Positions 1-64,000 of a stretch of 64,000 nucleotides of DNA are shown piece after piece. Within the stretch, counting starts at the first letter, position 1, and the number at the start of each line of letters is the position of its first letter. A program made the position numbers and the translations under genes. The notes under the pieces were generated by a model that worked only from the letters and a program-made list of their open reading frames with translations, was not told the origin of the DNA and did no database searches. The stretch is from Thalassovita mediterranea. Lineage in GTDB: Bacteria > Pseudomonadota > Alphaproteobacteria > Caulobacterales > Hyphomonadaceae. Where the stretch lies: NCBI GenBank assembly GCA_019448215.1, contig CP080408.1, forward strand, positions 310,001 to 374,000, given 5' to 3'.

Positions 1-181
1 ATGCGCCGCGCCCTCGCCTCACCCCGCTTCGCCCCGGCTGGCCGCCCGGTATCCATGGCCGGGACACGCCCGGTTTGCTGGTGGCCGTGCTGGATGACCT
101 TACCGCGCAGATCAGGTGCCGCCCACTGGCAGGCCCTGAAAGCATTAGGTGCGCGCCGGACATCTATGATACCCATCCCCC

Positions 182-937
182 ATGACCCGGATACGCCTAC
201 GCCAACTCGTTATCGCCGCCGAAAGCCTCAAGACAGCGGACCACCTCCGCAACGTGCTCGGCCTCGGCAAGCCCTTCGCCGATCCGGGGGTTGCCGAGTT
301 CGGCTTGGAGAACGCTGTCTTCTCGATCGGCAACCAGTTCATCGAAGTCGTCGCCCCGACCACGAAGGACGCCCCAGTCCGCCGCTTTCTCGATAAGCAT
401 GGCGAGGGCGGGTATATGGCCATCTTCCAGACAGAAGACCTCGCAGGCGCGCGCACCCGCCTCGACAATGCAGGCATCCGCCGCGTCTGGAATATCGATC
501 TCGATGACATCGCCGCCAGCCATGTGCACCCGGCTGATGTTGGCGGCGCGATCCTGTCCCTCGACGAGGCGCACCCCTGGAATAGCTGGCGCTGGGGCGG
601 CCCGAACTGGGAGAAGCAGTCGGTGAATGGCCACCTTGCTGGTGCCATTTTCAGCGCGCCCGATCCGCGCGCGCTCGCATCGCGCTGGACGGCCGCGATC
701 GGCAAGCCCGTCACCACGAATAAGGGCCAGACCATCATCCAGCTGAATGACAGCGAACGCCTGATCTTTGAGGGCGGCAAGCGCGAAGCCCTGTCGACCT
801 TTTGCATTACCCTGCACAACGCCATGAAGGCGCTGGAGCGGGCGGACCGGCTCGACCTCCACAGTGATGGCGACGGCGTTGTCATTGGCGGGGTCCGGTT
901 CGAACTCAACAATCTTGAAACGGCGGACGCGGGATAG
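182..937 (+). CDS. VOC (glyoxalase-like) family protein
   Basis: Vicinal-oxygen-chelate superfamily protein of 251 residues; its substrate is unknown. Two half-modules can be seen. Residues about 4-120 open with RQLVIAAESL and include FIEVVAP; residues about 150-245 begin with NGHLAGAIFSAPDP. A region around HVHPADVGGAILSLDE supplies candidate metal ligands. The first strand has Gln where many VOC proteins carry a metal-binding His, so chemistry should not be assumed. The ATG has no clear Shine-Dalgarno sequence. It is followed after 39 bases by a small membrane protein on the same strand. The family is well supported; the function is not. The 181 bases upstream, at the window edge, hold nothing I can assign. 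Confidence 0.8.
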   Translation: MTRIRLRQLVIAAESLKTADHLRNVLGLGKPFADPGVAEFGLENAVFSIGNQFIEVVAPTTKDAPVRRFLDKHGEGGYMAIFQTEDLAGARTRLDNAGIRRVWNIDLDDIAASHVHPADVGGAILSLDEAHPWNSWRWGGPNWEKQSVNGHLAGAIFSAPDPRALASRWTAAIGKPVTTNKGQTIIQLNDSERLIFEGGKREALSTFCITLHNAMKALERADRLDLHSDGDGVVIGGVRFELNNLETADAG

Positions 938-976
938 TCACGCACACTGCCAGTGAAGCCTTTGGGGGGATATCCG

Positions 977-1348
977 ATGGACTGGTTCAATGAGCTTTTT
1001 GACCTTGCGGCTGTCGCCTCCACGGCGGGCCTTGGCGGTGGGGTGATCAGCGCGGTGGTCGTAAAGGCCTTTTCCGGCGCGATCCTGAAATTTCTGGTCC
1101 GCATCTTCGCGACCGCCATCCTCACCGGTATCGGGTTCTACTATCTGCTTGGCTTTCTCGGCTTCGAGATTGTGCCGCGCAGCGAAGTCGCCGCCGCGGC
1201 CCCGCCTCCATCACCGTCCGTCTATGAGCGCAGCGAGTCCTATCTGCCTGGCGCAGGAGATGAAGCCGCCAGCTCCAGCCCGGCACCGCAGGAAGAAGAA
1301 AGCGCACGCCGCCTGGTCGTGTCATCGCCTTTCCGGCGCGGCGACTAA
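977..1348 (+). CDS. small membrane-anchored hypothetical protein
   Basis: Unrecognised 123-residue protein. The start chosen is the ATG at 977, because GGGGGA lies 6 bases upstream; an in-frame ATG at 953 lacks such a site. The N-terminal half holds two hydrophobic stretches, about residues 8-30 and 35-62 (the second contains TAILTGIGFYYLLGFLGF). The C-terminal 60 residues are Pro, Ala, Ser and Glu rich and probably disordered, ending RRGD. It lies just downstream of the VOC gene and may share its transcript. No enzymatic motif is visible. Confidence 0.6.
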   Translation: MDWFNELFDLAAVASTAGLGGGVISAVVVKAFSGAILKFLVRIFATAILTGIGFYYLLGFLGFEIVPRSEVAAAAPPPSPSVYERSESYLPGAGDEAASSSPAPQEEESARRLVVSSPFRRGD

Positions 1349-1445
1349 AGCGTCGGTCCTTCGTTTCACTTCGGCCCGCCGCTTTATCTCCTTGTTTTGG
1401 CGCAAGTGTCCGTTCGCAAACGATCCCGTTTGCTCCGAACTTGCT

Positions 1446-2705
1446 TTAGACGAACTCCACCTCCAGATGGGTGCGTGTGCGTGAGGTGACCTGACAGTTC
1501 GCGTCCAGCCCGTCGGCTTTGATCAGGAGTCTGAATTCGTTCGGCACGTCGGTCGTTGCAATCATGTCGAGACCCGCACCTTCCTGACCCAAAGTACGGA
1601 CCGTACAGTCAATTGACGCCCCGCCATTGCGGAAGCTCACCTTGCCCGCCTTCAGCACCCGGCGGCGCGCCGCGCGAATGGTAACGTCGCTCTTGCCGAA
1701 AGCGACGCAGCGGTTCCGCCCCTCGGCCTTTGCCTGATAGAGCGCGGCATCGGCGCGCTCCAGCAAACCTTCAAGGTCGCGGGTCTCTATATCGAAGGTG
1801 GCGATACCGAAACTTGCCGTGATGCCAATGGTGCGGCCTCCGAACTCAAAGCGGAGCGCAGAAAAGTCCCGGCGCAGCTTTTCAGCCGCCTCAAGCGCGC
1901 CCTGTCTGTCAGTCTCTGGCAGCAGGACAGCAAATTCCTCGCCGCCCATGCGCCCGAGAAGGTCACTGGTGCGAAGACGCGTCTGCGCGGCCTTTGCCAT
2001 TTTCCGCAGGACTTCGTCTCCTGCCGCATGGCCGAACGTGTCATTGATGGATTTGAAATGGTCGAGATCGAAACAGATGGCCGTGAGATTATGGCGGTGA
2101 CGCCCGGCCAGCGATGCGATCTGCGCGCCCTGCTCACGGAAGGCGCGGCGCGATAGCGTACCGGTCAGCTCATCGCGCATCGCCAGACGCCGCAGCTGGA
2201 AATTCTCGGCCACGATGTCGGCAAAGTCCTGAAGGACGGCGAGCTGGCCCTCATTTATCTTGCGCGGCCTGGTGTCGACAGCGCAGAGCGTGCCGATGCC
2301 CTGCCCGCTGCCCGCCCTTAGCGGCACGCCAGCATAGAAGCGCGCATAAGGCGGGCCGACAACGAAGGGATTGTCGCGAAAGCGCGGGTCGGCGAGCGTG
2401 TCGTTGACGACGAAGGGGCCATCAATCGCCAGCGTGAATTGCGAGAAGCTGTCTGCATGCTGGGCTTCTGTTACGGGCGTACCGACCGATGATTTCAGCC
2501 AGAAGCGGTGACCATCCATGATGGAGATTGCCGAAATCTCGACCTTGAAGATCTTTTTGACGAGGCCGACGATCCGGTCATAGGACTTCTCGGCCGGCGT
2601 ATTGATGATGCCAAGCTCACGGACCGCGCGTAGGCGCGACTTCTCGTCAGGGATGGCACCAGTATTCGGGACATTCTGTCTTGCGGGGAACCCAGTCATG
2701 GCCAC
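1446..2705 (-). CDS. GAF-GGDEF diguanylate cyclase with PilZ-like C-terminus
   Basis: Predicted c-di-GMP synthase of 419 residues with no transmembrane segment. A GAF-type sensor domain spans about residues 35-170 (AISIMDGHRFWLKS, YAGVPL, IGTLCAVD). The GGDEF domain spans about 178-340, with the active-site loop GGEEF at 254-258 and an allosteric inhibitory site RTSD at 245-248, five residues upstream, so activity and product inhibition are both plausible. The last ~75 residues begin RAARRRVLKAGKVSF and continue with CTVRTLGQEGAGL, which looks like a divergent PilZ domain, the usual c-di-GMP receptor. The start ATG is at 2705. The cyclase call is firm; the PilZ call is tentative. Confidence 0.93.
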   Translation of the reverse strand: MAMTGFPARQNVPNTGAIPDEKSRLRAVRELGIINTPAEKSYDRIVGLVKKIFKVEISAISIMDGHRFWLKSSVGTPVTEAQHADSFSQFTLAIDGPFVVNDTLADPRFRDNPFVVGPPYARFYAGVPLRAGSGQGIGTLCAVDTRPRKINEGQLAVLQDFADIVAENFQLRRLAMRDELTGTLSRRAFREQGAQIASLAGRHRHNLTAICFDLDHFKSINDTFGHAAGDEVLRKMAKAAQTRLRTSDLLGRMGGEEFAVLLPETDRQGALEAAEKLRRDFSALRFEFGGRTIGITASFGIATFDIETRDLEGLLERADAALYQAKAEGRNRCVAFGKSDVTIRAARRRVLKAGKVSFRNGGASIDCTVRTLGQEGAGLDMIATTDVPNEFRLLIKADGLDANCQVTSRTRTHLEVEFV

Positions 2706-2810
2706 GCCTTTCAGTCTACTTGTCCCCTCACCCTATTTCAGATTGAGACCAGTGTGGACGAACGCGGTTATCGCTGGGTTAAGCCACTGTTTTTGATCCG
2801 GATACGGCGC

Positions 2811-3584
2811 TTATTCCTGTGGGACAGGCTCGACCTCGATCGTGCCTTCCGGGGTGACATCCAGCGCATACATGTCGAGGGCCACCTCGAGCGTGACGAA
2901 GCCGTAGACCGCCCAGATTGCGAACATGACCAGCATGGCGAGCGTGAATGGCTTGGCAAGCTGGTCGGCATTCCTCACCTGGTCGAAACCCCATGCGATG
3001 AGGAAGAGCATCACGCTGGCGAGGATCACCGCGCCAATGACGTCGGTTGGCCAGTGCGCGCCGAGATAGACACGCGAAAACCCGATCAGGCCGATGAGAA
3101 AGATGAAGCCAGCCACAGCCAGCTTCTGCACGGCGCCCTTCAGGGCGTAGGCCGCGAAGATCGCCAGCGCCCCATAGATGACGGCAGAATTGGTCATGTG
3201 ACCGGATGGGAAGCTGAAGCTCTCCACCCCGGCATAGAGGTCTGCCGTTGGCCGGTCGCGCGCGATGAGGAGCTTGATCAGCTTCACCGTCAGCGGCGTT
3301 GTGATGAAGGCAAAGGCGCTCATCGCCGCTGGCCACCAAGCCCTCCGCAGGAGGAGCGCGATCACCACGCTTATTGCAATCAGGGTAAGGGCAACCGCAT
3401 CGCCGAACAGGGTGACGAGCACCACGATCCAGTCAGTTGCCGGGCTGCGCGCGGCCTGCACCGCATCGCTGACCGCCAGATCGACCGAGACCAGCATCGC
3501 TTCATTCGTCACGCCAAGCGCAAGGAAGATGAAGGCGATAGCGGCCAGACCGGCCGGCAGGAGGTGTGATCGTGTGTGACGCAT
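2811..3584 (-). CDS. PAP2-family membrane phosphatase
   Basis: Integral-membrane type 2 phosphatidic acid phosphatase family member of 257 residues, probably removing a phosphate from a lipid (phosphatidate, undecaprenyl diphosphate or similar) on the periplasmic face. All three family signatures are present: K104-x6-R111-P112, PSGH at 126-129, and S170-R171 with H177 and D181 (GAHWPTD). About six hydrophobic segments are visible. The ATG at 3584 is used; an in-frame TTG at 3608 is an alternative, and neither has a convincing ribosome-binding site. It is transcribed away from EttA. The substrate cannot be told from sequence. Confidence 0.9.
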   Translation of the reverse strand: MRHTRSHLLPAGLAAIAFIFLALGVTNEAMLVSVDLAVSDAVQAARSPATDWIVVLVTLFGDAVALTLIAISVVIALLLRRAWWPAAMSAFAFITTPLTVKLIKLLIARDRPTADLYAGVESFSFPSGHMTNSAVIYGALAIFAAYALKGAVQKLAVAGFIFLIGLIGFSRVYLGAHWPTDVIGAVILASVMLFLIAWGFDQVRNADQLAKPFTLAMLVMFAIWAVYGFVTLEVALDMYALDVTPEGTIEVEPVPQE

Positions 3585-3675
3585 ACGGACGATTTGGCGG
3601 GCCGGCAAAGTTTTTCAAATACGAGCTGTCGCTGCCCTAGCGGGAAGCGACAGCCAGTTGACCCGCCTGACCAGC

Positions 3676-5343
3676 CTAGTCGCGCTGGAACTTCTTGAAT
3701 TTGAGCTTCTTCGGCTCAACCGCATCCGGGCCGAGACGGCGCTTCTTGTCTTCGAGATAGGACGAGAAGTCACCTTCGAACCATTCGACATGGCTGTCGC
3801 CTTCGAAGGCGAGGATGTGGGTCGCCATACGGTCGAGGAACCAGCGATCGTGCGAGATCACCACGACGGAGCCCGGGAAGCCGTCGAGGCCTTCTTCGAG
3901 CGCCTGCAGGGTTTCCACGTCGAGGTCGTTGGTCGGTTCGTCGAGCAGGAGGCAGTTCGCGCCCTGGCGCAGCATCTTGGCAAGGTGAACGCGGTTGCGC
4001 TCACCGCCAGACAGGAGGCCGACTTTCTTCTGCTGGTCAGAGCCCTTGAAGTTGAAGGCACCGACATAGGCGCGTGAGTTCACTTCGACGCCGCCAAGGT
4101 CGATGACGTCGAGGCCGTCGGACACTTCTTCCCAGACATTTTTCTTGTCGTCGAGCTGGTCGCGGGACTGGTCGACATAGCCGAGCTTCACCGTGTCACC
4201 GACGCGGATCGCGCCGCTATCGGGCGTTTCCTTGCCCATGATCATCTTGAACAGGGTCGATTTACCAGCGCCGTTCGGGCCGATCACGCCGACAATACCG
4301 CCCGGTGGCAGCTTGAAGGACAGGTCGTCGATGAGAAGATTGTTGCCGAACGCTTTGCGAAGGTCTTCGGCCTCAATGACGATATTACCAAGGCGTGGGC
4401 CAGGCGGGATGCGGATCTGCGCCGTGGACACTTTCTCACGCTCCGCCTCGGAGGCGCGCTGTTCATAGGCAGAGATACGTGCTTTGGATTTGGCCTGACG
4501 GGCTTTGGCGCCAGCGCGGACCCATTCGAGTTCCTTTGCCAGCGTGCGTTTCTTGCCAGCATCCTCGCGGGCTTCCTGCTCCATCCGCTTGGCCTTCTGC
4601 TCGACCCAGTCGGAATAGTTGCCCTTGTAAGGAACACCGCGGCCACGATCGAGCTCGAGGATCCAGTCGGTGATCTCATCGAGGAAGTAGCGGTCGTGGG
4701 TGACGAGGATCACGCAGCCCGGGAAGTTGATGAGATAGTTCTGCAGCCAGGCGACCGTCTCGGCATCGAGGTGGTTGGTCGGTTCGTCCATCAGGATCAT
4801 GTCAGGCTTGGACAGCAGCAGCTGGCAGATCGCGACGCGGCGGACTTCACCGCCGGACAGGTTGGTGACAGGCGCATCGCCTTCAGGGCAGCCGAGGGCG
4901 ACCATCGCCATCTCGATCTTGGAATCGATGTCCCATGCATCGGCCTGGTCGACCTGCTCCTGCAGGGCGGTCATCTCTTCCATCAGCTCGTCAGTGTATT
5001 CCTCACCGAGCTTCATCGAGATTTCGTTGAACTTGTCGAAGATCTGTTTCTCAGGACATTGCGAGGCGATGTTCTCGAACACCGTCTTGCTCTCATCGAG
5101 CTTTGGCTCCTGTGGCAGGTAGCCGACCTTCGTGCCGGGCGCCGGGTTGGCCTCACCATTAAACTCGGTGTCCTGACCCGCCATGATACGCAGCAGGGTG
5201 GACTTACCGGCACCGTTCACGCCGACGACACCGATCTTGGCGTCTGGCAGGAAGGACAGGTGGATGTTTTCGAATACCTTCTTGCCGCCTGGATAGGTCT
5301 TGGTCAGGCCCTGCATGTTGAAGACGTATTGTTGACCGGCCAT
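3676..5343 (-). CDS. ettA: energy-dependent translational throttle protein EttA (ABC-F)
   Basis: ABC-F ATPase that in E. coli binds the ribosomal E site and gates entry into elongation according to ATP level. The 555-residue length equals that of E. coli EttA. It has two soluble ABC domains: the first with Walker A GVNGAGKST (41-49), LSGGE signature and MDEPTNHLD; the second with GPNGAGKST, LSGGERNRVHLAK and LLDEPTNDLD. Between them lies the linker with NYSDWVEQKAKRMEQE. There are no transmembrane domains. The start at 5343 (MAGQQYVFNMQGLTK) was preferred over an ATG 75 bases upstream because it matches family N-termini. Confidence 0.96.
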   Translation of the reverse strand: MAGQQYVFNMQGLTKTYPGGKKVFENIHLSFLPDAKIGVVGVNGAGKSTLLRIMAGQDTEFNGEANPAPGTKVGYLPQEPKLDESKTVFENIASQCPEKQIFDKFNEISMKLGEEYTDELMEEMTALQEQVDQADAWDIDSKIEMAMVALGCPEGDAPVTNLSGGEVRRVAICQLLLSKPDMILMDEPTNHLDAETVAWLQNYLINFPGCVILVTHDRYFLDEITDWILELDRGRGVPYKGNYSDWVEQKAKRMEQEAREDAGKKRTLAKELEWVRAGAKARQAKSKARISAYEQRASEAEREKVSTAQIRIPPGPRLGNIVIEAEDLRKAFGNNLLIDDLSFKLPPGGIVGVIGPNGAGKSTLFKMIMGKETPDSGAIRVGDTVKLGYVDQSRDQLDDKKNVWEEVSDGLDVIDLGGVEVNSRAYVGAFNFKGSDQQKKVGLLSGGERNRVHLAKMLRQGANCLLLDEPTNDLDVETLQALEEGLDGFPGSVVVISHDRWFLDRMATHILAFEGDSHVEWFEGDFSSYLEDKKRRLGPDAVEPKKLKFKKFQRD

Positions 5344-5486
5344 GGGGTGAGAACGCTCGCTGATCTGGATTGGAAATCGGAAACCGCCGATGTAGTCGCT
5401 GGGGCCCCTCAAGATCAAGGTAGAAGGTGTGCGGACGGCCTACGCCCTGCGCCACTTTGGACAACCGTGGCCATCTGAGCGAAATT

Positions 5487-5723
5487 CTAAAACCAGATAC
5501 TTGGTGAGTAAATTACATTCAAAGTCGCTACAAAGGTCACCCCAACGTACGCCATGAGAAGCGTGAAAAAGTCATTCTGGGCCCCAGGGAGTGCTTTCCA
5601 TTCATTCGCGAGCGCGTATGCGATCGCTTAAATCAACCCTATCGTAATAACACTTACGAATATCGCAGCGGACACGGCCGCGTAAATCAGAACGGCTATC
5701 TTTATTGCGGTGGTTCTACTCAT
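5487..5723 (-). pseudogene. small membrane protein gene interrupted by one in-frame TAA
   Basis: Reading the minus strand from ATG 5723 gives a 31-residue peptide starting MSRTTAIKIAVLIYAAVSAA, ending at TAA (5630-5628). The same frame then stays open for 46 more codons, including NDFFTLLMAYVGVTFVATLN, to TAG at 5489-5487. Read through, it would be a 77-residue protein with two hydrophobic helices. The sequence TAGGA lies 7-11 bases before the ATG. The composition is visibly more AT-rich than the flanking genes. The simplest reading is a decayed or recently acquired gene with one nonsense mutation; a genuine 31-residue single-pass protein is possible. No family is recognised. Confidence 0.5.
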
Positions 5724-5874
5724 GATGTCCTACGCAGGATCTACTTCCCGCTTTGAACCAACTCAGAGCGCTGTCAACTGTGATGGAATAGGACCGCGGC
5801 GAACTGTCGAAAAACCTGAATGATTTTGCTGAAGGTCTGCTGACAAGAAGAGATCAGGCGCTAGGTTCGCGCGC

Positions 5875-8136
5875 ATGAGAACACGTCCCTTTTCGTCCTT
5901 GCTGATCGCGGCGAGCCTTCTTGCCGCTCCAGCGATCGCCCAGACCCCAACCAACTCACAGGATCCCATGGCCTCAAAAGAGCTGACGATCGAACGTCTC
6001 TATGCCTCGCCTTCGCTGAGCGGGCCTGCGCCTACCGGCGTTAAATACTCCCCTGATGGTAGCCGCGTGACCTTCCTCAAGGCGCGCGAGGATGATTCCA
6101 GCCGCTATGACCTCTGGCAGTTCGATGTGGAGACGGGCGCCCAGTCCATGCTGGTCGACTCGACCCTGCTGGAGCCTGAAGAGGTGGAGCTGTCGGAAGA
6201 AGAAAAGGCGCTGCGGGAGCGCCGGCGGATCGCGGGCCGCAAGGGTATCGTGGATTATGACTGGGGCACGGCCGATACGATCCTCGTACCGCTCGGCGGG
6301 GACCTTCACCTGGTAACGCTTGGGGCTGACGGCGCGCAGACGCGCCAGCTGACTGAGACAGAAGCCTTTGAATATGATGCCCGCGTCTCCCCGAGCGGCA
6401 ATTATGTGAGCTTCGTTCGGGACGGCGCTGTGGTCGTGATCGAGCTGGCGAGCGGCGAAGAGCGCCAGATCACGCCAGACGCCGAGCCTGACAATGCGAT
6501 CTCCTATGGCGTGGCCGAGTTCGTCGCGCAGGAAGAGATGAGCCGTTATACAGGCTACTGGTGGAGCCCGGATGAGCGCCACATCGCCTTCACCAAGGTC
6601 GATGAAAGCACGGTCGACATCATCGAACGCTTCGACATCAAGGCCGAGGAAACCACGGTCATCGACCAGCGCTATCCGCGCGCCGGCACGCCGAATGCGC
6701 TTGTCGAGCTTTTTGTCCATGATTTGAAAAGTGGCGAGGATGCCCGCTTGATCCGTGTCGGGCCGGACACGTATCTCGCGCGGGTGAACTGGGCAGGCAG
6801 CAGCCTCTGGTTCCAGACCGTGAACCGCGACCAGACAGAGATCCGCTATAACCGCACTGACGGAAAGCCCTGGCGGGTCTGGTCCCCGCTGAAAGAAACG
6901 CAGGGCAACTGGGTCAATCTTTCCAACGACTTTGTCGGCCTCGATGAAGGCATCCTGCTGACCACCGAGGAGACCGGCTACCGTCATCTCGCCATATCAC
7001 CAGATGGCAGCAATGCGAGCGAGCTGCGCTTCCTGACCAGTGGTGACTGGGCTGTCGATAGCCTCAAGAGCGTCGACCGGGACAATGGCATCGTCTACTT
7101 CACCGGCTATGCCGACACGCCGCTGGAACAGCACCTCTATTCGGTGCCGCTGAGCGGCGGCGAGCCTCAGCGCATCACCGAAGCGGGCAAGTCATGGTCC
7201 GTCAGCATGGCGCCCGACGCGCAGTCCTTTGTCGGGACGTCTTCGGCCCCGAACCAGCCGCCGCAGACAGGTCTCTACACGGCTGGCGGTGAGCTCATCG
7301 CATGGGTCGAGGAAAACGCGCTCAATGCGGACCACCCATACGCCCCTTATCTCAACACTCATGCCGAGCCTGAGTTTGGCACGCTGGAGGCCGAGGATGG
7401 CCAGACGCTTTACTACTCCATCCTGAAGCCCGCTGATTTCGACGCGTCGAAGACCTATCCGGCCATCGTTGAAGTCTATGGCGGCCCGCATGCGCAGACG
7501 GTGGACCGCGACTGGGAGAGCCTGTCTGACCAGTATCTTGCGCGGCAGGGCTTCATCGTCTTCCGCCTCGACAATCGCGGCATGGCGAACCGGGGCAAGG
7601 CGTTTGAGGATGTCATCTATCGCCAGACAGGCGGGCCGGAAGTGCGCGACCAACTGAAAGGCGTGGAATGGCTGAAATCCCAGCCCTTCGTCGATGCTGA
7701 CCGGGTTGCCATCCAGGGCTGGTCCTATGGAGGTTACATGACCCTGATGACGATCCTGCAGGCACCGGAAGGCACGTTTGCCGCTGCCGTCGCGGGCGCG
7801 CCCGTCACCGACTGGTCGCTCTATGATACCTTCTACACAGAGCGCTATATGGACACGCCGCAAGACAACGCAGACGGCTATGACAAGTCATCTGTCTTCT
7901 ATCATCTTGAGCGTCTGGAAGCCGAGCTGCCGCCACTCCTCCTCGTCCACGGCATGGCCGACGACAATGTCACTTTCGACAATACGACAAGGCTGATGGC
8001 GGAGATGCAGGAGAAAGGCCTTCTGTTCGAGCTGATGACCTATCCCGGCCAGCGCCACGGCATCCGCGGCCAGGCCCTGCAGACCCATCTGATGAAGACC
8101 CGCATGGCGTTCCTGAACAGGCAGCTCAAGGAATAG
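5875..8136 (+). CDS. dipeptidyl peptidase IV (S9B family), secreted
   Basis: Exported serine peptidase removing Xaa-Pro or Xaa-Ala dipeptides from peptide N-termini. Residues 1-22 form a signal peptide ending APAIAQ. A beta-propeller domain follows, containing the double-Glu motif E220-E221 in AQEEMSRYTGYWW, which anchors the substrate amino group in DPP IV. The C-terminal alpha/beta-hydrolase domain has nucleophile S617 (GWSYGGYM), D696 (ADDNVTF) and H728 (GQRHGI), so the triad is complete. The 753-residue length is typical. It stands alone, with trehalose genes 113 bases downstream. A second S9-family peptidase lies at 43507-45465. Confidence 0.94.
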   Translation: MRTRPFSSLLIAASLLAAPAIAQTPTNSQDPMASKELTIERLYASPSLSGPAPTGVKYSPDGSRVTFLKAREDDSSRYDLWQFDVETGAQSMLVDSTLLEPEEVELSEEEKALRERRRIAGRKGIVDYDWGTADTILVPLGGDLHLVTLGADGAQTRQLTETEAFEYDARVSPSGNYVSFVRDGAVVVIELASGEERQITPDAEPDNAISYGVAEFVAQEEMSRYTGYWWSPDERHIAFTKVDESTVDIIERFDIKAEETTVIDQRYPRAGTPNALVELFVHDLKSGEDARLIRVGPDTYLARVNWAGSSLWFQTVNRDQTEIRYNRTDGKPWRVWSPLKETQGNWVNLSNDFVGLDEGILLTTEETGYRHLAISPDGSNASELRFLTSGDWAVDSLKSVDRDNGIVYFTGYADTPLEQHLYSVPLSGGEPQRITEAGKSWSVSMAPDAQSFVGTSSAPNQPPQTGLYTAGGELIAWVEENALNADHPYAPYLNTHAEPEFGTLEAEDGQTLYYSILKPADFDASKTYPAIVEVYGGPHAQTVDRDWESLSDQYLARQGFIVFRLDNRGMANRGKAFEDVIYRQTGGPEVRDQLKGVEWLKSQPFVDADRVAIQGWSYGGYMTLMTILQAPEGTFAAAVAGAPVTDWSLYDTFYTERYMDTPQDNADGYDKSSVFYHLERLEAELPPLLLVHGMADDNVTFDNTTRLMAEMQEKGLLFELMTYPGQRHGIRGQALQTHLMKTRMAFLNRQLKE

Positions 8137-8248
8137 GCGGACTGGCCAACGCCTTGGCGCGTGCGCAAAAACTCACGTGAAATCGAACCTTTGGGGTTGA
8201 TGCGCTTTCCTCCTGCGGCATCTTCATTTCCAGAAGGAAGGGTTTCGC

Positions 8249-9619
8249 ATGGGCCGACTGATTGCCATCTCGAACCGCACCGCCGCTGATCCGAGTGCCC
8301 GCGCAGGCGGCCTTGCCGTCGCGGTCTGGGAGTCGCTGACATCGACAGGCGGCATGTGGTTCGGCTGGTCAGGGAATATCGTCAAAGGTGAGCCGGGCCC
8401 GCCCGAGCACATCACCGATGAAGGCGTCGACTTCATCGTCACCGACTTTACGGAGGCCGAGCATGACGGCTTCTATCTGCAATATGCCAACCGGGTCATC
8501 TGGCCGGTCTTCCATTACCGGGTGGACCTTGCCCATTTCGGCGACACCGATTTCGACGCCTACGAGAAGGTAAACAAGCGCATTGCCGACATGGTCGTGC
8601 CGCACCTTGAAAAGGGCGACAGCGTATGGGTGCATGACTACCATTTCCTGCTGATGGGCGACTATCTGAGGAAGGGCGGATGGGACGGCCCAATCGGCTT
8701 TTTCCTCCACATCCCCTTCCCCTCGCCTGAAGTCTTCCGCGCCCTGCCAGAGCATGAGCAGATTGCCCGCGCCATGTGTGCCTTCGATGTGCTCGGCTTC
8801 CAGTCAGAGAATGACAGGTCAAACTTCGTGCAATTCCTCGTGCGTTCCTGCGACGGGGTCGATGAAGGGGATGGCTGGATCAGTGTCTTCGGCAGGCGGA
8901 TCAGGGCAAACGCCTATCCGATCGGGATCGAGGCAGAGAGCTTCGCGAAACTGGCAACCGGCCAACGCGCCAAGACGGCGGCCTCTCGCATCGGGAAATT
9001 CCTTGGTGGGCGAAAACTCGTCCTCGGTGTGGACCGGATGGACTATTCCAAGGGCCTGCCCCAGCGCTTCGAGGCGGTCGGCAAGATGTTCGACAACTTC
9101 CCGTCGACGCGCGGTCGGGTGTCCTTCACGCAGATCGCGCCGCCATCCCGCTCCAAGGTGGAAGAATATCAGGACCTCCGCGTCCAGCTCGATGAACTGG
9201 CGGGCCGCATCAATGGCGATTATGGCGACCTCGACTGGATTCCGCTTCGCTATCTCGCGCGCTCTTATGACCGGAAAGAGCTCGCCGGGCTGTACAGGAT
9301 CGCATCGGTCTGCCTCGTCACGCCGCTGCGGGACGGGATGAACCTCGTCGCCAAGGAGTTCGTCATGGCGCAGGACCCCGATGACCCCGGCGTCCTGATC
9401 CTGTCGCAGTTTGCAGGCGCCGCCGAGCAGCTATCCGACACGTTGATCGTCAATCCGCATGACCGCTACCATGTCGCCGAGACGATCTACAAAGCACTCG
9501 AAATGCCGCTTGAAGAGCGACAGGAACGCTGGGAAAAACTGCGCCGGACCGTTGTCGAGCAGGACATTTCCTGGTGGCGGCAGAAATTCCTCGATGATCT
9601 GGACGTCGATACTTGTTGA
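8249..9619 (+). CDS. otsA: alpha,alpha-trehalose-phosphate synthase
   Basis: GT20 glycosyltransferase making trehalose-6-phosphate from a nucleoside-diphosphate glucose and glucose-6-phosphate. The N-terminus [20 protein letters not shown] and the GGMWFGWSG motif match the family. VHDYHF carries the catalytic-site Asp; [12 protein letters not shown] carries the Arg and Lys that bind the donor phosphates; [11 protein letters not shown] follows in the C-terminal lobe. The 456 residues compare with 474 in E. coli. GGAAGGG lies upstream of ATG 8249. Its TGA overlaps the otsB start (TGATG), implying translational coupling in an otsA-otsB-GH15 operon for osmotic or desiccation stress. Confidence 0.96.
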
Positions 9620-10347
9620 TGAATAAGCCTGCAGACCTGCCAGATCTCGACCATCGGCACGCCCTCTTTCTTGATTTCGACGGCACGCTCGCCCCGCTTC
9701 AGAACGATGCGTCGACGGTGAAGCTGCCGTATGGGATCGCTGAAGAACTGACCCGGCTGAAGGAAACGCTTGGCGGCGCGCTGATCATCATCAGCGGGCG
9801 TGACGTGCGCGACCTCTCCTCCCGCGTGCCGAACACGCTGTGGCGCGCGGGCACGCACGGACTTGAGATCTGCGCGCCGGGCGAGAGCCCCGAAGACGCG
9901 CGCTCTGCCGCCCCGGCCACGCTGACGGCGCTTGCCGAGACAGCGATCGCGGGGCTGGACGGTGTGCACGCAGAGACAAAGGGCGAGGTGATCGCTTTCC
10001 ACTACCGCCTGAACCCCGAAGCTGCCCCGACATTGCAGGCGCGGCTGGAGGCAGGGCTCGCCAGCATTGACGGCTACAAGCTGCAGGCGGGCAAGATGAT
10101 CTTTGAGGCAAAGCCTGCCGGCGCGAACAAGGGCAAGGCCGTCGAAAAGCTTCTGGTGCTGGCCGCGCTGGAGGACCGTATCCCCATCATGGTCGGCGAC
10201 GACACGACCGACGAGGACGCGTTCGACGTGGTCAATCGGCTCGGTGGGGTGTCGATAAAAGTGGGCAGGGGCGAAACACGCGCCACTTACCGGCTGGAAA
10301 GCCCGGAAGCGGTGGCAGACTGGATCAAGCGTCAGGGGCGCACATGA
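9619..10347 (+). CDS. otsB: trehalose-6-phosphate phosphatase
   Basis: HAD-superfamily phosphatase releasing trehalose from trehalose-6-phosphate, the second step after OtsA. The nucleophile motif is D19-F-D21-G-T (ALFLDFDGTLAPL); motif II is IIISGRD; motif IV is GDDTTDEDAF. Length is 242 residues. The ATG at 9619 shares one base with the otsA stop codon and was chosen over an upstream TTG. The stop codon overlaps the GH15 start by four bases (ATGA), so all three genes are probably translated as a unit. Confidence 0.95.
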   Translation: MNKPADLPDLDHRHALFLDFDGTLAPLQNDASTVKLPYGIAEELTRLKETLGGALIIISGRDVRDLSSRVPNTLWRAGTHGLEICAPGESPEDARSAAPATLTALAETAIAGLDGVHAETKGEVIAFHYRLNPEAAPTLQARLEAGLASIDGYKLQAGKMIFEAKPAGANKGKAVEKLLVLAALEDRIPIMVGDDTTDEDAFDVVNRLGGVSIKVGRGETRATYRLESPEAVADWIKRQGRT

Positions 10348-12113
10348 GCAATCTCGAACTCGGTATTATCGGCAACGGCACGGTCGCGGGCCTCATCAAT
10401 GAGCATGGCGAATGCGTCTGGATGTGCCTGCCGCGTCTGGATGGTGAGCCTGTCTTCAACAGCCTGCTTGGCGGACGCGGAAAGTTCGCAATCACGCTGC
10501 AGGGCCATTGCAAGAGCACGCAGCGCTATCGCCGCAACACCGCCGTCATAGAGACTGAGCTGAAAGCCGAAGACGGCTCTGCCATCCGCATTACAGACTG
10601 TTGTCCGCGCTTCATGGACAAGGGCCGCATGTTCCGGCCTGCCTCCATGGTGCGCCGGATCACGCCGCTGCGGGGCATGCCGCGCATCCGGGTGGACCTG
10701 TTCGCGCAAAGCCAGCGCGGCGATTACAACATGGTTACCCGCCGGGGCGTGAACCACATCAAGTTCCTGGATGAGAATGCAGGCTTCCGCATCACGACGG
10801 ATGCGCCCGTCTCCTATGTCATGGATGGGCGGGACTTCGTCCTCGACCGTGAGCTGAGCTTCCTTATGGGCCCTGATGAGAGCCTGTCCGACCGAGTGGG
10901 CGTCATCGCGCTGGAATGGCTGGAGCGCACCGTTGATCAGTGGATGAGCTGGTCGCGCCGTCTCGCGACGCCGCCAGACTGGCAGGAGGCGGTGATCCGC
11001 GCGGCCATCACGTTGAAGCTCTGCGTCTATGAAGAGACAGGCGGCATCGTCGCGGCACTGACGACCTCCATTCCCGAACATGCAGGCTCTGAGCGCAATT
11101 GGGACTATCGCTTCTGTTGGCTGCGGGACGCTTATTTCACGGTCACAGCGCTCAACCGCCTCTCAGCCGTTGGGACGCTGGAATATTATCTCGCCTATCT
11201 CCGTAACACCGTCGCACATACCAAGGGCGGGCATATCCAGCCGGTCTATGGCATCGCGCTGGAGCACGACCTGACCGAAGGCTTTGCCAATGCCCTGCCC
11301 GGCTATCGCGGCATGGGCCCGGTACGCTTTGGCAATCAGGCGGCCGAACACATCCAGCATGACGTCTATGGCCATGTCGTCCTTGGCGCGAGCCAGGCCT
11401 TCTTCGATGACCGCCTTCACGCCAAGGCGGGCGCGCTGGAGTTTGAGCATTTCGAAGGTGTGGGTGAGCGCGCCTATGCCGTCTGGAATACGCCGGATGC
11501 CGGCATCTGGGAGTTTCGCGGCAAGGCGCATATCCACACCTCGTCGGCCATCATGTGCTGGGCGGCCTGCGACCGGCTGGCCCGGATCGCCACATGCCTC
11601 GGAAAGCCTGACCGCGCCAATTACTGGAACGCAAAGGCCGACGAGATGCGCGCTGGCATTCTCGACCTTGCCTGGAACGAAAAGCGCCAGGCCTTCACCG
11701 GCGCCTTCGGTGAGGACGCCCTCGATGCATCCGTCCTGCTCATGGCGGAGATCGGCTTTATCGATGCCATGGATGAGCGCTTCATCAAGACGGTGGAGCG
11801 GATCGATGAGGAGCTTCGCGACGGCTATCACGTCTATCGCTACCGCGTGGAAGACGATTTCGGCCTGCCGCAAACCGCCTTCACGGCGTGTACCTTCTGG
11901 CACATTGATGCCCTCTCGCGCATTGGCCGGATCGAGGAAGCGCGCGCCATGTTTGAGGACGTCCTTGCCCATCGCACGCGCCTCGGCCTGCTCTCAGAAG
12001 ACATCGACACATCTACCGGTGAACTCTGGGGCAATTTCCCGCAGACTTATTCCATGGTCGGCATTATCAATGCTGCAAACAGGCTGAGCCGCGACTGGGA
12101 TGAGGTTGTCTGA
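10344..12113 (+). CDS. glycoside hydrolase family 15 protein (glucoamylase/trehalase-like)
   Basis: Cytoplasmic GH15 enzyme of 589 residues; no signal peptide. The N-terminal beta-rich domain begins LELGIIGNGTVAGLI. The (alpha/alpha)6 barrel carries the hallmark NWDYRFCWLRDA, the putative general-acid segment GIWEFRGKAH, and the C-terminal LLSEDIDTSTGELWGNFPQ expected to hold the general base. Some GH15 enzymes, including mycobacterial ones, are trehalases. The overlap with otsB makes trehalose or a related glucoside the likely substrate, which would put synthesis and hydrolysis on one message. Activity on alpha-glucans is the alternative. Confidence 0.92.
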   Translation: MSNLELGIIGNGTVAGLINEHGECVWMCLPRLDGEPVFNSLLGGRGKFAITLQGHCKSTQRYRRNTAVIETELKAEDGSAIRITDCCPRFMDKGRMFRPASMVRRITPLRGMPRIRVDLFAQSQRGDYNMVTRRGVNHIKFLDENAGFRITTDAPVSYVMDGRDFVLDRELSFLMGPDESLSDRVGVIALEWLERTVDQWMSWSRRLATPPDWQEAVIRAAITLKLCVYEETGGIVAALTTSIPEHAGSERNWDYRFCWLRDAYFTVTALNRLSAVGTLEYYLAYLRNTVAHTKGGHIQPVYGIALEHDLTEGFANALPGYRGMGPVRFGNQAAEHIQHDVYGHVVLGASQAFFDDRLHAKAGALEFEHFEGVGERAYAVWNTPDAGIWEFRGKAHIHTSSAIMCWAACDRLARIATCLGKPDRANYWNAKADEMRAGILDLAWNEKRQAFTGAFGEDALDASVLLMAEIGFIDAMDERFIKTVERIDEELRDGYHVYRYRVEDDFGLPQTAFTACTFWHIDALSRIGRIEEARAMFEDVLAHRTRLGLLSEDIDTSTGELWGNFPQTYSMVGIINAANRLSRDWDEVV

Positions 12114-12156
12114 GACCTCCTGATCAGCGATGGTTGGCTGAAAAAGGGAGAGACCC

Positions 12157-12570
12157 ATGCCAGCCGTCCAGCCGAACACAGAACAGATGACCCGCTTCGC
12201 AAAGGATGCGCATGACGGGCCAATCGTCATGATCAATCTGCTGAAATTCAAGGACAAGGCCGAGTATCCGGCCGACGCGCCGGAGGCCAAGGAAGGCCTG
12301 ACCGGCGAGGAAGCCTATAATCGCTATGGCGCAGGCCTCGTTGAACTCGGCAATGACCCGGAGATCGGCGTGAAGCCCATCTATGCGGGCAGCAGCCATG
12401 GCTATCTCATCGGCGGCGGAGAGGAATGGGACCGTGTTCTGGTCGTGCATTATCCCTCGCGCCAGCACATGCTGCGCATGATGCGCGACCCGCGCTATCA
12501 GAAGGCCCACCGCCACCGCGAGGCGGGCCTGAAGTATCAGGAACTGATCGAAACACACCCAATGGGCTAA
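12157..12570 (+). CDS. DUF1330 domain protein
   Basis: Small cytoplasmic protein of 137 residues resembling the DUF1330 ferredoxin-like (dimeric alpha-beta barrel) family: DGPIVMINLLKFKDKAEY near the N-terminus and WDRVLVVHYPSRQHMLRMM later. No reaction is established for the family. GGGAGA precedes the ATG. It sits 43 bases after the trehalose operon and 32 bases before a lipoprotein phosphatase, so it could be co-transcribed with either. Function unknown. Confidence 0.8.
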   Translation: MPAVQPNTEQMTRFAKDAHDGPIVMINLLKFKDKAEYPADAPEAKEGLTGEEAYNRYGAGLVELGNDPEIGVKPIYAGSSHGYLIGGGEEWDRVLVVHYPSRQHMLRMMRDPRYQKAHRHREAGLKYQELIETHPMG

Positions 12571-12602
12571 GCGGCCTCGCCGCGATCTTGAAGGAGCAGA
12601 GC

Positions 12603-13334
12603 ATGAACGCCTGGACACTAATGAAGGCCTCGCTGGCCGCACTCGCGCTGACGGCGTGTGCGACGCCGCCTGCCGCCGCCCCGGTCGAGAGCGACGTTGC
12701 GCTCAGCGAAGGCGTCGACTGGGTCGCGAATAATCCGGAATGGGGCGAGAAGGCAGAGGAAGTCTTCGCGCTGGCCACCGACTATGTCGAAGAAGTCGCC
12801 GCGAGGCGTGAGGCTGGCACCTGGGCGGTCGCGCTGGATATCGATGAGACTGTGCTCAACAATGTCGAATACCAGATCAGGCGCGAGCGCATCGGCGAAG
12901 GCTTCACGCCGGAAAGCTGGCATGAATGGACCTCGGAAAAGTCGGCGACGCTCGTGCCCGGCGCAAAGCCCTTCATTGAGCGCGTCAACGAACTTGGCGG
13001 CCATGTCGCGCTGGTGACCAACCGCGCTGACACCGAACAGCTCTGGACCGAGGAAAACCTCGCCGGTGTCGGACTGGAGCGCAATGAGGACTTCCGTGTC
13101 CTGCTGACCCGCGCGCAGCCGAAGGGCGCATCCGACAAGACGCCGCGTTTCGATGTGGTGCCTGCCATGCTGGCGGCGCAGGGTTATCCAGATGCAGAGA
13201 TCGTCGCCTTCATCGGTGATAATCGCCACGACCGGCCACAGCCGATCAGCGCGGACGACAAGTTTTTCTGCATCGATCAGGGCGGGATGTATGGCACGCC
13301 GTGCGCAAAGCGGCCCCAGCCGGTGATGAACTGA
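12603..13334 (+). CDS. HAD (class C acid phosphatase-like) lipoprotein
   Basis: Predicted outer-membrane or periplasmic lipoprotein phosphatase of 243 residues, similar to class C acid phosphatase / 5'-nucleotidase e(P4). The lipobox LTAC ends at Cys19. The HAD motif D79-I-D81-E-T (ALDIDETVLNN) provides nucleophile and acid; VTNRAD is motif II; IGDNRHD is motif IV. AAGGAG lies 8-13 bases before ATG 12603; longer in-frame upstream starts overlap the preceding gene and are rejected. The TGA overlaps the next start by one base. Probably releases phosphate from nucleotides or other phosphomonoesters outside the cytoplasm. Confidence 0.88.
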   Translation: MNAWTLMKASLAALALTACATPPAAAPVESDVALSEGVDWVANNPEWGEKAEEVFALATDYVEEVAARREAGTWAVALDIDETVLNNVEYQIRRERIGEGFTPESWHEWTSEKSATLVPGAKPFIERVNELGGHVALVTNRADTEQLWTEENLAGVGLERNEDFRVLLTRAQPKGASDKTPRFDVVPAMLAAQGYPDAEIVAFIGDNRHDRPQPISADDKFFCIDQGGMYGTPCAKRPQPVMN

Positions 13335-14323
13335 TGGCAGACGTCTATAAGGTCCACGGCGCGCTCGGTTCGCCCTATTCGATGAAAGTGCGCGCGGCGA
13401 TGCGCGCCAAGGGCCTGCCGCATGTCTGGGTGCCGATGACGGCAGACATTCGCGGCGACGTGTTGAGCCAGGTGAAGGCGCCGGTCATCCCGGTGATCAA
13501 AACGCCGGATGGCCAGTGGACAAACGACTCGACGCCCTTCCTGCTGGCGCTGGAGGATGAAGGCCGCGCGCTGTTGCCGCCAGACCCCGTCCAGCGTTTT
13601 GCCTGCCTGCTGCTTGAAGACATGGCCGACGAATGGACCATGAAAGCGATGTTCCATTATCGCTGGCACTATGCTGAAGACGCTGAGTGGTGCGCCAACT
13701 GGCTGATGTATGACAGCCTTCCGCTGGCGGGGCGTGATCAGGTCGAGCAGGCCGCAGCAACTATCCGCGAGCGCCAGATCTCTCGCATGGCGCTGGTCGG
13801 CTGCACACCGGAGACAAAGCCCGTCATCGAAGGCTCTTTCAGACGCGTGACCCAACATCTGGAAGAGGTCGCGCTGGGTGAGACGCTGTTCCTGTTTGGC
13901 AACCGGCCTTCACTCGCCGATCTTGCCTTCTATGGGCAGGTGAAAGTGATGAGCGTCGACCCGACGCCGATGGCCTTCCTGCGCAAGGAGCGGCCCTATT
14001 TCTATCGCTGGCTCGACATGGTCGATGACGCATCCGGCATAGATGGCGAGTGGACGGACGAGCCATCGGCCCCGGCAAAGGCACTGCTCGCGGTCGCGGG
14101 CGACACGTATCTGCCCTTTCTCAGCGCCAATGAGGAAGCGCTGAAAGCCGGACATGAGACGTTCAGCCTGGAGCTGGATGGCAAGCCCTACACGCAGGGT
14201 GTGTTCAAGTACCAGCTGCGCTGCCTGATGGCGCTGCGCGAGGCGTGGAAGGATTTACCGGAAGAGGCGCGGGAGAAACTGGCCGCCATGATTGGCGAGA
14301 ATGCTGTTATTCTCGGGGCCTGA
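13334..14323 (+). CDS. glutathione S-transferase family protein
   Basis: Protein of 329 residues with a thioredoxin-like GST N-terminal domain (YKVHGALGSPYSMKVRAAM; SPYS occupies the catalytic-loop position and PVIPVIKTPDG the glutathione-binding cis-Pro region) and a helical C-terminal domain (LFGNRPSLADLAFYGQV). The C-terminal ~80 residues extend beyond ordinary GSTs. The ATG at 13334 overlaps the stop codon of the phosphatase gene, so the two are translationally coupled; no shared function is obvious. Substrate unknown. Confidence 0.85.
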   Translation: MADVYKVHGALGSPYSMKVRAAMRAKGLPHVWVPMTADIRGDVLSQVKAPVIPVIKTPDGQWTNDSTPFLLALEDEGRALLPPDPVQRFACLLLEDMADEWTMKAMFHYRWHYAEDAEWCANWLMYDSLPLAGRDQVEQAAATIRERQISRMALVGCTPETKPVIEGSFRRVTQHLEEVALGETLFLFGNRPSLADLAFYGQVKVMSVDPTPMAFLRKERPYFYRWLDMVDDASGIDGEWTDEPSAPAKALLAVAGDTYLPFLSANEEALKAGHETFSLELDGKPYTQGVFKYQLRCLMALREAWKDLPEEAREKLAAMIGENAVILGA

Positions 14324-14341
14324 CTTCGCACGGACCCAGCC

Positions 14342-14453
14342 CCGTCATCCCGGAATTTGCGCCAGCAAATATCCGGGACCCATGGCGGTTGAGAGGGGCG
14401 CATCCAGCCGCCATGGGTCCCGGCTCTCCGCTTCGCTCCGGCCGGGATGACGG
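14342..14453. repeat. long imperfect inverted repeat (alphaproteobacterial intergenic palindrome)
   Basis: Outer arms CCGTCATCCCGG (14342-14353) and CCGGGATGACGG (14442-14453) are perfect reverse complements. Inner arms at 14373-14388 and 14408-14423 are also exact complements (CCGGGACCCATGGCGG). A small nested hairpin (ATTTGC/GCAAAT) sits between the left arms. The whole forms a cruciform or RNA hairpin of about 110 bases. It lies between the convergent GST and msrC genes, so it could act as a bidirectional terminator. It resembles dispersed palindromes common in alphaproteobacterial genomes. Confidence 0.85.
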
Positions 14454-14477
14454 TTTGAGAGGACAGTCAGTAAAACC

Positions 14478-14945
14478 TCAAGCGGTCAGCAGGACCTTGC
14501 AGATCGCCTCGAGGCCTTCGCGGTCGACCTCGTCGAAGGCGTCGAATTCGGTGGAGTCGACATCGAGCACGGCGGCGAGCTTCCCGTCAGCGTCAAAGAC
14601 CGGAACGACGATCTCTGAGTTGGAGCGGGAATCGCAAGCGATGTGGCCCGGGAAGGCGTGGACGTCGGGCACGAGCTGGGTTTCGCCGCTCGCCGCGCAC
14701 GCGCCGCAGACACCCTTTCCGAACGGGATACGCAGACAGCCCAGCGTGCCCTGATACGGGCCAACGACAAGCTCTTCAGGTTTTTGCGGATCGACCACGT
14801 AGAAGCCCGTCCAGAAGAACCGCGGCCGGAAGGCTTCCGCCAGAAGACAGGCCGCAGACGCATAGCGGGCCGGCACATAAGTCTCGCCCGCGACAAGGCT
14901 TTCGATTTCGAGTTTCAGCTCTGCGTAGCGTTCGGCGCGGTCCAT
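14478..14945 (-). CDS. msrC: free methionine-(R)-sulfoxide reductase (GAF type)
   Basis: Reduces free methionine-(R)-sulfoxide, using a GAF fold as a catalytic rather than sensory domain. The 155-residue protein shows GPYQGTLGCLRIPFGKGVCG and HIACDSRSNSEIVVPV. C70, C80 and C104 have the same spacing (10 and 24 residues) as the three redox cysteines C84, C94 and C118 of the E. coli enzyme. AAGGAG precedes the ATG at 14945. It converges on the GST gene across a palindromic repeat. Confidence in function is high because of the conserved cysteines. Confidence 0.93.
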   Translation of the reverse strand: MDRAERYAELKLEIESLVAGETYVPARYASAACLLAEAFRPRFFWTGFYVVDPQKPEELVVGPYQGTLGCLRIPFGKGVCGACAASGETQLVPDVHAFPGHIACDSRSNSEIVVPVFDADGKLAAVLDVDSTEFDAFDEVDREGLEAICKVLLTA

Positions 14946-15092
14946 TGGTGTCTCCTTGAATGTCGCGCCCCGCATATCGGTGATCGCGGCGCTAATCTCA
15001 ATGCCCCATGGACGCCGCGCTGCCGCTCTGAAATAGTCATAACATTCTGGAGGGAATGGGCGCATGCAAAAGACGCAAGAGGAGGCGATTGC

Positions 15093-15824
15093 TTGAAGTC
15101 CATTCTGCTGAGCGCGCTTCTTGCTGTTCTGGTGTTCGCCAGCCCACTGCCGGGCGCCCTGGCGCATGCGCAGGAGGCAGCCAGCGATGAGGCTGATGTC
15201 GAGGCATTGGTCGAGGCGCACACATCAAACAGCCGCATCCAGTCCGAGCGCCCGACCCTGGAGCCGGAGGTGGACGACGCCCCGCCGCGTCGCAATAACG
15301 GCATCATCGAAGCCATCGGGAAGTTCTTTGCCTGGATCTTCCAGAATTTCGGCTGGCTCATTCGCTATCTTCTGATTGGCGCCGTCATCGCCGTACTCGC
15401 ATATGCGCTCTGGTACATGCTGGGCGGGCTGACCCTGCCGGGCCGGCGCGAGCGCAAGGACAAGGCGGCCGCGGATGTTTCCGAAATCGACGAAGTCCGG
15501 CCTGTCAGGAAAGAGGCCGAAGCCCTGCTGCAGCAGGCCGACGCGCTAGCCGCAGAAGGGCGCTATGCCGAGGCGGTCCACCTCCTCCTCTTCCGCTCCA
15601 TTGCCGACCTCAACGCACGGCGCGCAGGGGGCGTACCGCAATCGCTGACGGCGAGAGAGATTGAACGCCTCGGCGACCTGCCGGAACGCGCGCGCGCCGC
15701 GCTGTCGCCGATCATCCGCCTTGTCGAGAAGTCTTTCTTCGGTGACCGGCCCGTGGACCAGAGCGGCTGGAAGGAAGCACGGGCCTCCTATGAAGCGTTC
15801 GCCTTCAAGGAGGCACGCGCATGA
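15093..15824 (+). CDS. DUF4129 domain membrane protein
   Basis: First gene of a six-gene cluster. Reading from TTG 15093, which follows GGAGG by 7 bases, gives 243 residues: a signal sequence ending ALAHA, an acidic linker, one transmembrane helix at about 85-111 (WLIRYLLIGAVIAVLAYALWYML) and a cytoplasmic DUF4129 region (AEGRYAEAVHLLLFRSIADL, RARAALSPIIRLVEKSFFG). Related C-terminal domains occur attached to transglutaminase-like membrane proteins. The stop overlaps the next ATG by four bases. Molecular function unknown; the context suggests work with the MoxR ATPase at the envelope. Confidence 0.82.
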   Translation: MKSILLSALLAVLVFASPLPGALAHAQEAASDEADVEALVEAHTSNSRIQSERPTLEPEVDDAPPRRNNGIIEAIGKFFAWIFQNFGWLIRYLLIGAVIAVLAYALWYMLGGLTLPGRRERKDKAAADVSEIDEVRPVRKEAEALLQQADALAAEGRYAEAVHLLLFRSIADLNARRAGGVPQSLTAREIERLGDLPERARAALSPIIRLVEKSFFGDRPVDQSGWKEARASYEAFAFKEARA

Positions 15825-17029
15825 GTGAACGCCTCCCACAGGCGCGCACGCCCTTTACCGGCCGCGTCATCATCATCCTGATTGTCGTCTCGCTACTGTC
15901 GCTTGGCGCTGTGCTGACCCTGATGGCCTGGTCGCCAGACCTTGCCTCCCGTGACCGGGCGGGCCCAACGCCCTATTCGCGCTCAGCGACCGGCTATGAA
16001 GGGCTGATCAACATGCTGGAGGCGCAGGGGCGCGATGTCAGCGTCTCGCGCCTGCCCCGCACGATGGAGACGGGCGGGCGGCGCATGGTTATCGCGACGC
16101 TGGGGATTAGCGGCCGCAGCCTCGACCCGGACGACATCTCCGGCCCAGCCCTGATCGTGCTGCCGAAATGGAATTACCGCGCCAATCCCGCCAAGCGCAG
16201 CTGGGAGCTGACTGCAGACCTCGCGTCGACAGAACGCGTGCGAATCCTGCTGCGCGAGCTCGATGAGGACGGCGACATCACGCGCGAAGAGAACCCGGGC
16301 GACGTAATGACCGAATTCGGCACGTTCAGCCCGGACTTTGAAGACGAGATGCAGGTCATCGAAGCCGACCAGCTGGAGCCGCTGATTTCGGTGCCGGGCG
16401 GCGTGCTCCTCGGCAAGATTCCCGACCGGGAGCTATATGTCCTGTCGGACCCTGACCTTCTCAATAATTTCGGATTGTCGCGGCTGGAGAATGCACGGCT
16501 TGGCCTCTCCATTATTGGTGACCTTTCTGAGAATGGCAGCCGCCCCATCGTGTTTGATGCGACGCTTCACGGGTTCGAGCATTCAACGAACCTTCTGAAG
16601 ATCCTGCTCGATATCCCCTATCTCGGCGCGACGCTGATTGGCCTTGCGACGATGCTGCTGGTCGGCTGGGCGTCTGCCGTGCGGTTTGGCGCCCCTGAAC
16701 GCGAGACCCGCGCCATACAGGCCGGCAAGCGCGCGCTGGCGGACAATTCGGCAGGCCTCATCGCAATGGCAGGGCGCGAGAGGCGGATGGCGCCAGGCTA
16801 TCTCGCCCTCAGCCGCCGCGCCTTGAGCCGGGAGCTGGGCCTGCCGCGTACCCTCTCAGAGGAAGAATATCACGCCCTGCTTGACCGGATGGCCGAGCAG
16901 CAGGGCATGGAGACCAGTTTTTCAAAGCTTCAGGCGGGGCTCTCTTCGCCTGCAAGCTCCCGCGATGACCTCAGGAACAAGGCCCGCGCGCTCTGGCGCT
17001 GGCGCAAGGAGATGACACATGAGCAATGA
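15821..17029 (+). CDS. DUF4350 domain membrane protein
   Basis: Protein of 402 residues with a transmembrane helix near each end, about 15-35 ([18 protein letters not shown]) and 266-288 ([18 protein letters not shown]), enclosing a large probably periplasmic domain that includes [20 protein letters not shown] and [14 protein letters not shown]. The C-terminal ~110 residues are cytoplasmic and basic. This matches DUF4350 proteins seen next to MoxR/DUF58 genes. It overlaps the DUF4129 gene (ATGA) and the MoxR gene (11 bases). Function unknown. Confidence 0.8.
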
Positions 17030-17975
17030 GACAGTTCAGGGCCTCGCCGGCCGGATCAGGTCTGAGGTCTCCAAGGCCGTGATCGGCCAGGCCGATACGG
17101 TCGACCTCATGCTGACGGCGCTTTTCTCGGCAGGCCATATCCTGCTCGAAGGCCCGCCGGGCACCGCGAAGACGCTGCTGACACAGTGCTTTGCCACTGC
17201 CATCGATCTCGACTTCGGACGTATCCAGTTCACCCCGGACCTGATGCCGGGCGATGTACTGGGCACGAACCTCTTCAACTTCCAGACCAATGAATTCTCA
17301 CTCACCAAGGGGCCGATCTTCACCGACATCCTGCTTGCCGACGAAATCAACCGGACGCCGCCTAAGACGCAGGCCGCCCTGCTCGAAGCCATGCAGGAGC
17401 GGAAAGTCACAATCGATGGCAAGGCGCACACGCTGAATGACCGCTTCATGGTCATCGCAACGCAGAACCCGATCGAGCAGCAGGGCACCTACCCCCTGCC
17501 TGAAGCCCAGCTCGACCGCTTCCTGTTCAAGCATGTGCTGGACTATCCGACCCGCGACGAAGAGCTTGCCATCGTCACGGGCCATGGCAACCGCACCGGC
17601 ATGCGCACGGCGGCGGCCTTCGGGGTATCTGCTGTCGTCACCGCGGCTGAGCTGAATGAGGCCGTGGCCAGCGTCGCCAATGTGAAGGTGAAGGAGGATA
17701 TCGCGGGCTATATCGTCGATATCGTGCGTGCGACGCGGGAGACGCCAGCGCTTGAAACAGGCGCCAGCCCACGGGCCGCTGCGGCCATCGCGGCCGCTTC
17801 AAGAGCACGCGCCGCGCTCGACGGGCGGGACTTTGTCATCCCAGACGATGTGAAGACACTGGCACGCCCAGCGCTGCGCCACCGCGTTATCCTTTCGCCG
17901 GCTGCGGAGATTGAAGGTCGCAGCACGGACGAGACGCTCGCGGCCCTGATCGACCAGACGCCTGCGCCGCGATGA
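17019..17975 (+). CDS. MoxR-family AAA+ ATPase
   Basis: Chaperone-like AAA+ ATPase of 318 residues. Walker A is GPPGTAKT (45-52), Walker [10 protein letters not shown] (D108-E109), and sensor 1 [26 protein letters not shown]. The lid domain follows to the C-terminus. MoxR ATPases usually work with a DUF58 or VWA protein encoded nearby, here DUF58 at 18136, to assemble or activate envelope complexes. It overlaps the upstream DUF4350 gene by 11 bases. A 160-base gap holding palindromic repeats separates it from DUF58, unlike the other tight junctions of the cluster. Confidence 0.93.
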
Positions 17976-17996
17976 TATCAAGGTTGCCCCCTTCGA

Positions 17997-18083
17997 CCCG
18001 CATTCGCGGGCCACTTCCCCCGCGCGCGGGGGAAGAAGAAGCCACGCTGGCGTCAGGCTTCCCTCCCCCGTTTACGGGGGAGG
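17997..18083. repeat. pair of GC palindromes inserted between moxR and DUF58
   Basis: Three palindromes lie in the 160-base gap. One is a small CCCG/CGGG hairpin at 17997-18010. The second is a perfect 22-base palindrome at 18014-18035 (CTTCCCCCGCG and its complement). The third is at 18062-18083, with arms CCTCCCCCGT and ACGGGGGAGG around a two-base loop. It is followed by GTGCCCGGCAGGGCGGAGGG, a sequence type common as a dispersed repeat in alphaproteobacteria. It interrupts an otherwise overlapping gene cluster and could reduce or process the downstream transcript. Confidence 0.85.
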
Positions 18084-18135
18084 TGCCCGGCAGGGCGGAG
18101 GGGGCCTCAGCCGCAAAATCGGGCGAGGCCAACGT

Positions 18136-19449
18136 ATGATCGCACCGACCCTGCGCGCCGTTTTCCTGATGCTGGCCGGGCTGCCTGTGCTCGTGGTGAT
18201 TGCGATTGCCGCGCCGGGGCTCTGGACGCTGTCGGCTGGGTGGATCGCAGGGGTGCTGGCGCTGATGCTGGCGGACACCGCGCTTGTCGCGCGTGCCTCG
18301 GACCTCAGCATCGAGGTCGATGCGCCGCCGCTTCTCTACATTTCAGGCGATGATCCGGTAGCGGTTACCTACCGGTTTCGCCGGGGGCCCCTGCCCCGTC
18401 TGGTCGAGACGGAGATGGAGACCAACGAGCTGATCGAGCCGCCCGTGCGCAAATGGCTGAAAGGCTTCAGCGACAATGCGCACACGGCTGAATATACGCT
18501 GACGCCGCTGCGCCGGGGGACCGGACGCATCGAGCGGATATGGGCGCGCTGGAAAGGCCCGCTTGGGCTTGTCGCCATTCGCAAGACCGAGACGCTCGGC
18601 ACCGAACTCGCCATCACGCCGAACACACGCTGGGTGAAGGATGAGGCCGTGCGGCTTTATCAGCGCGACGCCGACTTTGGCATCAAGATGCAGATTGACC
18701 GCGGCGACGGGTCTGAGTTCGATGCCCTGCGGGAGTTCACCGCCGGCATGGACAGGCGCGCCATCGACTGGAAGCATTCTGCCCGGCACAACACGCTGCT
18801 CGCCAAGGAATTTCGCACCGAGCGCAACCACAATATCGTCTTCGCCTTCGATACGGGCCGGCTGATGAGCGAGCCGCTGCGAGGCGTCCCCAAGATCGAC
18901 CGGGCGATCAACTCCGCGCTTCTGCTCGCCTATGTGTCGCTCCGCTCAGGTGACCGCACCGCCATATTCGGCTTTGATGCGCGCCCCGGCGTTGCCTCCA
19001 GCCTGCTGACCGGCCCCGGCGCCTTCCCGCATGTGCAGAAGCTTGCCTCAGAGCTCGACTACTCGGCAGAGGATGCGAACTACACGCTTGCGCTGACCTC
19101 GCTCGCCGGGCGTCTGGAGCGGCGCTCGCTCATCATCCTGTTTACCGACTTCGTCGACACGATCTCAGCCGAGCTGATGCTGGAGAATGTCCGCCGCCTC
19201 ACCGACAAGCACATTGTCGTCTTTGCCACCTTCGAAGACGAGGCGCTTTCCTCAATGATCGACGCCGAACCGCTCCAGTCAGAAGACGTAAGCCGCGCCG
19301 TCATCGCCGATACGCTGCTGCAGGAACGCGAGGTCGTCTTCCGCAAGCTACAGCGCATGGGCGTGCAAATCGTGGAGACGACGCCTGAGAAGTTCGGGTC
19401 AGAGCTTGTCTCGCGCTATCTCGACATCAAGCGGAGGGAGCTCATTTGA
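18136..19449 (+). CDS. DUF58 domain protein (MoxR partner)
   Basis: Protein of 437 residues with two N-terminal hydrophobic helices (about 8-25 and 28-45), a beta-rich region and a C-terminal DUF58/VWA-like domain. The DUF58 signature reads REFTAGMDRRAIDWKHSARH, followed by VFAFDTGRLM, which resembles the first metal-site strand of VWA domains. DUF58 proteins are the usual partners of MoxR ATPases. It is preceded by the palindromic repeat and followed by a SpoIIM-family gene whose TTG overlaps its stop codon. No enzymatic function is known. Confidence 0.9.
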   Translation: MIAPTLRAVFLMLAGLPVLVVIAIAAPGLWTLSAGWIAGVLALMLADTALVARASDLSIEVDAPPLLYISGDDPVAVTYRFRRGPLPRLVETEMETNELIEPPVRKWLKGFSDNAHTAEYTLTPLRRGTGRIERIWARWKGPLGLVAIRKTETLGTELAITPNTRWVKDEAVRLYQRDADFGIKMQIDRGDGSEFDALREFTAGMDRRAIDWKHSARHNTLLAKEFRTERNHNIVFAFDTGRLMSEPLRGVPKIDRAINSALLLAYVSLRSGDRTAIFGFDARPGVASSLLTGPGAFPHVQKLASELDYSAEDANYTLALTSLAGRLERRSLIILFTDFVDTISAELMLENVRRLTDKHIVVFATFEDEALSSMIDAEPLQSEDVSRAVIADTLLQEREVVFRKLQRMGVQIVETTPEKFGSELVSRYLDIKRRELI

Positions 19450-20444
19450 ACGACCGTGTGATGAAATCCTACCGCTTCCGTGAGGAGCGCGAGGCCGACT
19501 GGCAGGCGCTGGACCGTATCGTGACACGGGCCGAGAAGCGCGGCGTCAAACGCCTCTCGGATGAGGATATGCTGGCCCTGCCCCGGCTTTACCGTCAGGC
19601 GGTCTCTTCCCTGTCCATGGCGCGGTCCATCTCGCTCGACCAGAACCTGCTTGCCTATCTCGAGACGCTATGCGCGCGGGCCTATTTCTTCGTCTATGGC
19701 ACGCGCGCCAGCATGGGCGCACGGATCGCGCAGTATTTCAGACGGGACTGGCCGGACGCGGTGTCACGCGCCGTCCTGCCGACGCTTCTCGCTGCGCTCT
19801 GCCTGTTTGGCGGCGGCCTCCTTGCTTTTGTCCTGACGATGCAGGACCCGGAATGGTTCTGGACGTTCAATTCCGGCTGGGACAGCCGTAACCCGGACGC
19901 AGGCTATGATTATCTGCGCTCCACCCTCTACACCGAAGAGACGAACATCGCAGACATGCTGGGCGCGTTCGCCGCGCAGCTATTCTCGCACAACAGTACG
20001 ATCGCGGTCACAGCCTTTGCGCTGGGATTCTGTCTCGGCATCCCGACGACCATCCTGCTGATCTATAACGGCCTCAGCATTGGCAGCTTCATGGCGGTAT
20101 TCTTTTCCAAGGGCCTTGGCGCGGAGCTGACCGGCTGGCTGTTCATCCACGGCGTAACAGAGCTGTTCGCCATCGTTCTGGCTGGTGCGGCGGGGTTCAT
20201 GATTGGCGGGGCTGTAGCCTTTCCCGGCAAGAAGACGCGGATGCATTCGCTGCGCGATACGGGCAATCAGGCCGCTCTCGTCATCATGGGCGCGGTGATC
20301 ATGCTGTTTATGGCCGCGCTTCTGGAGGGGTTTGGCCGCCAGCTCATCAATAGCGACATGACGCGCTACATCATCGCGCTGGTCACGCTGGTCTTCTGGC
20401 TCGCCTATTTCTACTGGCCCCGCCGCAAGGATGAGGCTGCATGA
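19446..20444 (+). CDS. stage II sporulation protein M (SpoIIM)-family membrane protein
   Basis: Membrane protein of 332 residues in an organism not expected to sporulate. A cytoplasmic N-terminus of ~110 residues precedes about five hydrophobic segments, with the family-type region AQLFSHNSTIAVTAFALGFCLGIPT and LGAELTGWLFIHGVTELFAI. The TTG start at 19446 is supported by GGAGGGAG five bases upstream and by overlap with the DUF58 stop; the next ATG at 19461 is too far from that site. SpoIIM helps peptidoglycan hydrolysis during engulfment in Bacillus; a wall-related role here is inference. Confidence 0.87.
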   Translation: MNDRVMKSYRFREEREADWQALDRIVTRAEKRGVKRLSDEDMLALPRLYRQAVSSLSMARSISLDQNLLAYLETLCARAYFFVYGTRASMGARIAQYFRRDWPDAVSRAVLPTLLAALCLFGGGLLAFVLTMQDPEWFWTFNSGWDSRNPDAGYDYLRSTLYTEETNIADMLGAFAAQLFSHNSTIAVTAFALGFCLGIPTTILLIYNGLSIGSFMAVFFSKGLGAELTGWLFIHGVTELFAIVLAGAAGFMIGGAVAFPGKKTRMHSLRDTGNQAALVIMGAVIMLFMAALLEGFGRQLINSDMTRYIIALVTLVFWLAYFYWPRRKDEAA

Positions 20445-21391
20445 TGGCGAGGCGCAAGTCACAGAAGGGCAGCGACGAAACCGAAGCCCGGCGCGAGGCG
20501 CTGCGCCGGCGCGACATGCGCGTGAAGGAGCAGGAGCGACAGGCGAGGCGCATCCGCCCGCTGGTCACACCAGAAGGCGCTGCGCTGAACCTGCGCGTGG
20601 CGACCGCCTCAGAGCGCGCAGGCGCCTTCCTTCTCGACTTCTCGATCCTGCTGATCACGGTCATCGCCTTCAGCTGGCTGATCGCTATCGCCTTTTCGGA
20701 GATGGGGTTTCGCGGCTGGCAGATTGCAGGCTCCATCGCGGCGGTCGTCGTCTTCCTGCTGCGGGTCTTCTACTTCACCTTCTTCGAGATTGGCCGGAAG
20801 GCGGCGACACCGGGCAAGCGCGCGCTGGGCCTGCGGGTCGCGGCCCGAAATGGCGGCCGGCTGACGGCGAACGCTGTGCTGGCGCGCAACTTCATGCGGG
20901 AGCTGGAAGTCTTCCTGCCGCTGACATTGCTCGTCATGGGGTCTGACGACGCCGTCGGTGCGTGGATCCGCCTTATCGCGCTGGTCTGGGCAGGGACGTT
21001 CGTCCTGTTCCCGCTGTTCAATTCGGAAAAGCTGCGCGTTGGCGACCTTATCGCGGGCACGATGGTCATCCATGCCCCGCGCGTGAAGCTGAAGAAGGAC
21101 ATCACCTCTGCCGAGCCACTGGCGACGGCGAGCCAGCACAGCTTTACGCCCGCTGAACTGGACGCCTATGGCATCCATGAGCTCCACGTTCTGGAGGATG
21201 TGCTTCGCCAGTCCACGCCTGAGATCAAGGCCAAGGTCGCCGACCGGATCCGCAACAAGATCGGCCGCGAGACGCCGCAGACACCGGACGACCTCGCCTT
21301 CCTCGAAGCCTATTACGCCGCGCTTCGGGCCCGGCTTGAACAGCGCATGCTGTTCGGCGAGCGCAAGACCGACAAGTTCGATACGCGCTGA
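20441..21391 (+). CDS. RDD-family membrane protein
   Basis: Protein of 316 residues. A strongly basic N-terminus (~50 residues of RRxxRRRDMR type) precedes the RDD domain: ASERAGAFLLDFSILLITVIAF, a second helix, FEIGRKAATPGKRALGLRV, and two further hydrophobic segments. The C-terminal third is soluble and helical (EVLRQSTPEIKAKVADRI). It overlaps the SpoIIM gene (ATGA) and ends the six-gene cluster. RDD proteins are often assigned to transport or ion homeostasis; no function can be set from sequence. Confidence 0.87.
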   Translation: MMARRKSQKGSDETEARREALRRRDMRVKEQERQARRIRPLVTPEGAALNLRVATASERAGAFLLDFSILLITVIAFSWLIAIAFSEMGFRGWQIAGSIAAVVVFLLRVFYFTFFEIGRKAATPGKRALGLRVAARNGGRLTANAVLARNFMRELEVFLPLTLLVMGSDDAVGAWIRLIALVWAGTFVLFPLFNSEKLRVGDLIAGTMVIHAPRVKLKKDITSAEPLATASQHSFTPAELDAYGIHELHVLEDVLRQSTPEIKAKVADRIRNKIGRETPQTPDDLAFLEAYYAALRARLEQRMLFGERKTDKFDTR

Positions 21392-21447
21392 GCCGGTTTT
21401 CCCGGAACACCCTCCCCTTTTTCTGCGTTGAAGGCACCGACATCCAG

Positions 21448-22272
21448 ATGTCGCCCGGTGAGGCGACATTCGGGCAATGGGAAGTGGCTGACCTTGGGAG
21501 AAGGACAATCAATTCGCAGAATGAAGACATTTGCGCCGACGCAGACTCCTGCCTCGCCTCGAAACTTGAAAAACTCGCGCCGCTTTCGCAGGCGCAGGCA
21601 GATCTTCTGGCCTCTCTGGAGAAAGAGAAGGAAGAGATAGGCAAGGATGAAATCCTGGTGAGGCAGGGCGAAAAGCTGGGTGAGCTTTTTATCCTCAAGA
21701 AGGGCTGGGTGATTGCGACCCGCGAGGAAATGAGCGGCCATCCTCACATTCCGACCGTATACCATCCCGGCGACATTATCGGCCTCAGCGACGCGGCCTT
21801 CGCAGAAACGCCGAACACAACGATTGCCGCCACGAAGCTTGTCGTCTGCCGGTTTCCGCGTGAGCGCCTCACCGATGTTCTAAACCAGTCGCCGCGTATC
21901 AGCGGGCTGATCCTCGCGCTCAGCATGATCGATCAGGCCATGATGAATGACCGGCTCGTCGTGAGCCGCCGAACTGACGGCTACCTGCGTCTCGTCCTGT
22001 TTCTGCTGCAGACCCTGTCGCGCCTGCGCCTGATGGAGCCGCTTCTCCGCGACCAGTTCCACTGCCCGCTGACACAGGAACAGATTGGCGCGGCGACGGG
22101 CCTCTCGGCGGTGCATGTCAGCCGATCCATCAAGAAGCTGCTGAAGCTCGGCCTGATCGAGCGGCACAAGCGCTTTTTCCGCCTAAAAAATGAGCCAGCG
22201 CTCAATGAACTCGTCGGTTATGTGAACCGCTATGAGCGCCTCGACCTCAGCTGGTTGCCTGAGAGCGGGTGA
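21448..22272 (+). CDS. Crp/Fnr-family transcriptional regulator
   Basis: Regulator of up to 274 residues with a cyclic-nucleotide-binding-type beta-roll (about 55-150: DEILVRQGEKLGELFILKKGW, YHPGDIIGLSDAAF), a long dimerisation helix and a winged HTH (about 190-250: CPLTQEQIGAATGLSAVHVSRSIKKL). No Fnr-type cysteine cluster is evident, so an oxygen-sensing iron-sulfur centre is unlikely. The start is uncertain: ATG 21448 has only a distant AAGG, and the first ~30 residues do not look conserved. It follows the RDD gene by 56 bases; control of the upstream cluster is possible but unproven. Confidence 0.87.
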   Translation: MSPGEATFGQWEVADLGRRTINSQNEDICADADSCLASKLEKLAPLSQAQADLLASLEKEKEEIGKDEILVRQGEKLGELFILKKGWVIATREEMSGHPHIPTVYHPGDIIGLSDAAFAETPNTTIAATKLVVCRFPRERLTDVLNQSPRISGLILALSMIDQAMMNDRLVVSRRTDGYLRLVLFLLQTLSRLRLMEPLLRDQFHCPLTQEQIGAATGLSAVHVSRSIKKLLKLGLIERHKRFFRLKNEPALNELVGYVNRYERLDLSWLPESG

Positions 22273-22317
22273 ACCGCATTGGGGCGGCTGAAGCGTCAAT
22301 ATCCAACAGTGAAGGAA

Positions 22318-22394
22318 TGGTGGGCCCGGAGGGACTTGAACCCCCGACCAGACCGTTATGAGCGGTCCGCTCTAACCAACTGAGCTACAGGCCC
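22318..22394 (-). tRNA. tRNA with CAU anticodon, probably tRNA-Ile2
   Basis: A 77-base cloverleaf with encoded CCA. The acceptor stem GGGCCTG pairs with CGGGCCC, the D stem GCTC with GAGC, the anticodon stem GACCG with CGGTC around loop CTCATAA (anticodon CAT at 22360-22358), and the T arm is GGGGGTTCAAGTCCCTC. A CAU anticodon may be initiator Met, elongator Met or lysidine-modified Ile2. C1-A72 initiator features are absent. The GGGCCT acceptor end is of the kind I associate with tRNA-Ile2 in this class, which is inference; elongator Met remains possible. Confidence 0.96.
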
Positions 22395-22511
22395 TGATCG
22401 CATCGACTGTGCGGTTTGCAACATGACGCCGTCACGATGGTGCCGCAATGGCCTAATTGAATGGTGACTGCAAGTCCGCATCCCTCGTGGACGCCAAAGG
22501 AGACGTAGAAG

Positions 22512-23294
22512 ATGAAAATGCCATCAGCCCGCACCCTGCTCGCCAGTTCGGTTGTCGTAGCCGCCCTTGCTGGCGGTGCCGCCATTGCCCAGCAATCGGC
22601 CACGTCGCCGAGCGTGCCGAACCAGCAGCCGGTGCCGTCAAACCACGCAAACTCCATCCAGCCCGAAACGACGCTTTCGGTGTCAGCTTCCGGCGAGGTT
22701 TCGCGCGCACCTGACATCGCGACGATTACCGCCGGTGTCGAAACCGAAGCAGAGACGGCATCTGCCGCGATGAGCCAGAATGCGGCCTCCATGGACGGCG
22801 TCTATTCCGCGCTTGAGGCAGCAGGTGTCGCAGGCCGCGACATGCAGACCTCGAACCTGTCGCTGCAGCCGCGCTATGACTATTCAAACCGCGACGGCGC
22901 CCCGCCCCGCCTCGTTGGCTATTCGGCGAGCAACCAGCTCAGCGTGAAAGTGCGTGATCTCGACAATCTCGGCCGCACCATGGATGCGATTGTGCAGGAA
23001 GGCGGCAACACGATTTCCGGGCTCCAGTTCAGCCTCGATGACCCGACCGAGGCGCGCAACGAGGCCCGCCGTCAGGCCATCCAGACCGCTGTGCGCCGCG
23101 CCAATCTCTATGCGCAGGAAACCGGCTACCGCGTTGCACGCATCGTGACGATCAATGAGCAATCGAGCGGCGGCTACCAGCCCCAGCCGATGATGGCGAT
23201 GCGCGCCGAGGCCGCTGATGCTTCCACCAAGGTCGCCCGCGGCGAAGTCAGCTATTCGGTGACGGTCGACGTGACGTTCGAGCTTCGCCAATAG
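22512..23294 (+). CDS. SIMPL (DUF541) domain periplasmic protein
   Basis: Exported protein of 260 residues. The signal peptide (MKMPSARTLLASSVVVAALAGG, ending AIAQ) is followed by a Pro/Ser-rich linker and a SIMPL/DUF541 domain from ~residue 53 (TTLSVSASGEVSRAPDIATI, GYSASNQLSVKVRDLDNLG, EARRQAIQTAVRRANLYA). Related proteins are linked to oxidative-stress or interleukin-receptor-kinase-like names, but their biochemical role is not settled. A strong hairpin terminator follows. Monocistronic. Confidence 0.9.
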   Translation: MKMPSARTLLASSVVVAALAGGAAIAQQSATSPSVPNQQPVPSNHANSIQPETTLSVSASGEVSRAPDIATITAGVETEAETASAAMSQNAASMDGVYSALEAAGVAGRDMQTSNLSLQPRYDYSNRDGAPPRLVGYSASNQLSVKVRDLDNLGRTMDAIVQEGGNTISGLQFSLDDPTEARNEARRQAIQTAVRRANLYAQETGYRVARIVTINEQSSGGYQPQPMMAMRAEAADASTKVARGEVSYSVTVDVTFELRQ

Positions 23295-23324
23295 GCGCAG
23301 CCGCGCCGAGCGCGAGACATGAAA

Positions 23325-23360
23325 AAGGGCGGGCCCAGTCGCGGGTCCGCCCTTCTTTTT
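23325..23360 (+). terminator. Rho-independent terminator after the SIMPL gene
   Basis: Stem AAGGGCGGGCCC (23325-23336) pairs with GGGTCCGCCCTT (23343-23354) with one G-U pair, followed by CTTTTT. An A-run on the left side gives a T-run on the other strand, so it may also serve the convergent panD gene. Confidence 0.9.
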
Positions 23361-23382
23361 ATCTCAATGCGCTAGCGCTGGC

Positions 23383-23748
23383 CTAGTAAGCCGCGCTTGG
23401 CGTTTTCTGTTCGTTGGCATCGTCCAGCAGAACGACGGTCGGTGCGTGCTGGCGGGCTTTCTCTGCCTCGATCGAGGCGAAAGCGGCGATGATCACCTTG
23501 TCGCCTACCGAGAAGTGGCGGGCTGCAGCGCCGTTCACGCCAATCGTACGGGAGCCGCGCGGCGCTTCGATTGCATAGGTCTGGATACGGGCACCATTGG
23601 TGACATTCCAGATGTCGACACGCTCATTCGGCAGGATGCCGGATGCGTCGAGCAGTTCCTGGTCGATGGAAACGGAGCCCTCATAGTGAAGGTCGCACTG
23701 GGTCACAGTGGCCGAGTGCAGTTTCGCTTTCAGCATGTTGAGAAGCAT
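23383..23748 (-). CDS. panD: aspartate 1-decarboxylase
   Basis: Makes beta-alanine from aspartate for pantothenate and CoA synthesis. The self-processing pyruvoyl enzyme has its cleavage site Gly-Ser in [14 protein letters not shown]; other conserved segments are [21 protein letters not shown] and [18 protein letters not shown]. Length is 121 residues from ATG 23748, preceded by GGAGA; a longer reading to 23820 has no support. It is convergent with the SIMPL gene across a terminator. No other pantothenate gene is in the window. Confidence 0.96.
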
Positions 23749-23961
23749 TTCGGGTCTCCAATGGCTCTCTGCATTTGCCCCAAGATATATATGGGCGCGA
23801 TTGCCCCTACGTAAAGGCATTTGACGCGCCGCAACAACCAGCGCCTTAAAGCATAATGGCTGGGGCGGGTGAAGGGTTTCACCGCGTCATGCCATGAAAT
23901 TCTGCATGAACACCCCTGTTAGACGCCCGGCTTCAACGTAGATATTCTTTATCCGAGACCC

Positions 23962-25773
23962 ATGACAGCCATGGCAAGCCGGGCGCAGAAGGACACCTCG
24001 GAGCTTATGTTTCTGGTAGATTATTCCGAATGGATCGCCATCGCGATCATCCTCGTCATGCTGGTCAGCTTCCTTCTGGAACGCCTGCCGCCAGCGGCGA
24101 CCGCCATTGCTGGTGCCGCGGCATTCCTGGCGCTGGGCTATGTCGGCGAAGAGCGCGCGCTAGGTGCCTTTGCCAACAGCGCACCGATCACGATTGGCGC
24201 GATGTTCATCCTCGCCGCCGCCCTGCAGCGCACCGGCGTGCTTGAACATCTCGCCTCGCGCATCCTGGCGCTGGCGGACACCTCCCGGCTGGGCGCGATC
24301 CTGCTTGTGGCGATCGTGACCATTGCGGCCTCAGGCTTCGTGAACAATACCGCCGTCGTCGTGATCCTGGTGCCCGTCGTCATTGCGCTGGCGCAGAAGC
24401 TTTCAGTGTCCAAGAAGCGGCTTCTCATCCCGCTCTCCTACATCTCGATCCTTGGCGGCACGCTAACGCTGATTGGCACCTCCACGAACCTGATCGTTGC
24501 CGGCGTCGCCTTCTCTCGCGGGCTGGAGCGGTTCAGCATCTTCGAGATCACTGGCATCGGCCTTGTTACGCTCGGTGTGACGCTCAGCTTCCTTCTCGTC
24601 TTCGGGCGCTGGCTGCTGCCTTCGGGTGAGCCGGATGACGATGCCGACATCAAGCCGCAGACTTTTCTGACCGACATCTTTCCCAATGAGGACACCAAGG
24701 CGATCGGCGTCAGCCCCGACGACCTGCCAGCGCTGAAGGTAAAAGGCGTGAAGCTCGTCTCCCAGCGGCGCGGCAATCGTATCGTCACGGCCAAGGATGA
24801 TGACCGCGAACTTGCCGCCGGTGACCGCCTGACCATCCGTGCCACGCTGGAAGAGCTTCTGACCTTTGCGGGCAGCGAGACCTTCAAGACTGGGCTGCGC
24901 CTTCGTCGGCATCATGCCGATGAGCCGAAACAGGTACAGGCCACCATCACGCCGACCGACTCCAATATCGGCCGCCCGCTCTCGCTCCTCTCTTACCTTT
25001 CAGACTATCAAATCACGGTGCGCGGCTTGGCCCGTCCGGGCAATCAGCCGGGGCCGACTCTGGCGAGCTGCCGCCTGCGCGCTGGTGACAGGCTGCTGCT
25101 GGAAGGCAGCGAAGCGACGCTGCGCTCTCTGGCAAGCTCCACACCGCTCGTCATTGAGCAGGAAGTCGATGCCGTCCCATTCCGCCGGGGGCACGCACCG
25201 ATTGCCATCGGCACGCTGGCCGGTGTGATCCTGGCCAGTGCGCTGTTCAGCTTTCCGATCGTTCTCTCTGCGCTGATCGGTGTGGGGATCGTCATGGCCA
25301 CAGGGTGCATCACGGCCACCGATGCCTGGCGCTCGCTTCAGGCCAATGTGCTCGCCCTCATCGTCGCCATGCTGATCGTCGGCCAGGGGCTGGAACAGGC
25401 AGGCGCCGTCGATGTGATCGTGTCGGGCGTATCGCCGCTCCTGCTGGCGGCCTCGCCCTTCATCGTGCTGCTGCTCATCTATGCGCTGACATCGGTCCTG
25501 ACAGAACTTGTGACCAATGCCGCGGTCGCCGTCATCATGACGCCGCTTGTGATCGAGCTGGCCAGCAATCTCGGCATGGATCCGCGCGCACTCGTGCTGG
25601 CAGTGATGTTCGGGGCGAGCGCGAGCTTTGCTTCGCCCATTGGCTATCAGACCAATACGATCGTCTACACGGCGGGTGGCTACAGGTTTGCCGACTTCCT
25701 GAAGGTCGGCCTGCCGATGAATGTCATAGCAGGCCTCGCTTCATGTACGGCGATCTGGATGTTCTTCCTGTAG
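23962..25773 (+). CDS. SLC13-family permease with two RCK_C (TrkA-C) domains
   Basis: Inner-membrane transporter of 603 residues with about ten to twelve helices split by a cytoplasmic insert at about residues 215-395. The insert contains two TrkA-C-like modules (KGVKLVSQRRGNRIVTAKDDD and ITPTDSNIGRPLSLL). Membrane halves carry the DASS repeats GFVNNTAVVVILVPVV with LTLIGTSTNLIVAG, and TELVTNAAVAVIMTPLVI with SFASPIGYQTN. Family members import sulfate, dicarboxylates or other anions with sodium; the substrate is unknown here. ATG 24007 after CGGAG is an alternative start. Confidence 0.9.
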   Translation: MTAMASRAQKDTSELMFLVDYSEWIAIAIILVMLVSFLLERLPPAATAIAGAAAFLALGYVGEERALGAFANSAPITIGAMFILAAALQRTGVLEHLASRILALADTSRLGAILLVAIVTIAASGFVNNTAVVVILVPVVIALAQKLSVSKKRLLIPLSYISILGGTLTLIGTSTNLIVAGVAFSRGLERFSIFEITGIGLVTLGVTLSFLLVFGRWLLPSGEPDDDADIKPQTFLTDIFPNEDTKAIGVSPDDLPALKVKGVKLVSQRRGNRIVTAKDDDRELAAGDRLTIRATLEELLTFAGSETFKTGLRLRRHHADEPKQVQATITPTDSNIGRPLSLLSYLSDYQITVRGLARPGNQPGPTLASCRLRAGDRLLLEGSEATLRSLASSTPLVIEQEVDAVPFRRGHAPIAIGTLAGVILASALFSFPIVLSALIGVGIVMATGCITATDAWRSLQANVLALIVAMLIVGQGLEQAGAVDVIVSGVSPLLLAASPFIVLLLIYALTSVLTELVTNAAVAVIMTPLVIELASNLGMDPRALVLAVMFGASASFASPIGYQTNTIVYTAGGYRFADFLKVGLPMNVIAGLASCTAIWMFFL

Positions 25774-25779
25774 CTCAGC

Positions 25780-26787
25780 CTACCATTCGGCGACGATCTT
25801 GCCGAAATGCTTGCCCGCCTGCTGGTAGGCAAAGGCGTCGCCGAGCTCTCCAAGGCCGAAGCTCTTGTCGATGACAGGCTTCAGGCCGCCATGTTCGATG
25901 GCGCGAATAAAGTCCTGCTGGTCCGCGCGGGAGCCGACGATGAGGCCTTCCAGTCGCGCCTGCTTCTGCATGAGGAGCGCCGTTGGCACATCGCCGCTAA
26001 CGCCCGTCAGCACGCCGATCAGCGCAATGTGACCGCCGACACGCACCGCCTTGATCGATTGCGACAGCGTGCCAGCGCCGCCAACTTCGACCACGACGTC
26101 AGCGCCGCGCCCACCGGTGAGCTTTCCAACCGTCGAGCCCCATTTTTCATCGCTCTTGTAGTTGATCACATGATCAGCACCGAGCGCTTTGACCCGCTCC
26201 AGTTTCTCATCTGAGGAAGAGGTCGCGATGACTTCAGCGCCCATCATCTTGGCGATCTGGACCGCGAAGATCGACACCCCGCCGGTGCCGAGCGCAAGAA
26301 CCGTGTCGCCAGCTTTCAGGCCGCCATCGACCACAAGCGCGCGCCATGCGGTGAGGCCTGCCGTCGTGATCGTGGCCGCTTCAGCATGGCTCCAGCCCTT
26401 CGGCGCTTTGGTAAAGCTGGTCGCCTTGGCCACCACGGCTTCGCGCGCATAACCGTCAATGCCGTCGCCCGGCGTGCCGGAGAAGTCTGACACGCGCGCC
26501 GGACCGGCCAGCCATTGCGGGAAGAAGGTCGAGACGACATGGTCGCCTTTGGCAAAGTCGCAGACGCCTTCGCCGACCGCTTCAACAACGCCTGCCCCGT
26601 CTGACATCGGGATGCGCCCGTCAGCTGGCTTGCTCTGGCCCGAGCAGACGATGAGGTCGTGGAAGTTCAGCGACGTCGCATGCAGGCGTACACGGATCTC
26701 GCCCGGCCCCGGCTTTCCGGCGTCATTGATGTCGACGAGGTTGAGTTTGTCGAAACCACCCGGGGCGGCAATCTTCACGGCTTTCAT
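25780..26787 (-). CDS. zinc-independent alcohol dehydrogenase / quinone oxidoreductase-like (MDR)
   Basis: Medium-chain dehydrogenase/reductase of 335 residues. The catalytic GroES-like domain includes LNFHDLIVCSG and MSDGAGVVEAVGEGV; the Rossmann domain carries VLALGTGGVSIFAVQIAKMMGAEVIA and the NAD(P)-binding region ADVVVEVGGAGTL. The catalytic zinc cysteine is not in the usual place (SLNFHD), so an NAD(P)H:quinone or enone reductase-type activity is more likely than zinc-dependent alcohol oxidation. AGGAG precedes the ATG. Substrate unknown. Confidence 0.9.
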   Translation of the reverse strand: MKAVKIAAPGGFDKLNLVDINDAGKPGPGEIRVRLHATSLNFHDLIVCSGQSKPADGRIPMSDGAGVVEAVGEGVCDFAKGDHVVSTFFPQWLAGPARVSDFSGTPGDGIDGYAREAVVAKATSFTKAPKGWSHAEAATITTAGLTAWRALVVDGGLKAGDTVLALGTGGVSIFAVQIAKMMGAEVIATSSSDEKLERVKALGADHVINYKSDEKWGSTVGKLTGGRGADVVVEVGGAGTLSQSIKAVRVGGHIALIGVLTGVSGDVPTALLMQKQARLEGLIVGSRADQQDFIRAIEHGGLKPVIDKSFGLGELGDAFAYQQAGKHFGKIVAEW

Positions 26788-26868
26788 GGCAAGGCTCCTG
26801 CGATATCTGTCTGCGCCCCAGAGGTTGGCCCGCGCATCTCTATCGGCAAGCCCTGCCGCCGCGATTTT

Positions 26869-27255
26869 CTAGATCCGCCAGGGCGGAAACCGGCGATAAT
26901 CCCCCGCCTGATAGAGGCAGATACGGTTGCCTGCCGGGTCTCTCAGATAGGCTTCGCGCCAGCCCCAGCTCTGGTCTTCGGGCGGGCTGAGAAAGTCGAG
27001 CCCCGCTCCCGTCAGGCGCCCATATTCGGCATTGAGATCATCTACTTCGAAATAGATGAGCGGCTCGTCGCACCCCTGCCAGCCTTCGACATGGTGCAGC
27101 GAAAAGGTCGCCGGTTCGCCGCCATCTGCGTCCGGGCACTCAAAGCGCGCATAGCGCGGCGGGCTGTCGACGATCTGGATGAGGCCAAGCGTCTTGTAGA
27201 AAGCAACGCTGGCGGCGTAGTCGATACACGGCACGGTGACCTGATTAAGCCTCAT
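26869..27255 (-). CDS. VOC family protein
   Basis: Single-module vicinal-oxygen-chelate protein of 128 residues: RLNQVTVPCIDYAASVAFYK at the N-terminus, EPLIYFEVDDLNAEYGRL in the middle and AYLRDPAGNRICLYQAG near the end, with the glyoxalase/dioxygenase-fold Glu and polar ligand positions partly visible. Substrate unknown. ATG 27255 follows GGGAGGG; a longer reading to 27336 overlaps yjbQ and was rejected. It lies five bases after yjbQ and is probably co-transcribed with it. Confidence 0.87.
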   Translation of the reverse strand: MRLNQVTVPCIDYAASVAFYKTLGLIQIVDSPPRYARFECPDADGGEPATFSLHHVEGWQGCDEPLIYFEVDDLNAEYGRLTGAGLDFLSPPEDQSWGWREAYLRDPAGNRICLYQAGDYRRFPPWRI

Positions 27256-27260
27256 AGTCT

Positions 27261-27680
27261 CTACCCTCCCAGATGCAGGACGATTTCGCGCCGGTGTGGG
27301 CGGTCGCGGTGTTCGAACAGATAGATGCCCTGCCAAGTGCCGAGCATCATGGCGCCATTCTGCACCGGGATGGAGAGCGATGTCTGCGTCAGCGCTGCCT
27401 TGATATGGGCGGGCATATCGTCAGGCCCTTCGCTATTGTGGCGCACCCAACCCATCGAGGCTTCATCGGTATGCGGGACCAGCCTGCGGAAGAACTCATT
27501 GAGGTCAGCCAGCACATCCGGGTCGGCGTTTTCCTGAATGAGCAGCGAGCAGGATGTATGGCGCACGAAGAGGGTGAGCAGCCCCTCATCAAGGCCCGTA
27601 TGGCTCAACGCGTCTTCGACCTGCGCCGTAAAGTCATAAAGGCCGGGCCCGGATATCTGCAGTGTCAGCGTGGTGATCAT
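27261..27680 (-). CDS. YjbQ / UPF0047 family protein
   Basis: Protein of 139 residues in the YjbQ family, members of which have thiamine-phosphate synthase side activity in E. coli. Diagnostic segments are VRHTSCSLLIQENADPDVL, HNSEGPDDMPAHIKAAL and GTWQGIYLFEHR, which place His, Cys, Asp and Glu residues in a conserved pocket. The physiological role is not settled. GGGAG precedes ATG 27680. Five bases separate it from the downstream VOC gene. Confidence 0.92.
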   Translation of the reverse strand: MITTLTLQISGPGLYDFTAQVEDALSHTGLDEGLLTLFVRHTSCSLLIQENADPDVLADLNEFFRRLVPHTDEASMGWVRHNSEGPDDMPAHIKAALTQTSLSIPVQNGAMMLGTWQGIYLFEHRDRPHRREIVLHLGG

Positions 27681-27743
27681 GGCGGCTCCCTTGCCTCACA
27701 AAGTGCCGCGATCAGGCCGGGGAATGCAACCGCCTGTCAGGCG

Positions 27744-28541
27744 TCAGGCCGCTTCCAGTTCTTCAGGCGCTTCACAGGCGGAGACAGACTGCGAGATCAG
27801 CTCTGCCTCTCCGAAGATGGTCATGAAGCTGATATCGGCGGCGTCACGCCCGCAGATGATGCGGACGAGCTTTTCAGGCTCTGCCATGCCCGTCGGGTCG
27901 ACCAGGTGCCAGTTGCCATCCAGCCAGACATCGACGACGGCATGGAAGTCTGGCGGCGTCAGTCCCGGCGCATAGGCCGACACCATACGCGCGGGGATAC
28001 CGACCGCGCGGCAGAAGCTGATCAGGACATGCGCATAGTCACGGCAGACGCCAGCGCGCGAGGCGAACGTATCGGCCGCCGTCGTCTTGGCGTTGCTTGC
28101 GCCGGGCGTGTAGGTGAAGGCACCGCGGATCCAGTCAATCATGGCGAGCACCTGATCGCCGCCATTGAGGTGCGAGAACTCCGTCCAGGCAAAGCTCTCA
28201 AGGTCTGCGCCTGCAGAATAATGGCTCGGCATCAGGAAGCCGATCACGCTGGCAGGAAGGTGCGGGCGCGGCGGCACGCGGCGCCCGGCGATGGAGAGCT
28301 TTGGCCGCAGGACATTCACGGTCGCCTGATAGCGAAGGGAAACGTCGCCTTCGGCCACCATCCAGTTGCGCCGGTCATTGCGGCTTGCATAGCGCACACC
28401 CTGAAGAAGGCTCTGCCCATTGGAGGAAAGCTCTTCGCTGACGATATACTGGTCGCGTCCCGGCCGCGCGCGCAGGGCCAGCAGCACGTCGGATTCGTGC
28501 GGAAAGCGATAGTCAAGGCGGGCGTCGATCGTCACGCGCAT
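27744..28541 (-). CDS. transglutaminase-like cysteine peptidase-fold protein
   Basis: Protein of 265 residues with a bacterial transglutaminase N-terminal domain (RVTIDARLDYRFPHESDVLL) and a transglutaminase-like core. The Cys-His-Asp triad is visible as RAGVCRDYAH, DFHAVVDVWLDG and HLVDPTG. Bacterial relatives are mostly cysteine proteases or uncharacterised. There is no signal peptide. ATG 28541 was used; a TTG at 28556 is also in frame. Divergent from ohr, with about 170 bases between them. Confidence 0.87.
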   Translation of the reverse strand: MRVTIDARLDYRFPHESDVLLALRARPGRDQYIVSEELSSNGQSLLQGVRYASRNDRRNWMVAEGDVSLRYQATVNVLRPKLSIAGRRVPPRPHLPASVIGFLMPSHYSAGADLESFAWTEFSHLNGGDQVLAMIDWIRGAFTYTPGASNAKTTAADTFASRAGVCRDYAHVLISFCRAVGIPARMVSAYAPGLTPPDFHAVVDVWLDGNWHLVDPTGMAEPEKLVRIICGRDAADISFMTIFGEAELISQSVSACEAPEELEAA

Positions 28542-28644
28542 GGGGAAGACTTTCAATGTAGGATGGCACTCTGGCGGCGCGCTGTTACCTGTTCATTGAA
28601 CGCGGTTCAAGAGCTTGTGGTTGCCGGAACTGCAAGCTTTTTCG

Positions 28645-28686
28645 TTGACATCGCTAAGCGGCGTTCTTTTATATTGTGCACAATAT
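28645..28686 (+). promoter_or_regulatory. ohr promoter overlapped by an OhrR-type palindromic operator
   Basis: TTGACA at 28645-28650 forms a consensus -35 element. TATATT at 28670-28675 is a likely -10 (19-base spacing). A perfect 16-base palindrome ATATTGTGCACAATAT occupies 28671-28686, overlapping the -10 region just upstream of ohr, with ohrR encoded next. OhrR-family repressors bind AT-rich dyads of this kind and release them when a cysteine is oxidised by organic peroxide. The palindrome is seen; OhrR as its ligand is inferred. Confidence 0.75.
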
Positions 28687-28713
28687 TATTGCTCAGCGAC
28701 AAAGGAGACTGGA

Positions 28714-29139
28714 ATGAGCGAACTCTATGCAACGGAAGTGACCGCGACAGGCGGTCGTCAGGGCGACATCAAGTCCGATGATGGCATCCTGCAGCTAGAA
28801 CTGGCCCCGCCAGCAGGCCTCGGCGGGCCGGGCGGCAAGACCAATCCGGAACAGATGTTTGCTGGTGGGTTTGCGGCCTGTTTCGGTAATGCCGTGATCC
28901 ATACGGCGCGTGCGCAGAAGCTGCCGGTCAAGGACCGCGACGTTGAAGTTGTCGCCCGCGTCGGCCTCGGACCGAACGGCTCTGGCGGCTTTGGCCTCAG
29001 CGTCGCACTTGAGACCACCATTGCAGGCCTCGATCAGGACGCTGCTGAAAAGCTCGTCGAAGCCGCCGAAAAAGTCTGCCCCTACTCCAATGCGGTGCGC
29101 GGCAATGTGGATGTTGCGTATAGTGTGAAGACGCGGTGA
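28714..29139 (+). CDS. ohr: organic hydroperoxide resistance protein (OsmC/Ohr family)
   Basis: Thiol peroxidase detoxifying organic and lipid hydroperoxides. The 141-residue protein contains the two reactive cysteines of Ohr, C56 (GFAACFGNAV) and C122 (KVCPYSNAVRGN), and the N-terminal Ohr-type LYATEVTATGGRQGDI. AAGGAG precedes ATG 28714; the longer in-frame reading from 28615 crosses the operator and was rejected. It is followed after 13 bases by ohrR. Expression should be repressed by OhrR at the palindrome just upstream. Confidence 0.96.
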   Translation: MSELYATEVTATGGRQGDIKSDDGILQLELAPPAGLGGPGGKTNPEQMFAGGFAACFGNAVIHTARAQKLPVKDRDVEVVARVGLGPNGSGGFGLSVALETTIAGLDQDAAEKLVEAAEKVCPYSNAVRGNVDVAYSVKTR

Positions 29140-29152
29140 TATCGCGTCCATC

Positions 29153-29611
29153 ATGACTGAAGACCAGCACCCGGACGATCCACTCCGCCTCGACCGCCAG
29201 ATCTGTTTCCCGCTCTACGCAGCGTCGAACCTGATCAACAGGCTGTATCGTCCGGTGCTGTCAAAGCTCGGCCTGACCTACCCGCAATATCTCGTCATGC
29301 TCGCGCTATGGGAGCAAGCACCGCGCACGGTCGGGGCCCTCGGCGAAGCGCTCTATCTCGACAGTGGTACACTGACCCCGCTGCTCAAGCGGATGGAGCA
29401 GGCCGGGCTTCTGACACGCAAGCGTGACCCGGAAGACGAACGCCGCGTGCAGGTCGACCTGACCAGCGAAGGCCGCGCCCTGAAGGCCGAGGCCCAGCGC
29501 GTCCCCGAAACCCTGACCGCCGGCTTTGAAGGCGACCCTGCTGACGTCGAAAAGCTCCGCGACAGCGTCCAGGCGCTGGTCGCGACGCTGGCGAGGCATC
29601 AGACGCGGTGA
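29153..29611 (+). CDS. ohrR: organic hydroperoxide-sensing MarR-family repressor
   Basis: MarR-family winged-helix regulator of 152 residues. C18 in DRQICFPLYAASN is the conserved peroxide-sensing cysteine of OhrR proteins. The HTH and wing lie in VGALGEALYLDSGTLTPLLKRM and KRDPEDERRVQVDL. It lies 13 bases downstream of ohr in the same orientation, the usual arrangement, and probably represses both genes through the dyad at 28671-28686. It converges on a large secreted gene 14 bases away. Confidence 0.95.
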   Translation: MTEDQHPDDPLRLDRQICFPLYAASNLINRLYRPVLSKLGLTYPQYLVMLALWEQAPRTVGALGEALYLDSGTLTPLLKRMEQAGLLTRKRDPEDERRVQVDLTSEGRALKAEAQRVPETLTAGFEGDPADVEKLRDSVQALVATLARHQTR

Positions 29612-29625
29612 ACTGACGTCAGTTT

Positions 29626-31563
29626 CTAATAGGGCATACCTGTATAAGGGCTCACCCGGCGGCCCTGGCTGTCCGTATAACACGTGAACTCGTAACCCGG
29701 CGTGCCACCGCGTACACAGGTGCGCCAGAGGTTCGCGCGGTTGCGATAATAATCCGCCCTCTGATTGTTCTCGATCTTCTCCTCATAGTCGAATATCTTT
29801 TCCCAGATCCACTGGATCTTTGCCTTTGCCGGTTCGTAGCCCGCCGCTTCTGCCTCGCTATAGTAGCCGAGGACATAGTTGTAGAATTCGAGGTTCTCCT
29901 CATGGTCGGCGTAGTTGGTGCGGCCCGGCCGGTTATGCGGGGCGCTAGGCAGCTCCATCTCACCCATGAAATAATAACCAGCGCCATTGCCGGCACGAGC
30001 TGCCTCAGCATAGGCCGCCCAGGCATCATTCAGCTGGCGGCTGGCGCGATAGAGCTGGGCGAGTTCGATCAGCATGCTCGTCTCACCGCGTTTGCGGGCT
30101 GCTTCGAACATTGCTCGTTTCGCATCTACATTCGGCTCAATGCGTGCTGCAGCAACGAGGTCTGATACTGGCGCAAGCTGTAGCAGGTCCGAATTTTCGA
30201 ACGTCGCTGTGTATGCGGGCCTGTAATAGTCATTGCAGGCGCCTGGATCGCCGGGAATGAGCCCGGCGCGCACCCAGCCCTCATTGCGAAGGCCATAGGT
30301 CCTGCTTGCTTCGTCGATCTCGCTCCAGCGCCCTTCGCGAATGGCCGCCACCAGCACGGCGTGGCACTTTTCTGCCGCCGACCTCAGGCCCGCGACCCGC
30401 GCAGCCTCTGCGGCTTCGGCAGCTTCTCGCTCGGCACGTTCTCTTGTAATCCGCGCGCTGATCTCTGCCTGCGTTGCCGCCATCGCGGCGTCACGCTGGC
30501 TTCGCCATTGCGCAAGCGCCTCGGTGCCGCTTGTGCCCCCCTCATGGATGACCTTGGTGTTTGCCCAATACTCTGTAACGACACCGGCCCCATCCTCGGT
30601 TGTCGCTGCCGTATAGAAACGCTGCTTTGGCGCGGCCCCGGTGGTGGTGCGATCAAGGGAAAGATAGCTTTCGAGCGATGCACTTTCCGCAATCGCCGCG
30701 CGAGGGCCCTTGGCTGACAGCAAATAGCGCCTACCAGCCGGGCTATCCTTCACCACGGCGTATCCGAATGGCTGGCGATAGGCGTCCGTGCGCACCACGC
30801 CTCGCACGCCATCCGGGAGGGCCATCGGCGCGCCATCATCTGCGAGCGGATGAAATATCGGCTGCGTGCCAAGACCCGGGCCGAGCTGCACCTCACCAAC
30901 GGGGACGGCGAGCACCTGCGCTGCGCCGCGATCAAGCGGGCGGTCACCCGTCTGGTTGATATAGGCGTCATAGTCTTTCTGCCAGAGGAAGCGTATCCAG
31001 TTCAGGATGACTGCGCCCGCAGGCGCAGTCACCGTTTTTCCGCTCGTCTGGTCGATGATGACGTAGCGCTTACCCTCGCCTGTGTCCTGACGTGCCATCA
31101 ACACATCGCCGTGATAGGCGATATAGCCGCCGGGGGCGAAATCATTGGTATCGAACGCGGTTGAATTGGCGACTTCGGCAATCTTCCGGCCCGTCTGGTG
31201 ATACACCGTCAGCGTGCTGCCTGTTCGGCAAGCGACATATTCCTCGCGCACCAGCGGCAGTCTTTCTTCGCAGACAGGGCGCACCTTGATGTCATTGTCG
31301 TGTGCCGCAAGGCCGAACGTGTAGCCGCGCCGCTGACGCTCATCCGGCTTCAGCACATAGCGAAGACCTCCAGCGGTCGTCGTCACGTCGTTCCACTGCT
31401 CGACCGGGACGCCGTTATTGATCTGCGACCGGATACACATACCGCCGCGCTGCTTCTGGCAGCAGGAGTCCGTAAACGGGCAGATCCCCTGCCCTGAGGC
31501 CGGCAGTGCCGCAACCAGTCCGACCAGCCCGATCAAGGCCGCCAGAATTCCCCCACGCATCAT
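29626..31563 (-). CDS. large secreted protein of unknown function with Cys-rich N-terminus
   Basis: Exported protein of 645 residues that I do not recognise. After a signal peptide (ending ALPASGQG) comes a Cys-rich segment CPFTDSCCQKQRGGMC, then a long beta-rich region (residues ~60-350). A charged coiled coil rich in Arg, Glu and Ala follows around 365-400 (ARITRERAEREAAEAAEAAR). A C-terminal helical part resembling Sel1/TPR repeats ends the protein (MLIELAQLYRASRQLNDAWAAYAEAA). It is monocistronic and no partner gene is suggested. The gene call is good on length and codon pattern; the function is unknown. Confidence 0.78.
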   Translation of the reverse strand: MMRGGILAALIGLVGLVAALPASGQGICPFTDSCCQKQRGGMCIRSQINNGVPVEQWNDVTTTAGGLRYVLKPDERQRRGYTFGLAAHDNDIKVRPVCEERLPLVREEYVACRTGSTLTVYHQTGRKIAEVANSTAFDTNDFAPGGYIAYHGDVLMARQDTGEGKRYVIIDQTSGKTVTAPAGAVILNWIRFLWQKDYDAYINQTGDRPLDRGAAQVLAVPVGEVQLGPGLGTQPIFHPLADDGAPMALPDGVRGVVRTDAYRQPFGYAVVKDSPAGRRYLLSAKGPRAAIAESASLESYLSLDRTTTGAAPKQRFYTAATTEDGAGVVTEYWANTKVIHEGGTSGTEALAQWRSQRDAAMAATQAEISARITRERAEREAAEAAEAARVAGLRSAAEKCHAVLVAAIREGRWSEIDEASRTYGLRNEGWVRAGLIPGDPGACNDYYRPAYTATFENSDLLQLAPVSDLVAAARIEPNVDAKRAMFEAARKRGETSMLIELAQLYRASRQLNDAWAAYAEAARAGNGAGYYFMGEMELPSAPHNRPGRTNYADHEENLEFYNYVLGYYSEAEAAGYEPAKAKIQWIWEKIFDYEEKIENNQRADYYRNRANLWRTCVRGGTPGYEFTCYTDSQGRRVSPYTGMPY

Positions 31564-31666
31564 GCAACGTCCCCACCCACAAACTGAGACCGAAATCAGT
31601 CTCGCTCAGGAGAAGATATCTTCGAAAACGACAAACCCTGCAATCGCGAGGTTGATTGCGAGACCG

Positions 31667-32407
31667 TCAGCCTATTCGCTCAATGAGTTCCCGTGCCGCC
31701 AGAGGGTCACGGGCCTTTGCGCCTGAGATGAAGAAGGCAAAGACATCGCGCGTCTTCGACCACGCCTTCAGCGTACCCGCCCACTCATCAAGCGCTGAGG
31801 GCGCATAACCTGCCTTGTATGTCTCACGGCTCTCCTGAAGGCGCGCATAGGCGAAGCTCGCCGTCTCCACGTCCGGCATCGGCCAGTCCTCGGCGTCAGA
31901 ATAGACAAGCGCGCAATCGTGCTGGCGCAGCATGTCGGTGAAAGCTTCGGTCTTGAACGTGTCGTTGCGCACTTCGATGGCGTGGCGCAGTTGCACGCCA
32001 TCGCTCTCTGCTGGAAGCGCGCCGAGAAAGGCTGAAAAATAATCGGCCTCGAACTTGCGGCTCTCGGGAAACTGCCAGTTGATTGCACCCAGTCTGTCGC
32101 CAAGCTCCGTGACGCCGCCGGAGACGAACCAGTCGATAGCCTCCTTCATCTCAGCGGCGGTTTTGCGAGACGTGGTGAAACGCTGCGCCTTCACTGTGAA
32201 CTTGAAACCATCGGGGGTCTGCTCCGCCCAGTTCTCGAAGACATGAGGCTTTTGATTGCGATAGAAGGTTGAGTTGATCTCGATCGCCGTCAGCTGGCGC
32301 GAGGCGTATTCAAGCTGGCGCTTTTTTGCGAGGTCAGCCGGGTAGAAGGTTTCCTCCCAGGGCTCATAATTCCAGCCGCCAATTCCGATGCGAATGGGGT
32401 GGATCAT
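31667..32407 (-). CDS. DUF72 (YecE-like) family protein
   Basis: TIM-barrel-like protein of 246 residues in the DUF72/YecE family. Characteristic segments are RIGIGGWNYEPWEETFYP at the N-terminus, LTAIEINSTFYR, FKFTVKAQRFTTSR and LGAINWQFPES. No enzymatic function has been established for the family. ATG 32407 follows GGAG. It lies downstream of the rpoD terminator, so it is probably expressed separately. Confidence 0.9.
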   Translation of the reverse strand: MIHPIRIGIGGWNYEPWEETFYPADLAKKRQLEYASRQLTAIEINSTFYRNQKPHVFENWAEQTPDGFKFTVKAQRFTTSRKTAAEMKEAIDWFVSGGVTELGDRLGAINWQFPESRKFEADYFSAFLGALPAESDGVQLRHAIEVRNDTFKTEAFTDMLRQHDCALVYSDAEDWPMPDVETASFAYARLQESRETYKAGYAPSALDEWAGTLKAWSKTRDVFAFFISGAKARDPLAARELIERIG

Positions 32408-32423
32408 AGATCAATGCTCCGAT

Positions 32424-32453
32424 CAAAAAAGGCGGCCCGTGGGACCGCCTTTT
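32424..32453 (-). terminator. Rho-independent terminator after rpoD
   Basis: Read on the minus strand, AAAAGGCGGTCC pairs with GGGCCGCCTTTT around a short CAC loop, ending in a run of T. It lies immediately past the rpoD stop codon and marks the end of the dnaG-rpoD transcript. Confidence 0.9.
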
Positions 32454-32458
32454 CAAAC

Positions 32459-34426
32459 TTAAGTATCCAGGAAGCTCCGCAGCTTGCGGCTCCGGCTTGG
32501 GTGCTTGAGCTTTCTCAGCGCCTTTGCCTCGATCTGACGGATACGTTCGCGCGTCACGCTGAACTGCTGGCCGACCTCTTCCAGCGTGTGGTCGGTGTTC
32601 ATGCCGATGCCGAAGCGCATGCGCAGGACACGTTCCTCACGCGGGGTGAGCGAGGCGAGCACGCGGGTCGTGGTTTCGCGAAGGTTGGACTGGATCGCGC
32701 TGTCGACAGGCAACAGCGCCATCTTGTCCTCGATGAAGTCGCCGAGATTCGAGTCCTCGTCGTCGCCAATCGGCGTTTCGAGCGAGATCGGCTCTTTCGC
32801 AATCTTGAGGACCTTGCGGATCTTCTCCAGCGGCAGACCAAGCTTTTCAGCTAGCTCTTCCGGGGTCGGCTCGCGGCCAATCTCGTGCAGCATCTGGCGC
32901 TGGCTGCGGACGATCTTGTTGATCGTCTCGATCATGTGCACCGGAATACGGATCGTGCGGGCCTGGTCCGCGATGGACCGGGTAATCGCCTGACGAATCC
33001 ACCAGGTCGCATAGGTCGAGAATTTGTAACCGCGGCGGTATTCGAATTTATCGACCGCCTTCATCAGGCCGATATTGCCTTCCTGGATCAGGTCGAGGAA
33101 TTGCAGGCCGCGATTGGTGTATTTCTTGGCGATGGAGATCACGAGGCGCAGGTTTGCCTCAACCATTTCCTTCTTGGCGACGCGGGCTTCGCGTTCGCCC
33201 TTCTGGACGCGCTGAACAATCTGGCGGAAATCGTCGATCGGGATACCGATCTCCTGCGAAACGGCCGTGATCTCTTCGCGGATCTCGCCGATCTGATCGC
33301 CCTGGCTCTCGAAGAAGCTTTCCCACTTCTTCTTGGACTTCGCGTTCTCGAGCGTTTCTTCCTGCCAGTTCGGATTCAGCTCGTTGCCGAAATAGCTTTC
33401 GAGGAATTCCTTGCGCGGCACGCCCTTCGCGTCAGCCAGACGCATGAGCTTGCCTTCAAGGCCCATCAGCTTCTTGTTGATGGCGTAGAGCTGTTCAACA
33501 AGCGCTTCGATACGCGCATTGTTGATGTGCATCGTCTTGAGATTGTCGACGATGGACTGGGCCAGCGTGTCATACTCTTCGCGCGCATCGGCGGTCAGCG
33601 CCTTGCCGGCCATGCGGCGCTCAACGAGGCGCTCCTGCAGTTTGCGGTACTGACCGAAGGCGAGCGCGATCTCGTCCAGCTTGCCAAGCACGCCGTCACG
33701 AAGTTCGGCTTCCATGGCCGACATGGACATGGCCTGACCTTCTTCCTCGTCCTCGCGTTCTTCGCGGGCAAGGCGTTCCTCGGTCGTTTCGTTCTCGCGC
33801 TCTTTCGCCTCGGCTTCTTTTTCTTCCTCGGTCTTTTCGCGCGGTTCTGGCGTCGGGTTCTCCGCGCCATAGGTCGTTTCAAGGTCGATGAGGTCGCGCA
33901 GGAGAATGCGCTCATTCATGAGCTCATCGCGCCAGACCATCATGGCCTCAAAGGTCAGCGGGCTCTCGCAGAGGCCGCGGATCATGGCATCACGGCCGGC
34001 CTCGATACGCTTGGCAATCGCGATCTCGCCTTCACGCGACAGAAGCTCAACGGCGCCCATCTCGCGCAGATACATGCGCACAGGGTCATCGGTACGGTCA
34101 GAGCCGCGTGCATTGCCCTTTTTGGCAACTGCGCCGCTGGTGCCCGTCTTGGCGACAGCCGTACCCTTGGACGCGCCTTCCACTTCGTCTTCGTTCTCGA
34201 CGACCTGGATACCCATTTCAGAGAGGGCCGACATCGTATCTTCGATCTGGTCGGAGGACAGCTCCTCCGATGGAAGGACGTTGTTCAGCTCTTCATGCGT
34301 GACATAGCCCTTGGACTTTGCCTGCTTGATGAATTTCTTGATCTTCGAGTCGTTGAGATCGAGCACCGGACGGTCGTCGGTCTCGACTTCGGCGCCTTCA
34401 TTGTCACGCTTCTGGGCTTTCGCCAT
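32459..34426 (-). CDS. rpoD: RNA polymerase primary sigma factor (sigma-70)
   Basis: Housekeeping sigma factor of 655 residues. Region 1.1 is acidic and starts near [20 protein letters not shown]. Region 1.2 is [23 protein letters not shown] long non-conserved insert rich in Glu and Lys follows. Region 2 has [21 protein letters not shown] and [16 protein letters not shown]; region 3 has [13 protein letters not shown]; region 4 ends [27 protein letters not shown] precedes the ATG. It lies 59 bases downstream of dnaG in the conserved order and ends at a strong terminator. Confidence 0.98.
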
Positions 34427-34485
34427 CTAACTCTCCCGCCTGTTGCAGCATGCCCCCTGCAACATTCAATCAATCAACTGGCCGA

Positions 34486-36303
34486 TCAGTCCTGATCGGT
34501 TTGTTCTGCTGCTTCATTGAGACGCGCCACACGTGCCTCACGTTCCGCCACTTCATGCCGACGCCGTCGCCAATTCTCAGGTGACGCTGTCACCTCAGCC
34601 TTGGCAACGTCGCCAAATGCGCTGGCGTCGTCGCGGGCCACGTATTGCTCGAGGGCGATAAGCCATTCCCGTTCGTCAGCTCCATCGGGAGCTATAGCAG
34701 TTGTTGCGGGATAAGAATTGAGCAAGTCAGCAGCGCGCATGTTTCCAGACTGCACTAAATGGGTCGCGATTGCGCTGCGGTCAACACCTGCGCCTGCGTC
34801 AGGCCACGAAATGATCACATCGCGCAAGGTTGCGACATCCTCATCAAGGAAGATCGCCATGGAGAGTAGCTCAAATCCGACATCGATCAGATGGGGCGAA
34901 TCAATGGCGCGCACCAGCAGGCCGAGGCCCCGCGTCTTGGCTGGCGCACTTGTCTGGTGGGCGCCTTTGACCGGCCCATCGGACCGCCCCGCAGGGCCGC
35001 GCGCGCGCCGGCGCATCTGCCAGAGATGGTCATTCTTGCGGGATTTCAGCTCCTGCTCATAGGCCGCGCGCACGCCTGCATGCTGGATCGTAGCCGCCGC
35101 CTGCATCAGACGCGCTTCGAGCCCGGCCTGCCTTTCGGGCGTATCAAGTGGCTCTGCGTCGCGCTCCCGGCGCCAGAGCACCTCGATCAGCGGTACTGAG
35201 TTGGACAGTGCCTGCTTCATCGCTTCGGGGCCTGACTGGCGGATGAGGTCATCCGGGTCCATCCCGCCAGAGAGCAGACAGAAGAACAAGGTCCGCTCTG
35301 GCTGAAGGTGCGGCAGCGCGCGCTCAATCGAGCGGTAAGCGGCGCGAAGGCCCGCTGCGTCACCATCGAAACAGAGAACCGGCTCTGGCCCTGCGCGCCA
35401 CAGAAGCGCCAGCTGGTCTTCGGTCAGCGCCGTACCGAGCGGGGCGACGGCATGGCCGATCCCCGCCTCTGCCATGGCGATAGCGTCCATATAGCCTTCG
35501 GTGACGATCAGCCCACCTTCATCGGTGCTGCCAAAGGCTTCGCGCGCATCCTTGTAGCGATAGAGGACGCGCCCCTTGTGGAAGAGCTCTGTGTCATTGG
35601 AATTGAGGTATTTCGGCTTGGCGTCCGGCTGCAGCCCCCTGCCCCCGAAGGCGATGACCTGGCCGCGCACATCGGTGATCGGGAAGATGACGCGCCCACG
35701 GAACCGGTCATACGGATCGCCCCCGCCCTCTTTGACGACGGCGAGGCCCGCATCGATAATTTCCTGCATGCCGAAACTTTCGGCTTTCAGATGGTCGATC
35801 GTCTTGCGCCAGTCATCGGGCGCATAGCCGAGCCGGTGACGCGCCCAGGCCGCCGCGCCTAGCCCGCGATTTTCCAGATACTCGCGTGCTTCGGTGCCTT
35901 CTGCCGCGCGCAACCGGTCCTCGAAGAACTTGCAGGCCGCTTCGCAGCAGGCATAGAGCCGCTTGCGACGGTCATAGGTCTCTTCGTCCTGCGGCGTTGC
36001 CTTGGGAAGCTGCATGCCCGCTTCATCGGCAAGCTTCTCGACCGCCTCCATGAAGGACAGCCGCTCGGTCTCCATGACGAAGGAGATGACGTCCCCGCCA
36101 ATGCCGGATGAGAAGTCCTTGAAGATGCGCTTCTGGTCGTTGACGTAGAAGCTCGGGCTTTTCTCATTGGTGAAAGGCGACAGGCCGACCCATTCCTTGC
36201 CCTGCTTCTTCAGCTTCACCTTGCGCCCGATGACATCGGACGGCCGGATGCGGGCCTTCAACTCCTCGACGAAGCCATCTGGTATGCGAATGGAAGCTGA
36301 CAT
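34486..36303 (-). CDS. dnaG: DNA primase DnaG with an N-terminal domain lacking zinc ligands
   Basis: Primase making RNA primers for replication, 605 residues. The RNA-polymerase core and TOPRIM fold look intact: FRGRVIFPI, VTEGYMDAIAMAEAG, CFDGDAAGLRAAYRS, DPDDLIRQ. A C-terminal region of ~150 residues likely binds helicase. The N-terminal ribbon keeps the fold signature SPFTNEKSPSFYVNDQK and FKDFSSGIGGD. The four residues that are Cys, His, Cys, Cys in zinc-binding primases are here S42, T45, D63 and S66. Upstream genes on the strand are not the usual YqeY neighbour but an accessory block. Confidence 0.96.
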   Translation of the reverse strand: MSASIRIPDGFVEELKARIRPSDVIGRKVKLKKQGKEWVGLSPFTNEKSPSFYVNDQKRIFKDFSSGIGGDVISFVMETERLSFMEAVEKLADEAGMQLPKATPQDEETYDRRKRLYACCEAACKFFEDRLRAAEGTEAREYLENRGLGAAAWARHRLGYAPDDWRKTIDHLKAESFGMQEIIDAGLAVVKEGGGDPYDRFRGRVIFPITDVRGQVIAFGGRGLQPDAKPKYLNSNDTELFHKGRVLYRYKDAREAFGSTDEGGLIVTEGYMDAIAMAEAGIGHAVAPLGTALTEDQLALLWRAGPEPVLCFDGDAAGLRAAYRSIERALPHLQPERTLFFCLLSGGMDPDDLIRQSGPEAMKQALSNSVPLIEVLWRRERDAEPLDTPERQAGLEARLMQAAATIQHAGVRAAYEQELKSRKNDHLWQMRRRARGPAGRSDGPVKGAHQTSAPAKTRGLGLLVRAIDSPHLIDVGFELLSMAIFLDEDVATLRDVIISWPDAGAGVDRSAIATHLVQSGNMRAADLLNSYPATTAIAPDGADEREWLIALEQYVARDDASAFGDVAKAEVTASPENWRRRRHEVAEREARVARLNEAAEQTDQD

Positions 36304-36386
36304 GAACGCTCAGTGTAACGCAGATGCCGCCCCAAGGGCCACTCTCCAATGCGGCGATCCACAGCCCCGCTCCGGCCTGTGGATAA

Positions 36387-37151
36387 CTAGGCGGGAACGG
36401 CGCCTGCCGCTGCCTCCTCCTCCACGCAGATATAGCCTTCGCGCGGCAGCAGGATCCAAGCAATGACCCCCGCCATGACGTCGACCGCCACATGGACAAT
36501 GATGCCCGGCCAGAGCGAGCCAGACAGGACATAGGTCAGGGTCATGATGATGGTGACCGGCAGGATGCGGACCAGCCCCTGCACGCCCTGATAGATGTGG
36601 GCGAGGATGAAGACACCGATCGCGGCCAGCGCCGCCATCCAGAGCGGCATCAGAAGCGCCAGTACGCTGATGAGGAAGGCGCGGAAGATGACTTCCTCGG
36701 TGATGCCTGCCGTCACCGCGACCATGAAGAATCCCCAGCAGTCGCGGCGGCGACGCGGCATCAGCGCGTCATAGTCGCCCGAGCCGAACATGGACTGGCG
36801 CAGCGTCTCCTGGACTTCTGCATCACGGCGTATCGCGGGTAGCTGGGCGATCTGAAGCGCGAGAAAGCCGAGCGCGACCGCCCAAGCCGCGAACATGCCG
36901 ATGCCGCTGCCCCACGCAAAGCCGAGCGTCTCCAGTGACCGGCCTGACGAGGTCCATGCCCAGAGACTGATACCGCAGAGCAGCCAGAGAAGCGATCCGG
37001 TCACGGTCCAGTGAATGAAAGGGCTGCGCGTCGGCCGGGCGGGCTTGCGAATGCGCCGATAGATGTCCGAGGCCATGCCGCAGACCCAGAGAAGCAGGAT
37101 CGCACCAAGGCCAATAACGAGTTCGCGTTCTGTCTGAATGAAAGTTTCCAT
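36387..37151 (-). CDS. CPBP-family intramembrane protease-like protein
   Basis: Integral-membrane protein of 254 residues with about seven or eight helices and the CPBP (Abi/CAAX protease) motifs: E152-E153 followed by R157 (GITEEVIFRAFL), H185 (VFILAHIYQG) and H220 (WPGIIVHVAVDV). Family members are glutamic endopeptidases or bacteriocin-immunity and scaffolding proteins; the substrate is unknown. ATG 37151 follows AGGTGG, chosen over an upstream start at 37202. It is divergent from a TetR-family gene, which may regulate it. Confidence 0.88.
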   Translation of the reverse strand: METFIQTERELVIGLGAILLLWVCGMASDIYRRIRKPARPTRSPFIHWTVTGSLLWLLCGISLWAWTSSGRSLETLGFAWGSGIGMFAAWAVALGFLALQIAQLPAIRRDAEVQETLRQSMFGSGDYDALMPRRRRDCWGFFMVAVTAGITEEVIFRAFLISVLALLMPLWMAALAAIGVFILAHIYQGVQGLVRILPVTIIMTLTYVLSGSLWPGIIVHVAVDVMAGVIAWILLPREGYICVEEEAAAGAVPA

Positions 37152-37218
37152 GTGCCACCTGTCGAGGCCGCGCTTCGCAAACTGGACGCGCGGCGATGTC
37201 ATTGCAGCCCTCTGCTGC

Positions 37219-37261
37219 TTGAAAGTTCGCTCACTCTCGCTTAATATGAAGGTGAATTCAC
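37219..37261 (+). promoter_or_regulatory. promoter and candidate operator upstream of the TetR gene
   Basis: TTGAAA at 37219-37224, a 17-base spacer and TAATAT at 37242-37247 form a strong sigma-70-type promoter toward the TetR gene. The 10-base palindrome GTGAATTCAC (37252-37261) follows, with TTCACA repeated next to it. Its position just past the -10 fits autorepression, and the same site could control the divergent CPBP gene. The elements are visible; the regulator is inferred. Confidence 0.6.
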
Positions 37262-37286
37262 ATTCACATATGGGAAAGAAGCTCCG

Positions 37287-37934
37287 ATGTCAAACAGCTT
37301 TGCCCGGCCAGCGACGCAGGCGCGGTCCATGAAGACCCAGCAGAAGCTGATGGATGCGCTTGAGGCGCTGCTGCGGGAGAAAGACTTTGACGCGATTTCG
37401 GTGCCCGACCTTGCAGCCGAGGCAGGCGTCGCGGTCGGCACCGTATACCGCCGTTTCGAGAACAAGGAGGCGCTAATCCCGCTCCTGTTCGAGCTCTGGA
37501 AGACCCGCAGCGCGCTGCAGATGGAAACCGCCGCGGTCCAGGTCGAGGAAGTGACATCCGCCGACCTTCGCCAGCTCCTTCGCAGGCAGATGCGAGCGGC
37601 ATACAGCTTCATCCGTGAGCAAGCCCACATACTGCGCGCGGTGCACTTGCAGGGACGGCTTCGCCCGCAGCTGATCGGCGAGGATTGGAAGCAGCTCTGG
37701 AAGGATGCGCTTGCGGGCAACCGGGCCTTTCTGGAGCTTGTGAAAGACAGGATCGGCCAGTCAGATCTCGACCGCGCGGCAGAGATGATGATCTACATCG
37801 CCAACACGGCGCTCGTCGAAAAAGCCCTCTTCGATGAGGACGGTCCGGGATACGTCGTCACCGCAGAAGGCGATGCCTTCGCGAACGAGATTGCCGACAT
37901 TGTCTATGGGTATCTGTCCTTGGAAGATATCTGA
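37287..37934 (+). CDS. TetR-family transcriptional regulator
   Basis: Regulator of 215 residues with an N-terminal TetR HTH (about 25-75: ISVPDLAAEAGVAVGTVYRRFENKEAL) and a divergent ligand-binding domain. It is preceded by a good promoter and a palindrome, suggesting self-control and control of the divergent CPBP gene. The 3' end overlaps the convergent DUF4180 gene by 31 bases. The ligand is unknown. Confidence 0.92.
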   Translation: MSNSFARPATQARSMKTQQKLMDALEALLREKDFDAISVPDLAAEAGVAVGTVYRRFENKEALIPLLFELWKTRSALQMETAAVQVEEVTSADLRQLLRRQMRAAYSFIREQAHILRAVHLQGRLRPQLIGEDWKQLWKDALAGNRAFLELVKDRIGQSDLDRAAEMMIYIANTALVEKALFDEDGPGYVVTAEGDAFANEIADIVYGYLSLEDI

Positions 37935-38293
37935 TCGAGGCGAGCCTCAAATTCGGATCTCGTCGCCATAAACCACACACGCGGCCCCCGATTGGACTCG
38001 CGAACAAAGTCCCTGAGCGCGCTGTTCGCGTCGACCTTGGCCGAGATGTCGCCGATGAAGGCCACGCTTAGCTGATAGTTGATGATCTTCTGGATGAAGC
38101 GCCCTGCCTGCCGCGTGCTGAGATCGAGAAACCCGTCTACAAGCCGTGAGACCGGAATCGCGACCCAGTCCGCATCCGTTGAAAAGGCCTCCGACAGGAC
38201 ATCGCTGGCGTCCTGTTCACCTGCAAGGAGGGGGCCGTCCGCATCCAGCCAGACAACGGTCGTCCCGCCCGCTTCGGTTATCGTCGCTGTCAT
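37904..38293 (-). CDS. DUF4180 domain protein
   Basis: Small soluble protein of 129 residues resembling DUF4180: VVWLDADGPLLAGEQDASDVLSEAF, DWVAIPVSRL, DLSTRQAGRFIQKIINYQL, VAFIGDIS and GPRVWFMATRSEFEARL. No function is established for the family. ATG 38293 overlaps the stop codon of the upstream hydrolase gene (ATGA), so the two are translationally coupled. It overlaps the convergent TetR gene by 31 bases at the 3' end. Confidence 0.85.
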   Translation of the reverse strand: MTATITEAGGTTVVWLDADGPLLAGEQDASDVLSEAFSTDADWVAIPVSRLVDGFLDLSTRQAGRFIQKIINYQLSVAFIGDISAKVDANSALRDFVRESNRGPRVWFMATRSEFEARLDQISSKDRYP

Positions 38294-39162
38294 ACCAGCG
38301 TGCCCGTCTTACGACGCAGGAAGTCCGACACTTTGCCTGCGGCATCGGCAATGAAATGATAGGCTTCGGGTCGATAATCCACCTCGATCTTCGGTGCGTG
38401 CGCGTCGACCCGTCGGCGGATATCAGCCGAATCGATAAGGGCGTCCCGGCCCGCCGCGATGATGAGGACAGGCATGGATAGACGTGCCAGCTCTTCATCC
38501 GTCAGGCGTGGTATTTTCATGAAGCGCGGACGTGCCTGATCCATGACAAGGTTCATGAAGGCTCCGAAACGCTGAACCTCTGCCGGAGTGTTCTCCTCAT
38601 CGGGGGCTGGACCCAGAATTAGCTCGCGGATCTTCTGCGCGCCCGTTTTGCCCATGAAGAAAAGCGGGAAAGCCTTGAGCAGGAAATTCTTCTGCCGCCC
38701 TATGCCTGCGGGCACGATACCGGCCAGTGCGCGCACGCGGCCCGGGCGGCGGTGCGCATAGTCGAGAACCAGCCAGCCGCCGAGCGACACGCCGCAGAAT
38801 GCCGCAGCCTCGACGCCCAGCGCCTGCATGACATCGTCCAGCCAGAGCGCATGGTCCTCGCTCGCCAGCGGACGGCGTACAGGTGCAGAAAGGCCCGGCT
38901 CGCCGATCATGTCGACGCAATAGCAGCGAAAGTCACTGGCATAGGCCTCTATCTCAAGCATCCAGCTCGCCGAATTGGCCGACGAGCCGTGATGCAGGAA
39001 CAGCGCCGGGCCATCTTCAGGTCCGCAGACAATGACGAACGTCTCTCCGAAACGCGTTTCAATCCTGCGTGGCTCTGCCGGAACTGGCCAATAGGTCAGC
39101 AGCTCTCTATAGGCCGCCTCTAAAGCCTGGCGCCCAGCCTCGCTCTTGAAGACGTCGGCCAC
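38290..39162 (-). CDS. alpha/beta hydrolase
   Basis: Alpha/beta-hydrolase-fold enzyme of 290 residues, probably cytoplasmic. The oxyanion-hole segment is LFLHHGSSANSASW, the nucleophile S126 lies in CGVSLGGWL, the acid is in IIAAGRDALID and the histidine in EAYHFIADA. The substrate is unknown. The start is GTG at 39162, three bases after the HTH gene stop. It is coupled to the downstream DUF4180 gene, giving an HTH-hydrolase-DUF4180 cassette. Confidence 0.9.
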   Translation of the reverse strand: MADVFKSEAGRQALEAAYRELLTYWPVPAEPRRIETRFGETFVIVCGPEDGPALFLHHGSSANSASWMLEIEAYASDFRCYCVDMIGEPGLSAPVRRPLASEDHALWLDDVMQALGVEAAAFCGVSLGGWLVLDYAHRRPGRVRALAGIVPAGIGRQKNFLLKAFPLFFMGKTGAQKIRELILGPAPDEENTPAEVQRFGAFMNLVMDQARPRFMKIPRLTDEELARLSMPVLIIAAGRDALIDSADIRRRVDAHAPKIEVDYRPEAYHFIADAAGKVSDFLRRKTGTLV

Positions 39163-39165
39163 GGG

Positions 39166-39591
39166 TCAGTCCCGACCGGTATAGAGTTCGATCAGGCCAA
39201 GTACTGCGATGCTGGCACCGACGCCGCCCAGACATACGACTTTGAGACGCTGGCGGGCCTCATCATAGACCGTCTCGACACGAAGGGCGGGCGCATCGCC
39301 GCGTCGCCCATTCGACGCCGCGACGATCCCGTCCGTCATGCGCATGGCCTCGTCACGGCTGATTCCCTCAATCTCGACAATAGTAGAGGCATCGACATGC
39401 CTCGGCGGCGCGCCGACTGAAGGCGCTTCGGGAAGCCCCGCATAGCGGGACATGGCCTCACGCGTGATGCGCCAGGACTTGCCGACCTTCTGGGCTTCAA
39501 GCCGCCCCTCACGGATGTGCCTGCGTACCGTGCGCGCGTGTAAGCCAAGCTCTTCGGCGACGTCTTCGGCTGTTAACAGTGGGCGTGACAT
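39166..39591 (-). CDS. helix-turn-helix (excisionase-type DNA-binding) protein with hydrophobic C-terminus
   Basis: Protein of 141 residues. The N-terminal ~50 residues form an excisionase/MerR-like HTH (LLTAEDVAEELGLHARTVRRHIREGRLEAQKVGKSWRI, read in pieces). A middle region with EIEGISRDEAMRMTDGI follows, and the C-terminus has a hydrophobic stretch VVCLGGVGASIAVLGLIELY that might insert in the membrane. AAGGAG precedes ATG 39591. It is first in the HTH-hydrolase-DUF4180 cassette and may be its regulator. No integrase is nearby, so an excisionase role is unlikely. Confidence 0.82.
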   Translation of the reverse strand: MSRPLLTAEDVAEELGLHARTVRRHIREGRLEAQKVGKSWRITREAMSRYAGLPEAPSVGAPPRHVDASTIVEIEGISRDEAMRMTDGIVAASNGRRGDAPALRVETVYDEARQRLKVVCLGGVGASIAVLGLIELYTGRD

Positions 39592-39782
39592 GGTCGGCTC
39601 CTTTATTATTACATAAATGCACAATAAATGGAGTCAATAAGGACGTTTATGGAACTTTACGGGCCAATAATGCCGTGTACCGGGCCCGCACGCGTCCTTG
39701 TACACCGGTCAAGCGCATGGCCCTCCTGGCTCTCTGAGCCGGAGCGACTTTTCGAATTAGGATTAAGAATACCGGGTTGAGC

Positions 39783-40271
39783 CTAGCGCAGCGCCTGACG
39801 GACGGCTTTGCCGGCGGTACCGGTGTCGATGCGGCCGGGATAGCGGCTTTGCAGCTCTGCCATGCAGCGGCCCATATCTTTCAGCTTGGTCGCTTCCAGA
39901 TCGTTCACCACGGCATCGACGGCACTTTCCAGGGCAGCGCCCTGAAGCGGTTGCGGCAGGAAGGACTGGAGAATCTCCATTTCCTCGCGCTCACGCTCTG
40001 CATCCGTGATGCGGCCTGACTCGTCGAACTCACGGGCCGACACTTCGCGCTGGGCCACCATGATCTCGAGCAGCTTGCGAACTTCAGTGTCTTCGCACCC
40101 CGCGCACTGGCCCTGTCCACGGGCCGTGACGTCACGATCGCGCATGGCACAGCTCACCAGACGCAGCGTGCGCGCACGGATGCCTTCGGCATCGTCGACT
40201 TCAGCTTTCTGGAGTGCGATCAAAACACGGTCGCGGATCGTGTTAGCTGGAGAAACTTCTGTCTGTCCCAT
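39783..40271 (-). CDS. GatB/YqeY domain protein
   Basis: Protein of 162 residues of the YqeY family, related to the C-terminal tRNA-binding domain of GatB. Signature segments are ANTIRDRVLIALQKAE, QREVSAREFDESGRITDA, EREEMEILQSFLPQPL and MGRCMAELQSRYPGRIDTGT. A short CAGC pair (GQGQCAGCEDTEV) is present in the variable loop. Its precise role is unknown. ATG 40271 is used; a longer reading is rejected. In related bacteria it precedes dnaG-rpoD; here about 3.5 kb intervenes. Divergent from carA. Confidence 0.92.
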   Translation of the reverse strand: MGQTEVSPANTIRDRVLIALQKAEVDDAEGIRARTLRLVSCAMRDRDVTARGQGQCAGCEDTEVRKLLEIMVAQREVSAREFDESGRITDAEREREEMEILQSFLPQPLQGAALESAVDAVVNDLEATKLKDMGRCMAELQSRYPGRIDTGTAGKAVRQALR

Positions 40272-40404
40272 ACCTGCTCTTTTATACATGGACCTCGAAC
40301 TTGACGCCCGGGTCACTGCACGCCTATCTCACGCCGCCGGAGGATGAGGTCTGTTAGTGACCGAATCCCTAATGGCGTCTGACAGGACGCGAGGAGATAC
40401 GCGC

Positions 40405-41580
40405 ATGACCACCGGAAATCAACCTGATTCACCAGCAACTGGCGCGATCGCGCTGGCAGATGGAACGGTTTTCCTCGGCCACGGTTCCGGCGCCGCAGGC
40501 GTTGCAGTGGGGGAGCTCTGCTTCAACACATCGATCACGGGCTATCAGGAAATCCTCACCGACCCGTCCTATGCAGGTCAGGTCGTGCTCTTCACTTTCC
40601 CGCATGTCGGCAATGTCGGCGCGAACCCGGAAGACCATGAAGAATCCTCCGCTGAGGCAGGCCGCGCCGCGACGGGCGCCGTCTTCCGCGAGCCAATTTC
40701 GCCGCCGTCCAACTGGCGCTCGCGCGATCATTTCGACGCCTGGCTGGCGAAGAAGAACATCACCGCCGTCTCCAATGTCGACACGCGTGCGCTCACCCGC
40801 ATCATCCGCGAGGGCGGCATGCCGAAATGCGCCGTCGCCTACGCCCCGGACGGCAAGATCGACGTCGAAGCGCTGATCGAAGCGGCCCGCGCCTGGGAAG
40901 GCCTCGAAGCGGCTGACCTCGCGCTGAATGTTGTTGGCGATGCCGCCTATGACAATTCCGAGCGCCTCTGGGACCTTGCCACCGGCTTTGCCAATAATGA
41001 GCAGACAGACTTCCACGTCGTCGTGCTCGACTATGGCGTGAAGAAGAACATCCTGCGCAACCTCGCCCATGTTGGTGCGCGCGCGACCATCGTTCGCGGC
41101 GACACGCCGTTTGAAGAGATCATGAAACTGAACCCGGACGGCGTCGTCCTGTCGAACGGCCCGGGTGACCCGGCCGCGACCATCAAACGCTGCGGTGACA
41201 CGATCAAGAAGCTGATCGATAGTGGCAAGCCGCTGCTTGGCATCTGCCTTGGCCACCAGCTTCTTGCGCTCGCGCTGGGGGCGCAGACCAGGAAGATGCC
41301 GCAGGGCCATCACGGCGCGAACCACCCGGTGAAGGATTTCGAGACCGGCAAGGTCGAGATCGTGTCCATGAATCACGGCTTCACCGTCGATACCGCGACG
41401 CTGCCGGACGGCGTTGAGGAGAGCCACCGCTCGCTCTTCGACGGCACCAATTCGGGCCTTCGGGTCAAAGGCAAGCCGATCATCTCGGTCCAGCACCACC
41501 CCGAGGCGAGCCCCGGCCCGCAGGACAGCTTCTACCTGTTCCAGCGCTTTGCAGGCTTCATGAAGGACCAACAGAGCTGA
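40405..41580 (+). CDS. carA: carbamoyl-phosphate synthase small subunit
   Basis: Glutamine amidotransferase subunit supplying ammonia to CarB for arginine and pyrimidine synthesis. The N-terminal domain has [13 protein letters not shown] and [17 protein letters not shown]. The class I amidotransferase domain has LSNGPGDP, the nucleophile Cys in GICLGHQLL, and His/Glu in [11 protein letters not shown]. Length is 391 residues from ATG 40405 after GAGGAG; an in-frame ATG at 40357 lacks support. A short GCGTC/GACGC hairpin (40375-40390) precedes the ribosome-binding site. carB lies 12 kb downstream. Confidence 0.97.
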
Positions 41581-41612
41581 ACGCCATCTCCCCTCCCCCT
41601 GAAGCGCTTTGC

Positions 41613-42254
41613 GTGGGGGACAATCGTATCGGCGCCATTGCCGACGATCTCGCAACCAAAGGATGGAGCTGGCAGCCCGGCCTGCTCCCGGATGCGCTGA
41701 CATCGGCGCTGCGCGCTGAACTCATCGCCCGCGATGCAGCCTCTGACCTTGGCCCTGCAGGTATAGGCCGTGAGGACGACTTCCATGTCGACCGCTCTGT
41801 CCGGCGCACGCGCATCACCTGGTTCGATGGCTCGACGCCAGCCCAGCAGGACTTCCGCAGCTGGACCGAAACGCTCCGCAATGCGCTCAACCGCGAACTG
41901 ATGCTCGGCCTGTTCGAGATGGAAGTCTGCTTTGCCGTCTACCCGCCCGGCGGCTTCTATGACCGCCACCTCGACAGTTTTGCAGGCGCGCGAAACCGCG
42001 TTGTCTCCCTTGTCGCCTATCTCAACGAAGACTGGGACGAGGGTCGCGGCGGTGCATTGGCAGTGTGGGATGAAGGCGCAGGCGAGGAGGACGCCCCCGC
42101 CGCCCGCATCATTCCGCAGCCGGGCGGCGTCGTTCTGATGCTGTCAGAAGCCATCCCACACGAAGTCGAAGTCACGCAGGAAACCCGCTACGGTCTTGCC
42201 GGCTGGTGGCGCGTCAACCAGTCCGGCGTCGGCCGCATCGATCCGCTGAGCTAA
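41613..42254 (+). CDS. 2-oxoglutarate/Fe(II)-dependent oxygenase
   Basis: Prolyl-4-hydroxylase-like dioxygenase of 213 residues. The iron ligands H119-x-D121 (YDRHLDSF) and H183 (AIPHEVE), and R192 in RYGLAGWW for 2-oxoglutarate, are all present in the expected order. Flanking segments EVCFAVYPPGGFY and ARNRVVSLVAYLNEDW fit the family. The start is GTG 41613; the frame stays open up to the carA stop codon, so a start 30 or so bases upstream cannot be excluded. It probably follows carA on the same transcript. Substrate unknown. Confidence 0.88.
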   Translation: MGDNRIGAIADDLATKGWSWQPGLLPDALTSALRAELIARDAASDLGPAGIGREDDFHVDRSVRRTRITWFDGSTPAQQDFRSWTETLRNALNRELMLGLFEMEVCFAVYPPGGFYDRHLDSFAGARNRVVSLVAYLNEDWDEGRGGALAVWDEGAGEEDAPAARIIPQPGGVVLMLSEAIPHEVEVTQETRYGLAGWWRVNQSGVGRIDPLS

Positions 42255-42273
42255 TTTCTCAAACCCAACACAG

Positions 42274-42352
42274 CCTCATGGTGAGCGAAGTCGAACCACG
42301 AGGCGAGCAGCCAGCGCAGACGCCCTCGTCCTTCGACATCGCTCAGGATGAG
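42274..42352. repeat. inverted repeat (dispersed alphaproteobacterial type)
   Basis: The left arm 42274-42303 (CCTCATGGTGAGCGAAGTCG, then AACCACGAGG) and the right arm 42324-42352 (CCTCGTCCTTCGACATCGCT, then CAGGATGAG) are near-complements with a 20-base loop. Similar CCTCATGGTGAGC and CCTCGTCCTTCGACA arms are common dispersed repeats in alphaproteobacteria. It lies between the convergent oxygenase and radical SAM genes and could terminate both. Confidence 0.85.
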
Positions 42353-42364
42353 TACGTTGAGGGG

Positions 42365-43411
42365 TCAGCTTGCCAGCGCCGCCAACCGCTCTTCGCGCAG
42401 CGCTTTCAGCTTCGGCCCAAGCGTCGTCTCGAAATAGCGGTCACAGCCGATGCACATATTCTCGACGGTTCGCCCTGCCCCGTCGACCGCGCTAGACATG
42501 GCACGGAAGGCGTCGGCATCCTCGATCATGGCGTCCGGCGCGCCGCGATTGATCGCCTGTATCTCTGGCAGCGTTCCGACGCTGGTCAGGATGTCCTCGA
42601 GCCGCTCCTCGGTCAGCTTGCCAAGCGGGGCCTTGGTCTTGAGACAACACGGATAAATCGACCCGTCAGGCTCGATGGCCACTTCTGAGCCGGCTTGCCC
42701 AAGGTGGAGGAAGTTCTTGCCACCAGACCAGCGCGCGCAGAAATTCGTATCATAGCCCGCATTGGAAAGGCCATTGGCCCAGGCCCGCCCACGCGGCCAA
42801 AGCTCCCCGATCCAGAGATCTTCCTGAGCCCCGAAGAACAGGAAGGTCGGCCCATCGGGACGCTTTTCCTGTTGTGCTGGCATGTTCAGCTTCTTCGATT
42901 TCGCCCCGCCCAAAGACACTTCGCTGACGCCGCGCGACGCCATCAGCTCCCTTATCTCCTGCATGAAGCGGAATTTCTTCTCGCCTTTCATGCCGACGTG
43001 GAAATCGTCGATGGAGGCGATGGCGATGCTCTCCACCCCAAGCTCGAGGCATTCATCGAGGATTTGCGGCGTCAGCACATCACCTGTCATCTGCATGGAG
43101 ATTTTCGGCGCCTTCGCCCCCCAGCGCGCCCTGATCGCCCGCAGGACTGGATAGAACAACTCTTCGCGCACCCCGTCGATCAACAGTTCGCCGCCTGCAA
43201 GGATAAGGTTTGTGCGCTCACGCGTGCCGTTTTGCGGGTCAGCCCAGCTCATATCGTCGGGCAGATTGGCGAGGATACGCTCATACGAGGTCTGTCCCTC
43301 GGCGACGACATTCTTCAGGGCATCGCGCACATAGGGCCGGAAACGGTCGTCATAACAGTGCTTGCACTTGCGATGGCAGGCCCAGGTAAGGACCCAGTAG
43401 ATAGACTGCAT
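42365..43411 (-). CDS. radical SAM protein with SPASM-like C-terminal cysteines
   Basis: Radical SAM enzyme of 348 residues. The [4Fe-4S] motif C12-x3-C16-x2-C19 (TWACHRKCKHCY) is close to the N-terminus. LAGGELLIDG resembles the GGE-type SAM-binding motif, and the barrel continues to ~230. Later cysteines C225, C255, C256 (DGSIYPCCLK), C320 and C323 (NMCIGCDRYF) suggest an auxiliary cluster of SPASM or twitch type, as in peptide- and protein-modifying enzymes. The ATG at 43411 is preceded by GGGAAG. No small precursor peptide is evident beside it. Substrate unknown. Confidence 0.9.
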   Translation of the reverse strand: MQSIYWVLTWACHRKCKHCYDDRFRPYVRDALKNVVAEGQTSYERILANLPDDMSWADPQNGTRERTNLILAGGELLIDGVREELFYPVLRAIRARWGAKAPKISMQMTGDVLTPQILDECLELGVESIAIASIDDFHVGMKGEKKFRFMQEIRELMASRGVSEVSLGGAKSKKLNMPAQQEKRPDGPTFLFFGAQEDLWIGELWPRGRAWANGLSNAGYDTNFCARWSGGKNFLHLGQAGSEVAIEPDGSIYPCCLKTKAPLGKLTEERLEDILTSVGTLPEIQAINRGAPDAMIEDADAFRAMSSAVDGAGRTVENMCIGCDRYFETTLGPKLKALREERLAALAS

Positions 43412-43453
43412 TTTGCTTCCCGCCGTCTGGTTCAACCTCCAGCGCTAAAGCAA

Positions 43454-43481
43454 GTGACCGGCCCTTGCGAGGGCCAGTCAC
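43454..43481 (-). terminator. strong hairpin after the S9 peptidase gene
   Basis: GTGAC plus GGCCCT (43454-43465) pair with AGGGCC plus GTCAC (43470-43481) around a TGCG loop with one mismatch. It lies 26 bases past the S9 peptidase stop and before the radical SAM gene. There is no full T-run, so it may be a terminator or an mRNA-stabilising hairpin. Confidence 0.5.
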
Positions 43482-43506
43482 GAGAATTTGCTCTGATGAC
43501 GGAAGG

Positions 43507-45465
43507 TTACTCAGCGCCGTCCAGCTCCAGCACATCCTGAAGGAACAGGGTTTCGGCCTCGCGCTGGAAGTCACGGTTCGACTTCTTGGCAAAGCCGTGG
43601 CCTTCATCCATGGCGAGCAGGAACCACGCCTCGCCGCCATTCTGGCGGACCGCTTCAAGGATCTGCTCAGCTTCGGATGCTGGCACGCGCGGATCGTTGG
43701 CGCCCTGAATGATGAAGAGCGGCTTGGTGATCTCGCTTGCATTGTTCAGCGGGGAAATCTCCTCAAAGAAGGCCGCAATCTCCGGGTCACGCTCATCGCC
43801 ATATTCGGCGCGGCGAAGGTCGCGGCGATATCCCTTGGTGTTCTCAAGGAAGGTCTTGAAGTCAGAGATACCGACAATGTCGATGCCGCCGGCGAGGCGG
43901 TCATTGTAATCGACCATCGAGGCCAGAACCATATAGCCGCCATAGGAGCCGCCATAGACCAGCACGCGGTCGCTATCGAGGTCGCCCTGCCCATCGATCC
44001 AGTCGAGCAGCGCGCCGATATCCTCGACCGACTTCTTGCGGTTTAGGCCATTGTCGAGGCTCACATAGGTCTTGCCATAACCGGCAGAGCCACGGACGTT
44101 CGGCACGACGACGGCCGCGCCAAGTTCGTTCGCCCAATACTGATAGGTCGAGGAGAAGTAAGGCCGCGACTGGCCTTCAGGCCCGCCATGGATCGACAAG
44201 ATGACCGGATAAGGCCCCTCGCCTGCCGGGCGATAGACGAAGGCCGGAATATCCATGCCGTCAGCGTTCGGATAGTCGAACATCTCCGGCTCGACGAAGG
44301 CGGCAGTATCAAGCCCGCCGACTTCGGCTTCGGTCCAGCGGGTCAGCTCCAGCGTCTCGACATCGAAGGACCAGGCATCAGCTGGGCTGGTCGCACCAAC
44401 AAAGGTAAAGCCGACGCGGCTGCCCGTGCTGTCAAATTGCGGGCCGGCCGCAATCCCCGTCGGAAGGTCTGGGCCGTCGGTCACCTCGCCGCTCTCAATA
44501 TCGAGCAACTTGATCGTGCCGAGACCGCCCTCATTGACCGTAAATACAACCGTGCTGCCATCCGGGGACAGGTCATAGCCTTCGACGTCCCAATCGATAT
44601 CGGTGGTGTAGACAGTCATCTCATCAGACCCCGGCACGAGGCGGACCAGGTTCTTGAACTCCGAGCCTGCATCGGTGGAGGTCAGCAGGCTGCCATCTGG
44701 CAGGAAGTGCAGGCCATCATAGGCAACTTCCTCACCGGGGCGTATTTCAGTCATCTCACCTGTTGCGACATTGAAAGTGAAGATGTCGCTGTCCTGGATG
44801 GAGATGTAGCGCTGGATGGTCACCATGCTGCCATCGGCGGAAAAATCGACCGGGAAGAGCGCGCCTGTGCCGTCGCCCTCGAACACGGTCTCAATGCTGG
44901 CTGGGTCAGCCGGATTGCCCATTTTCAGGTCGTAGTCGGCGTCTCCATCGCGGGCTTCGTAGAAGAAGACCTGCGAGCCATCATCGGTCCACACATAGCC
45001 GCCATTGCGCGTGCCCGCTTCGGTAAACCGCGTGACGCCGCCGCTCGCCATGTCGAAAAGGTAGCCCTGATAGAACTCATCGCCGCCTGTATCCTTCGAG
45101 AAGACAAAGCTGCCGCCAGCCGGGCTGACGGATGCGCCGCCAATAGGTTCATCGTAGAAGGTCACCTGACGGCGCGCCCCAAGCGGCGTCTTCACCTGGT
45201 GGATCTGGCTGACCTCGCCAAAGCGGGTGGCGATCAGCACGCCCTCATCGGTCCAGTCGGCAAAGCCGTGCGTGCGCACATTCTGATACTGGCGAAGCTT
45301 CTCACTCACCGCTTCCGGGATGTCCGGAATATTCTCCATGACAAGGTTGCCTTCGGTCACGCGTTCGGCAGTCGTCGGCGCCATCGCCTCCTGTGCGCTG
45401 GCGAAAGGGGCCGAGATGAGCGCTGCCGCAGCCACACCGGCAAGGGCGGATGTCTTGTAGAACAT
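43507..45465 (-). CDS. secreted S9-family prolyl oligopeptidase-like peptidase
   Basis: Exported serine peptidase of 652 residues. The signal peptide ends SAPFASAQE. A beta-propeller follows (repeated SPDGS/SADGS-type blades), then the catalytic domain with S507 (YGGSYGGYM), D591 (ANDPRVPA) and H623 (DEGHGF). It lacks the double-Glu motif of DPP IV, so it is more likely an oligo- or acylaminoacyl-peptidase-like enzyme. Probably takes part in nutrient peptide breakdown with the DPP IV at 5875. It is divergent from the GFA gene. Confidence 0.93.
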   Translation of the reverse strand: MFYKTSALAGVAAAALISAPFASAQEAMAPTTAERVTEGNLVMENIPDIPEAVSEKLRQYQNVRTHGFADWTDEGVLIATRFGEVSQIHQVKTPLGARRQVTFYDEPIGGASVSPAGGSFVFSKDTGGDEFYQGYLFDMASGGVTRFTEAGTRNGGYVWTDDGSQVFFYEARDGDADYDLKMGNPADPASIETVFEGDGTGALFPVDFSADGSMVTIQRYISIQDSDIFTFNVATGEMTEIRPGEEVAYDGLHFLPDGSLLTSTDAGSEFKNLVRLVPGSDEMTVYTTDIDWDVEGYDLSPDGSTVVFTVNEGGLGTIKLLDIESGEVTDGPDLPTGIAAGPQFDSTGSRVGFTFVGATSPADAWSFDVETLELTRWTEAEVGGLDTAAFVEPEMFDYPNADGMDIPAFVYRPAGEGPYPVILSIHGGPEGQSRPYFSSTYQYWANELGAAVVVPNVRGSAGYGKTYVSLDNGLNRKKSVEDIGALLDWIDGQGDLDSDRVLVYGGSYGGYMVLASMVDYNDRLAGGIDIVGISDFKTFLENTKGYRRDLRRAEYGDERDPEIAAFFEEISPLNNASEITKPLFIIQGANDPRVPASEAEQILEAVRQNGGEAWFLLAMDEGHGFAKKSNRDFQREAETLFLQDVLELDGAE

Positions 45466-45657
45466 TGAGTGTCTCCTGATCGCGTGAAATGGCCAGCAGC
45501 GGACACCGCCAACCTGTCAGGAATGACTATAGGCGCCTTGCCTCACTCGTGAAGGCCGCAGGCCTTTTCCGAAGTTGGATTAATGACGTGCCCGGTTGAA
45601 GCGTTCGCGAGCAATAGGGCAGACAGATAGCAGGCCCGATAACGACTGGAGCACCCC

Positions 45658-46125
45658 ATGAAACATCCCGACCTCCCCGCTGAAGGCGGATGCCGCTGCG
45701 GCGCAGTCCGCTTCCAAGTCACGCAGCCGCCGCTCATCACAATGGCCTGCCACTGCACGGGCTGCCAGAGAATGTCGGGAAGCGCCTTCTCCACCAGCGT
45801 TGCCTTCCCGGCGGAAGGCTTCGAAGTCATCAGGGGCGAGCCGGTCATTGGCGGGCTGAAGCGACCCGACCTCCCGCACTTCTTCTGTCCTGACTGCATG
45901 AGCTGGATGTTTACGCGGCCTGCCGCGCTCGACTTCATGGTCAATGTCCGCGCGACCCTGTTCGATAAGACAGGATGGTACACGCCCTTCGTCGAAACCC
46001 AGACGGCCGAAAAGCTCAGCTGGGCCGAGACCGGCGCGCCGCACGGCTTTGAGCGCTTTCCAGGACCTGACGATATGGGCCCGCTGATCGAGGCTTATGC
46101 AAAAGCGGCGGCCGCAGCCGCCTAG
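45658..46125 (+). CDS. GFA (glutathione-dependent formaldehyde-activating-like) family protein
   Basis: Zinc-binding protein of 155 residues. Cysteine motifs are visible in the conserved order: EGGCRCGAVRF, ACHCTGCQRMSGSAF and FFCPDCMSWMF. The family includes Gfa, once proposed to speed adduct formation between formaldehyde and glutathione, but most members are uncharacterised. GGAG precedes ATG 45658. The 192 bases upstream, shared with the S9 peptidase gene, hold a short AAGGCC/GGCCTT hairpin but no clear operator. The 3' end overlaps the convergent M48 protease gene by four bases. Confidence 0.92.
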   Translation: MKHPDLPAEGGCRCGAVRFQVTQPPLITMACHCTGCQRMSGSAFSTSVAFPAEGFEVIRGEPVIGGLKRPDLPHFFCPDCMSWMFTRPAALDFMVNVRATLFDKTGWYTPFVETQTAEKLSWAETGAPHGFERFPGPDDMGPLIEAYAKAAAAAA

Positions 46126-47027
46126 CGAAGCGGGCCGCAATTGGCCTCATACATTTCGACATATTCCGGCATCCAGTCGCGGAAATTCTGCGCGCGGGTC
46201 TCTGAGGCCGGGTGGGTCGACATCCATTCAGGCGGGCGCTGACCGCCGCCGAGAGAGCCCATACGCTCCCACAGCTCTGGTGCCTCACGGGGGTCATAGC
46301 AGGCCCGCACAAGCAGCTCGAGGCCAATGCGATCGGCTTCGGTCTCATGCTGGCGCGAGAAGGCCATCATACCGCCCTGCGCCGCGACACCCATCGCCCC
46401 CAGCACCATCTGGCGCTGGCCGGGGTCCATATCGCCAACACCGACGCTGACGGCTGCCATGCCGAGCTGTGCAAGCTGGCTCTGGCTCATCCGCTTGGCG
46501 CCGTGATGCGCCATGGCGTGACCGATCTCATGGCCCATGACGACGGCCAGCTTGTCCGGGTCCTCAAGGTCGGCCAGCGTCACCTGCCCGTCGAAATTGC
46601 CGGTCACATCAAGGATGCCCGTATAGACGGCGACATAGCCGCCCGGCAGGCAGAAGGCGTTGGGCTGATCAGACTGGATGACATTATAGGTCCACGCGAA
46701 ATCCTCTGAGACGGGGGTGAAGTCCCACCCGGCTGCCAGAAGATCGCGCTCATATTCCACGGCGGCGCGCTGCAGGCGCTCGCCAATGGCACGCACTTCA
46801 TCCACAACGTCCCGGGCGACCTCGCTCTGGCAGCGATCAAGGCAGAGCACGTTCGACCGTTCCTGCTGCAGGATCTGCGCATAGGATTGCGCGCCGAGCT
46901 CACTCGCCTGCGAGATCGAGATCGCATTGAATTCCCGCTCACCCGAAAAAGGGTTCACTTCCTGATTGGTGAAATAATAGAAGGCGAGCCCCGCCAGCCC
47001 GAGAAGAATAACAATGAAACGTCCCAA
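46122..47027 (-). CDS. M48-family metallopeptidase
   Basis: Membrane-anchored zinc protease of 301 residues. A hydrophobic N-terminal anchor (FIVILLGLAGLAFYYF) precedes a periplasmic domain with the HEIGH zinc site (H166, E167, H170, in VVMGHEIGHAMAHHG) and the third ligand in SRQHETEADRIGLELL. Similar proteins (Oma1/BepA/LoiP type) take part in envelope protein quality control. The apparent start is TTG 47027; no ATG is suitably placed. The gene overlaps the GFA stop codon by four bases. Confidence 0.92.
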   Translation of the reverse strand: MGRFIVILLGLAGLAFYYFTNQEVNPFSGEREFNAISISQASELGAQSYAQILQQERSNVLCLDRCQSEVARDVVDEVRAIGERLQRAAVEYERDLLAAGWDFTPVSEDFAWTYNVIQSDQPNAFCLPGGYVAVYTGILDVTGNFDGQVTLADLEDPDKLAVVMGHEIGHAMAHHGAKRMSQSQLAQLGMAAVSVGVGDMDPGQRQMVLGAMGVAAQGGMMAFSRQHETEADRIGLELLVRACYDPREAPELWERMGSLGGGQRPPEWMSTHPASETRAQNFRDWMPEYVEMYEANCGPLR

Positions 47028-47154
47028 GTGTGTGCCTCGCTTTTGCTGCGCGTGATGAGCTTCCCAACCTAACTAGTTCCAAAGCCCCCCTCTTGAAAGA
47101 GTTGAGGCCTGGAAGCGTTGACAAGGCCACAATGTCTGACAAGTCTCGCCCGCG

Positions 47155-47667
47155 ATGACCGACACCCCAGAAAAGCAAGCCAGCCGCACGCCGCTGCCCA
47201 GCAAGATCATCGACGTTATCGCCGAATGGGCGCTCTATGCGTCCGTTGCGCTGATCATCATGGGCATCTCTCAGCCCTCCATCATGAAGCCGAATTATGT
47301 GGGCATCATGATCGAGTACAATCTCTGGGGCCTGGTTGAGACGCTGATTGAACTCAACCTCTTTTTCCTCGGCATGGTGGTGGTCTTCTTCTCCGGTGTC
47401 TTCCCGCTGGCAAAGACATTCATCGCCGCCATCATCTTCCGGCGCGGCGCGCCTCCCAGCCCGAAGCTCGCCTGGTGGCTCAACGTGCTCGGCAAATGGT
47501 CGATGCTGGACGTGTTTCTCGCGGCCCTGCTCATTGGCCTGTCGCAGACCATGGCCTATGTCGGCTTTCACCCGCGCATCGGGCTCTACTATTTCGCGGC
47601 AGGCGTGATCCTGAACAATATCGCGACCATGCGGCTCTCCTTCGCGCGCTGGAAACCGGCCAGCTAG
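47155..47667 (+). CDS. PqiA-family membrane protein
   Basis: Membrane protein of 170 residues with four hydrophobic segments, resembling a single PqiA half-domain. The conserved region NVLGKWSMLDVFLAALLIG matches the PqiA GxWSMxDVF signature, and FFSGVFPLAKTF the preceding one. PqiA proteins partner MCE-domain proteins in lipid transport between membranes; no MCE gene is visible here. The stop overlaps the convergent gene at 47664 by four bases. Confidence 0.88.
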   Translation: MTDTPEKQASRTPLPSKIIDVIAEWALYASVALIIMGISQPSIMKPNYVGIMIEYNLWGLVETLIELNLFFLGMVVVFFSGVFPLAKTFIAAIIFRRGAPPSPKLAWWLNVLGKWSMLDVFLAALLIGLSQTMAYVGFHPRIGLYYFAAGVILNNIATMRLSFARWKPAS

Positions 47668-48242
47668 AGAAGCGGCTCGACCGCCTCCAGCGGCCCCGGC
47701 TCATCGCTATCTCCACTACCTTCCTGATCAGAAACACCCGCGCCGCGCTTTGCTGCGGCAATCGCCGCCAGATGGGAGATGTCGCGCGCCTGAAAGACGC
47801 CTGCATAACTGTACCAGATCAGGATGAGCAGCAGGCCCGCCGCTAGCCCGACGCCAACCAGCATGGCTTCAGGACCGGCATACTCGACCAGCTCCAGCAC
47901 CGTTCCCGGGAAGAACTGATTGAGGATCACAAGGAAGCCGACGGGGATGGTGATATTGGCGATCAGGCTGAGCCGCATCGCCGCCTCGGCCTGCTCCAGA
48001 TTGATCCGCGCATAGGTCCGGAAGATGACAAGTTCCCTGTCAGAGAGCCTTTCCAGCTTTGGCATGAGTTGCGCAGCGCCCTTTGAGCCTGTCAGTCGTT
48101 CGAGGCGTTTCGGACCAGTGCCGACGCTCAGCCCGCTCATCCACGACCTGCGCGGGCGCATGCCGCGAAAATTCGAAAACAGGCGCATCGCTTCGCGCCA
48201 TAGTTCGCCAGCTGTCATCAGCCCGCCTGCATCACCTGCCAT
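47664..48242 (-). CDS. hypothetical two-helix membrane protein
   Basis: Unrecognised protein of 192 residues. A basic N-terminal ~90 residues (RPRRSWMSGLSVG, LMPKLERLSDRELVIFRTYAR) precedes two predicted transmembrane helices, about 93-112 (LIANITIPVGFLVILNQFF) and 127-148 (MLVGVGLAAGLLLILIWYSY). The tail is acidic and Gly/Ser rich. GGGGAG precedes the ATG. It converges with the PqiA-like gene. No domain recognised. Confidence 0.7.
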   Translation of the reverse strand: MAGDAGGLMTAGELWREAMRLFSNFRGMRPRRSWMSGLSVGTGPKRLERLTGSKGAAQLMPKLERLSDRELVIFRTYARINLEQAEAAMRLSLIANITIPVGFLVILNQFFPGTVLELVEYAGPEAMLVGVGLAAGLLLILIWYSYAGVFQARDISHLAAIAAAKRGAGVSDQEGSGDSDEPGPLEAVEPLL

Positions 48243-48347
48243 CGAAGCTCCCCGCTCATGCTTGTGCCATCACCTGATCGATCCTAGCCTAAACACTTAC
48301 CGCGCCGATAGCATTGCGCTTCAGGCTTCCATGACTAGATTTACCGC

Positions 48348-49085
48348 ATGACAGACCAAGCCCAGAACAAGCCCAAGCTCGAAATCCGCGTCATTCCGAC
48401 GACGCCGCTACAGCAGAACACCTCTCTCATCTGGTCGATCGAGAGCAAGGAAGGCGTGTTTGTTGATCCGGGCGGGGATATCGACAAACTGATGGGCGCG
48501 GCCAAGGAGTTTGGCGTGAAGATCGTCGGCGTCTGGCTGACCCATGGCCATATGGACCATGCAGGCGCTGCCGCCGCCGTGAAAGAGCGTACTGGCTGTG
48601 AGATCATCGGCCCGCATAAAGACGACCAGTGGCTTTTGGATGAGATTGAGTCCTCCGGTCAGCGCTATGGCATCACAGACGGAAAAAACGTGACGCCGGA
48701 CCGCTATCTCGACGATGGCGATGAGCTGGAGCTCGACGGCGTGAAATTCGGCGTGGCCCACACACCGGGTCACACGCCCGGCCATGTCGTGATCTATAAT
48801 GAAAGCGGCGCGCTAGCCTTTGTGGGCGATGTCCTCTTTCGCGGCTCAATCGGCCGCACCGATTTTCCGCGCGGCAACCACACGCAGCTGATCGACTCGA
48901 TCACCTCGAAGCTCTGGCCGCTCGGCCCTGAAATCCGCTTCATCCCGGGCCACGGCCCGATGAGCACGTTCGGTCAGGAGCGTCAGGATAATCCCTTCGT
49001 CGCAGATGCCCTGACGGGCTATGCTGGCGCAGAGAAACAGGCCGCCAGCGAAATCGACCAGAAGCTGTCGAAGCGGTATAGCTAG
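48348..49085 (+). CDS. MBL-fold metallo-hydrolase (glyoxalase II-like)
   Basis: Metallo-beta-lactamase-fold hydrolase of 245 residues resembling YcbL/GloB-type thioester hydrolases. The metal site T65-H-G-H-M-D-H71 (THGHMDHAG) is complete, with later His residues in VAHTPGHTPGHVV and the Asp in ALAFVGDVLFRGSIGRTDF, plus GHGPMST near the C-terminus. No signal peptide. A role in hydrolysing glutathione or other thioesters is likely but untested. The 3' end overlaps the convergent lipoprotein gene by four bases. Confidence 0.92.
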   Translation: MTDQAQNKPKLEIRVIPTTPLQQNTSLIWSIESKEGVFVDPGGDIDKLMGAAKEFGVKIVGVWLTHGHMDHAGAAAAVKERTGCEIIGPHKDDQWLLDEIESSGQRYGITDGKNVTPDRYLDDGDELELDGVKFGVAHTPGHTPGHVVIYNESGALAFVGDVLFRGSIGRTDFPRGNHTQLIDSITSKLWPLGPEIRFIPGHGPMSTFGQERQDNPFVADALTGYAGAEKQAASEIDQKLSKRYS

Positions 49086-49894
49086 TCCTGCTTTCGCTCC
49101 CAAGGGAATGGCTCGGCCTGTATAACTAGTCGGAGTTTCTCTTCCGGAACTTCGACTACTCGAAGTCGGCTGGTGGCCTCTTCTTCTGCAGGTTCGAATA
49201 TGTAGATAACCGTTCGTCCCTCTTTCTCAAACCTGAGGAAGATACGGCTGTCGTTCGGCTCCTCTCGCGAGCTTGGCTCGCTCCACTCTAGTTCTGTCAT
49301 GCCGCCCCGGATATCGGCGATTGAATCTGCAAGCGATTCTTCAACCTCGAAATGCAAGAAGGACGCTTCAGCCGTTGCCTGCTGCGGGTTTAAGAGCCGG
49401 GCGCCTTCCGGAACGTAGACATCGTCAGATATGCGGTGACCACTTTCATAAGATATTGCCGACGGCACCAGAACCACCGCGACCGGATGCTCTGCTGGCA
49501 CTTTCATGCCGCTCGGATCGTCTTCCTGAAAGATCAGCGTTGCTTCGGTCGGCTGTGTCACATCGAAAGTGATCTCGCCTTCGAACGGGACCTGTTCCTC
49601 TGTCATCCAGTTTGACTGGGACGAGGCGTAGGACTCGGCGATCACATTGCCCTGGCCATCGACGATGCGGACCGGGAAGTCCCCCTCGAAGTACCAGAGG
49701 CCAGACGCGCTGCCTGAAAAACGGAGCGGAGACGTCACTTCATCGCCCGGCTCGAGATCGTTCAGCGTCAGCTCCATCGAGACATCGCTCGCGCCAGTTT
49801 CGGCCTGCTCGCCCTCTCCAATTGGCTGTTCCGGCTCCTGCGAAATGTTCGGAGAGCAGCCTGCAAGCACGAATGCGATCAATAGACGTTTCAT
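49082..49894 (-). CDS. lipoprotein with Gmad2-like domain
   Basis: Predicted lipoprotein of 270 residues. The lipobox LAGC ends at Cys13. After an acidic linker, residues ~48-120 resemble the Gmad2 immunoglobulin-like domain found in spore germination and other surface proteins: PGDEVTSPLRFSGSASGLWY, FPVRIVDGQGNVIAES, VPFEGEITF. The C-terminal half is unassigned (LEWSEPSSREEPNDSRIFLR). AAGGG precedes the ATG. Location is probably the periplasmic side of a membrane; function unknown. Confidence 0.8.
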   Translation of the reverse strand: MKRLLIAFVLAGCSPNISQEPEQPIGEGEQAETGASDVSMELTLNDLEPGDEVTSPLRFSGSASGLWYFEGDFPVRIVDGQGNVIAESYASSQSNWMTEEQVPFEGEITFDVTQPTEATLIFQEDDPSGMKVPAEHPVAVVLVPSAISYESGHRISDDVYVPEGARLLNPQQATAEASFLHFEVEESLADSIADIRGGMTELEWSEPSSREEPNDSRIFLRFEKEGRTVIYIFEPAEEEATSRLRVVEVPEEKLRLVIQAEPFPWERKQD

Positions 49895-50017
49895 GAGGGA
49901 CCCTTCGGTTTCTGGCGTGTCTTTTCATGAGCGTAACATAGGAGAGCGGCGCTCTCCCACCCTCTCTGACCTAGGGTCATGGCTGACGTTGGCAGGCGCG
50001 TCAGCTAAAGTGCGCTT

Positions 50018-51217
50018 ATGGACCTCAAGACAGACCCGAAGCTCGAGGATTTTCGCGCAGATGTGCGCGCTTTCTTCGAAAACGAATTTCCCAAGGACAT
50101 TCTCGCCAAGACGGCGAAAGGCGCCTCGCTGACGACTGAAGAGGTGCGAAAGTCTGAAGCCGCGCTGGGCAGCAAGGGCTGGCTCGCGGCAGGCTGGCCA
50201 GCAGAACATGGCGGTCCCGGCTGGTCGCTTGAGGAACAATACGTCTTCGACGAGGAGCTGGAGCGCGCAGGCGTACCGACCGTCACCCCGATGGGCGTCG
50301 TCTATGTCGGCCCGATCATCTATACATTCGGCACGGATGAGCAGAAACAGCGCTGGCTACCGGGTATCCGCGATGGCCGCGAAGGCTGGGCGCAGGGCTA
50401 TTCAGAGCCGGAAGCCGGCTCTGACCTCGCCTCGCTGCAATTTTCTGCGGTGAAGGAGGGGGGCGAATACGTCCTCAACGGCACAAAGATCTGGACGTCG
50501 GCTGCCCAGCATGCCGACTGGATCTTCTGCCTCGCGCGCACCGACAGCTCCGGCAAGAAGCAGGAAGGCATCAGCTTCATCATCGCGGAGATGGACCGGC
50601 CCGGCATCACCGTGACGCCCATCATCACGATTGATGGCAAGCATGCCCTCAACCAGGTGCATTTCGACAATGTTCGCGTGCCTGCCGACTATCTCATCGG
50701 CGAGGAAGGCAAGGGCTGGACCTATAGCCAGTACCTGCTCGGCCATGAGCGCACCTCCTATGCGCGCATTGGCGGTAAGCGAAAGCAGCTCGCCCATATC
50801 CGCAAGATCGCGTCATCTGTGCCTGATGGCGGCAATCACCGCCTGATCGATGACCCGGCCTTTGCCCGCAAGCTGGCCGAGGCTGACCTTGCCGTCGATG
50901 GCCTCGAAATGACTGTTCTGCGCGTCCTTTCAGCGGTGAAAGATGGCGGCGCACCCGGCAAGGAAGCCTCCATCGTCAAGATCCTTGCGACCGAGACGGC
51001 CCAGCAGATCACGACACTCTATCTCGACACCGCAGGCTTCAATGCCCAGCGCGGTTTTGCCGACTCTGTCAGCCCCGACTGGCTTGAAGGCGGAATGGCA
51101 ACCAGCCATGCGGCGCCGGGCGTGTCGACCTATTTCGGGACCCGCGCCCAGTCGATCTATGGCGGCACGAACGAGATCCAGCACAACATCATCGCGAAAC
51201 GTGTGCTTGGCCTCTAA
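50018..51217 (+). CDS. acyl-CoA dehydrogenase family protein
   Basis: FAD enzyme of 399 residues. Segments in order: WPAEHGGPGWSLEEQYVF, QGYSEPEAGSDLASLQ (flavin and substrate binding), YVLNGTKIWTSAAQHADWIF, and the C-terminal FGTRAQSIYGGTNEIQHNI followed by AKRVLGL. Such enzymes catalyse alpha-beta dehydrogenation of acyl-CoA in fatty-acid, amino-acid or sterol side-chain breakdown; chain preference is not apparent. It stands alone, with no enoyl-CoA hydratase or ligase nearby. Confidence 0.94.
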   Translation: MDLKTDPKLEDFRADVRAFFENEFPKDILAKTAKGASLTTEEVRKSEAALGSKGWLAAGWPAEHGGPGWSLEEQYVFDEELERAGVPTVTPMGVVYVGPIIYTFGTDEQKQRWLPGIRDGREGWAQGYSEPEAGSDLASLQFSAVKEGGEYVLNGTKIWTSAAQHADWIFCLARTDSSGKKQEGISFIIAEMDRPGITVTPIITIDGKHALNQVHFDNVRVPADYLIGEEGKGWTYSQYLLGHERTSYARIGGKRKQLAHIRKIASSVPDGGNHRLIDDPAFARKLAEADLAVDGLEMTVLRVLSAVKDGGAPGKEASIVKILATETAQQITTLYLDTAGFNAQRGFADSVSPDWLEGGMATSHAAPGVSTYFGTRAQSIYGGTNEIQHNIIAKRVLGL

Positions 51218-51295
51218 AGGTTAGACGCCTACCCAATTTGGTAAAATTTTAAACAGTTACCTAGCATCATCTTCAAGCGCTTCTGCGATAGGAAG

Positions 51296-52858
51296 ATGGT
51301 GACGCATCGGCATCTGACCTTCTCAGCCAGACGATATCTCGCATGCGAGCGTGCGAGCACGATGCCAATTTTCGCCATCAGCATCATGGCTATCCTTGCG
51401 TTGGTCGCGGCCACACTTGCGCTGGGGATGGATTCGCGGTCCGGTTCAAAAGTCCAGCAAGCAGCAGACTCTGCCGCGCTTGGCGGTGCCACGGCTTTCC
51501 TCAACTCCTCCTCGCCGCGCGCCGCCGACAGGCTGGAAGCGGCCCGCCAGCAGGCGAAGGTCCTGGCGGAACGAAACTCCGAATACGCTCTTGCTGATCT
51601 GGTGGTCGATGCGGTGACCGAGGACGCCTATGGCCAGCACACGCAGCTCGCCGTCGAGCTCGAATTCCAGCCCGTCAATTTCTTCGCGCGCTTCTCGGGG
51701 AACAATGCCACCGCCCCGATCCGAAGGCGCGCGGTTGCCTCATCCACCTGGGGCTTCCCGCTCTGTATGCTTGCGCTCAGCCCGAATGAGCAGTCGGGCA
51801 TTGCATTGAAGCACCTTGCGCGATTGACCGCAGAAGGGTGCATCGTCTGGTCAAACGATACAGGGCGCCAGTCCATGCTGCTTGAAGGTGGGCGTGCAGA
51901 GGCCAAGAGCTTCTGCGCCTCCGGCCTTGTCGACCGCTCGCACCGCGCGAGCGTTTCGCCGCTTCCCAACCAGCAGTGTGACCCGATTCCCGACCCACTG
52001 CATGACTGGACACCGCCGACTGCCGGGACATGCAGCCCATCACCGGACTTCGATCCGCCTTTGAGTGTCGTCCGCCAGACTGAGCGCCAGCTCGAAAGCC
52101 TGCTTCGCCGTCAGAACCGCAACAATGGTCGCGGCGATGATGATGACGACGACGATGATGAGGATGATGATGAGCGCCCGACCGGCTTGGAAAATGCCTG
52201 TGGCACCCGCGCCGGTCAGAACAATCCCAATTGCCCAAGCGACCGTGCCACAGGTACGGGCCTCAGCGATTTTGACCTGCTGGCCGTCACCGACAATCTC
52301 CTGAATGCGCTCTACATCCTCGACCGCCAGTTCGACATGGAAACCGACACGCTGACGCCGGGCACCTATTGCGGCCTGGACATCGCCTATGGTCACGTTC
52401 GCATGCAACCGGGCACCTATTTCATCAAGGATGCCCCGATGGAGGTGACGCGCAAGGCAACCGTCACCGCTGAAGGCGTCACCCTCATCTTTACCGGACC
52501 GGGCGCCTATCTGCGCGTCAGCGATAAGGCGCGCCTCGACCTTTCCGCGCCAACGGATGGCCCGCTGGCCGGCATTGCTGTTGCAGAGAGCCGCAACACG
52601 GCTGTGAACGGCACGCCTGTCGTTTCACGTCTTACTGGTCATGGCGCGCTCAGCATGATCGGGCTGATTTATCTTCCAACCCAGAATTTCTTCATCAGCG
52701 GCTCCGGCGCGGGCGATCAGTCATCTCCGCTTCTGCAGATTGTCGCGAACCGGATTTCCCTGCGCGATACTGGCGTGCTGCGCATCGACTTCAACCCCGG
52801 CAAGACCGATGTGCCCGTGGCCATCCAACCTGCGCGTATTGCCCGGCTTATAGAGTAG
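51296..52858 (+). CDS. Tad/TadG-like secreted or membrane-anchored protein
   Basis: Protein of 520 residues whose N-terminus (RYLACERASTMPIFAISIMA through SKVQQAADSAALGGA) matches the Tad (TadE/TadG-like) leader: one transmembrane helix at about 24-45 followed by the QQAADSAALGGA motif. The body is Cys-containing and ends in a beta-rich region (ALSMIGLIYLPTQNFFISGSG) seen in pilus-assembly TadG-related proteins. A run GDDDDDDDDEDDDE lies near residue ~280. AGGAAG precedes the ATG. No tad/cpa gene is nearby, so it is an orphan. Surface function inferred. Confidence 0.82.
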   Translation: MVTHRHLTFSARRYLACERASTMPIFAISIMAILALVAATLALGMDSRSGSKVQQAADSAALGGATAFLNSSSPRAADRLEAARQQAKVLAERNSEYALADLVVDAVTEDAYGQHTQLAVELEFQPVNFFARFSGNNATAPIRRRAVASSTWGFPLCMLALSPNEQSGIALKHLARLTAEGCIVWSNDTGRQSMLLEGGRAEAKSFCASGLVDRSHRASVSPLPNQQCDPIPDPLHDWTPPTAGTCSPSPDFDPPLSVVRQTERQLESLLRRQNRNNGRGDDDDDDDDEDDDERPTGLENACGTRAGQNNPNCPSDRATGTGLSDFDLLAVTDNLLNALYILDRQFDMETDTLTPGTYCGLDIAYGHVRMQPGTYFIKDAPMEVTRKATVTAEGVTLIFTGPGAYLRVSDKARLDLSAPTDGPLAGIAVAESRNTAVNGTPVVSRLTGHGALSMIGLIYLPTQNFFISGSGAGDQSSPLLQIVANRISLRDTGVLRIDFNPGKTDVPVAIQPARIARLIE

Positions 52859-52997
52859 AAATAGCGCCCAATTCTGTTGTGCGCTGTTCATCTAAAGCAT
52901 TTGTAATTCAGCTTCCGACTTTTTCTCTGTCACGACCGGAACCAGCAGGTTTTCACTTCGTTTGATCTGCTCATATTCGAAGAGAAGGGGTCTACCC

Positions 52998-53336
52998 ATG
53001 AATACGCTTCTTAAAACTACCGCGATCGCTGCTACCGGTCTTCTGATGGCCGCGTGCACGCAGTCGGGCTACACCGAACGCAACGCAGCTGTTGGCGCAG
53101 GCCTTGGTGCCGTCGCTGGCGCGGTTGTCGGTAACAATACGGGCGACGGCGATGCCGGACGCGGCGCCGCTATCGGCGCAGCACTTGGCGGCGCAGCTGG
53201 CGCAGCTAAAGGTTGTACTGAAGCCGAGGACTGCGACATGCCAGGCGTTCGCGACCAGGCCGATGAGCAGGACTATGATGGCGACGGCTATGCAGACGCA
53301 TACGATCGCTACCCGACCGACCCACGTCGCTGGTAG
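52998..53336 (+). CDS. glycine-zipper lipoprotein with Ca-binding-like tail
   Basis: Lipoprotein of 112 residues: lipobox LMAAC, then a YMGG-type glycine zipper (AAVGAGLGAVAGAVVGNNTG and GAAIGAALGGAAGAAKG), and a C-terminal DYDGDGYADAYDRYPTDPRRW resembling thrombospondin type 3 / EF-hand-like acidic loops that may bind calcium. AGAAGGGG precedes ATG 52998; a longer reading to 52962 is unsupported. Followed by a clear terminator. Probably outer-membrane associated; role unknown. Confidence 0.88.
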   Translation: MNTLLKTTAIAATGLLMAACTQSGYTERNAAVGAGLGAVAGAVVGNNTGDGDAGRGAAIGAALGGAAGAAKGCTEAEDCDMPGVRDQADEQDYDGDGYADAYDRYPTDPRRW

Positions 53337-53361
53337 GTCCCAGTCACATCATTGATTGAAG

Positions 53362-53392
53362 AAGGCCCCCTCATCGCAGGGGGCCTTTTTTC
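53362..53392 (+). terminator. Rho-independent terminator after the glycine-zipper gene
   Basis: AAGGCCCCC (53362-53370) pairs with GGGGGCCTT (53379-53387), followed by a T-run. It isolates the glycine-zipper gene from carB. Confidence 0.95.
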
Positions 53393-53540
53393 TTGTCTTC
53401 AATTGACCAAGGCACCTTTGCTCAGCGCCCCCTCGTGTTAGTTTCCGGCCTGCACGCAGGACCGGCCTGCAGACAATCGTCAGTTTTCCCTGATTGTGGT
53501 CTTGCCCCCTGCCCTCAAGCGCCGCTATAGCGCACCCGTT

Positions 53541-53553
53541 TGACCATTGGTCA
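53541..53553. promoter_or_regulatory. 13-base palindrome upstream of carB
   Basis: TGACCATTGGTCA is a perfect dyad centred 27 bases before the carB start codon, within the 237-base gap after the glycine-zipper gene. Position fits an operator or leader element; no regulator can be named. The rest of the gap holds the terminator above and no gene. Confidence 0.4.
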
Positions 53554-53573
53554 TGAAATGACGAGGACATGAG

Positions 53574-56852
<3,279 letters not shown>

Positions 56853-56921
56853 CACAACCCTACTTGACGGAATTCGCGTTTAGACAGACGCTGACACGTT
56901 AAACAGACGGTTATTCTCGAT

Positions 56922-57395
56922 ATGCAAAGAACACCCATGACCGCCGAAGGGCATGCTGCCCTCGACGCAGAACTCAAGCATTTGAAGTCGGTTGAACGCC
57001 CGGCTGTCATCGCTGCGATCGCCGAAGCACGTGAGCATGGCGACCTGTCGGAAAACGCTGAGTATCATGCTGCCAAGGAAAAGCAGAGCTTCATCGAAGG
57101 CCGCGTGGCTGAACTTGAAGACAAGCTTGCGCGCGCTGAAGTGATCGACGTGACGAAGCTGAAGGGCGACAAGGTCGTCTTCGGCGCGACCGTCACCCTC
57201 ATCGATGCCGACACCGAAAAGGAAGTCACCTATCGCATCGTTGGCGAGGATGAAGCCGACATTGCCAAGGGCAAGGTTTCCATCCAGTCGCCGATTGCCC
57301 GTGCGCTGATCGGCAAGACTGTTGGCGACGAAGCAGAAGTCGCCGCACCTGGCGGCGCCCGCGTCTACGAAATCGAGAACGTCGAGTTCAAATAG
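56922..57395 (+). CDS. greA: transcription elongation factor GreA
   Basis: Stimulates cleavage of backtracked RNA by RNA polymerase. The 157-residue protein has the N-terminal coiled coil with [20 protein letters not shown], the tip acidic loop region [20 protein letters not shown], and the FKBP-like C-terminal domain (ITYRIVGE-type strand [29 protein letters not shown]). It lies 69 bases after carB and ends at a hairpin terminator. Confidence 0.97.
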
Positions 57396-57421
57396 GGCGG
57401 CATTCCGCGACAGGATCGAAG

Positions 57422-57455
57422 AGCCGGCAGGGACCACCTTGCCGGCTTCTTCTTT
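57422..57455 (+). terminator. terminator after greA
   Basis: AGCCGGCA (57422-57429) pairs with TGCCGGCT around a 10-base loop, followed by a T-rich tract TCTTCTTTT. It lies about 25 bases after the greA stop. Confidence 0.85.
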
Positions 57456-57541
57456 TCCACATGAAAGCGCGGGTGCACGACGCGGCGAAAACTGGCACAA
57501 AGCCACCTTCACCATAACCACTATGGAAAGGCGCAAGCAGC

Positions 57542-58636
57542 ATGGCTCCGGCCTCTCATGCAGACGATCAGCTAGGCCCTTCGGTCTGGGGTGTCTCTGA
57601 TGGACGCGCAGGTAATGCCGCGCAGGTCCGCGCCGTCATGCGTGCGCTGTCCAGCACCGGCCGCTGGATGCAGATCGCCCACATCGCTGGCGCAGGTCAC
57701 CGCGAAACGCCAATCGTGCTCACCCCGCGCGCGCCATGGACGCTGCTGCCGGGTGGCAACTGGCCTATGCCGCTTGCCGCTCTGCCAAAGGAGCAGCGCA
57801 GCCTGTTCCAGCCCCCCTTCCCCGATGTCTGGATCGCCGCGGGCCGCCGCAGCGCGCCCTATACGGCGCGGATCAGGGAGCTGTCGGGCGGGCGCACGCT
57901 GACAGTCCAGATCCTCGACCCGAAGACGTCAGCCGACAAATTCGACCTTCTCGTCGTGCCACAGCATGATGACGTCACTGGCCCGAACGTGATCCAGACA
58001 GTCGGTTCGCCCTCTCACTTTGCCTCCGACGACATAGAAACCGCCGGGCAGGCTTTCGCTGACCTCGCCGATGAGCAGGGTAAATCCTGCATCGTGATCC
58101 TCGGCGGCGACTCCAAGGCGCACCGATTCACGGAGGCCGCCGCCGACCGTCTCGAAGCGCAGCTTGCTGCCCTCGCCCAGCAGAAGTGGCGCCTGCGCAT
58201 CACGGCCTCCCGGCGTACCCCGGTCGAAATCGTCGCCCGCTTCCGCGCTTTTGCTGACAAGGTGGGCGCACGCTTCTGGTCCGGTCCGCAGGACGGCCAG
58301 AACCCCTATCTCGCCTGGCTTCTGTACTCAGACGCCGCCATCGTGACCGAGGACAGCGCGAACATGCTGTCTGACGCTGCATGGCACGCCCTGCCCATTC
58401 ACATGGCGCGCCTTGAAGGCTCCAGCCCGAAATTCGACCGGCTGCATGAAAGTCTCATTTCACGCGGCTGTGCGCGCTGGTTCGATGGCACACTCGCCCA
58501 CTGGCAGTATCCGCCGCTTCGCGAAGCCGACCGCGTTGCTGACGCCATCATCGAAAAACTGATCGCCCGGCATCCCCAGCCCGCACTGAAAGACGTGAAA
58601 GATCAATCCGTTGTCCTGCCCGACTGGTTGGAATGA
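57542..58636 (+). CDS. ELM1-family (GT-B-like) protein
   Basis: Protein of 364 residues matching the bacterial proteins annotated as mitochondrial fission ELM1 family, after the plant factor. Segments: VWGVSDGRAGNAAQVRAVM, LVVPQHDDVTGPNVIQTVGS, CIVILGGDSKAHRF, RLRITASRRTP, and TEDSANMLSDAAWHALPIHM, which resemble a nucleotide-sugar-binding GT-B fold. Activity is unproven; a glycosyltransferase related to envelope glycans is suggested by fold only. AAAGG precedes the ATG. It is followed by a CDF transporter 78 bases downstream. Confidence 0.88.
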   Translation: MAPASHADDQLGPSVWGVSDGRAGNAAQVRAVMRALSSTGRWMQIAHIAGAGHRETPIVLTPRAPWTLLPGGNWPMPLAALPKEQRSLFQPPFPDVWIAAGRRSAPYTARIRELSGGRTLTVQILDPKTSADKFDLLVVPQHDDVTGPNVIQTVGSPSHFASDDIETAGQAFADLADEQGKSCIVILGGDSKAHRFTEAAADRLEAQLAALAQQKWRLRITASRRTPVEIVARFRAFADKVGARFWSGPQDGQNPYLAWLLYSDAAIVTEDSANMLSDAAWHALPIHMARLEGSSPKFDRLHESLISRGCARWFDGTLAHWQYPPLREADRVADAIIEKLIARHPQPALKDVKDQSVVLPDWLE

Positions 58637-58714
58637 GACGTAATCACATTCTCAACTAACTGTTTTTTCTGCATTTTTTCTTGACTTCGACGCGAGTCCC
58701 ACGATCTTGCAGGC

Positions 58715-59632
58715 ATGGCACACACCCATTCGCACGGCATTGGACACCACGAGCACCGTCACCATCACGCAGTGACGGAGACGGCTGACGCACGCAAGCG
58801 CGTCGCCATCGCTGCCGTACTCACTTTTGCCTTCATGGGCGCCGAAATCATCGGCGGCATCATCTCCGGCTCGCTCGCCCTGCTGGCAGATGCGGCGCAC
58901 ATGCTGACCGATGCTGGCTCGCTTGCCTTGGCCTGGGTCGGCTTCCGGCTCGCGGCGCGTCCCGCAGATGGCCTTCGCAGTTTCGGCTTTGCCCGCTTCA
59001 AGGTGCTCGCCGCCTTCGTGAACGGTCTCGCTTTGCTCGCTCTCGCCGTCTGGATCGTCTGGGAGGCTATCCACCGCCTGCTGGAGCCACAGCCCATCCT
59101 TGGCGGGATCCTGCTTGGCGTCGCTATCGCGGGCCTTGTCGTGAATATCATCGCCTTCTTCATCCTGCATGGCGGCGATCATGATGACCTCAACATGCGC
59201 GGTGCCATCTGGCATGTCGCAGGCGACCTCCTCGGCTCTGTCGCTGCCATCGTGGCCGCCATCCTCATCCTCGCGACGGGCTGGACGCCGATCGACCCGA
59301 TCCTCTCCGTCGTCGTCGCCCTGATCATCGCTGTTGGCGGCTGGCGCGTGACGCGCGAAAGCGCGCATATCCTGATCGAGGGCGTGCCGTCCGGCCTTAG
59401 CCCCGATGACATCAAGAAGGATCTCGAAGCCAATCTCGAGGACGCTGCCCGCGTCACCCACATCCACGCTTGGGCGCTGACAGAGCAGAAACCACTCGTC
59501 ACCCTGGAAGTCGTCGCCCGCGATGGTGCCTGCCTCGATACGGTCCGCCGCGCGGTAAAAACCCGGCTGCAACAGCAGTTTGGCGTCAGTCACGCCACCG
59601 TCGAAGTGCACAAGGCGCCAGACCTGCCCTGA
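58715..59632 (+). CDS. cation diffusion facilitator (metal efflux) transporter
   Basis: CDF-family divalent-metal exporter of 305 residues. A His-rich N-terminus (HTHSHGIGHHEHRHHHA) is followed by six predicted helices with the metal-site motifs D59-A-A-H62-x3-D66 region (LLADAAHMLTDAG) and H167-x3-D171 (IWHVAGDLLG), then a cytoplasmic ferredoxin-like C-terminal domain. The His/Asp pattern favours zinc, with cobalt or cadmium possible. It works as a proton antiporter at the inner membrane. It is followed by trxB. Confidence 0.95.
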   Translation: MAHTHSHGIGHHEHRHHHAVTETADARKRVAIAAVLTFAFMGAEIIGGIISGSLALLADAAHMLTDAGSLALAWVGFRLAARPADGLRSFGFARFKVLAAFVNGLALLALAVWIVWEAIHRLLEPQPILGGILLGVAIAGLVVNIIAFFILHGGDHDDLNMRGAIWHVAGDLLGSVAAIVAAILILATGWTPIDPILSVVVALIIAVGGWRVTRESAHILIEGVPSGLSPDDIKKDLEANLEDAARVTHIHAWALTEQKPLVTLEVVARDGACLDTVRRAVKTRLQQQFGVSHATVEVHKAPDLP

Positions 59633-59749
59633 CCTCCCGCACTGCTGCTGTGCATGTCAGGGGCTTTATTCAGCGGCAAAGAATCCCCATACCTGTAGCC
59701 CAGAAAACAAAGACTGGCTGACGAACTGGCCAGAAGACTGGAGCGGGTG

Positions 59750-60718
59750 ATGAGCGAGACAATCCATTCTGAAATCCTGATCATCGGGTCCGGCCCGGCA
59801 GGCTGGACAGCTGCGATCTATGGGGCCCGCGCCCTGCGCGACACGCGCGTCGTTGCAGGCCTGCAGCCCGGCGGCCAGCTGACCATCACCACCGAAGTGG
59901 AAAACTATCCGGGCTTCGCTGAAATCCAGGGCCCGGAGCTCATGGAAAAGATGCGTGACCATGCCGAGAAGATGGGCACCAAGGTCTCCGAAGATCACAT
60001 CGCTGAAGTCGATTTCGAGAGCCGCCCTTTCCGCGCCATCGGCGAAAGCGGCACGACCTATACTGGCGACGCTGTCATCATCTGCACCGGTGCACAGGCC
60101 AAATGGCTCGGCCTGCCGTCTGAGGAAAAGTATCAGGGCTTCGGCGTCTCCGCTTGCGCGACCTGTGACGGTTTCTTCTATCGCGGCAAGGAAGTCATCG
60201 TCGTCGGCGGTGGCAACACGGCCGTCGAGGAAGCGCTCTTCCTGACGAACTTCGCCTCCAAGGTTACTGTGGTGCACCGCCGCGACAGCTTTCGCGCAGA
60301 AAAGATCCTGCAGGACCGTCTGTTCAAGCACCCGAAAGTCGAAATCCTCTGGGACACGGTGCTCGAGGAAGTCATTGGTGAGGACAACCCTCCCGGCGTG
60401 ACGGCAGCCCGCCTCAAGAATGTGAAGACCGGCAACGAAGAAACCCGCGACGTCCACGGCGTCTTCATCGCCATTGGTCACGCCCCGCAGACCGAGCTTT
60501 TCAAAGGCAAGGTCGACATGAAAGCCAATGGCTACCTCATCACTGAACCCGGCACGACCAAGACGAACATTCCTGGCGTCTATGCGGCTGGCGACGTGAC
60601 CGATGAGACTTACCGCCAGGCCGTGACGGCTGCTGGCATGGGCTGCATGGCTGCCCTCGAAGCCGAACACTGGCTGGAAGAGCAGGTCGCCATCAATGAG
60701 GCCGTCGCCGCCGAATAG
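59750..60718 (+). CDS. trxB: thioredoxin-disulfide reductase
   Basis: FAD- and NADPH-dependent reductase of thioredoxin, 322 residues. The FAD site is ILIIGSGPAGWTAAIYGARA; the redox pair C136-A-T-C139 lies in SACATCDGFFYRG; the NADPH site is VIVVGGGNTAVEEALFL with HRRDSFRA; the C-terminal FAD contact is GVYAAGDVTDETYRQAVTAAG. The ATG at 59750 is used; an in-frame GTG sits three bases upstream. Thioredoxin itself is not in the window. Confidence 0.97.
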   Translation: MSETIHSEILIIGSGPAGWTAAIYGARALRDTRVVAGLQPGGQLTITTEVENYPGFAEIQGPELMEKMRDHAEKMGTKVSEDHIAEVDFESRPFRAIGESGTTYTGDAVIICTGAQAKWLGLPSEEKYQGFGVSACATCDGFFYRGKEVIVVGGGNTAVEEALFLTNFASKVTVVHRRDSFRAEKILQDRLFKHPKVEILWDTVLEEVIGEDNPPGVTAARLKNVKTGNEETRDVHGVFIAIGHAPQTELFKGKVDMKANGYLITEPGTTKTNIPGVYAAGDVTDETYRQAVTAAGMGCMAALEAEHWLEEQVAINEAVAAE

Positions 60719-60762
60719 ACCGGCAGTAGACAGACCCTGCATCACCGCTATTCTCGCCTCTT

Positions 60763-62091
60763 ATGGGGACGCGAAAACACACTGCTGGCCTGCTCGGGCT
60801 TGCGCTTCTGCTTGCCGGTCCAGCCTTTGCTGGCCCGCCAGAGCTTGATGCGGCGATCGATGCTTATCTGGAAAAAGACTATAGCGAGATCGCCCTGATC
60901 CGCCGCTATGCAGATGCGGGGGAAGCCGACGCCCTCGCCATTATCGGTCAGGCCTATCTCTACGGGATGGGCTATGCGCGCGATCAGGATCTTGGCGTCA
61001 CCTATCTCACCCGCGCGGCGGAAGCCGGCGACTGGCCGGCCGCCATCCACCTGAGCCGGATCTATGCCTACGGCGACGCCGGACAGGCCAAAGACGAGGT
61101 CAAATCGGCTGAGTTCGCGGTTCTCGCCGCGAAACTGGGCGACCCGATCGCGTCGACGCGTCTTTCCCAGATGCCGCGTGAGCTCGTCATCGCGGCTGGC
61201 GGCGGCGCCTATCTCTCCCCTGCCCCCGCCGACGCCGCGCCCGCCCCTGCTGAGGCACCAGTGCCCGAAGCCGCTGCCCCCTCCGACGAAAGCACCATTC
61301 TCACCCGCGCTCGGGCGGGAAGCCCCGATGCGGCGCGCCTTCTCGCCCGCTTCTGCCTGCGCCAGAACCAGTGCCCGTCGACCCGCGCTGAGGCTCATGA
61401 CCTCCTCGTCGCCGCAGCCCGCAAGGATCCGTCTGCGGCCACCACGCTCGGCGCGATCTACCGGGACGGTGTCTGGGGCGGCACGCCTCAAATGGTCGCC
61501 GCCGCCCAGTGGATTGGCTACGCCTTCGAAATGGGGCTGGAGAGCGCGCAATACATGCTCGAAGACCTGCCCCGCGATGCAGTTCGCGAGGCCGGGAAAG
61601 AGCATATCCTCATCCAGCTCGAAGCCCGCGACCGGGTCGCCGCCGCTGCTGCTGCGTCCAGCCAGCCTTCAGACGCCGCGCCTGCCCCCGGCCAGCTCGC
61701 CGCCAGCCTGGCCGACGCCATCTTCGACCGCGCGCCAACGCCGGATCCGGTCATCCTCGCCAGCGGCCAGCGCTTTGCCATCCTTGCCGATACCCCACTC
61801 AGCCCCAACGGCGATGCTGCCGCTTCCTGCCTGCTCGTCATAGAGAAAGAATTGGACACAGGCCGCTCGGAGCTTGCCGAGACGGCCCTCCTGCAAGCTG
61901 CCGCCAACGCCTATCGCAGCCTCGTCAACGACCCGGCCCGTAATGGGGGTCTCGACAGGGACGCGGTGACCATGGCCGTCATCAGCCACGAATTTGCGCT
62001 GCGCCAACGCCCGGCCAGCGCGCCAACTGCGCTCGACTGCCGCCGCAACTACGTGCCGCTTCTGGCGTCAGCTTCCGGAGGCCAGCCCTAG
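60763..62091 (+). CDS. secreted Sel1-repeat-like protein
   Basis: Exported protein of 442 residues: a signal peptide (ending AGPAFA) and Sel1-like helical repeats around 35-130 (ADALAIIGQAYLYGMGYARD, AGDWPAAIHLSRIYAYG). A Pro/Ala-rich linker around 155-175 is followed by a second repeat block (ARLLARFCLRQNQCPST, AATTLGAIYRDGVWG). No catalytic motif. Its 3' end overlaps the convergent TPR-like gene by four bases. Function unknown; Sel1 proteins often act as scaffolds. Confidence 0.82.
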   Translation: MGTRKHTAGLLGLALLLAGPAFAGPPELDAAIDAYLEKDYSEIALIRRYADAGEADALAIIGQAYLYGMGYARDQDLGVTYLTRAAEAGDWPAAIHLSRIYAYGDAGQAKDEVKSAEFAVLAAKLGDPIASTRLSQMPRELVIAAGGGAYLSPAPADAAPAPAEAPVPEAAAPSDESTILTRARAGSPDAARLLARFCLRQNQCPSTRAEAHDLLVAAARKDPSAATTLGAIYRDGVWGGTPQMVAAAQWIGYAFEMGLESAQYMLEDLPRDAVREAGKEHILIQLEARDRVAAAAAASSQPSDAAPAPGQLAASLADAIFDRAPTPDPVILASGQRFAILADTPLSPNGDAAASCLLVIEKELDTGRSELAETALLQAAANAYRSLVNDPARNGGLDRDAVTMAVISHEFALRQRPASAPTALDCRRNYVPLLASASGGQP

Positions 62092-62840
62092 AGGAGGTCT
62101 GCCGCGCGCGCTTCGATCTGCTTGCCGCTATGGGCGCGCGCGAAGCTCCAGAACTCGCGCGCCCGCGCCTGCATGAGCTTGTCCATCTCGCTATTGGTAC
62201 GTGCTTCCAAGGCGCAGGTCAGGACCTCGAAGATTTCGTCCTGATTGCGCCGGTAATCCTGAGCGGCGAGCGCTCGCGCATACTGCCAGCAGAGCGACGC
62301 ATTGTCCGCATCCAGCAGCCGCGCCTTTTCGAAATGCGCCCGCGCTGACGAAAGGCTCGCCCCGAACCAGGCCGCCCCCAGTGATCCGCCCCGGTGAAGC
62401 ACTTCGACATTCCACACAGCCAGAAAGCCGTGGGCATAAACGTTGGAAGGGTCATCCTCCAGAACACCTTCGGCGAGCTCGCGACCCGTCTTGCCATAGC
62501 CCGCATTCAGGACTTCGCGCGTACTCATCAGGCGTGATCGCATGGACAGCGCGATGGCCAGCTGCAGGCGCGCCTCTCCGTGATCAGCGTCCTCCTGCAA
62601 GGCCACCCGCGCCAGCTTCTCGGCCCGTCGCAGCACCGCTTCATCCAGCGTGCCTGCAGCAACCTCATTAGCAAGAAGACAGCGAGCCGCCCGCGCCAGA
62701 TTGTCCGCGCCGCCTGCCTGCTCGGCGATGCTCGCCGCTTCAAGGTAACGCCCCGCGGCAAAGGCTTCCTCTGCAGGATCCGCCATGACCGGCAATGCGG
62801 CCATGAGCAAAAGCGCGAGGGAAACAGCAATCTGTCTCAT
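62088..62840 (-). CDS. secreted TPR-like hypothetical protein
   Basis: Exported protein of 250 residues with a signal peptide (MRQIAVSLALLLMAALPVMA) and helical TPR-like repeats: FAAGRYLEAASIAEQAGG, AEKLARVALQEDADHGEARLQLAIALS and ARAHFEKARLLDADNASLCWQYARALA (read in pieces). ATG 62840 is the natural start because the signal peptide begins there. It overlaps the convergent Sel1-like gene by four bases. Function unknown. Confidence 0.82.
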   Translation of the reverse strand: MRQIAVSLALLLMAALPVMADPAEEAFAAGRYLEAASIAEQAGGADNLARAARCLLANEVAAGTLDEAVLRRAEKLARVALQEDADHGEARLQLAIALSMRSRLMSTREVLNAGYGKTGRELAEGVLEDDPSNVYAHGFLAVWNVEVLHRGGSLGAAWFGASLSSARAHFEKARLLDADNASLCWQYARALAAQDYRRNQDEIFEVLTCALEARTNSEMDKLMQARAREFWSFARAHSGKQIEARAADLL

Positions 62841-62964
62841 GCGAGGTGAGGATAGCGCGAAATTCCGTCTCGCCAATCAAGCAGCCAGCCTCCTTCTTCG
62901 TTGCCTGTTCGCCGCCGTCCTCCTAGTTTCGCCAAAGAAAAAAGAAGACGGGGGGATACAAGCC

Positions 62965-64000
62965 ATGGCTGAGCAGATGGCGCACGGACAAGCTGACGAG
63001 AAATTCGCAGGCGTACGCGAGCAATTTGAGAAGAACCTGCAGGACGACACCGATATCGGCGCGTCCTTCTGCGTCACCAAGGATGGCGAGACCATCATTG
63101 ACCTCTGGGGCGGCTATGCAGACCCGGAAAAGACCCGTCCGTGGGAAAAGGACACGATCGTCAACGTCTATTCGACGACGAAGACGATGACCGCCCTGAC
63201 GGCGCTCTACCTGTCGGACAAGGGCCTGATCGACTTCGACGCACCGGTCGCCGAATACTGGCCGGAATTTGCCGCGAACGGAAAAGACAAGGTCAAGGTC
63301 TCTCACCTGATGAGCCACTCCTCTGGCGTGCCCGGCTGGACCGAGCCCGCGCCTAAGGAAATGCTCTATGACTGGGATCTCGCCGTCAGCCTGTTGGCAG
63401 CGCAGGCCCCGCTCTGGGAGCCTGGCACAGCCCCCGGCTATCACGCCATGTCGCAAGGCTATCTCGTTGGTGAAGTCATCCGCCGCGCGAGCGGGCGCAC
63501 CGTCGGCGCCGTCTTCCGAGAAGACATCGCAGAGCCTCTTGGCGCAGACTTCCATATCGGCCTGCCCGCATCAGAGGATCACCGCGTCGCAGACCTGCAG
63601 CCCCCACCAGCAGCGGGCGGCGGCTTCAGCTTCGAGACCGACATCAAGAAGGCCGCTTTCGCCAATCCGCCCATCGAAGTCGGTGAGACCCGCACACGCG
63701 CCTGGCGCGGCGCTGAAATCCCGGCCGCCGGCGGGACCGGCAACGCCCGCTCGGTTGCCGAAATCCATACTATCCTCGCCAATGGCGGTGTCTCCCAGGG
63801 CAAGCGCTTCCTCTCCGAGGCAGGTTGCCGCAAGGCGCTTGAATGCCAGGTCGAGGGCACCGATCTCGTGCTCGATATGCCGGTTCGCTATGGCATGGGG
63901 TTCGGTCTTTCCGGGCCGATGTCGCCAGCGCTCCATGATCAGGCCATGTTCTGGGGCGGCTATGGCGGCTCCATCGTCCTCATCGATATGGCGGCGCGCA
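62965..64000 (+). CDS. serine hydrolase of the beta-lactamase (EstB/class C-like) family, cut by window edge
   Basis: The reading frame is open from ATG 62965 to the window end, giving 345 residues and a missing C-terminus. The active-site S70-T-T-K73 (NVYSTTKTM) and Y159 in GYHAMSQGY match the SxxK and YxN/S motifs of class C beta-lactamase-like esterases and penicillin-binding proteins. Other segments are VSHLMSHSSGVPGW and WEPGTAPGYHAM. No signal peptide, so it is more likely a cytoplasmic esterase than a true beta-lactamase. GGGGGA precedes the ATG. Confidence 0.9.
   Translation, partial: MAEQMAHGQADEKFAGVREQFEKNLQDDTDIGASFCVTKDGETIIDLWGGYADPEKTRPWEKDTIVNVYSTTKTMTALTALYLSDKGLIDFDAPVAEYWPEFAANGKDKVKVSHLMSHSSGVPGWTEPAPKEMLYDWDLAVSLLAAQAPLWEPGTAPGYHAMSQGYLVGEVIRRASGRTVGAVFREDIAEPLGADFHIGLPASEDHRVADLQPPPAAGGGFSFETDIKKAAFANPPIEVGETRTRAWRGAEIPAAGGTGNARSVAEIHTILANGGVSQGKRFLSEAGCRKALECQVEGTDLVLDMPVRYGMGFGLSGPMSPALHDQAMFWGGYGGSIVLIDMAAR

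Follow-up and report, generated by a model that had tools for sequence, protein, structure and literature searches.

In the parts of the literature accessible to us, the three cysteines and one histidine of the zinc ribbon of bacterial DnaG primases are termed highly conserved (PMC6163395), and the zinc ribbon itself is termed essential, with a lysine near the zinc motif affecting start-site preference: this lysine favours CCC in the C. difficile primase and is also present in A. aeolicus (PMC5204125). PMC5429622 adds that the core alone gave no stable complex with single-stranded DNA, and both of the latter papers regard an intact zinc domain as essential in other bacteria, which counts against a working, metal-independent ribbon in the DnaG described below. 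Loss of the ligands has been described elsewhere. In animal mitochondrial TWINKLE, a T7 gp4-like helicase, the loss of three cysteines goes with the loss of primase activity (PMC7231222), and in U-box and YlxR-like treble clefs zinc chelation has been replaced and the fold is still recognisable (PMC4999995). In titles, abstract openings and selected passages of open-access papers we found no description of a zinc-less DnaG, a scope that takes in few subscription papers, where one may be in print. Some zinc-ribbon ribosomal proteins also come in a cysteine-free form, usually as a second copy that serves when zinc is limiting.

The DnaG encoded in the 64,000-nucleotide stretch of DNA analysed here (the window) differs from each of these systems. 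Compared with the zinc-binding DnaG of B. stearothermophilus (1d0q), A. aeolicus (2au3) and E. coli, its four ligands are replaced and Gly-65 has become Ser. Unlike TWINKLE, which also lost other primase motifs, it is the only DnaG found in its genome and has intact catalytic motifs. It is like the treble clefs in that chelation appears to have been replaced in a recognisable fold, and unlike them in belonging to another fold group, in affecting an essential replication enzyme and in the recurrence of the same residues. It shares with the ribosomal protein copies a zinc ribbon whose cysteines have been replaced but, unlike them, is the only copy found. The features on which the analysis rests are as follows.

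34486..36303, minus strand: dnaG, DNA primase of 605 amino acids (open reading frame with ATG start; TIGR01391, PF08275, PF01807 and Toprim matches)
36004..36303, minus strand: CHC2-type ribbon domain, putatively zinc-free (residues 1-100)
36178..36180, minus strand: Ser42 (TCG), zinc ligand 1 position; Cys in zinc types
36169..36171, minus strand: Thr45 (ACC), zinc ligand 2 position; His in zinc types
36118..36120, minus strand: Lys62, the residue preceding ligand 3
36115..36117, minus strand: Asp63 (GAC), zinc ligand 3 position; Cys in zinc types
36109..36111, minus strand: Ser65 (TCA); zinc types have Gly here (185 of 186 genomes)
36106..36108, minus strand: Ser66 (TCC), zinc ligand 4 position; Cys in zinc types
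35314..35511, minus strand: TOPRIM domain (residues 265-330; PF13662 match)
32459..34426, minus strand: rpoD, adjoining gene downstream of dnaG (sigma-70 Pfam matches)

The dnaG reading frame is unbroken in the open reading frame call and lies on the minus strand, the plus strand across 34486..36303 being interrupted by stops. The protein scored 428.1 bits against the TIGR01391 dnaG model (cut-off 283.6), and PF01807 matched it N-terminal to the core with 97.8 bits (cut-off 24.9). The Toprim matches, together with an alignment in which Glu-269, Asp-313 and Asp-315 are invariant across 56 zinc-less DnaG proteins, show the TOPRIM motifs to be intact, as the original prediction had it; these three we take to be the TOPRIM catalytic residues. 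The same prediction had placed dnaG next to rpoD, and rpoD indeed adjoins it on the same strand. By the features tested, the protein is a member of the DnaG family and otherwise a normal DnaG. On its other side, a gene block at window positions 36387-39624 lies between yqeY (39783-40316) and dnaG and encodes an Rce1-like protease, a TetR regulator (on the opposite strand), a DUF4180 protein, an alpha/beta hydrolase and an HTH_17 protein.

The ribbon of the window DnaG reads GLSPFTNEKSPSF...KDFSSGIGGD. When aligned with zinc-type ribbons, residues 42, 45, 63 and 66 (Ser, Thr, Asp and Ser) line up with Cys, His, Cys and Cys, and the codons TCG, ACC, GAC and TCC bear out the claimed replacement of all four ligands. 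Two findings could have overturned that claim, namely cysteines displaced within the ribbon and a second, ordinary dnaG elsewhere in the genome, and neither was encountered. The earliest cysteine of the window DnaG is residue 119 and the earliest histidine residue 156, which rules out displaced ligands in the ribbon: they are missing. The genome, a single contig of 3,218,854 bases with a listed completeness of 100%, yielded one PF01807 match even at E <= 10, which rules out a second set of ligands elsewhere. Sequencing error or a mutation confined to the window is likewise ruled out, as the set Ser-Thr-Asp-Ser occurs in eight of 15 genomes of the same genus (the window counted), and chance is not at issue because zinc-less ribbons of the same pattern occur in 141 of the 327 genomes typed in our class and order surveys. 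The Cys, His, Cys, Cys set that defines the CHC2 zinc finger is absent from the window ribbon which, judged by its ligands, is not a CHC2 zinc finger.

The fold, on the other hand, is predicted to be kept. In an AlphaFold2 model (mean pLDDT of 79.5 over the whole chain), compared using VIA-align 2, the ribbon adopts the unchanged fold of the zinc domain, and thus has the CHC2 ribbon fold in the predicted structure. This favours the suggestion that a zinc-free fold is stabilised in another way. Since AlphaFold2 is able to produce zinc folds even when no metal is present, the model is no proof that the ribbon is stable.

We then considered whether the gene is maintained. Within the window's family, dN/dS over the ribbon had a median of 0.07 and a value of 0.48 in the highest pair (388 of 435 pairs from 30 genomes, with dS between 0.1 and 2.5). 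Exactly one ribbon match (E <= 0.001) was present in 112 of 119 zinc-less genomes of the order, the remaining seven having a second match of 22-60 bits. Purifying selection and a single ribbon match in most genomes thus indicate that the gene is maintained, and the low dN/dS and the sole PF01807 match in the genome support the view that this is probably the working primase. We note that LigA of the same genome keeps its Cys4 site, as does RecR (read by eye); a general loss of zinc sites is not supported by these two proteins.

To define how far the zinc-less ribbon extends, we retrieved ribbon sequences, aligned them to a profile made for the present analysis and read off the residues at the four positions. 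In the order (Caulobacterales), 150 genomes were searched and 148 gave a match; leaving out one partial match (G218), we typed 147. Zinc-less ribbons were found in 119 of the 147, in agreement with the suggestion that relatives in Caulobacterales possibly carry similar sequences, and the other 28 had all four ligands (CHCC). All 28 belong to a single family, f147, in which they make up 28 of 29 typed genomes. Ligand 3 in the zinc-less genomes of the order was Cys in 74 of 119 and Asp in 45, and so the total loss of ligands in the window is the extreme form, most zinc-less relatives in the order retaining one cysteine at this position. Even between close relatives this last cysteine varies, given that the window's own genus has Asp in eight and Cys in seven of 15 genomes. 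Two genomes of the order (G269 and G331) gave no DnaG ribbon match and, together with the partial match of G218, may reflect an assembly gap or real absence; these genomes are listed as 96-99% complete.

Across the class, 184 of 190 genomes searched had a match (three in the window's order and 181 in other orders). Among 180 typed from the other orders, 22 were zinc-less and 158 CHCC; one genome (G087) was left out of the typing, as its ribbon is split by an insert with the four ligands present on either side. In the phylum, 288 of 299 genomes matched a profile made from zinc-less ribbons, and the best 31 of the 288 were all zinc-less and all within Alphaproteobacteria. Nineteen genomes among the next-scoring, not every one in order, were fetched; all were CHCC, 17 of them from outside the class.

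A pattern scan of named genomes returned at least 119 loci, all with a ribbon match. Because the pattern demanded a Cys/Asp-like codon at ligand 3 and a Ser-like codon at each of positions 65 and 66, it shows the presence of the zinc-less form, not its frequency. At least 105 loci were zinc-less and at least 14 kept cysteines; at least 40 of the zinc-less loci are labelled Alphaproteobacteria and at least 65 are others. Among the matches listed, the alphaproteobacterial ones include Pelagibacteraceae, Caulobacter, Asticcacaulis, Henriciella, Bradyrhizobium, Nitrobacter and Ancylobacter, the closest relative of the window being Henriciella pelagia (ribbon 97% identical, 83% over a longer alignment). 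Outside that label were at least 47 Bacteroidota, at least four Verrucomicrobiota, at least three Corynebacterium and at least two Saccharimonadota, with one each, among the matches listed, from Calditrichota, Chlorobiota, Nevskia (Gammaproteobacteria) and a Fidelibacterota metagenome-assembled genome (MAG), one Pseudomonadota without a class and four without a label. Thus, among the matches listed, the trait extends well outside the window's clade, beyond what had been predicted, and the occurrence of the zinc-less state across clades and its recurrence in other phyla are well supported by these comparisons. The DnaG core of the Fidelibacterota locus (L237, labelled Candidatus Marinimicrobia) groups with alphaproteobacterial cores, and its contig is possibly misbinned.

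The residues at the ligand positions change as a set. In every one of the 327 genomes typed jointly (141 zinc-less and 186 CHCC), the four ligands are either complete or jointly missing at positions 1, 2 and 4. In the zinc-less genomes, ligand 1 is always Ser (141 of 141, with all six Ser codons in use), ligand 2 is Thr, Asn, Lys, Ser, Gln, Ala or Gly, no residue other than Cys (94) or Asp (47) stands at ligand 3, ligand 4 is mostly Ser (120) and otherwise Thr (19) or Ala (2), and position 65, the near-invariant Gly of zinc types, is Ser (125) or Ala (16). The change from Cys to Asp at ligand 3 requires two base changes. So coordinated and restricted a set is more readily explained by selection for the new residues than by drift. 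Further, Gly-35, Pro-43, Phe-44, Glu-47, Pro-50, Ser-51, Phe-52 and Gly-70 are invariant in 71 zinc-less ribbons from across phyla. Lys68 occurs in 57% of zinc-less and 4% of zinc-type class rows, frequencies that ignore relatedness, and is ruled out as specific to zinc-less ribbons, as zinc-type Bacteroidales carry it too; independent-pair tests of co-varying residues could draw on only two pairs with starred branches. At the residue immediately preceding ligand 3, the 30 typed genomes of the window's family have Lys (29) or Arg (one), and the remaining zinc-less rows of the surveys have His, Phe or Thr. An alignment with A. aeolicus suggests that the start-site lysine of PMC5204125 is this residue and, if so, Lys62 predicts a similar preference in the window DnaG, where it may set the choice of start site.

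At the level of sequence, the four ligands are absent, conservation extends over what remains of the ribbon and over the catalytic core, and no second PF01807 ribbon was found in the genome; the ribbon is predicted from the model to keep the zinc-domain fold. We consider it probable that the window DnaG is the cell's working replicative primase with a metal-independent CHC2 ribbon. For this protein we infer that zinc is absent, that the template is still read and that other contacts take the metal's place: the pinning of the two knuckles by zinc would be replaced by polar and packing contacts from residues that change together, i.e. Ser at ligand 1, Thr, Asn, Lys, Ser and others at ligand 2, Asp or Cys at ligand 3, Ser or Ala at position 65 and Ser or Thr at ligand 4. 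The zinc-free ribbon would still pass the template to the catalytic core, and start-site choice would rest on ribbon surface residues such as Lys62 and not on the metal. An alternative, which we regard as unlikely, is that the fold is kept and template reading is lost, so that zinc went because recognition went, with the ribbon only buttressing the core and the choice of start sites left to the RNA polymerase domain and to the helicase. The freedom of ligand 2 to vary among seven residues would fit this, as would the published statements that removal of the ribbon perturbs the core's DNA-binding surface, which makes a purely structural role conceivable (PMC5429622), and that the helicase alters primase specificity (PMC5204125). 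Conservation of surface and motif residues beyond the ligands in the 71 zinc-less ribbons across phyla and strong purifying selection on the ribbon argue against it.

It is highly improbable that a metal is still bound, whether by Asp63, by oxygens of Ser or Thr, or by residues that the catalytic core or a second subunit contributes. Ligand 3 is always Cys or Asp, both capable of binding metal, but the window DnaG has no cysteine ahead of residue 119 and no histidine ahead of residue 156, the last cysteine is also gone in the 45 order genomes with Asp, ligand 2 is often Lys and sets of Ser, Thr and Asp are unusual for structural zinc. Zinc sparing, in which scarcity would have driven the loss of the site so that less zinc is used, as in zinc-free ribosomal protein copies, has a very small chance of being the explanation: Pelagibacteraceae, which are abundant in zinc-poor ocean water, do carry the zinc-less form, but so do Bradyrhizobium and Corynebacterium, which are not ocean organisms, the own-genome LigA and RecR keep Cys4, and the replaced copy is the only one found, with no second paralogue. 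We give almost no credence to a decaying or dispensable ribbon alongside another working primase. Animal TWINKLE, which lost its cysteines and primase activity (PMC7231222 and PMC3610141), offers a precedent, against which stand the single PF01807 protein of the genome, its unbroken frame, a dN/dS of 0.07 and the intact TOPRIM. Returning to a working primase with a metal-independent ribbon, the presence of a zinc-less ribbon in the sole DnaG found, and its common and recurrent occurrence, indicate that the enzyme is apparently not always zinc-dependent. If groups such as Caulobacter, Bradyrhizobium, SAR11 and Flavobacteriaceae use a zinc-free ribbon in the priming of Okazaki fragments, this step needs no zinc, and naturally occurring sister enzymes with and without zinc would allow a direct test of what the metal does; the finding also bears on inhibitors that target the zinc site and on annotations that name the domain a CHC2 zinc finger.

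Finally, we asked how the zinc-less state arose. In catalytic-core trees of the class built without the ribbon, the zinc-less rows need 14, 13 and 11 changes of state, with starred branches forcing at least three in the 14-change tree and at least four in the 13-change tree, and placing all zinc-less rows in one clade is weakly rejected (AU p 0.031, long-branch rows L182 and L204 left out). When the tree is built from the ribbon only, ligand columns included, 46 of 47 zinc-less rows fall into a single clade; once these columns are dropped, it takes seven changes, one forced by starred branches. A single origin within Alphaproteobacteria is thus disfavoured by the core trees and the weak AU rejection, with the ribbon-only tree against this, and the balance favours, but does not prove, several origins or transfer. 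A tree of 69 rows spanning phyla calls for 12 changes, at least three of them forced by starred branches, and in it CHCC Bacteroidales nest within the zinc-less Bacteroidota with starred-branch values of 97-98; the Bacteroidota rows, of which only eight from Flavobacteriia entered the tree, come from the pattern requiring Ser-like codons at 65 and 66, and zinc types elsewhere in Bacteroidota are therefore under-sampled. Among the matches listed, f147 cores match zinc-less order relatives best in most cases, and f147 CHCC ribbons match the long zinc ribbons of other alphaproteobacterial families. Holding f147 with its order on the ribbon is not rejected (AU p 0.228), nor is holding it with the long-ribbon families on the core (AU p 0.556, the held tree being even slightly better); f147 joins its order on the core with a support of 63, and a smaller tree nested it there with a starred branch. 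Regain or ribbon exchange is possible, not shown, by these trees. Only tentatively do we suggest that the zinc site is an evolutionary switch, lost independently in several phyla by way of one and the same coordinated set of residues and regained at least twice (in Bacteroidales and f147). If true, an essential enzyme would have a metal site that can be lost and restored, and exchange of ribbons would be one of the routes.

Other arrangements were seen at single loci. Outside the class and order surveys, a Ligilactobacillus MAG (L265) has Gln in place of the His ligand, and three Weeksellaceae loci (L222, L300 and L320) keep the His with the three cysteines gone. Within the class, the dnaG split by an insert (L447, from G087) carries it at approximately 1660-2637; the insert is intein-like (LAGLIDADG_3, E 4.9e-7), begins with Cys and ends with Asn, and lies directly before the ligand-3 cysteine of a zinc-type ribbon.
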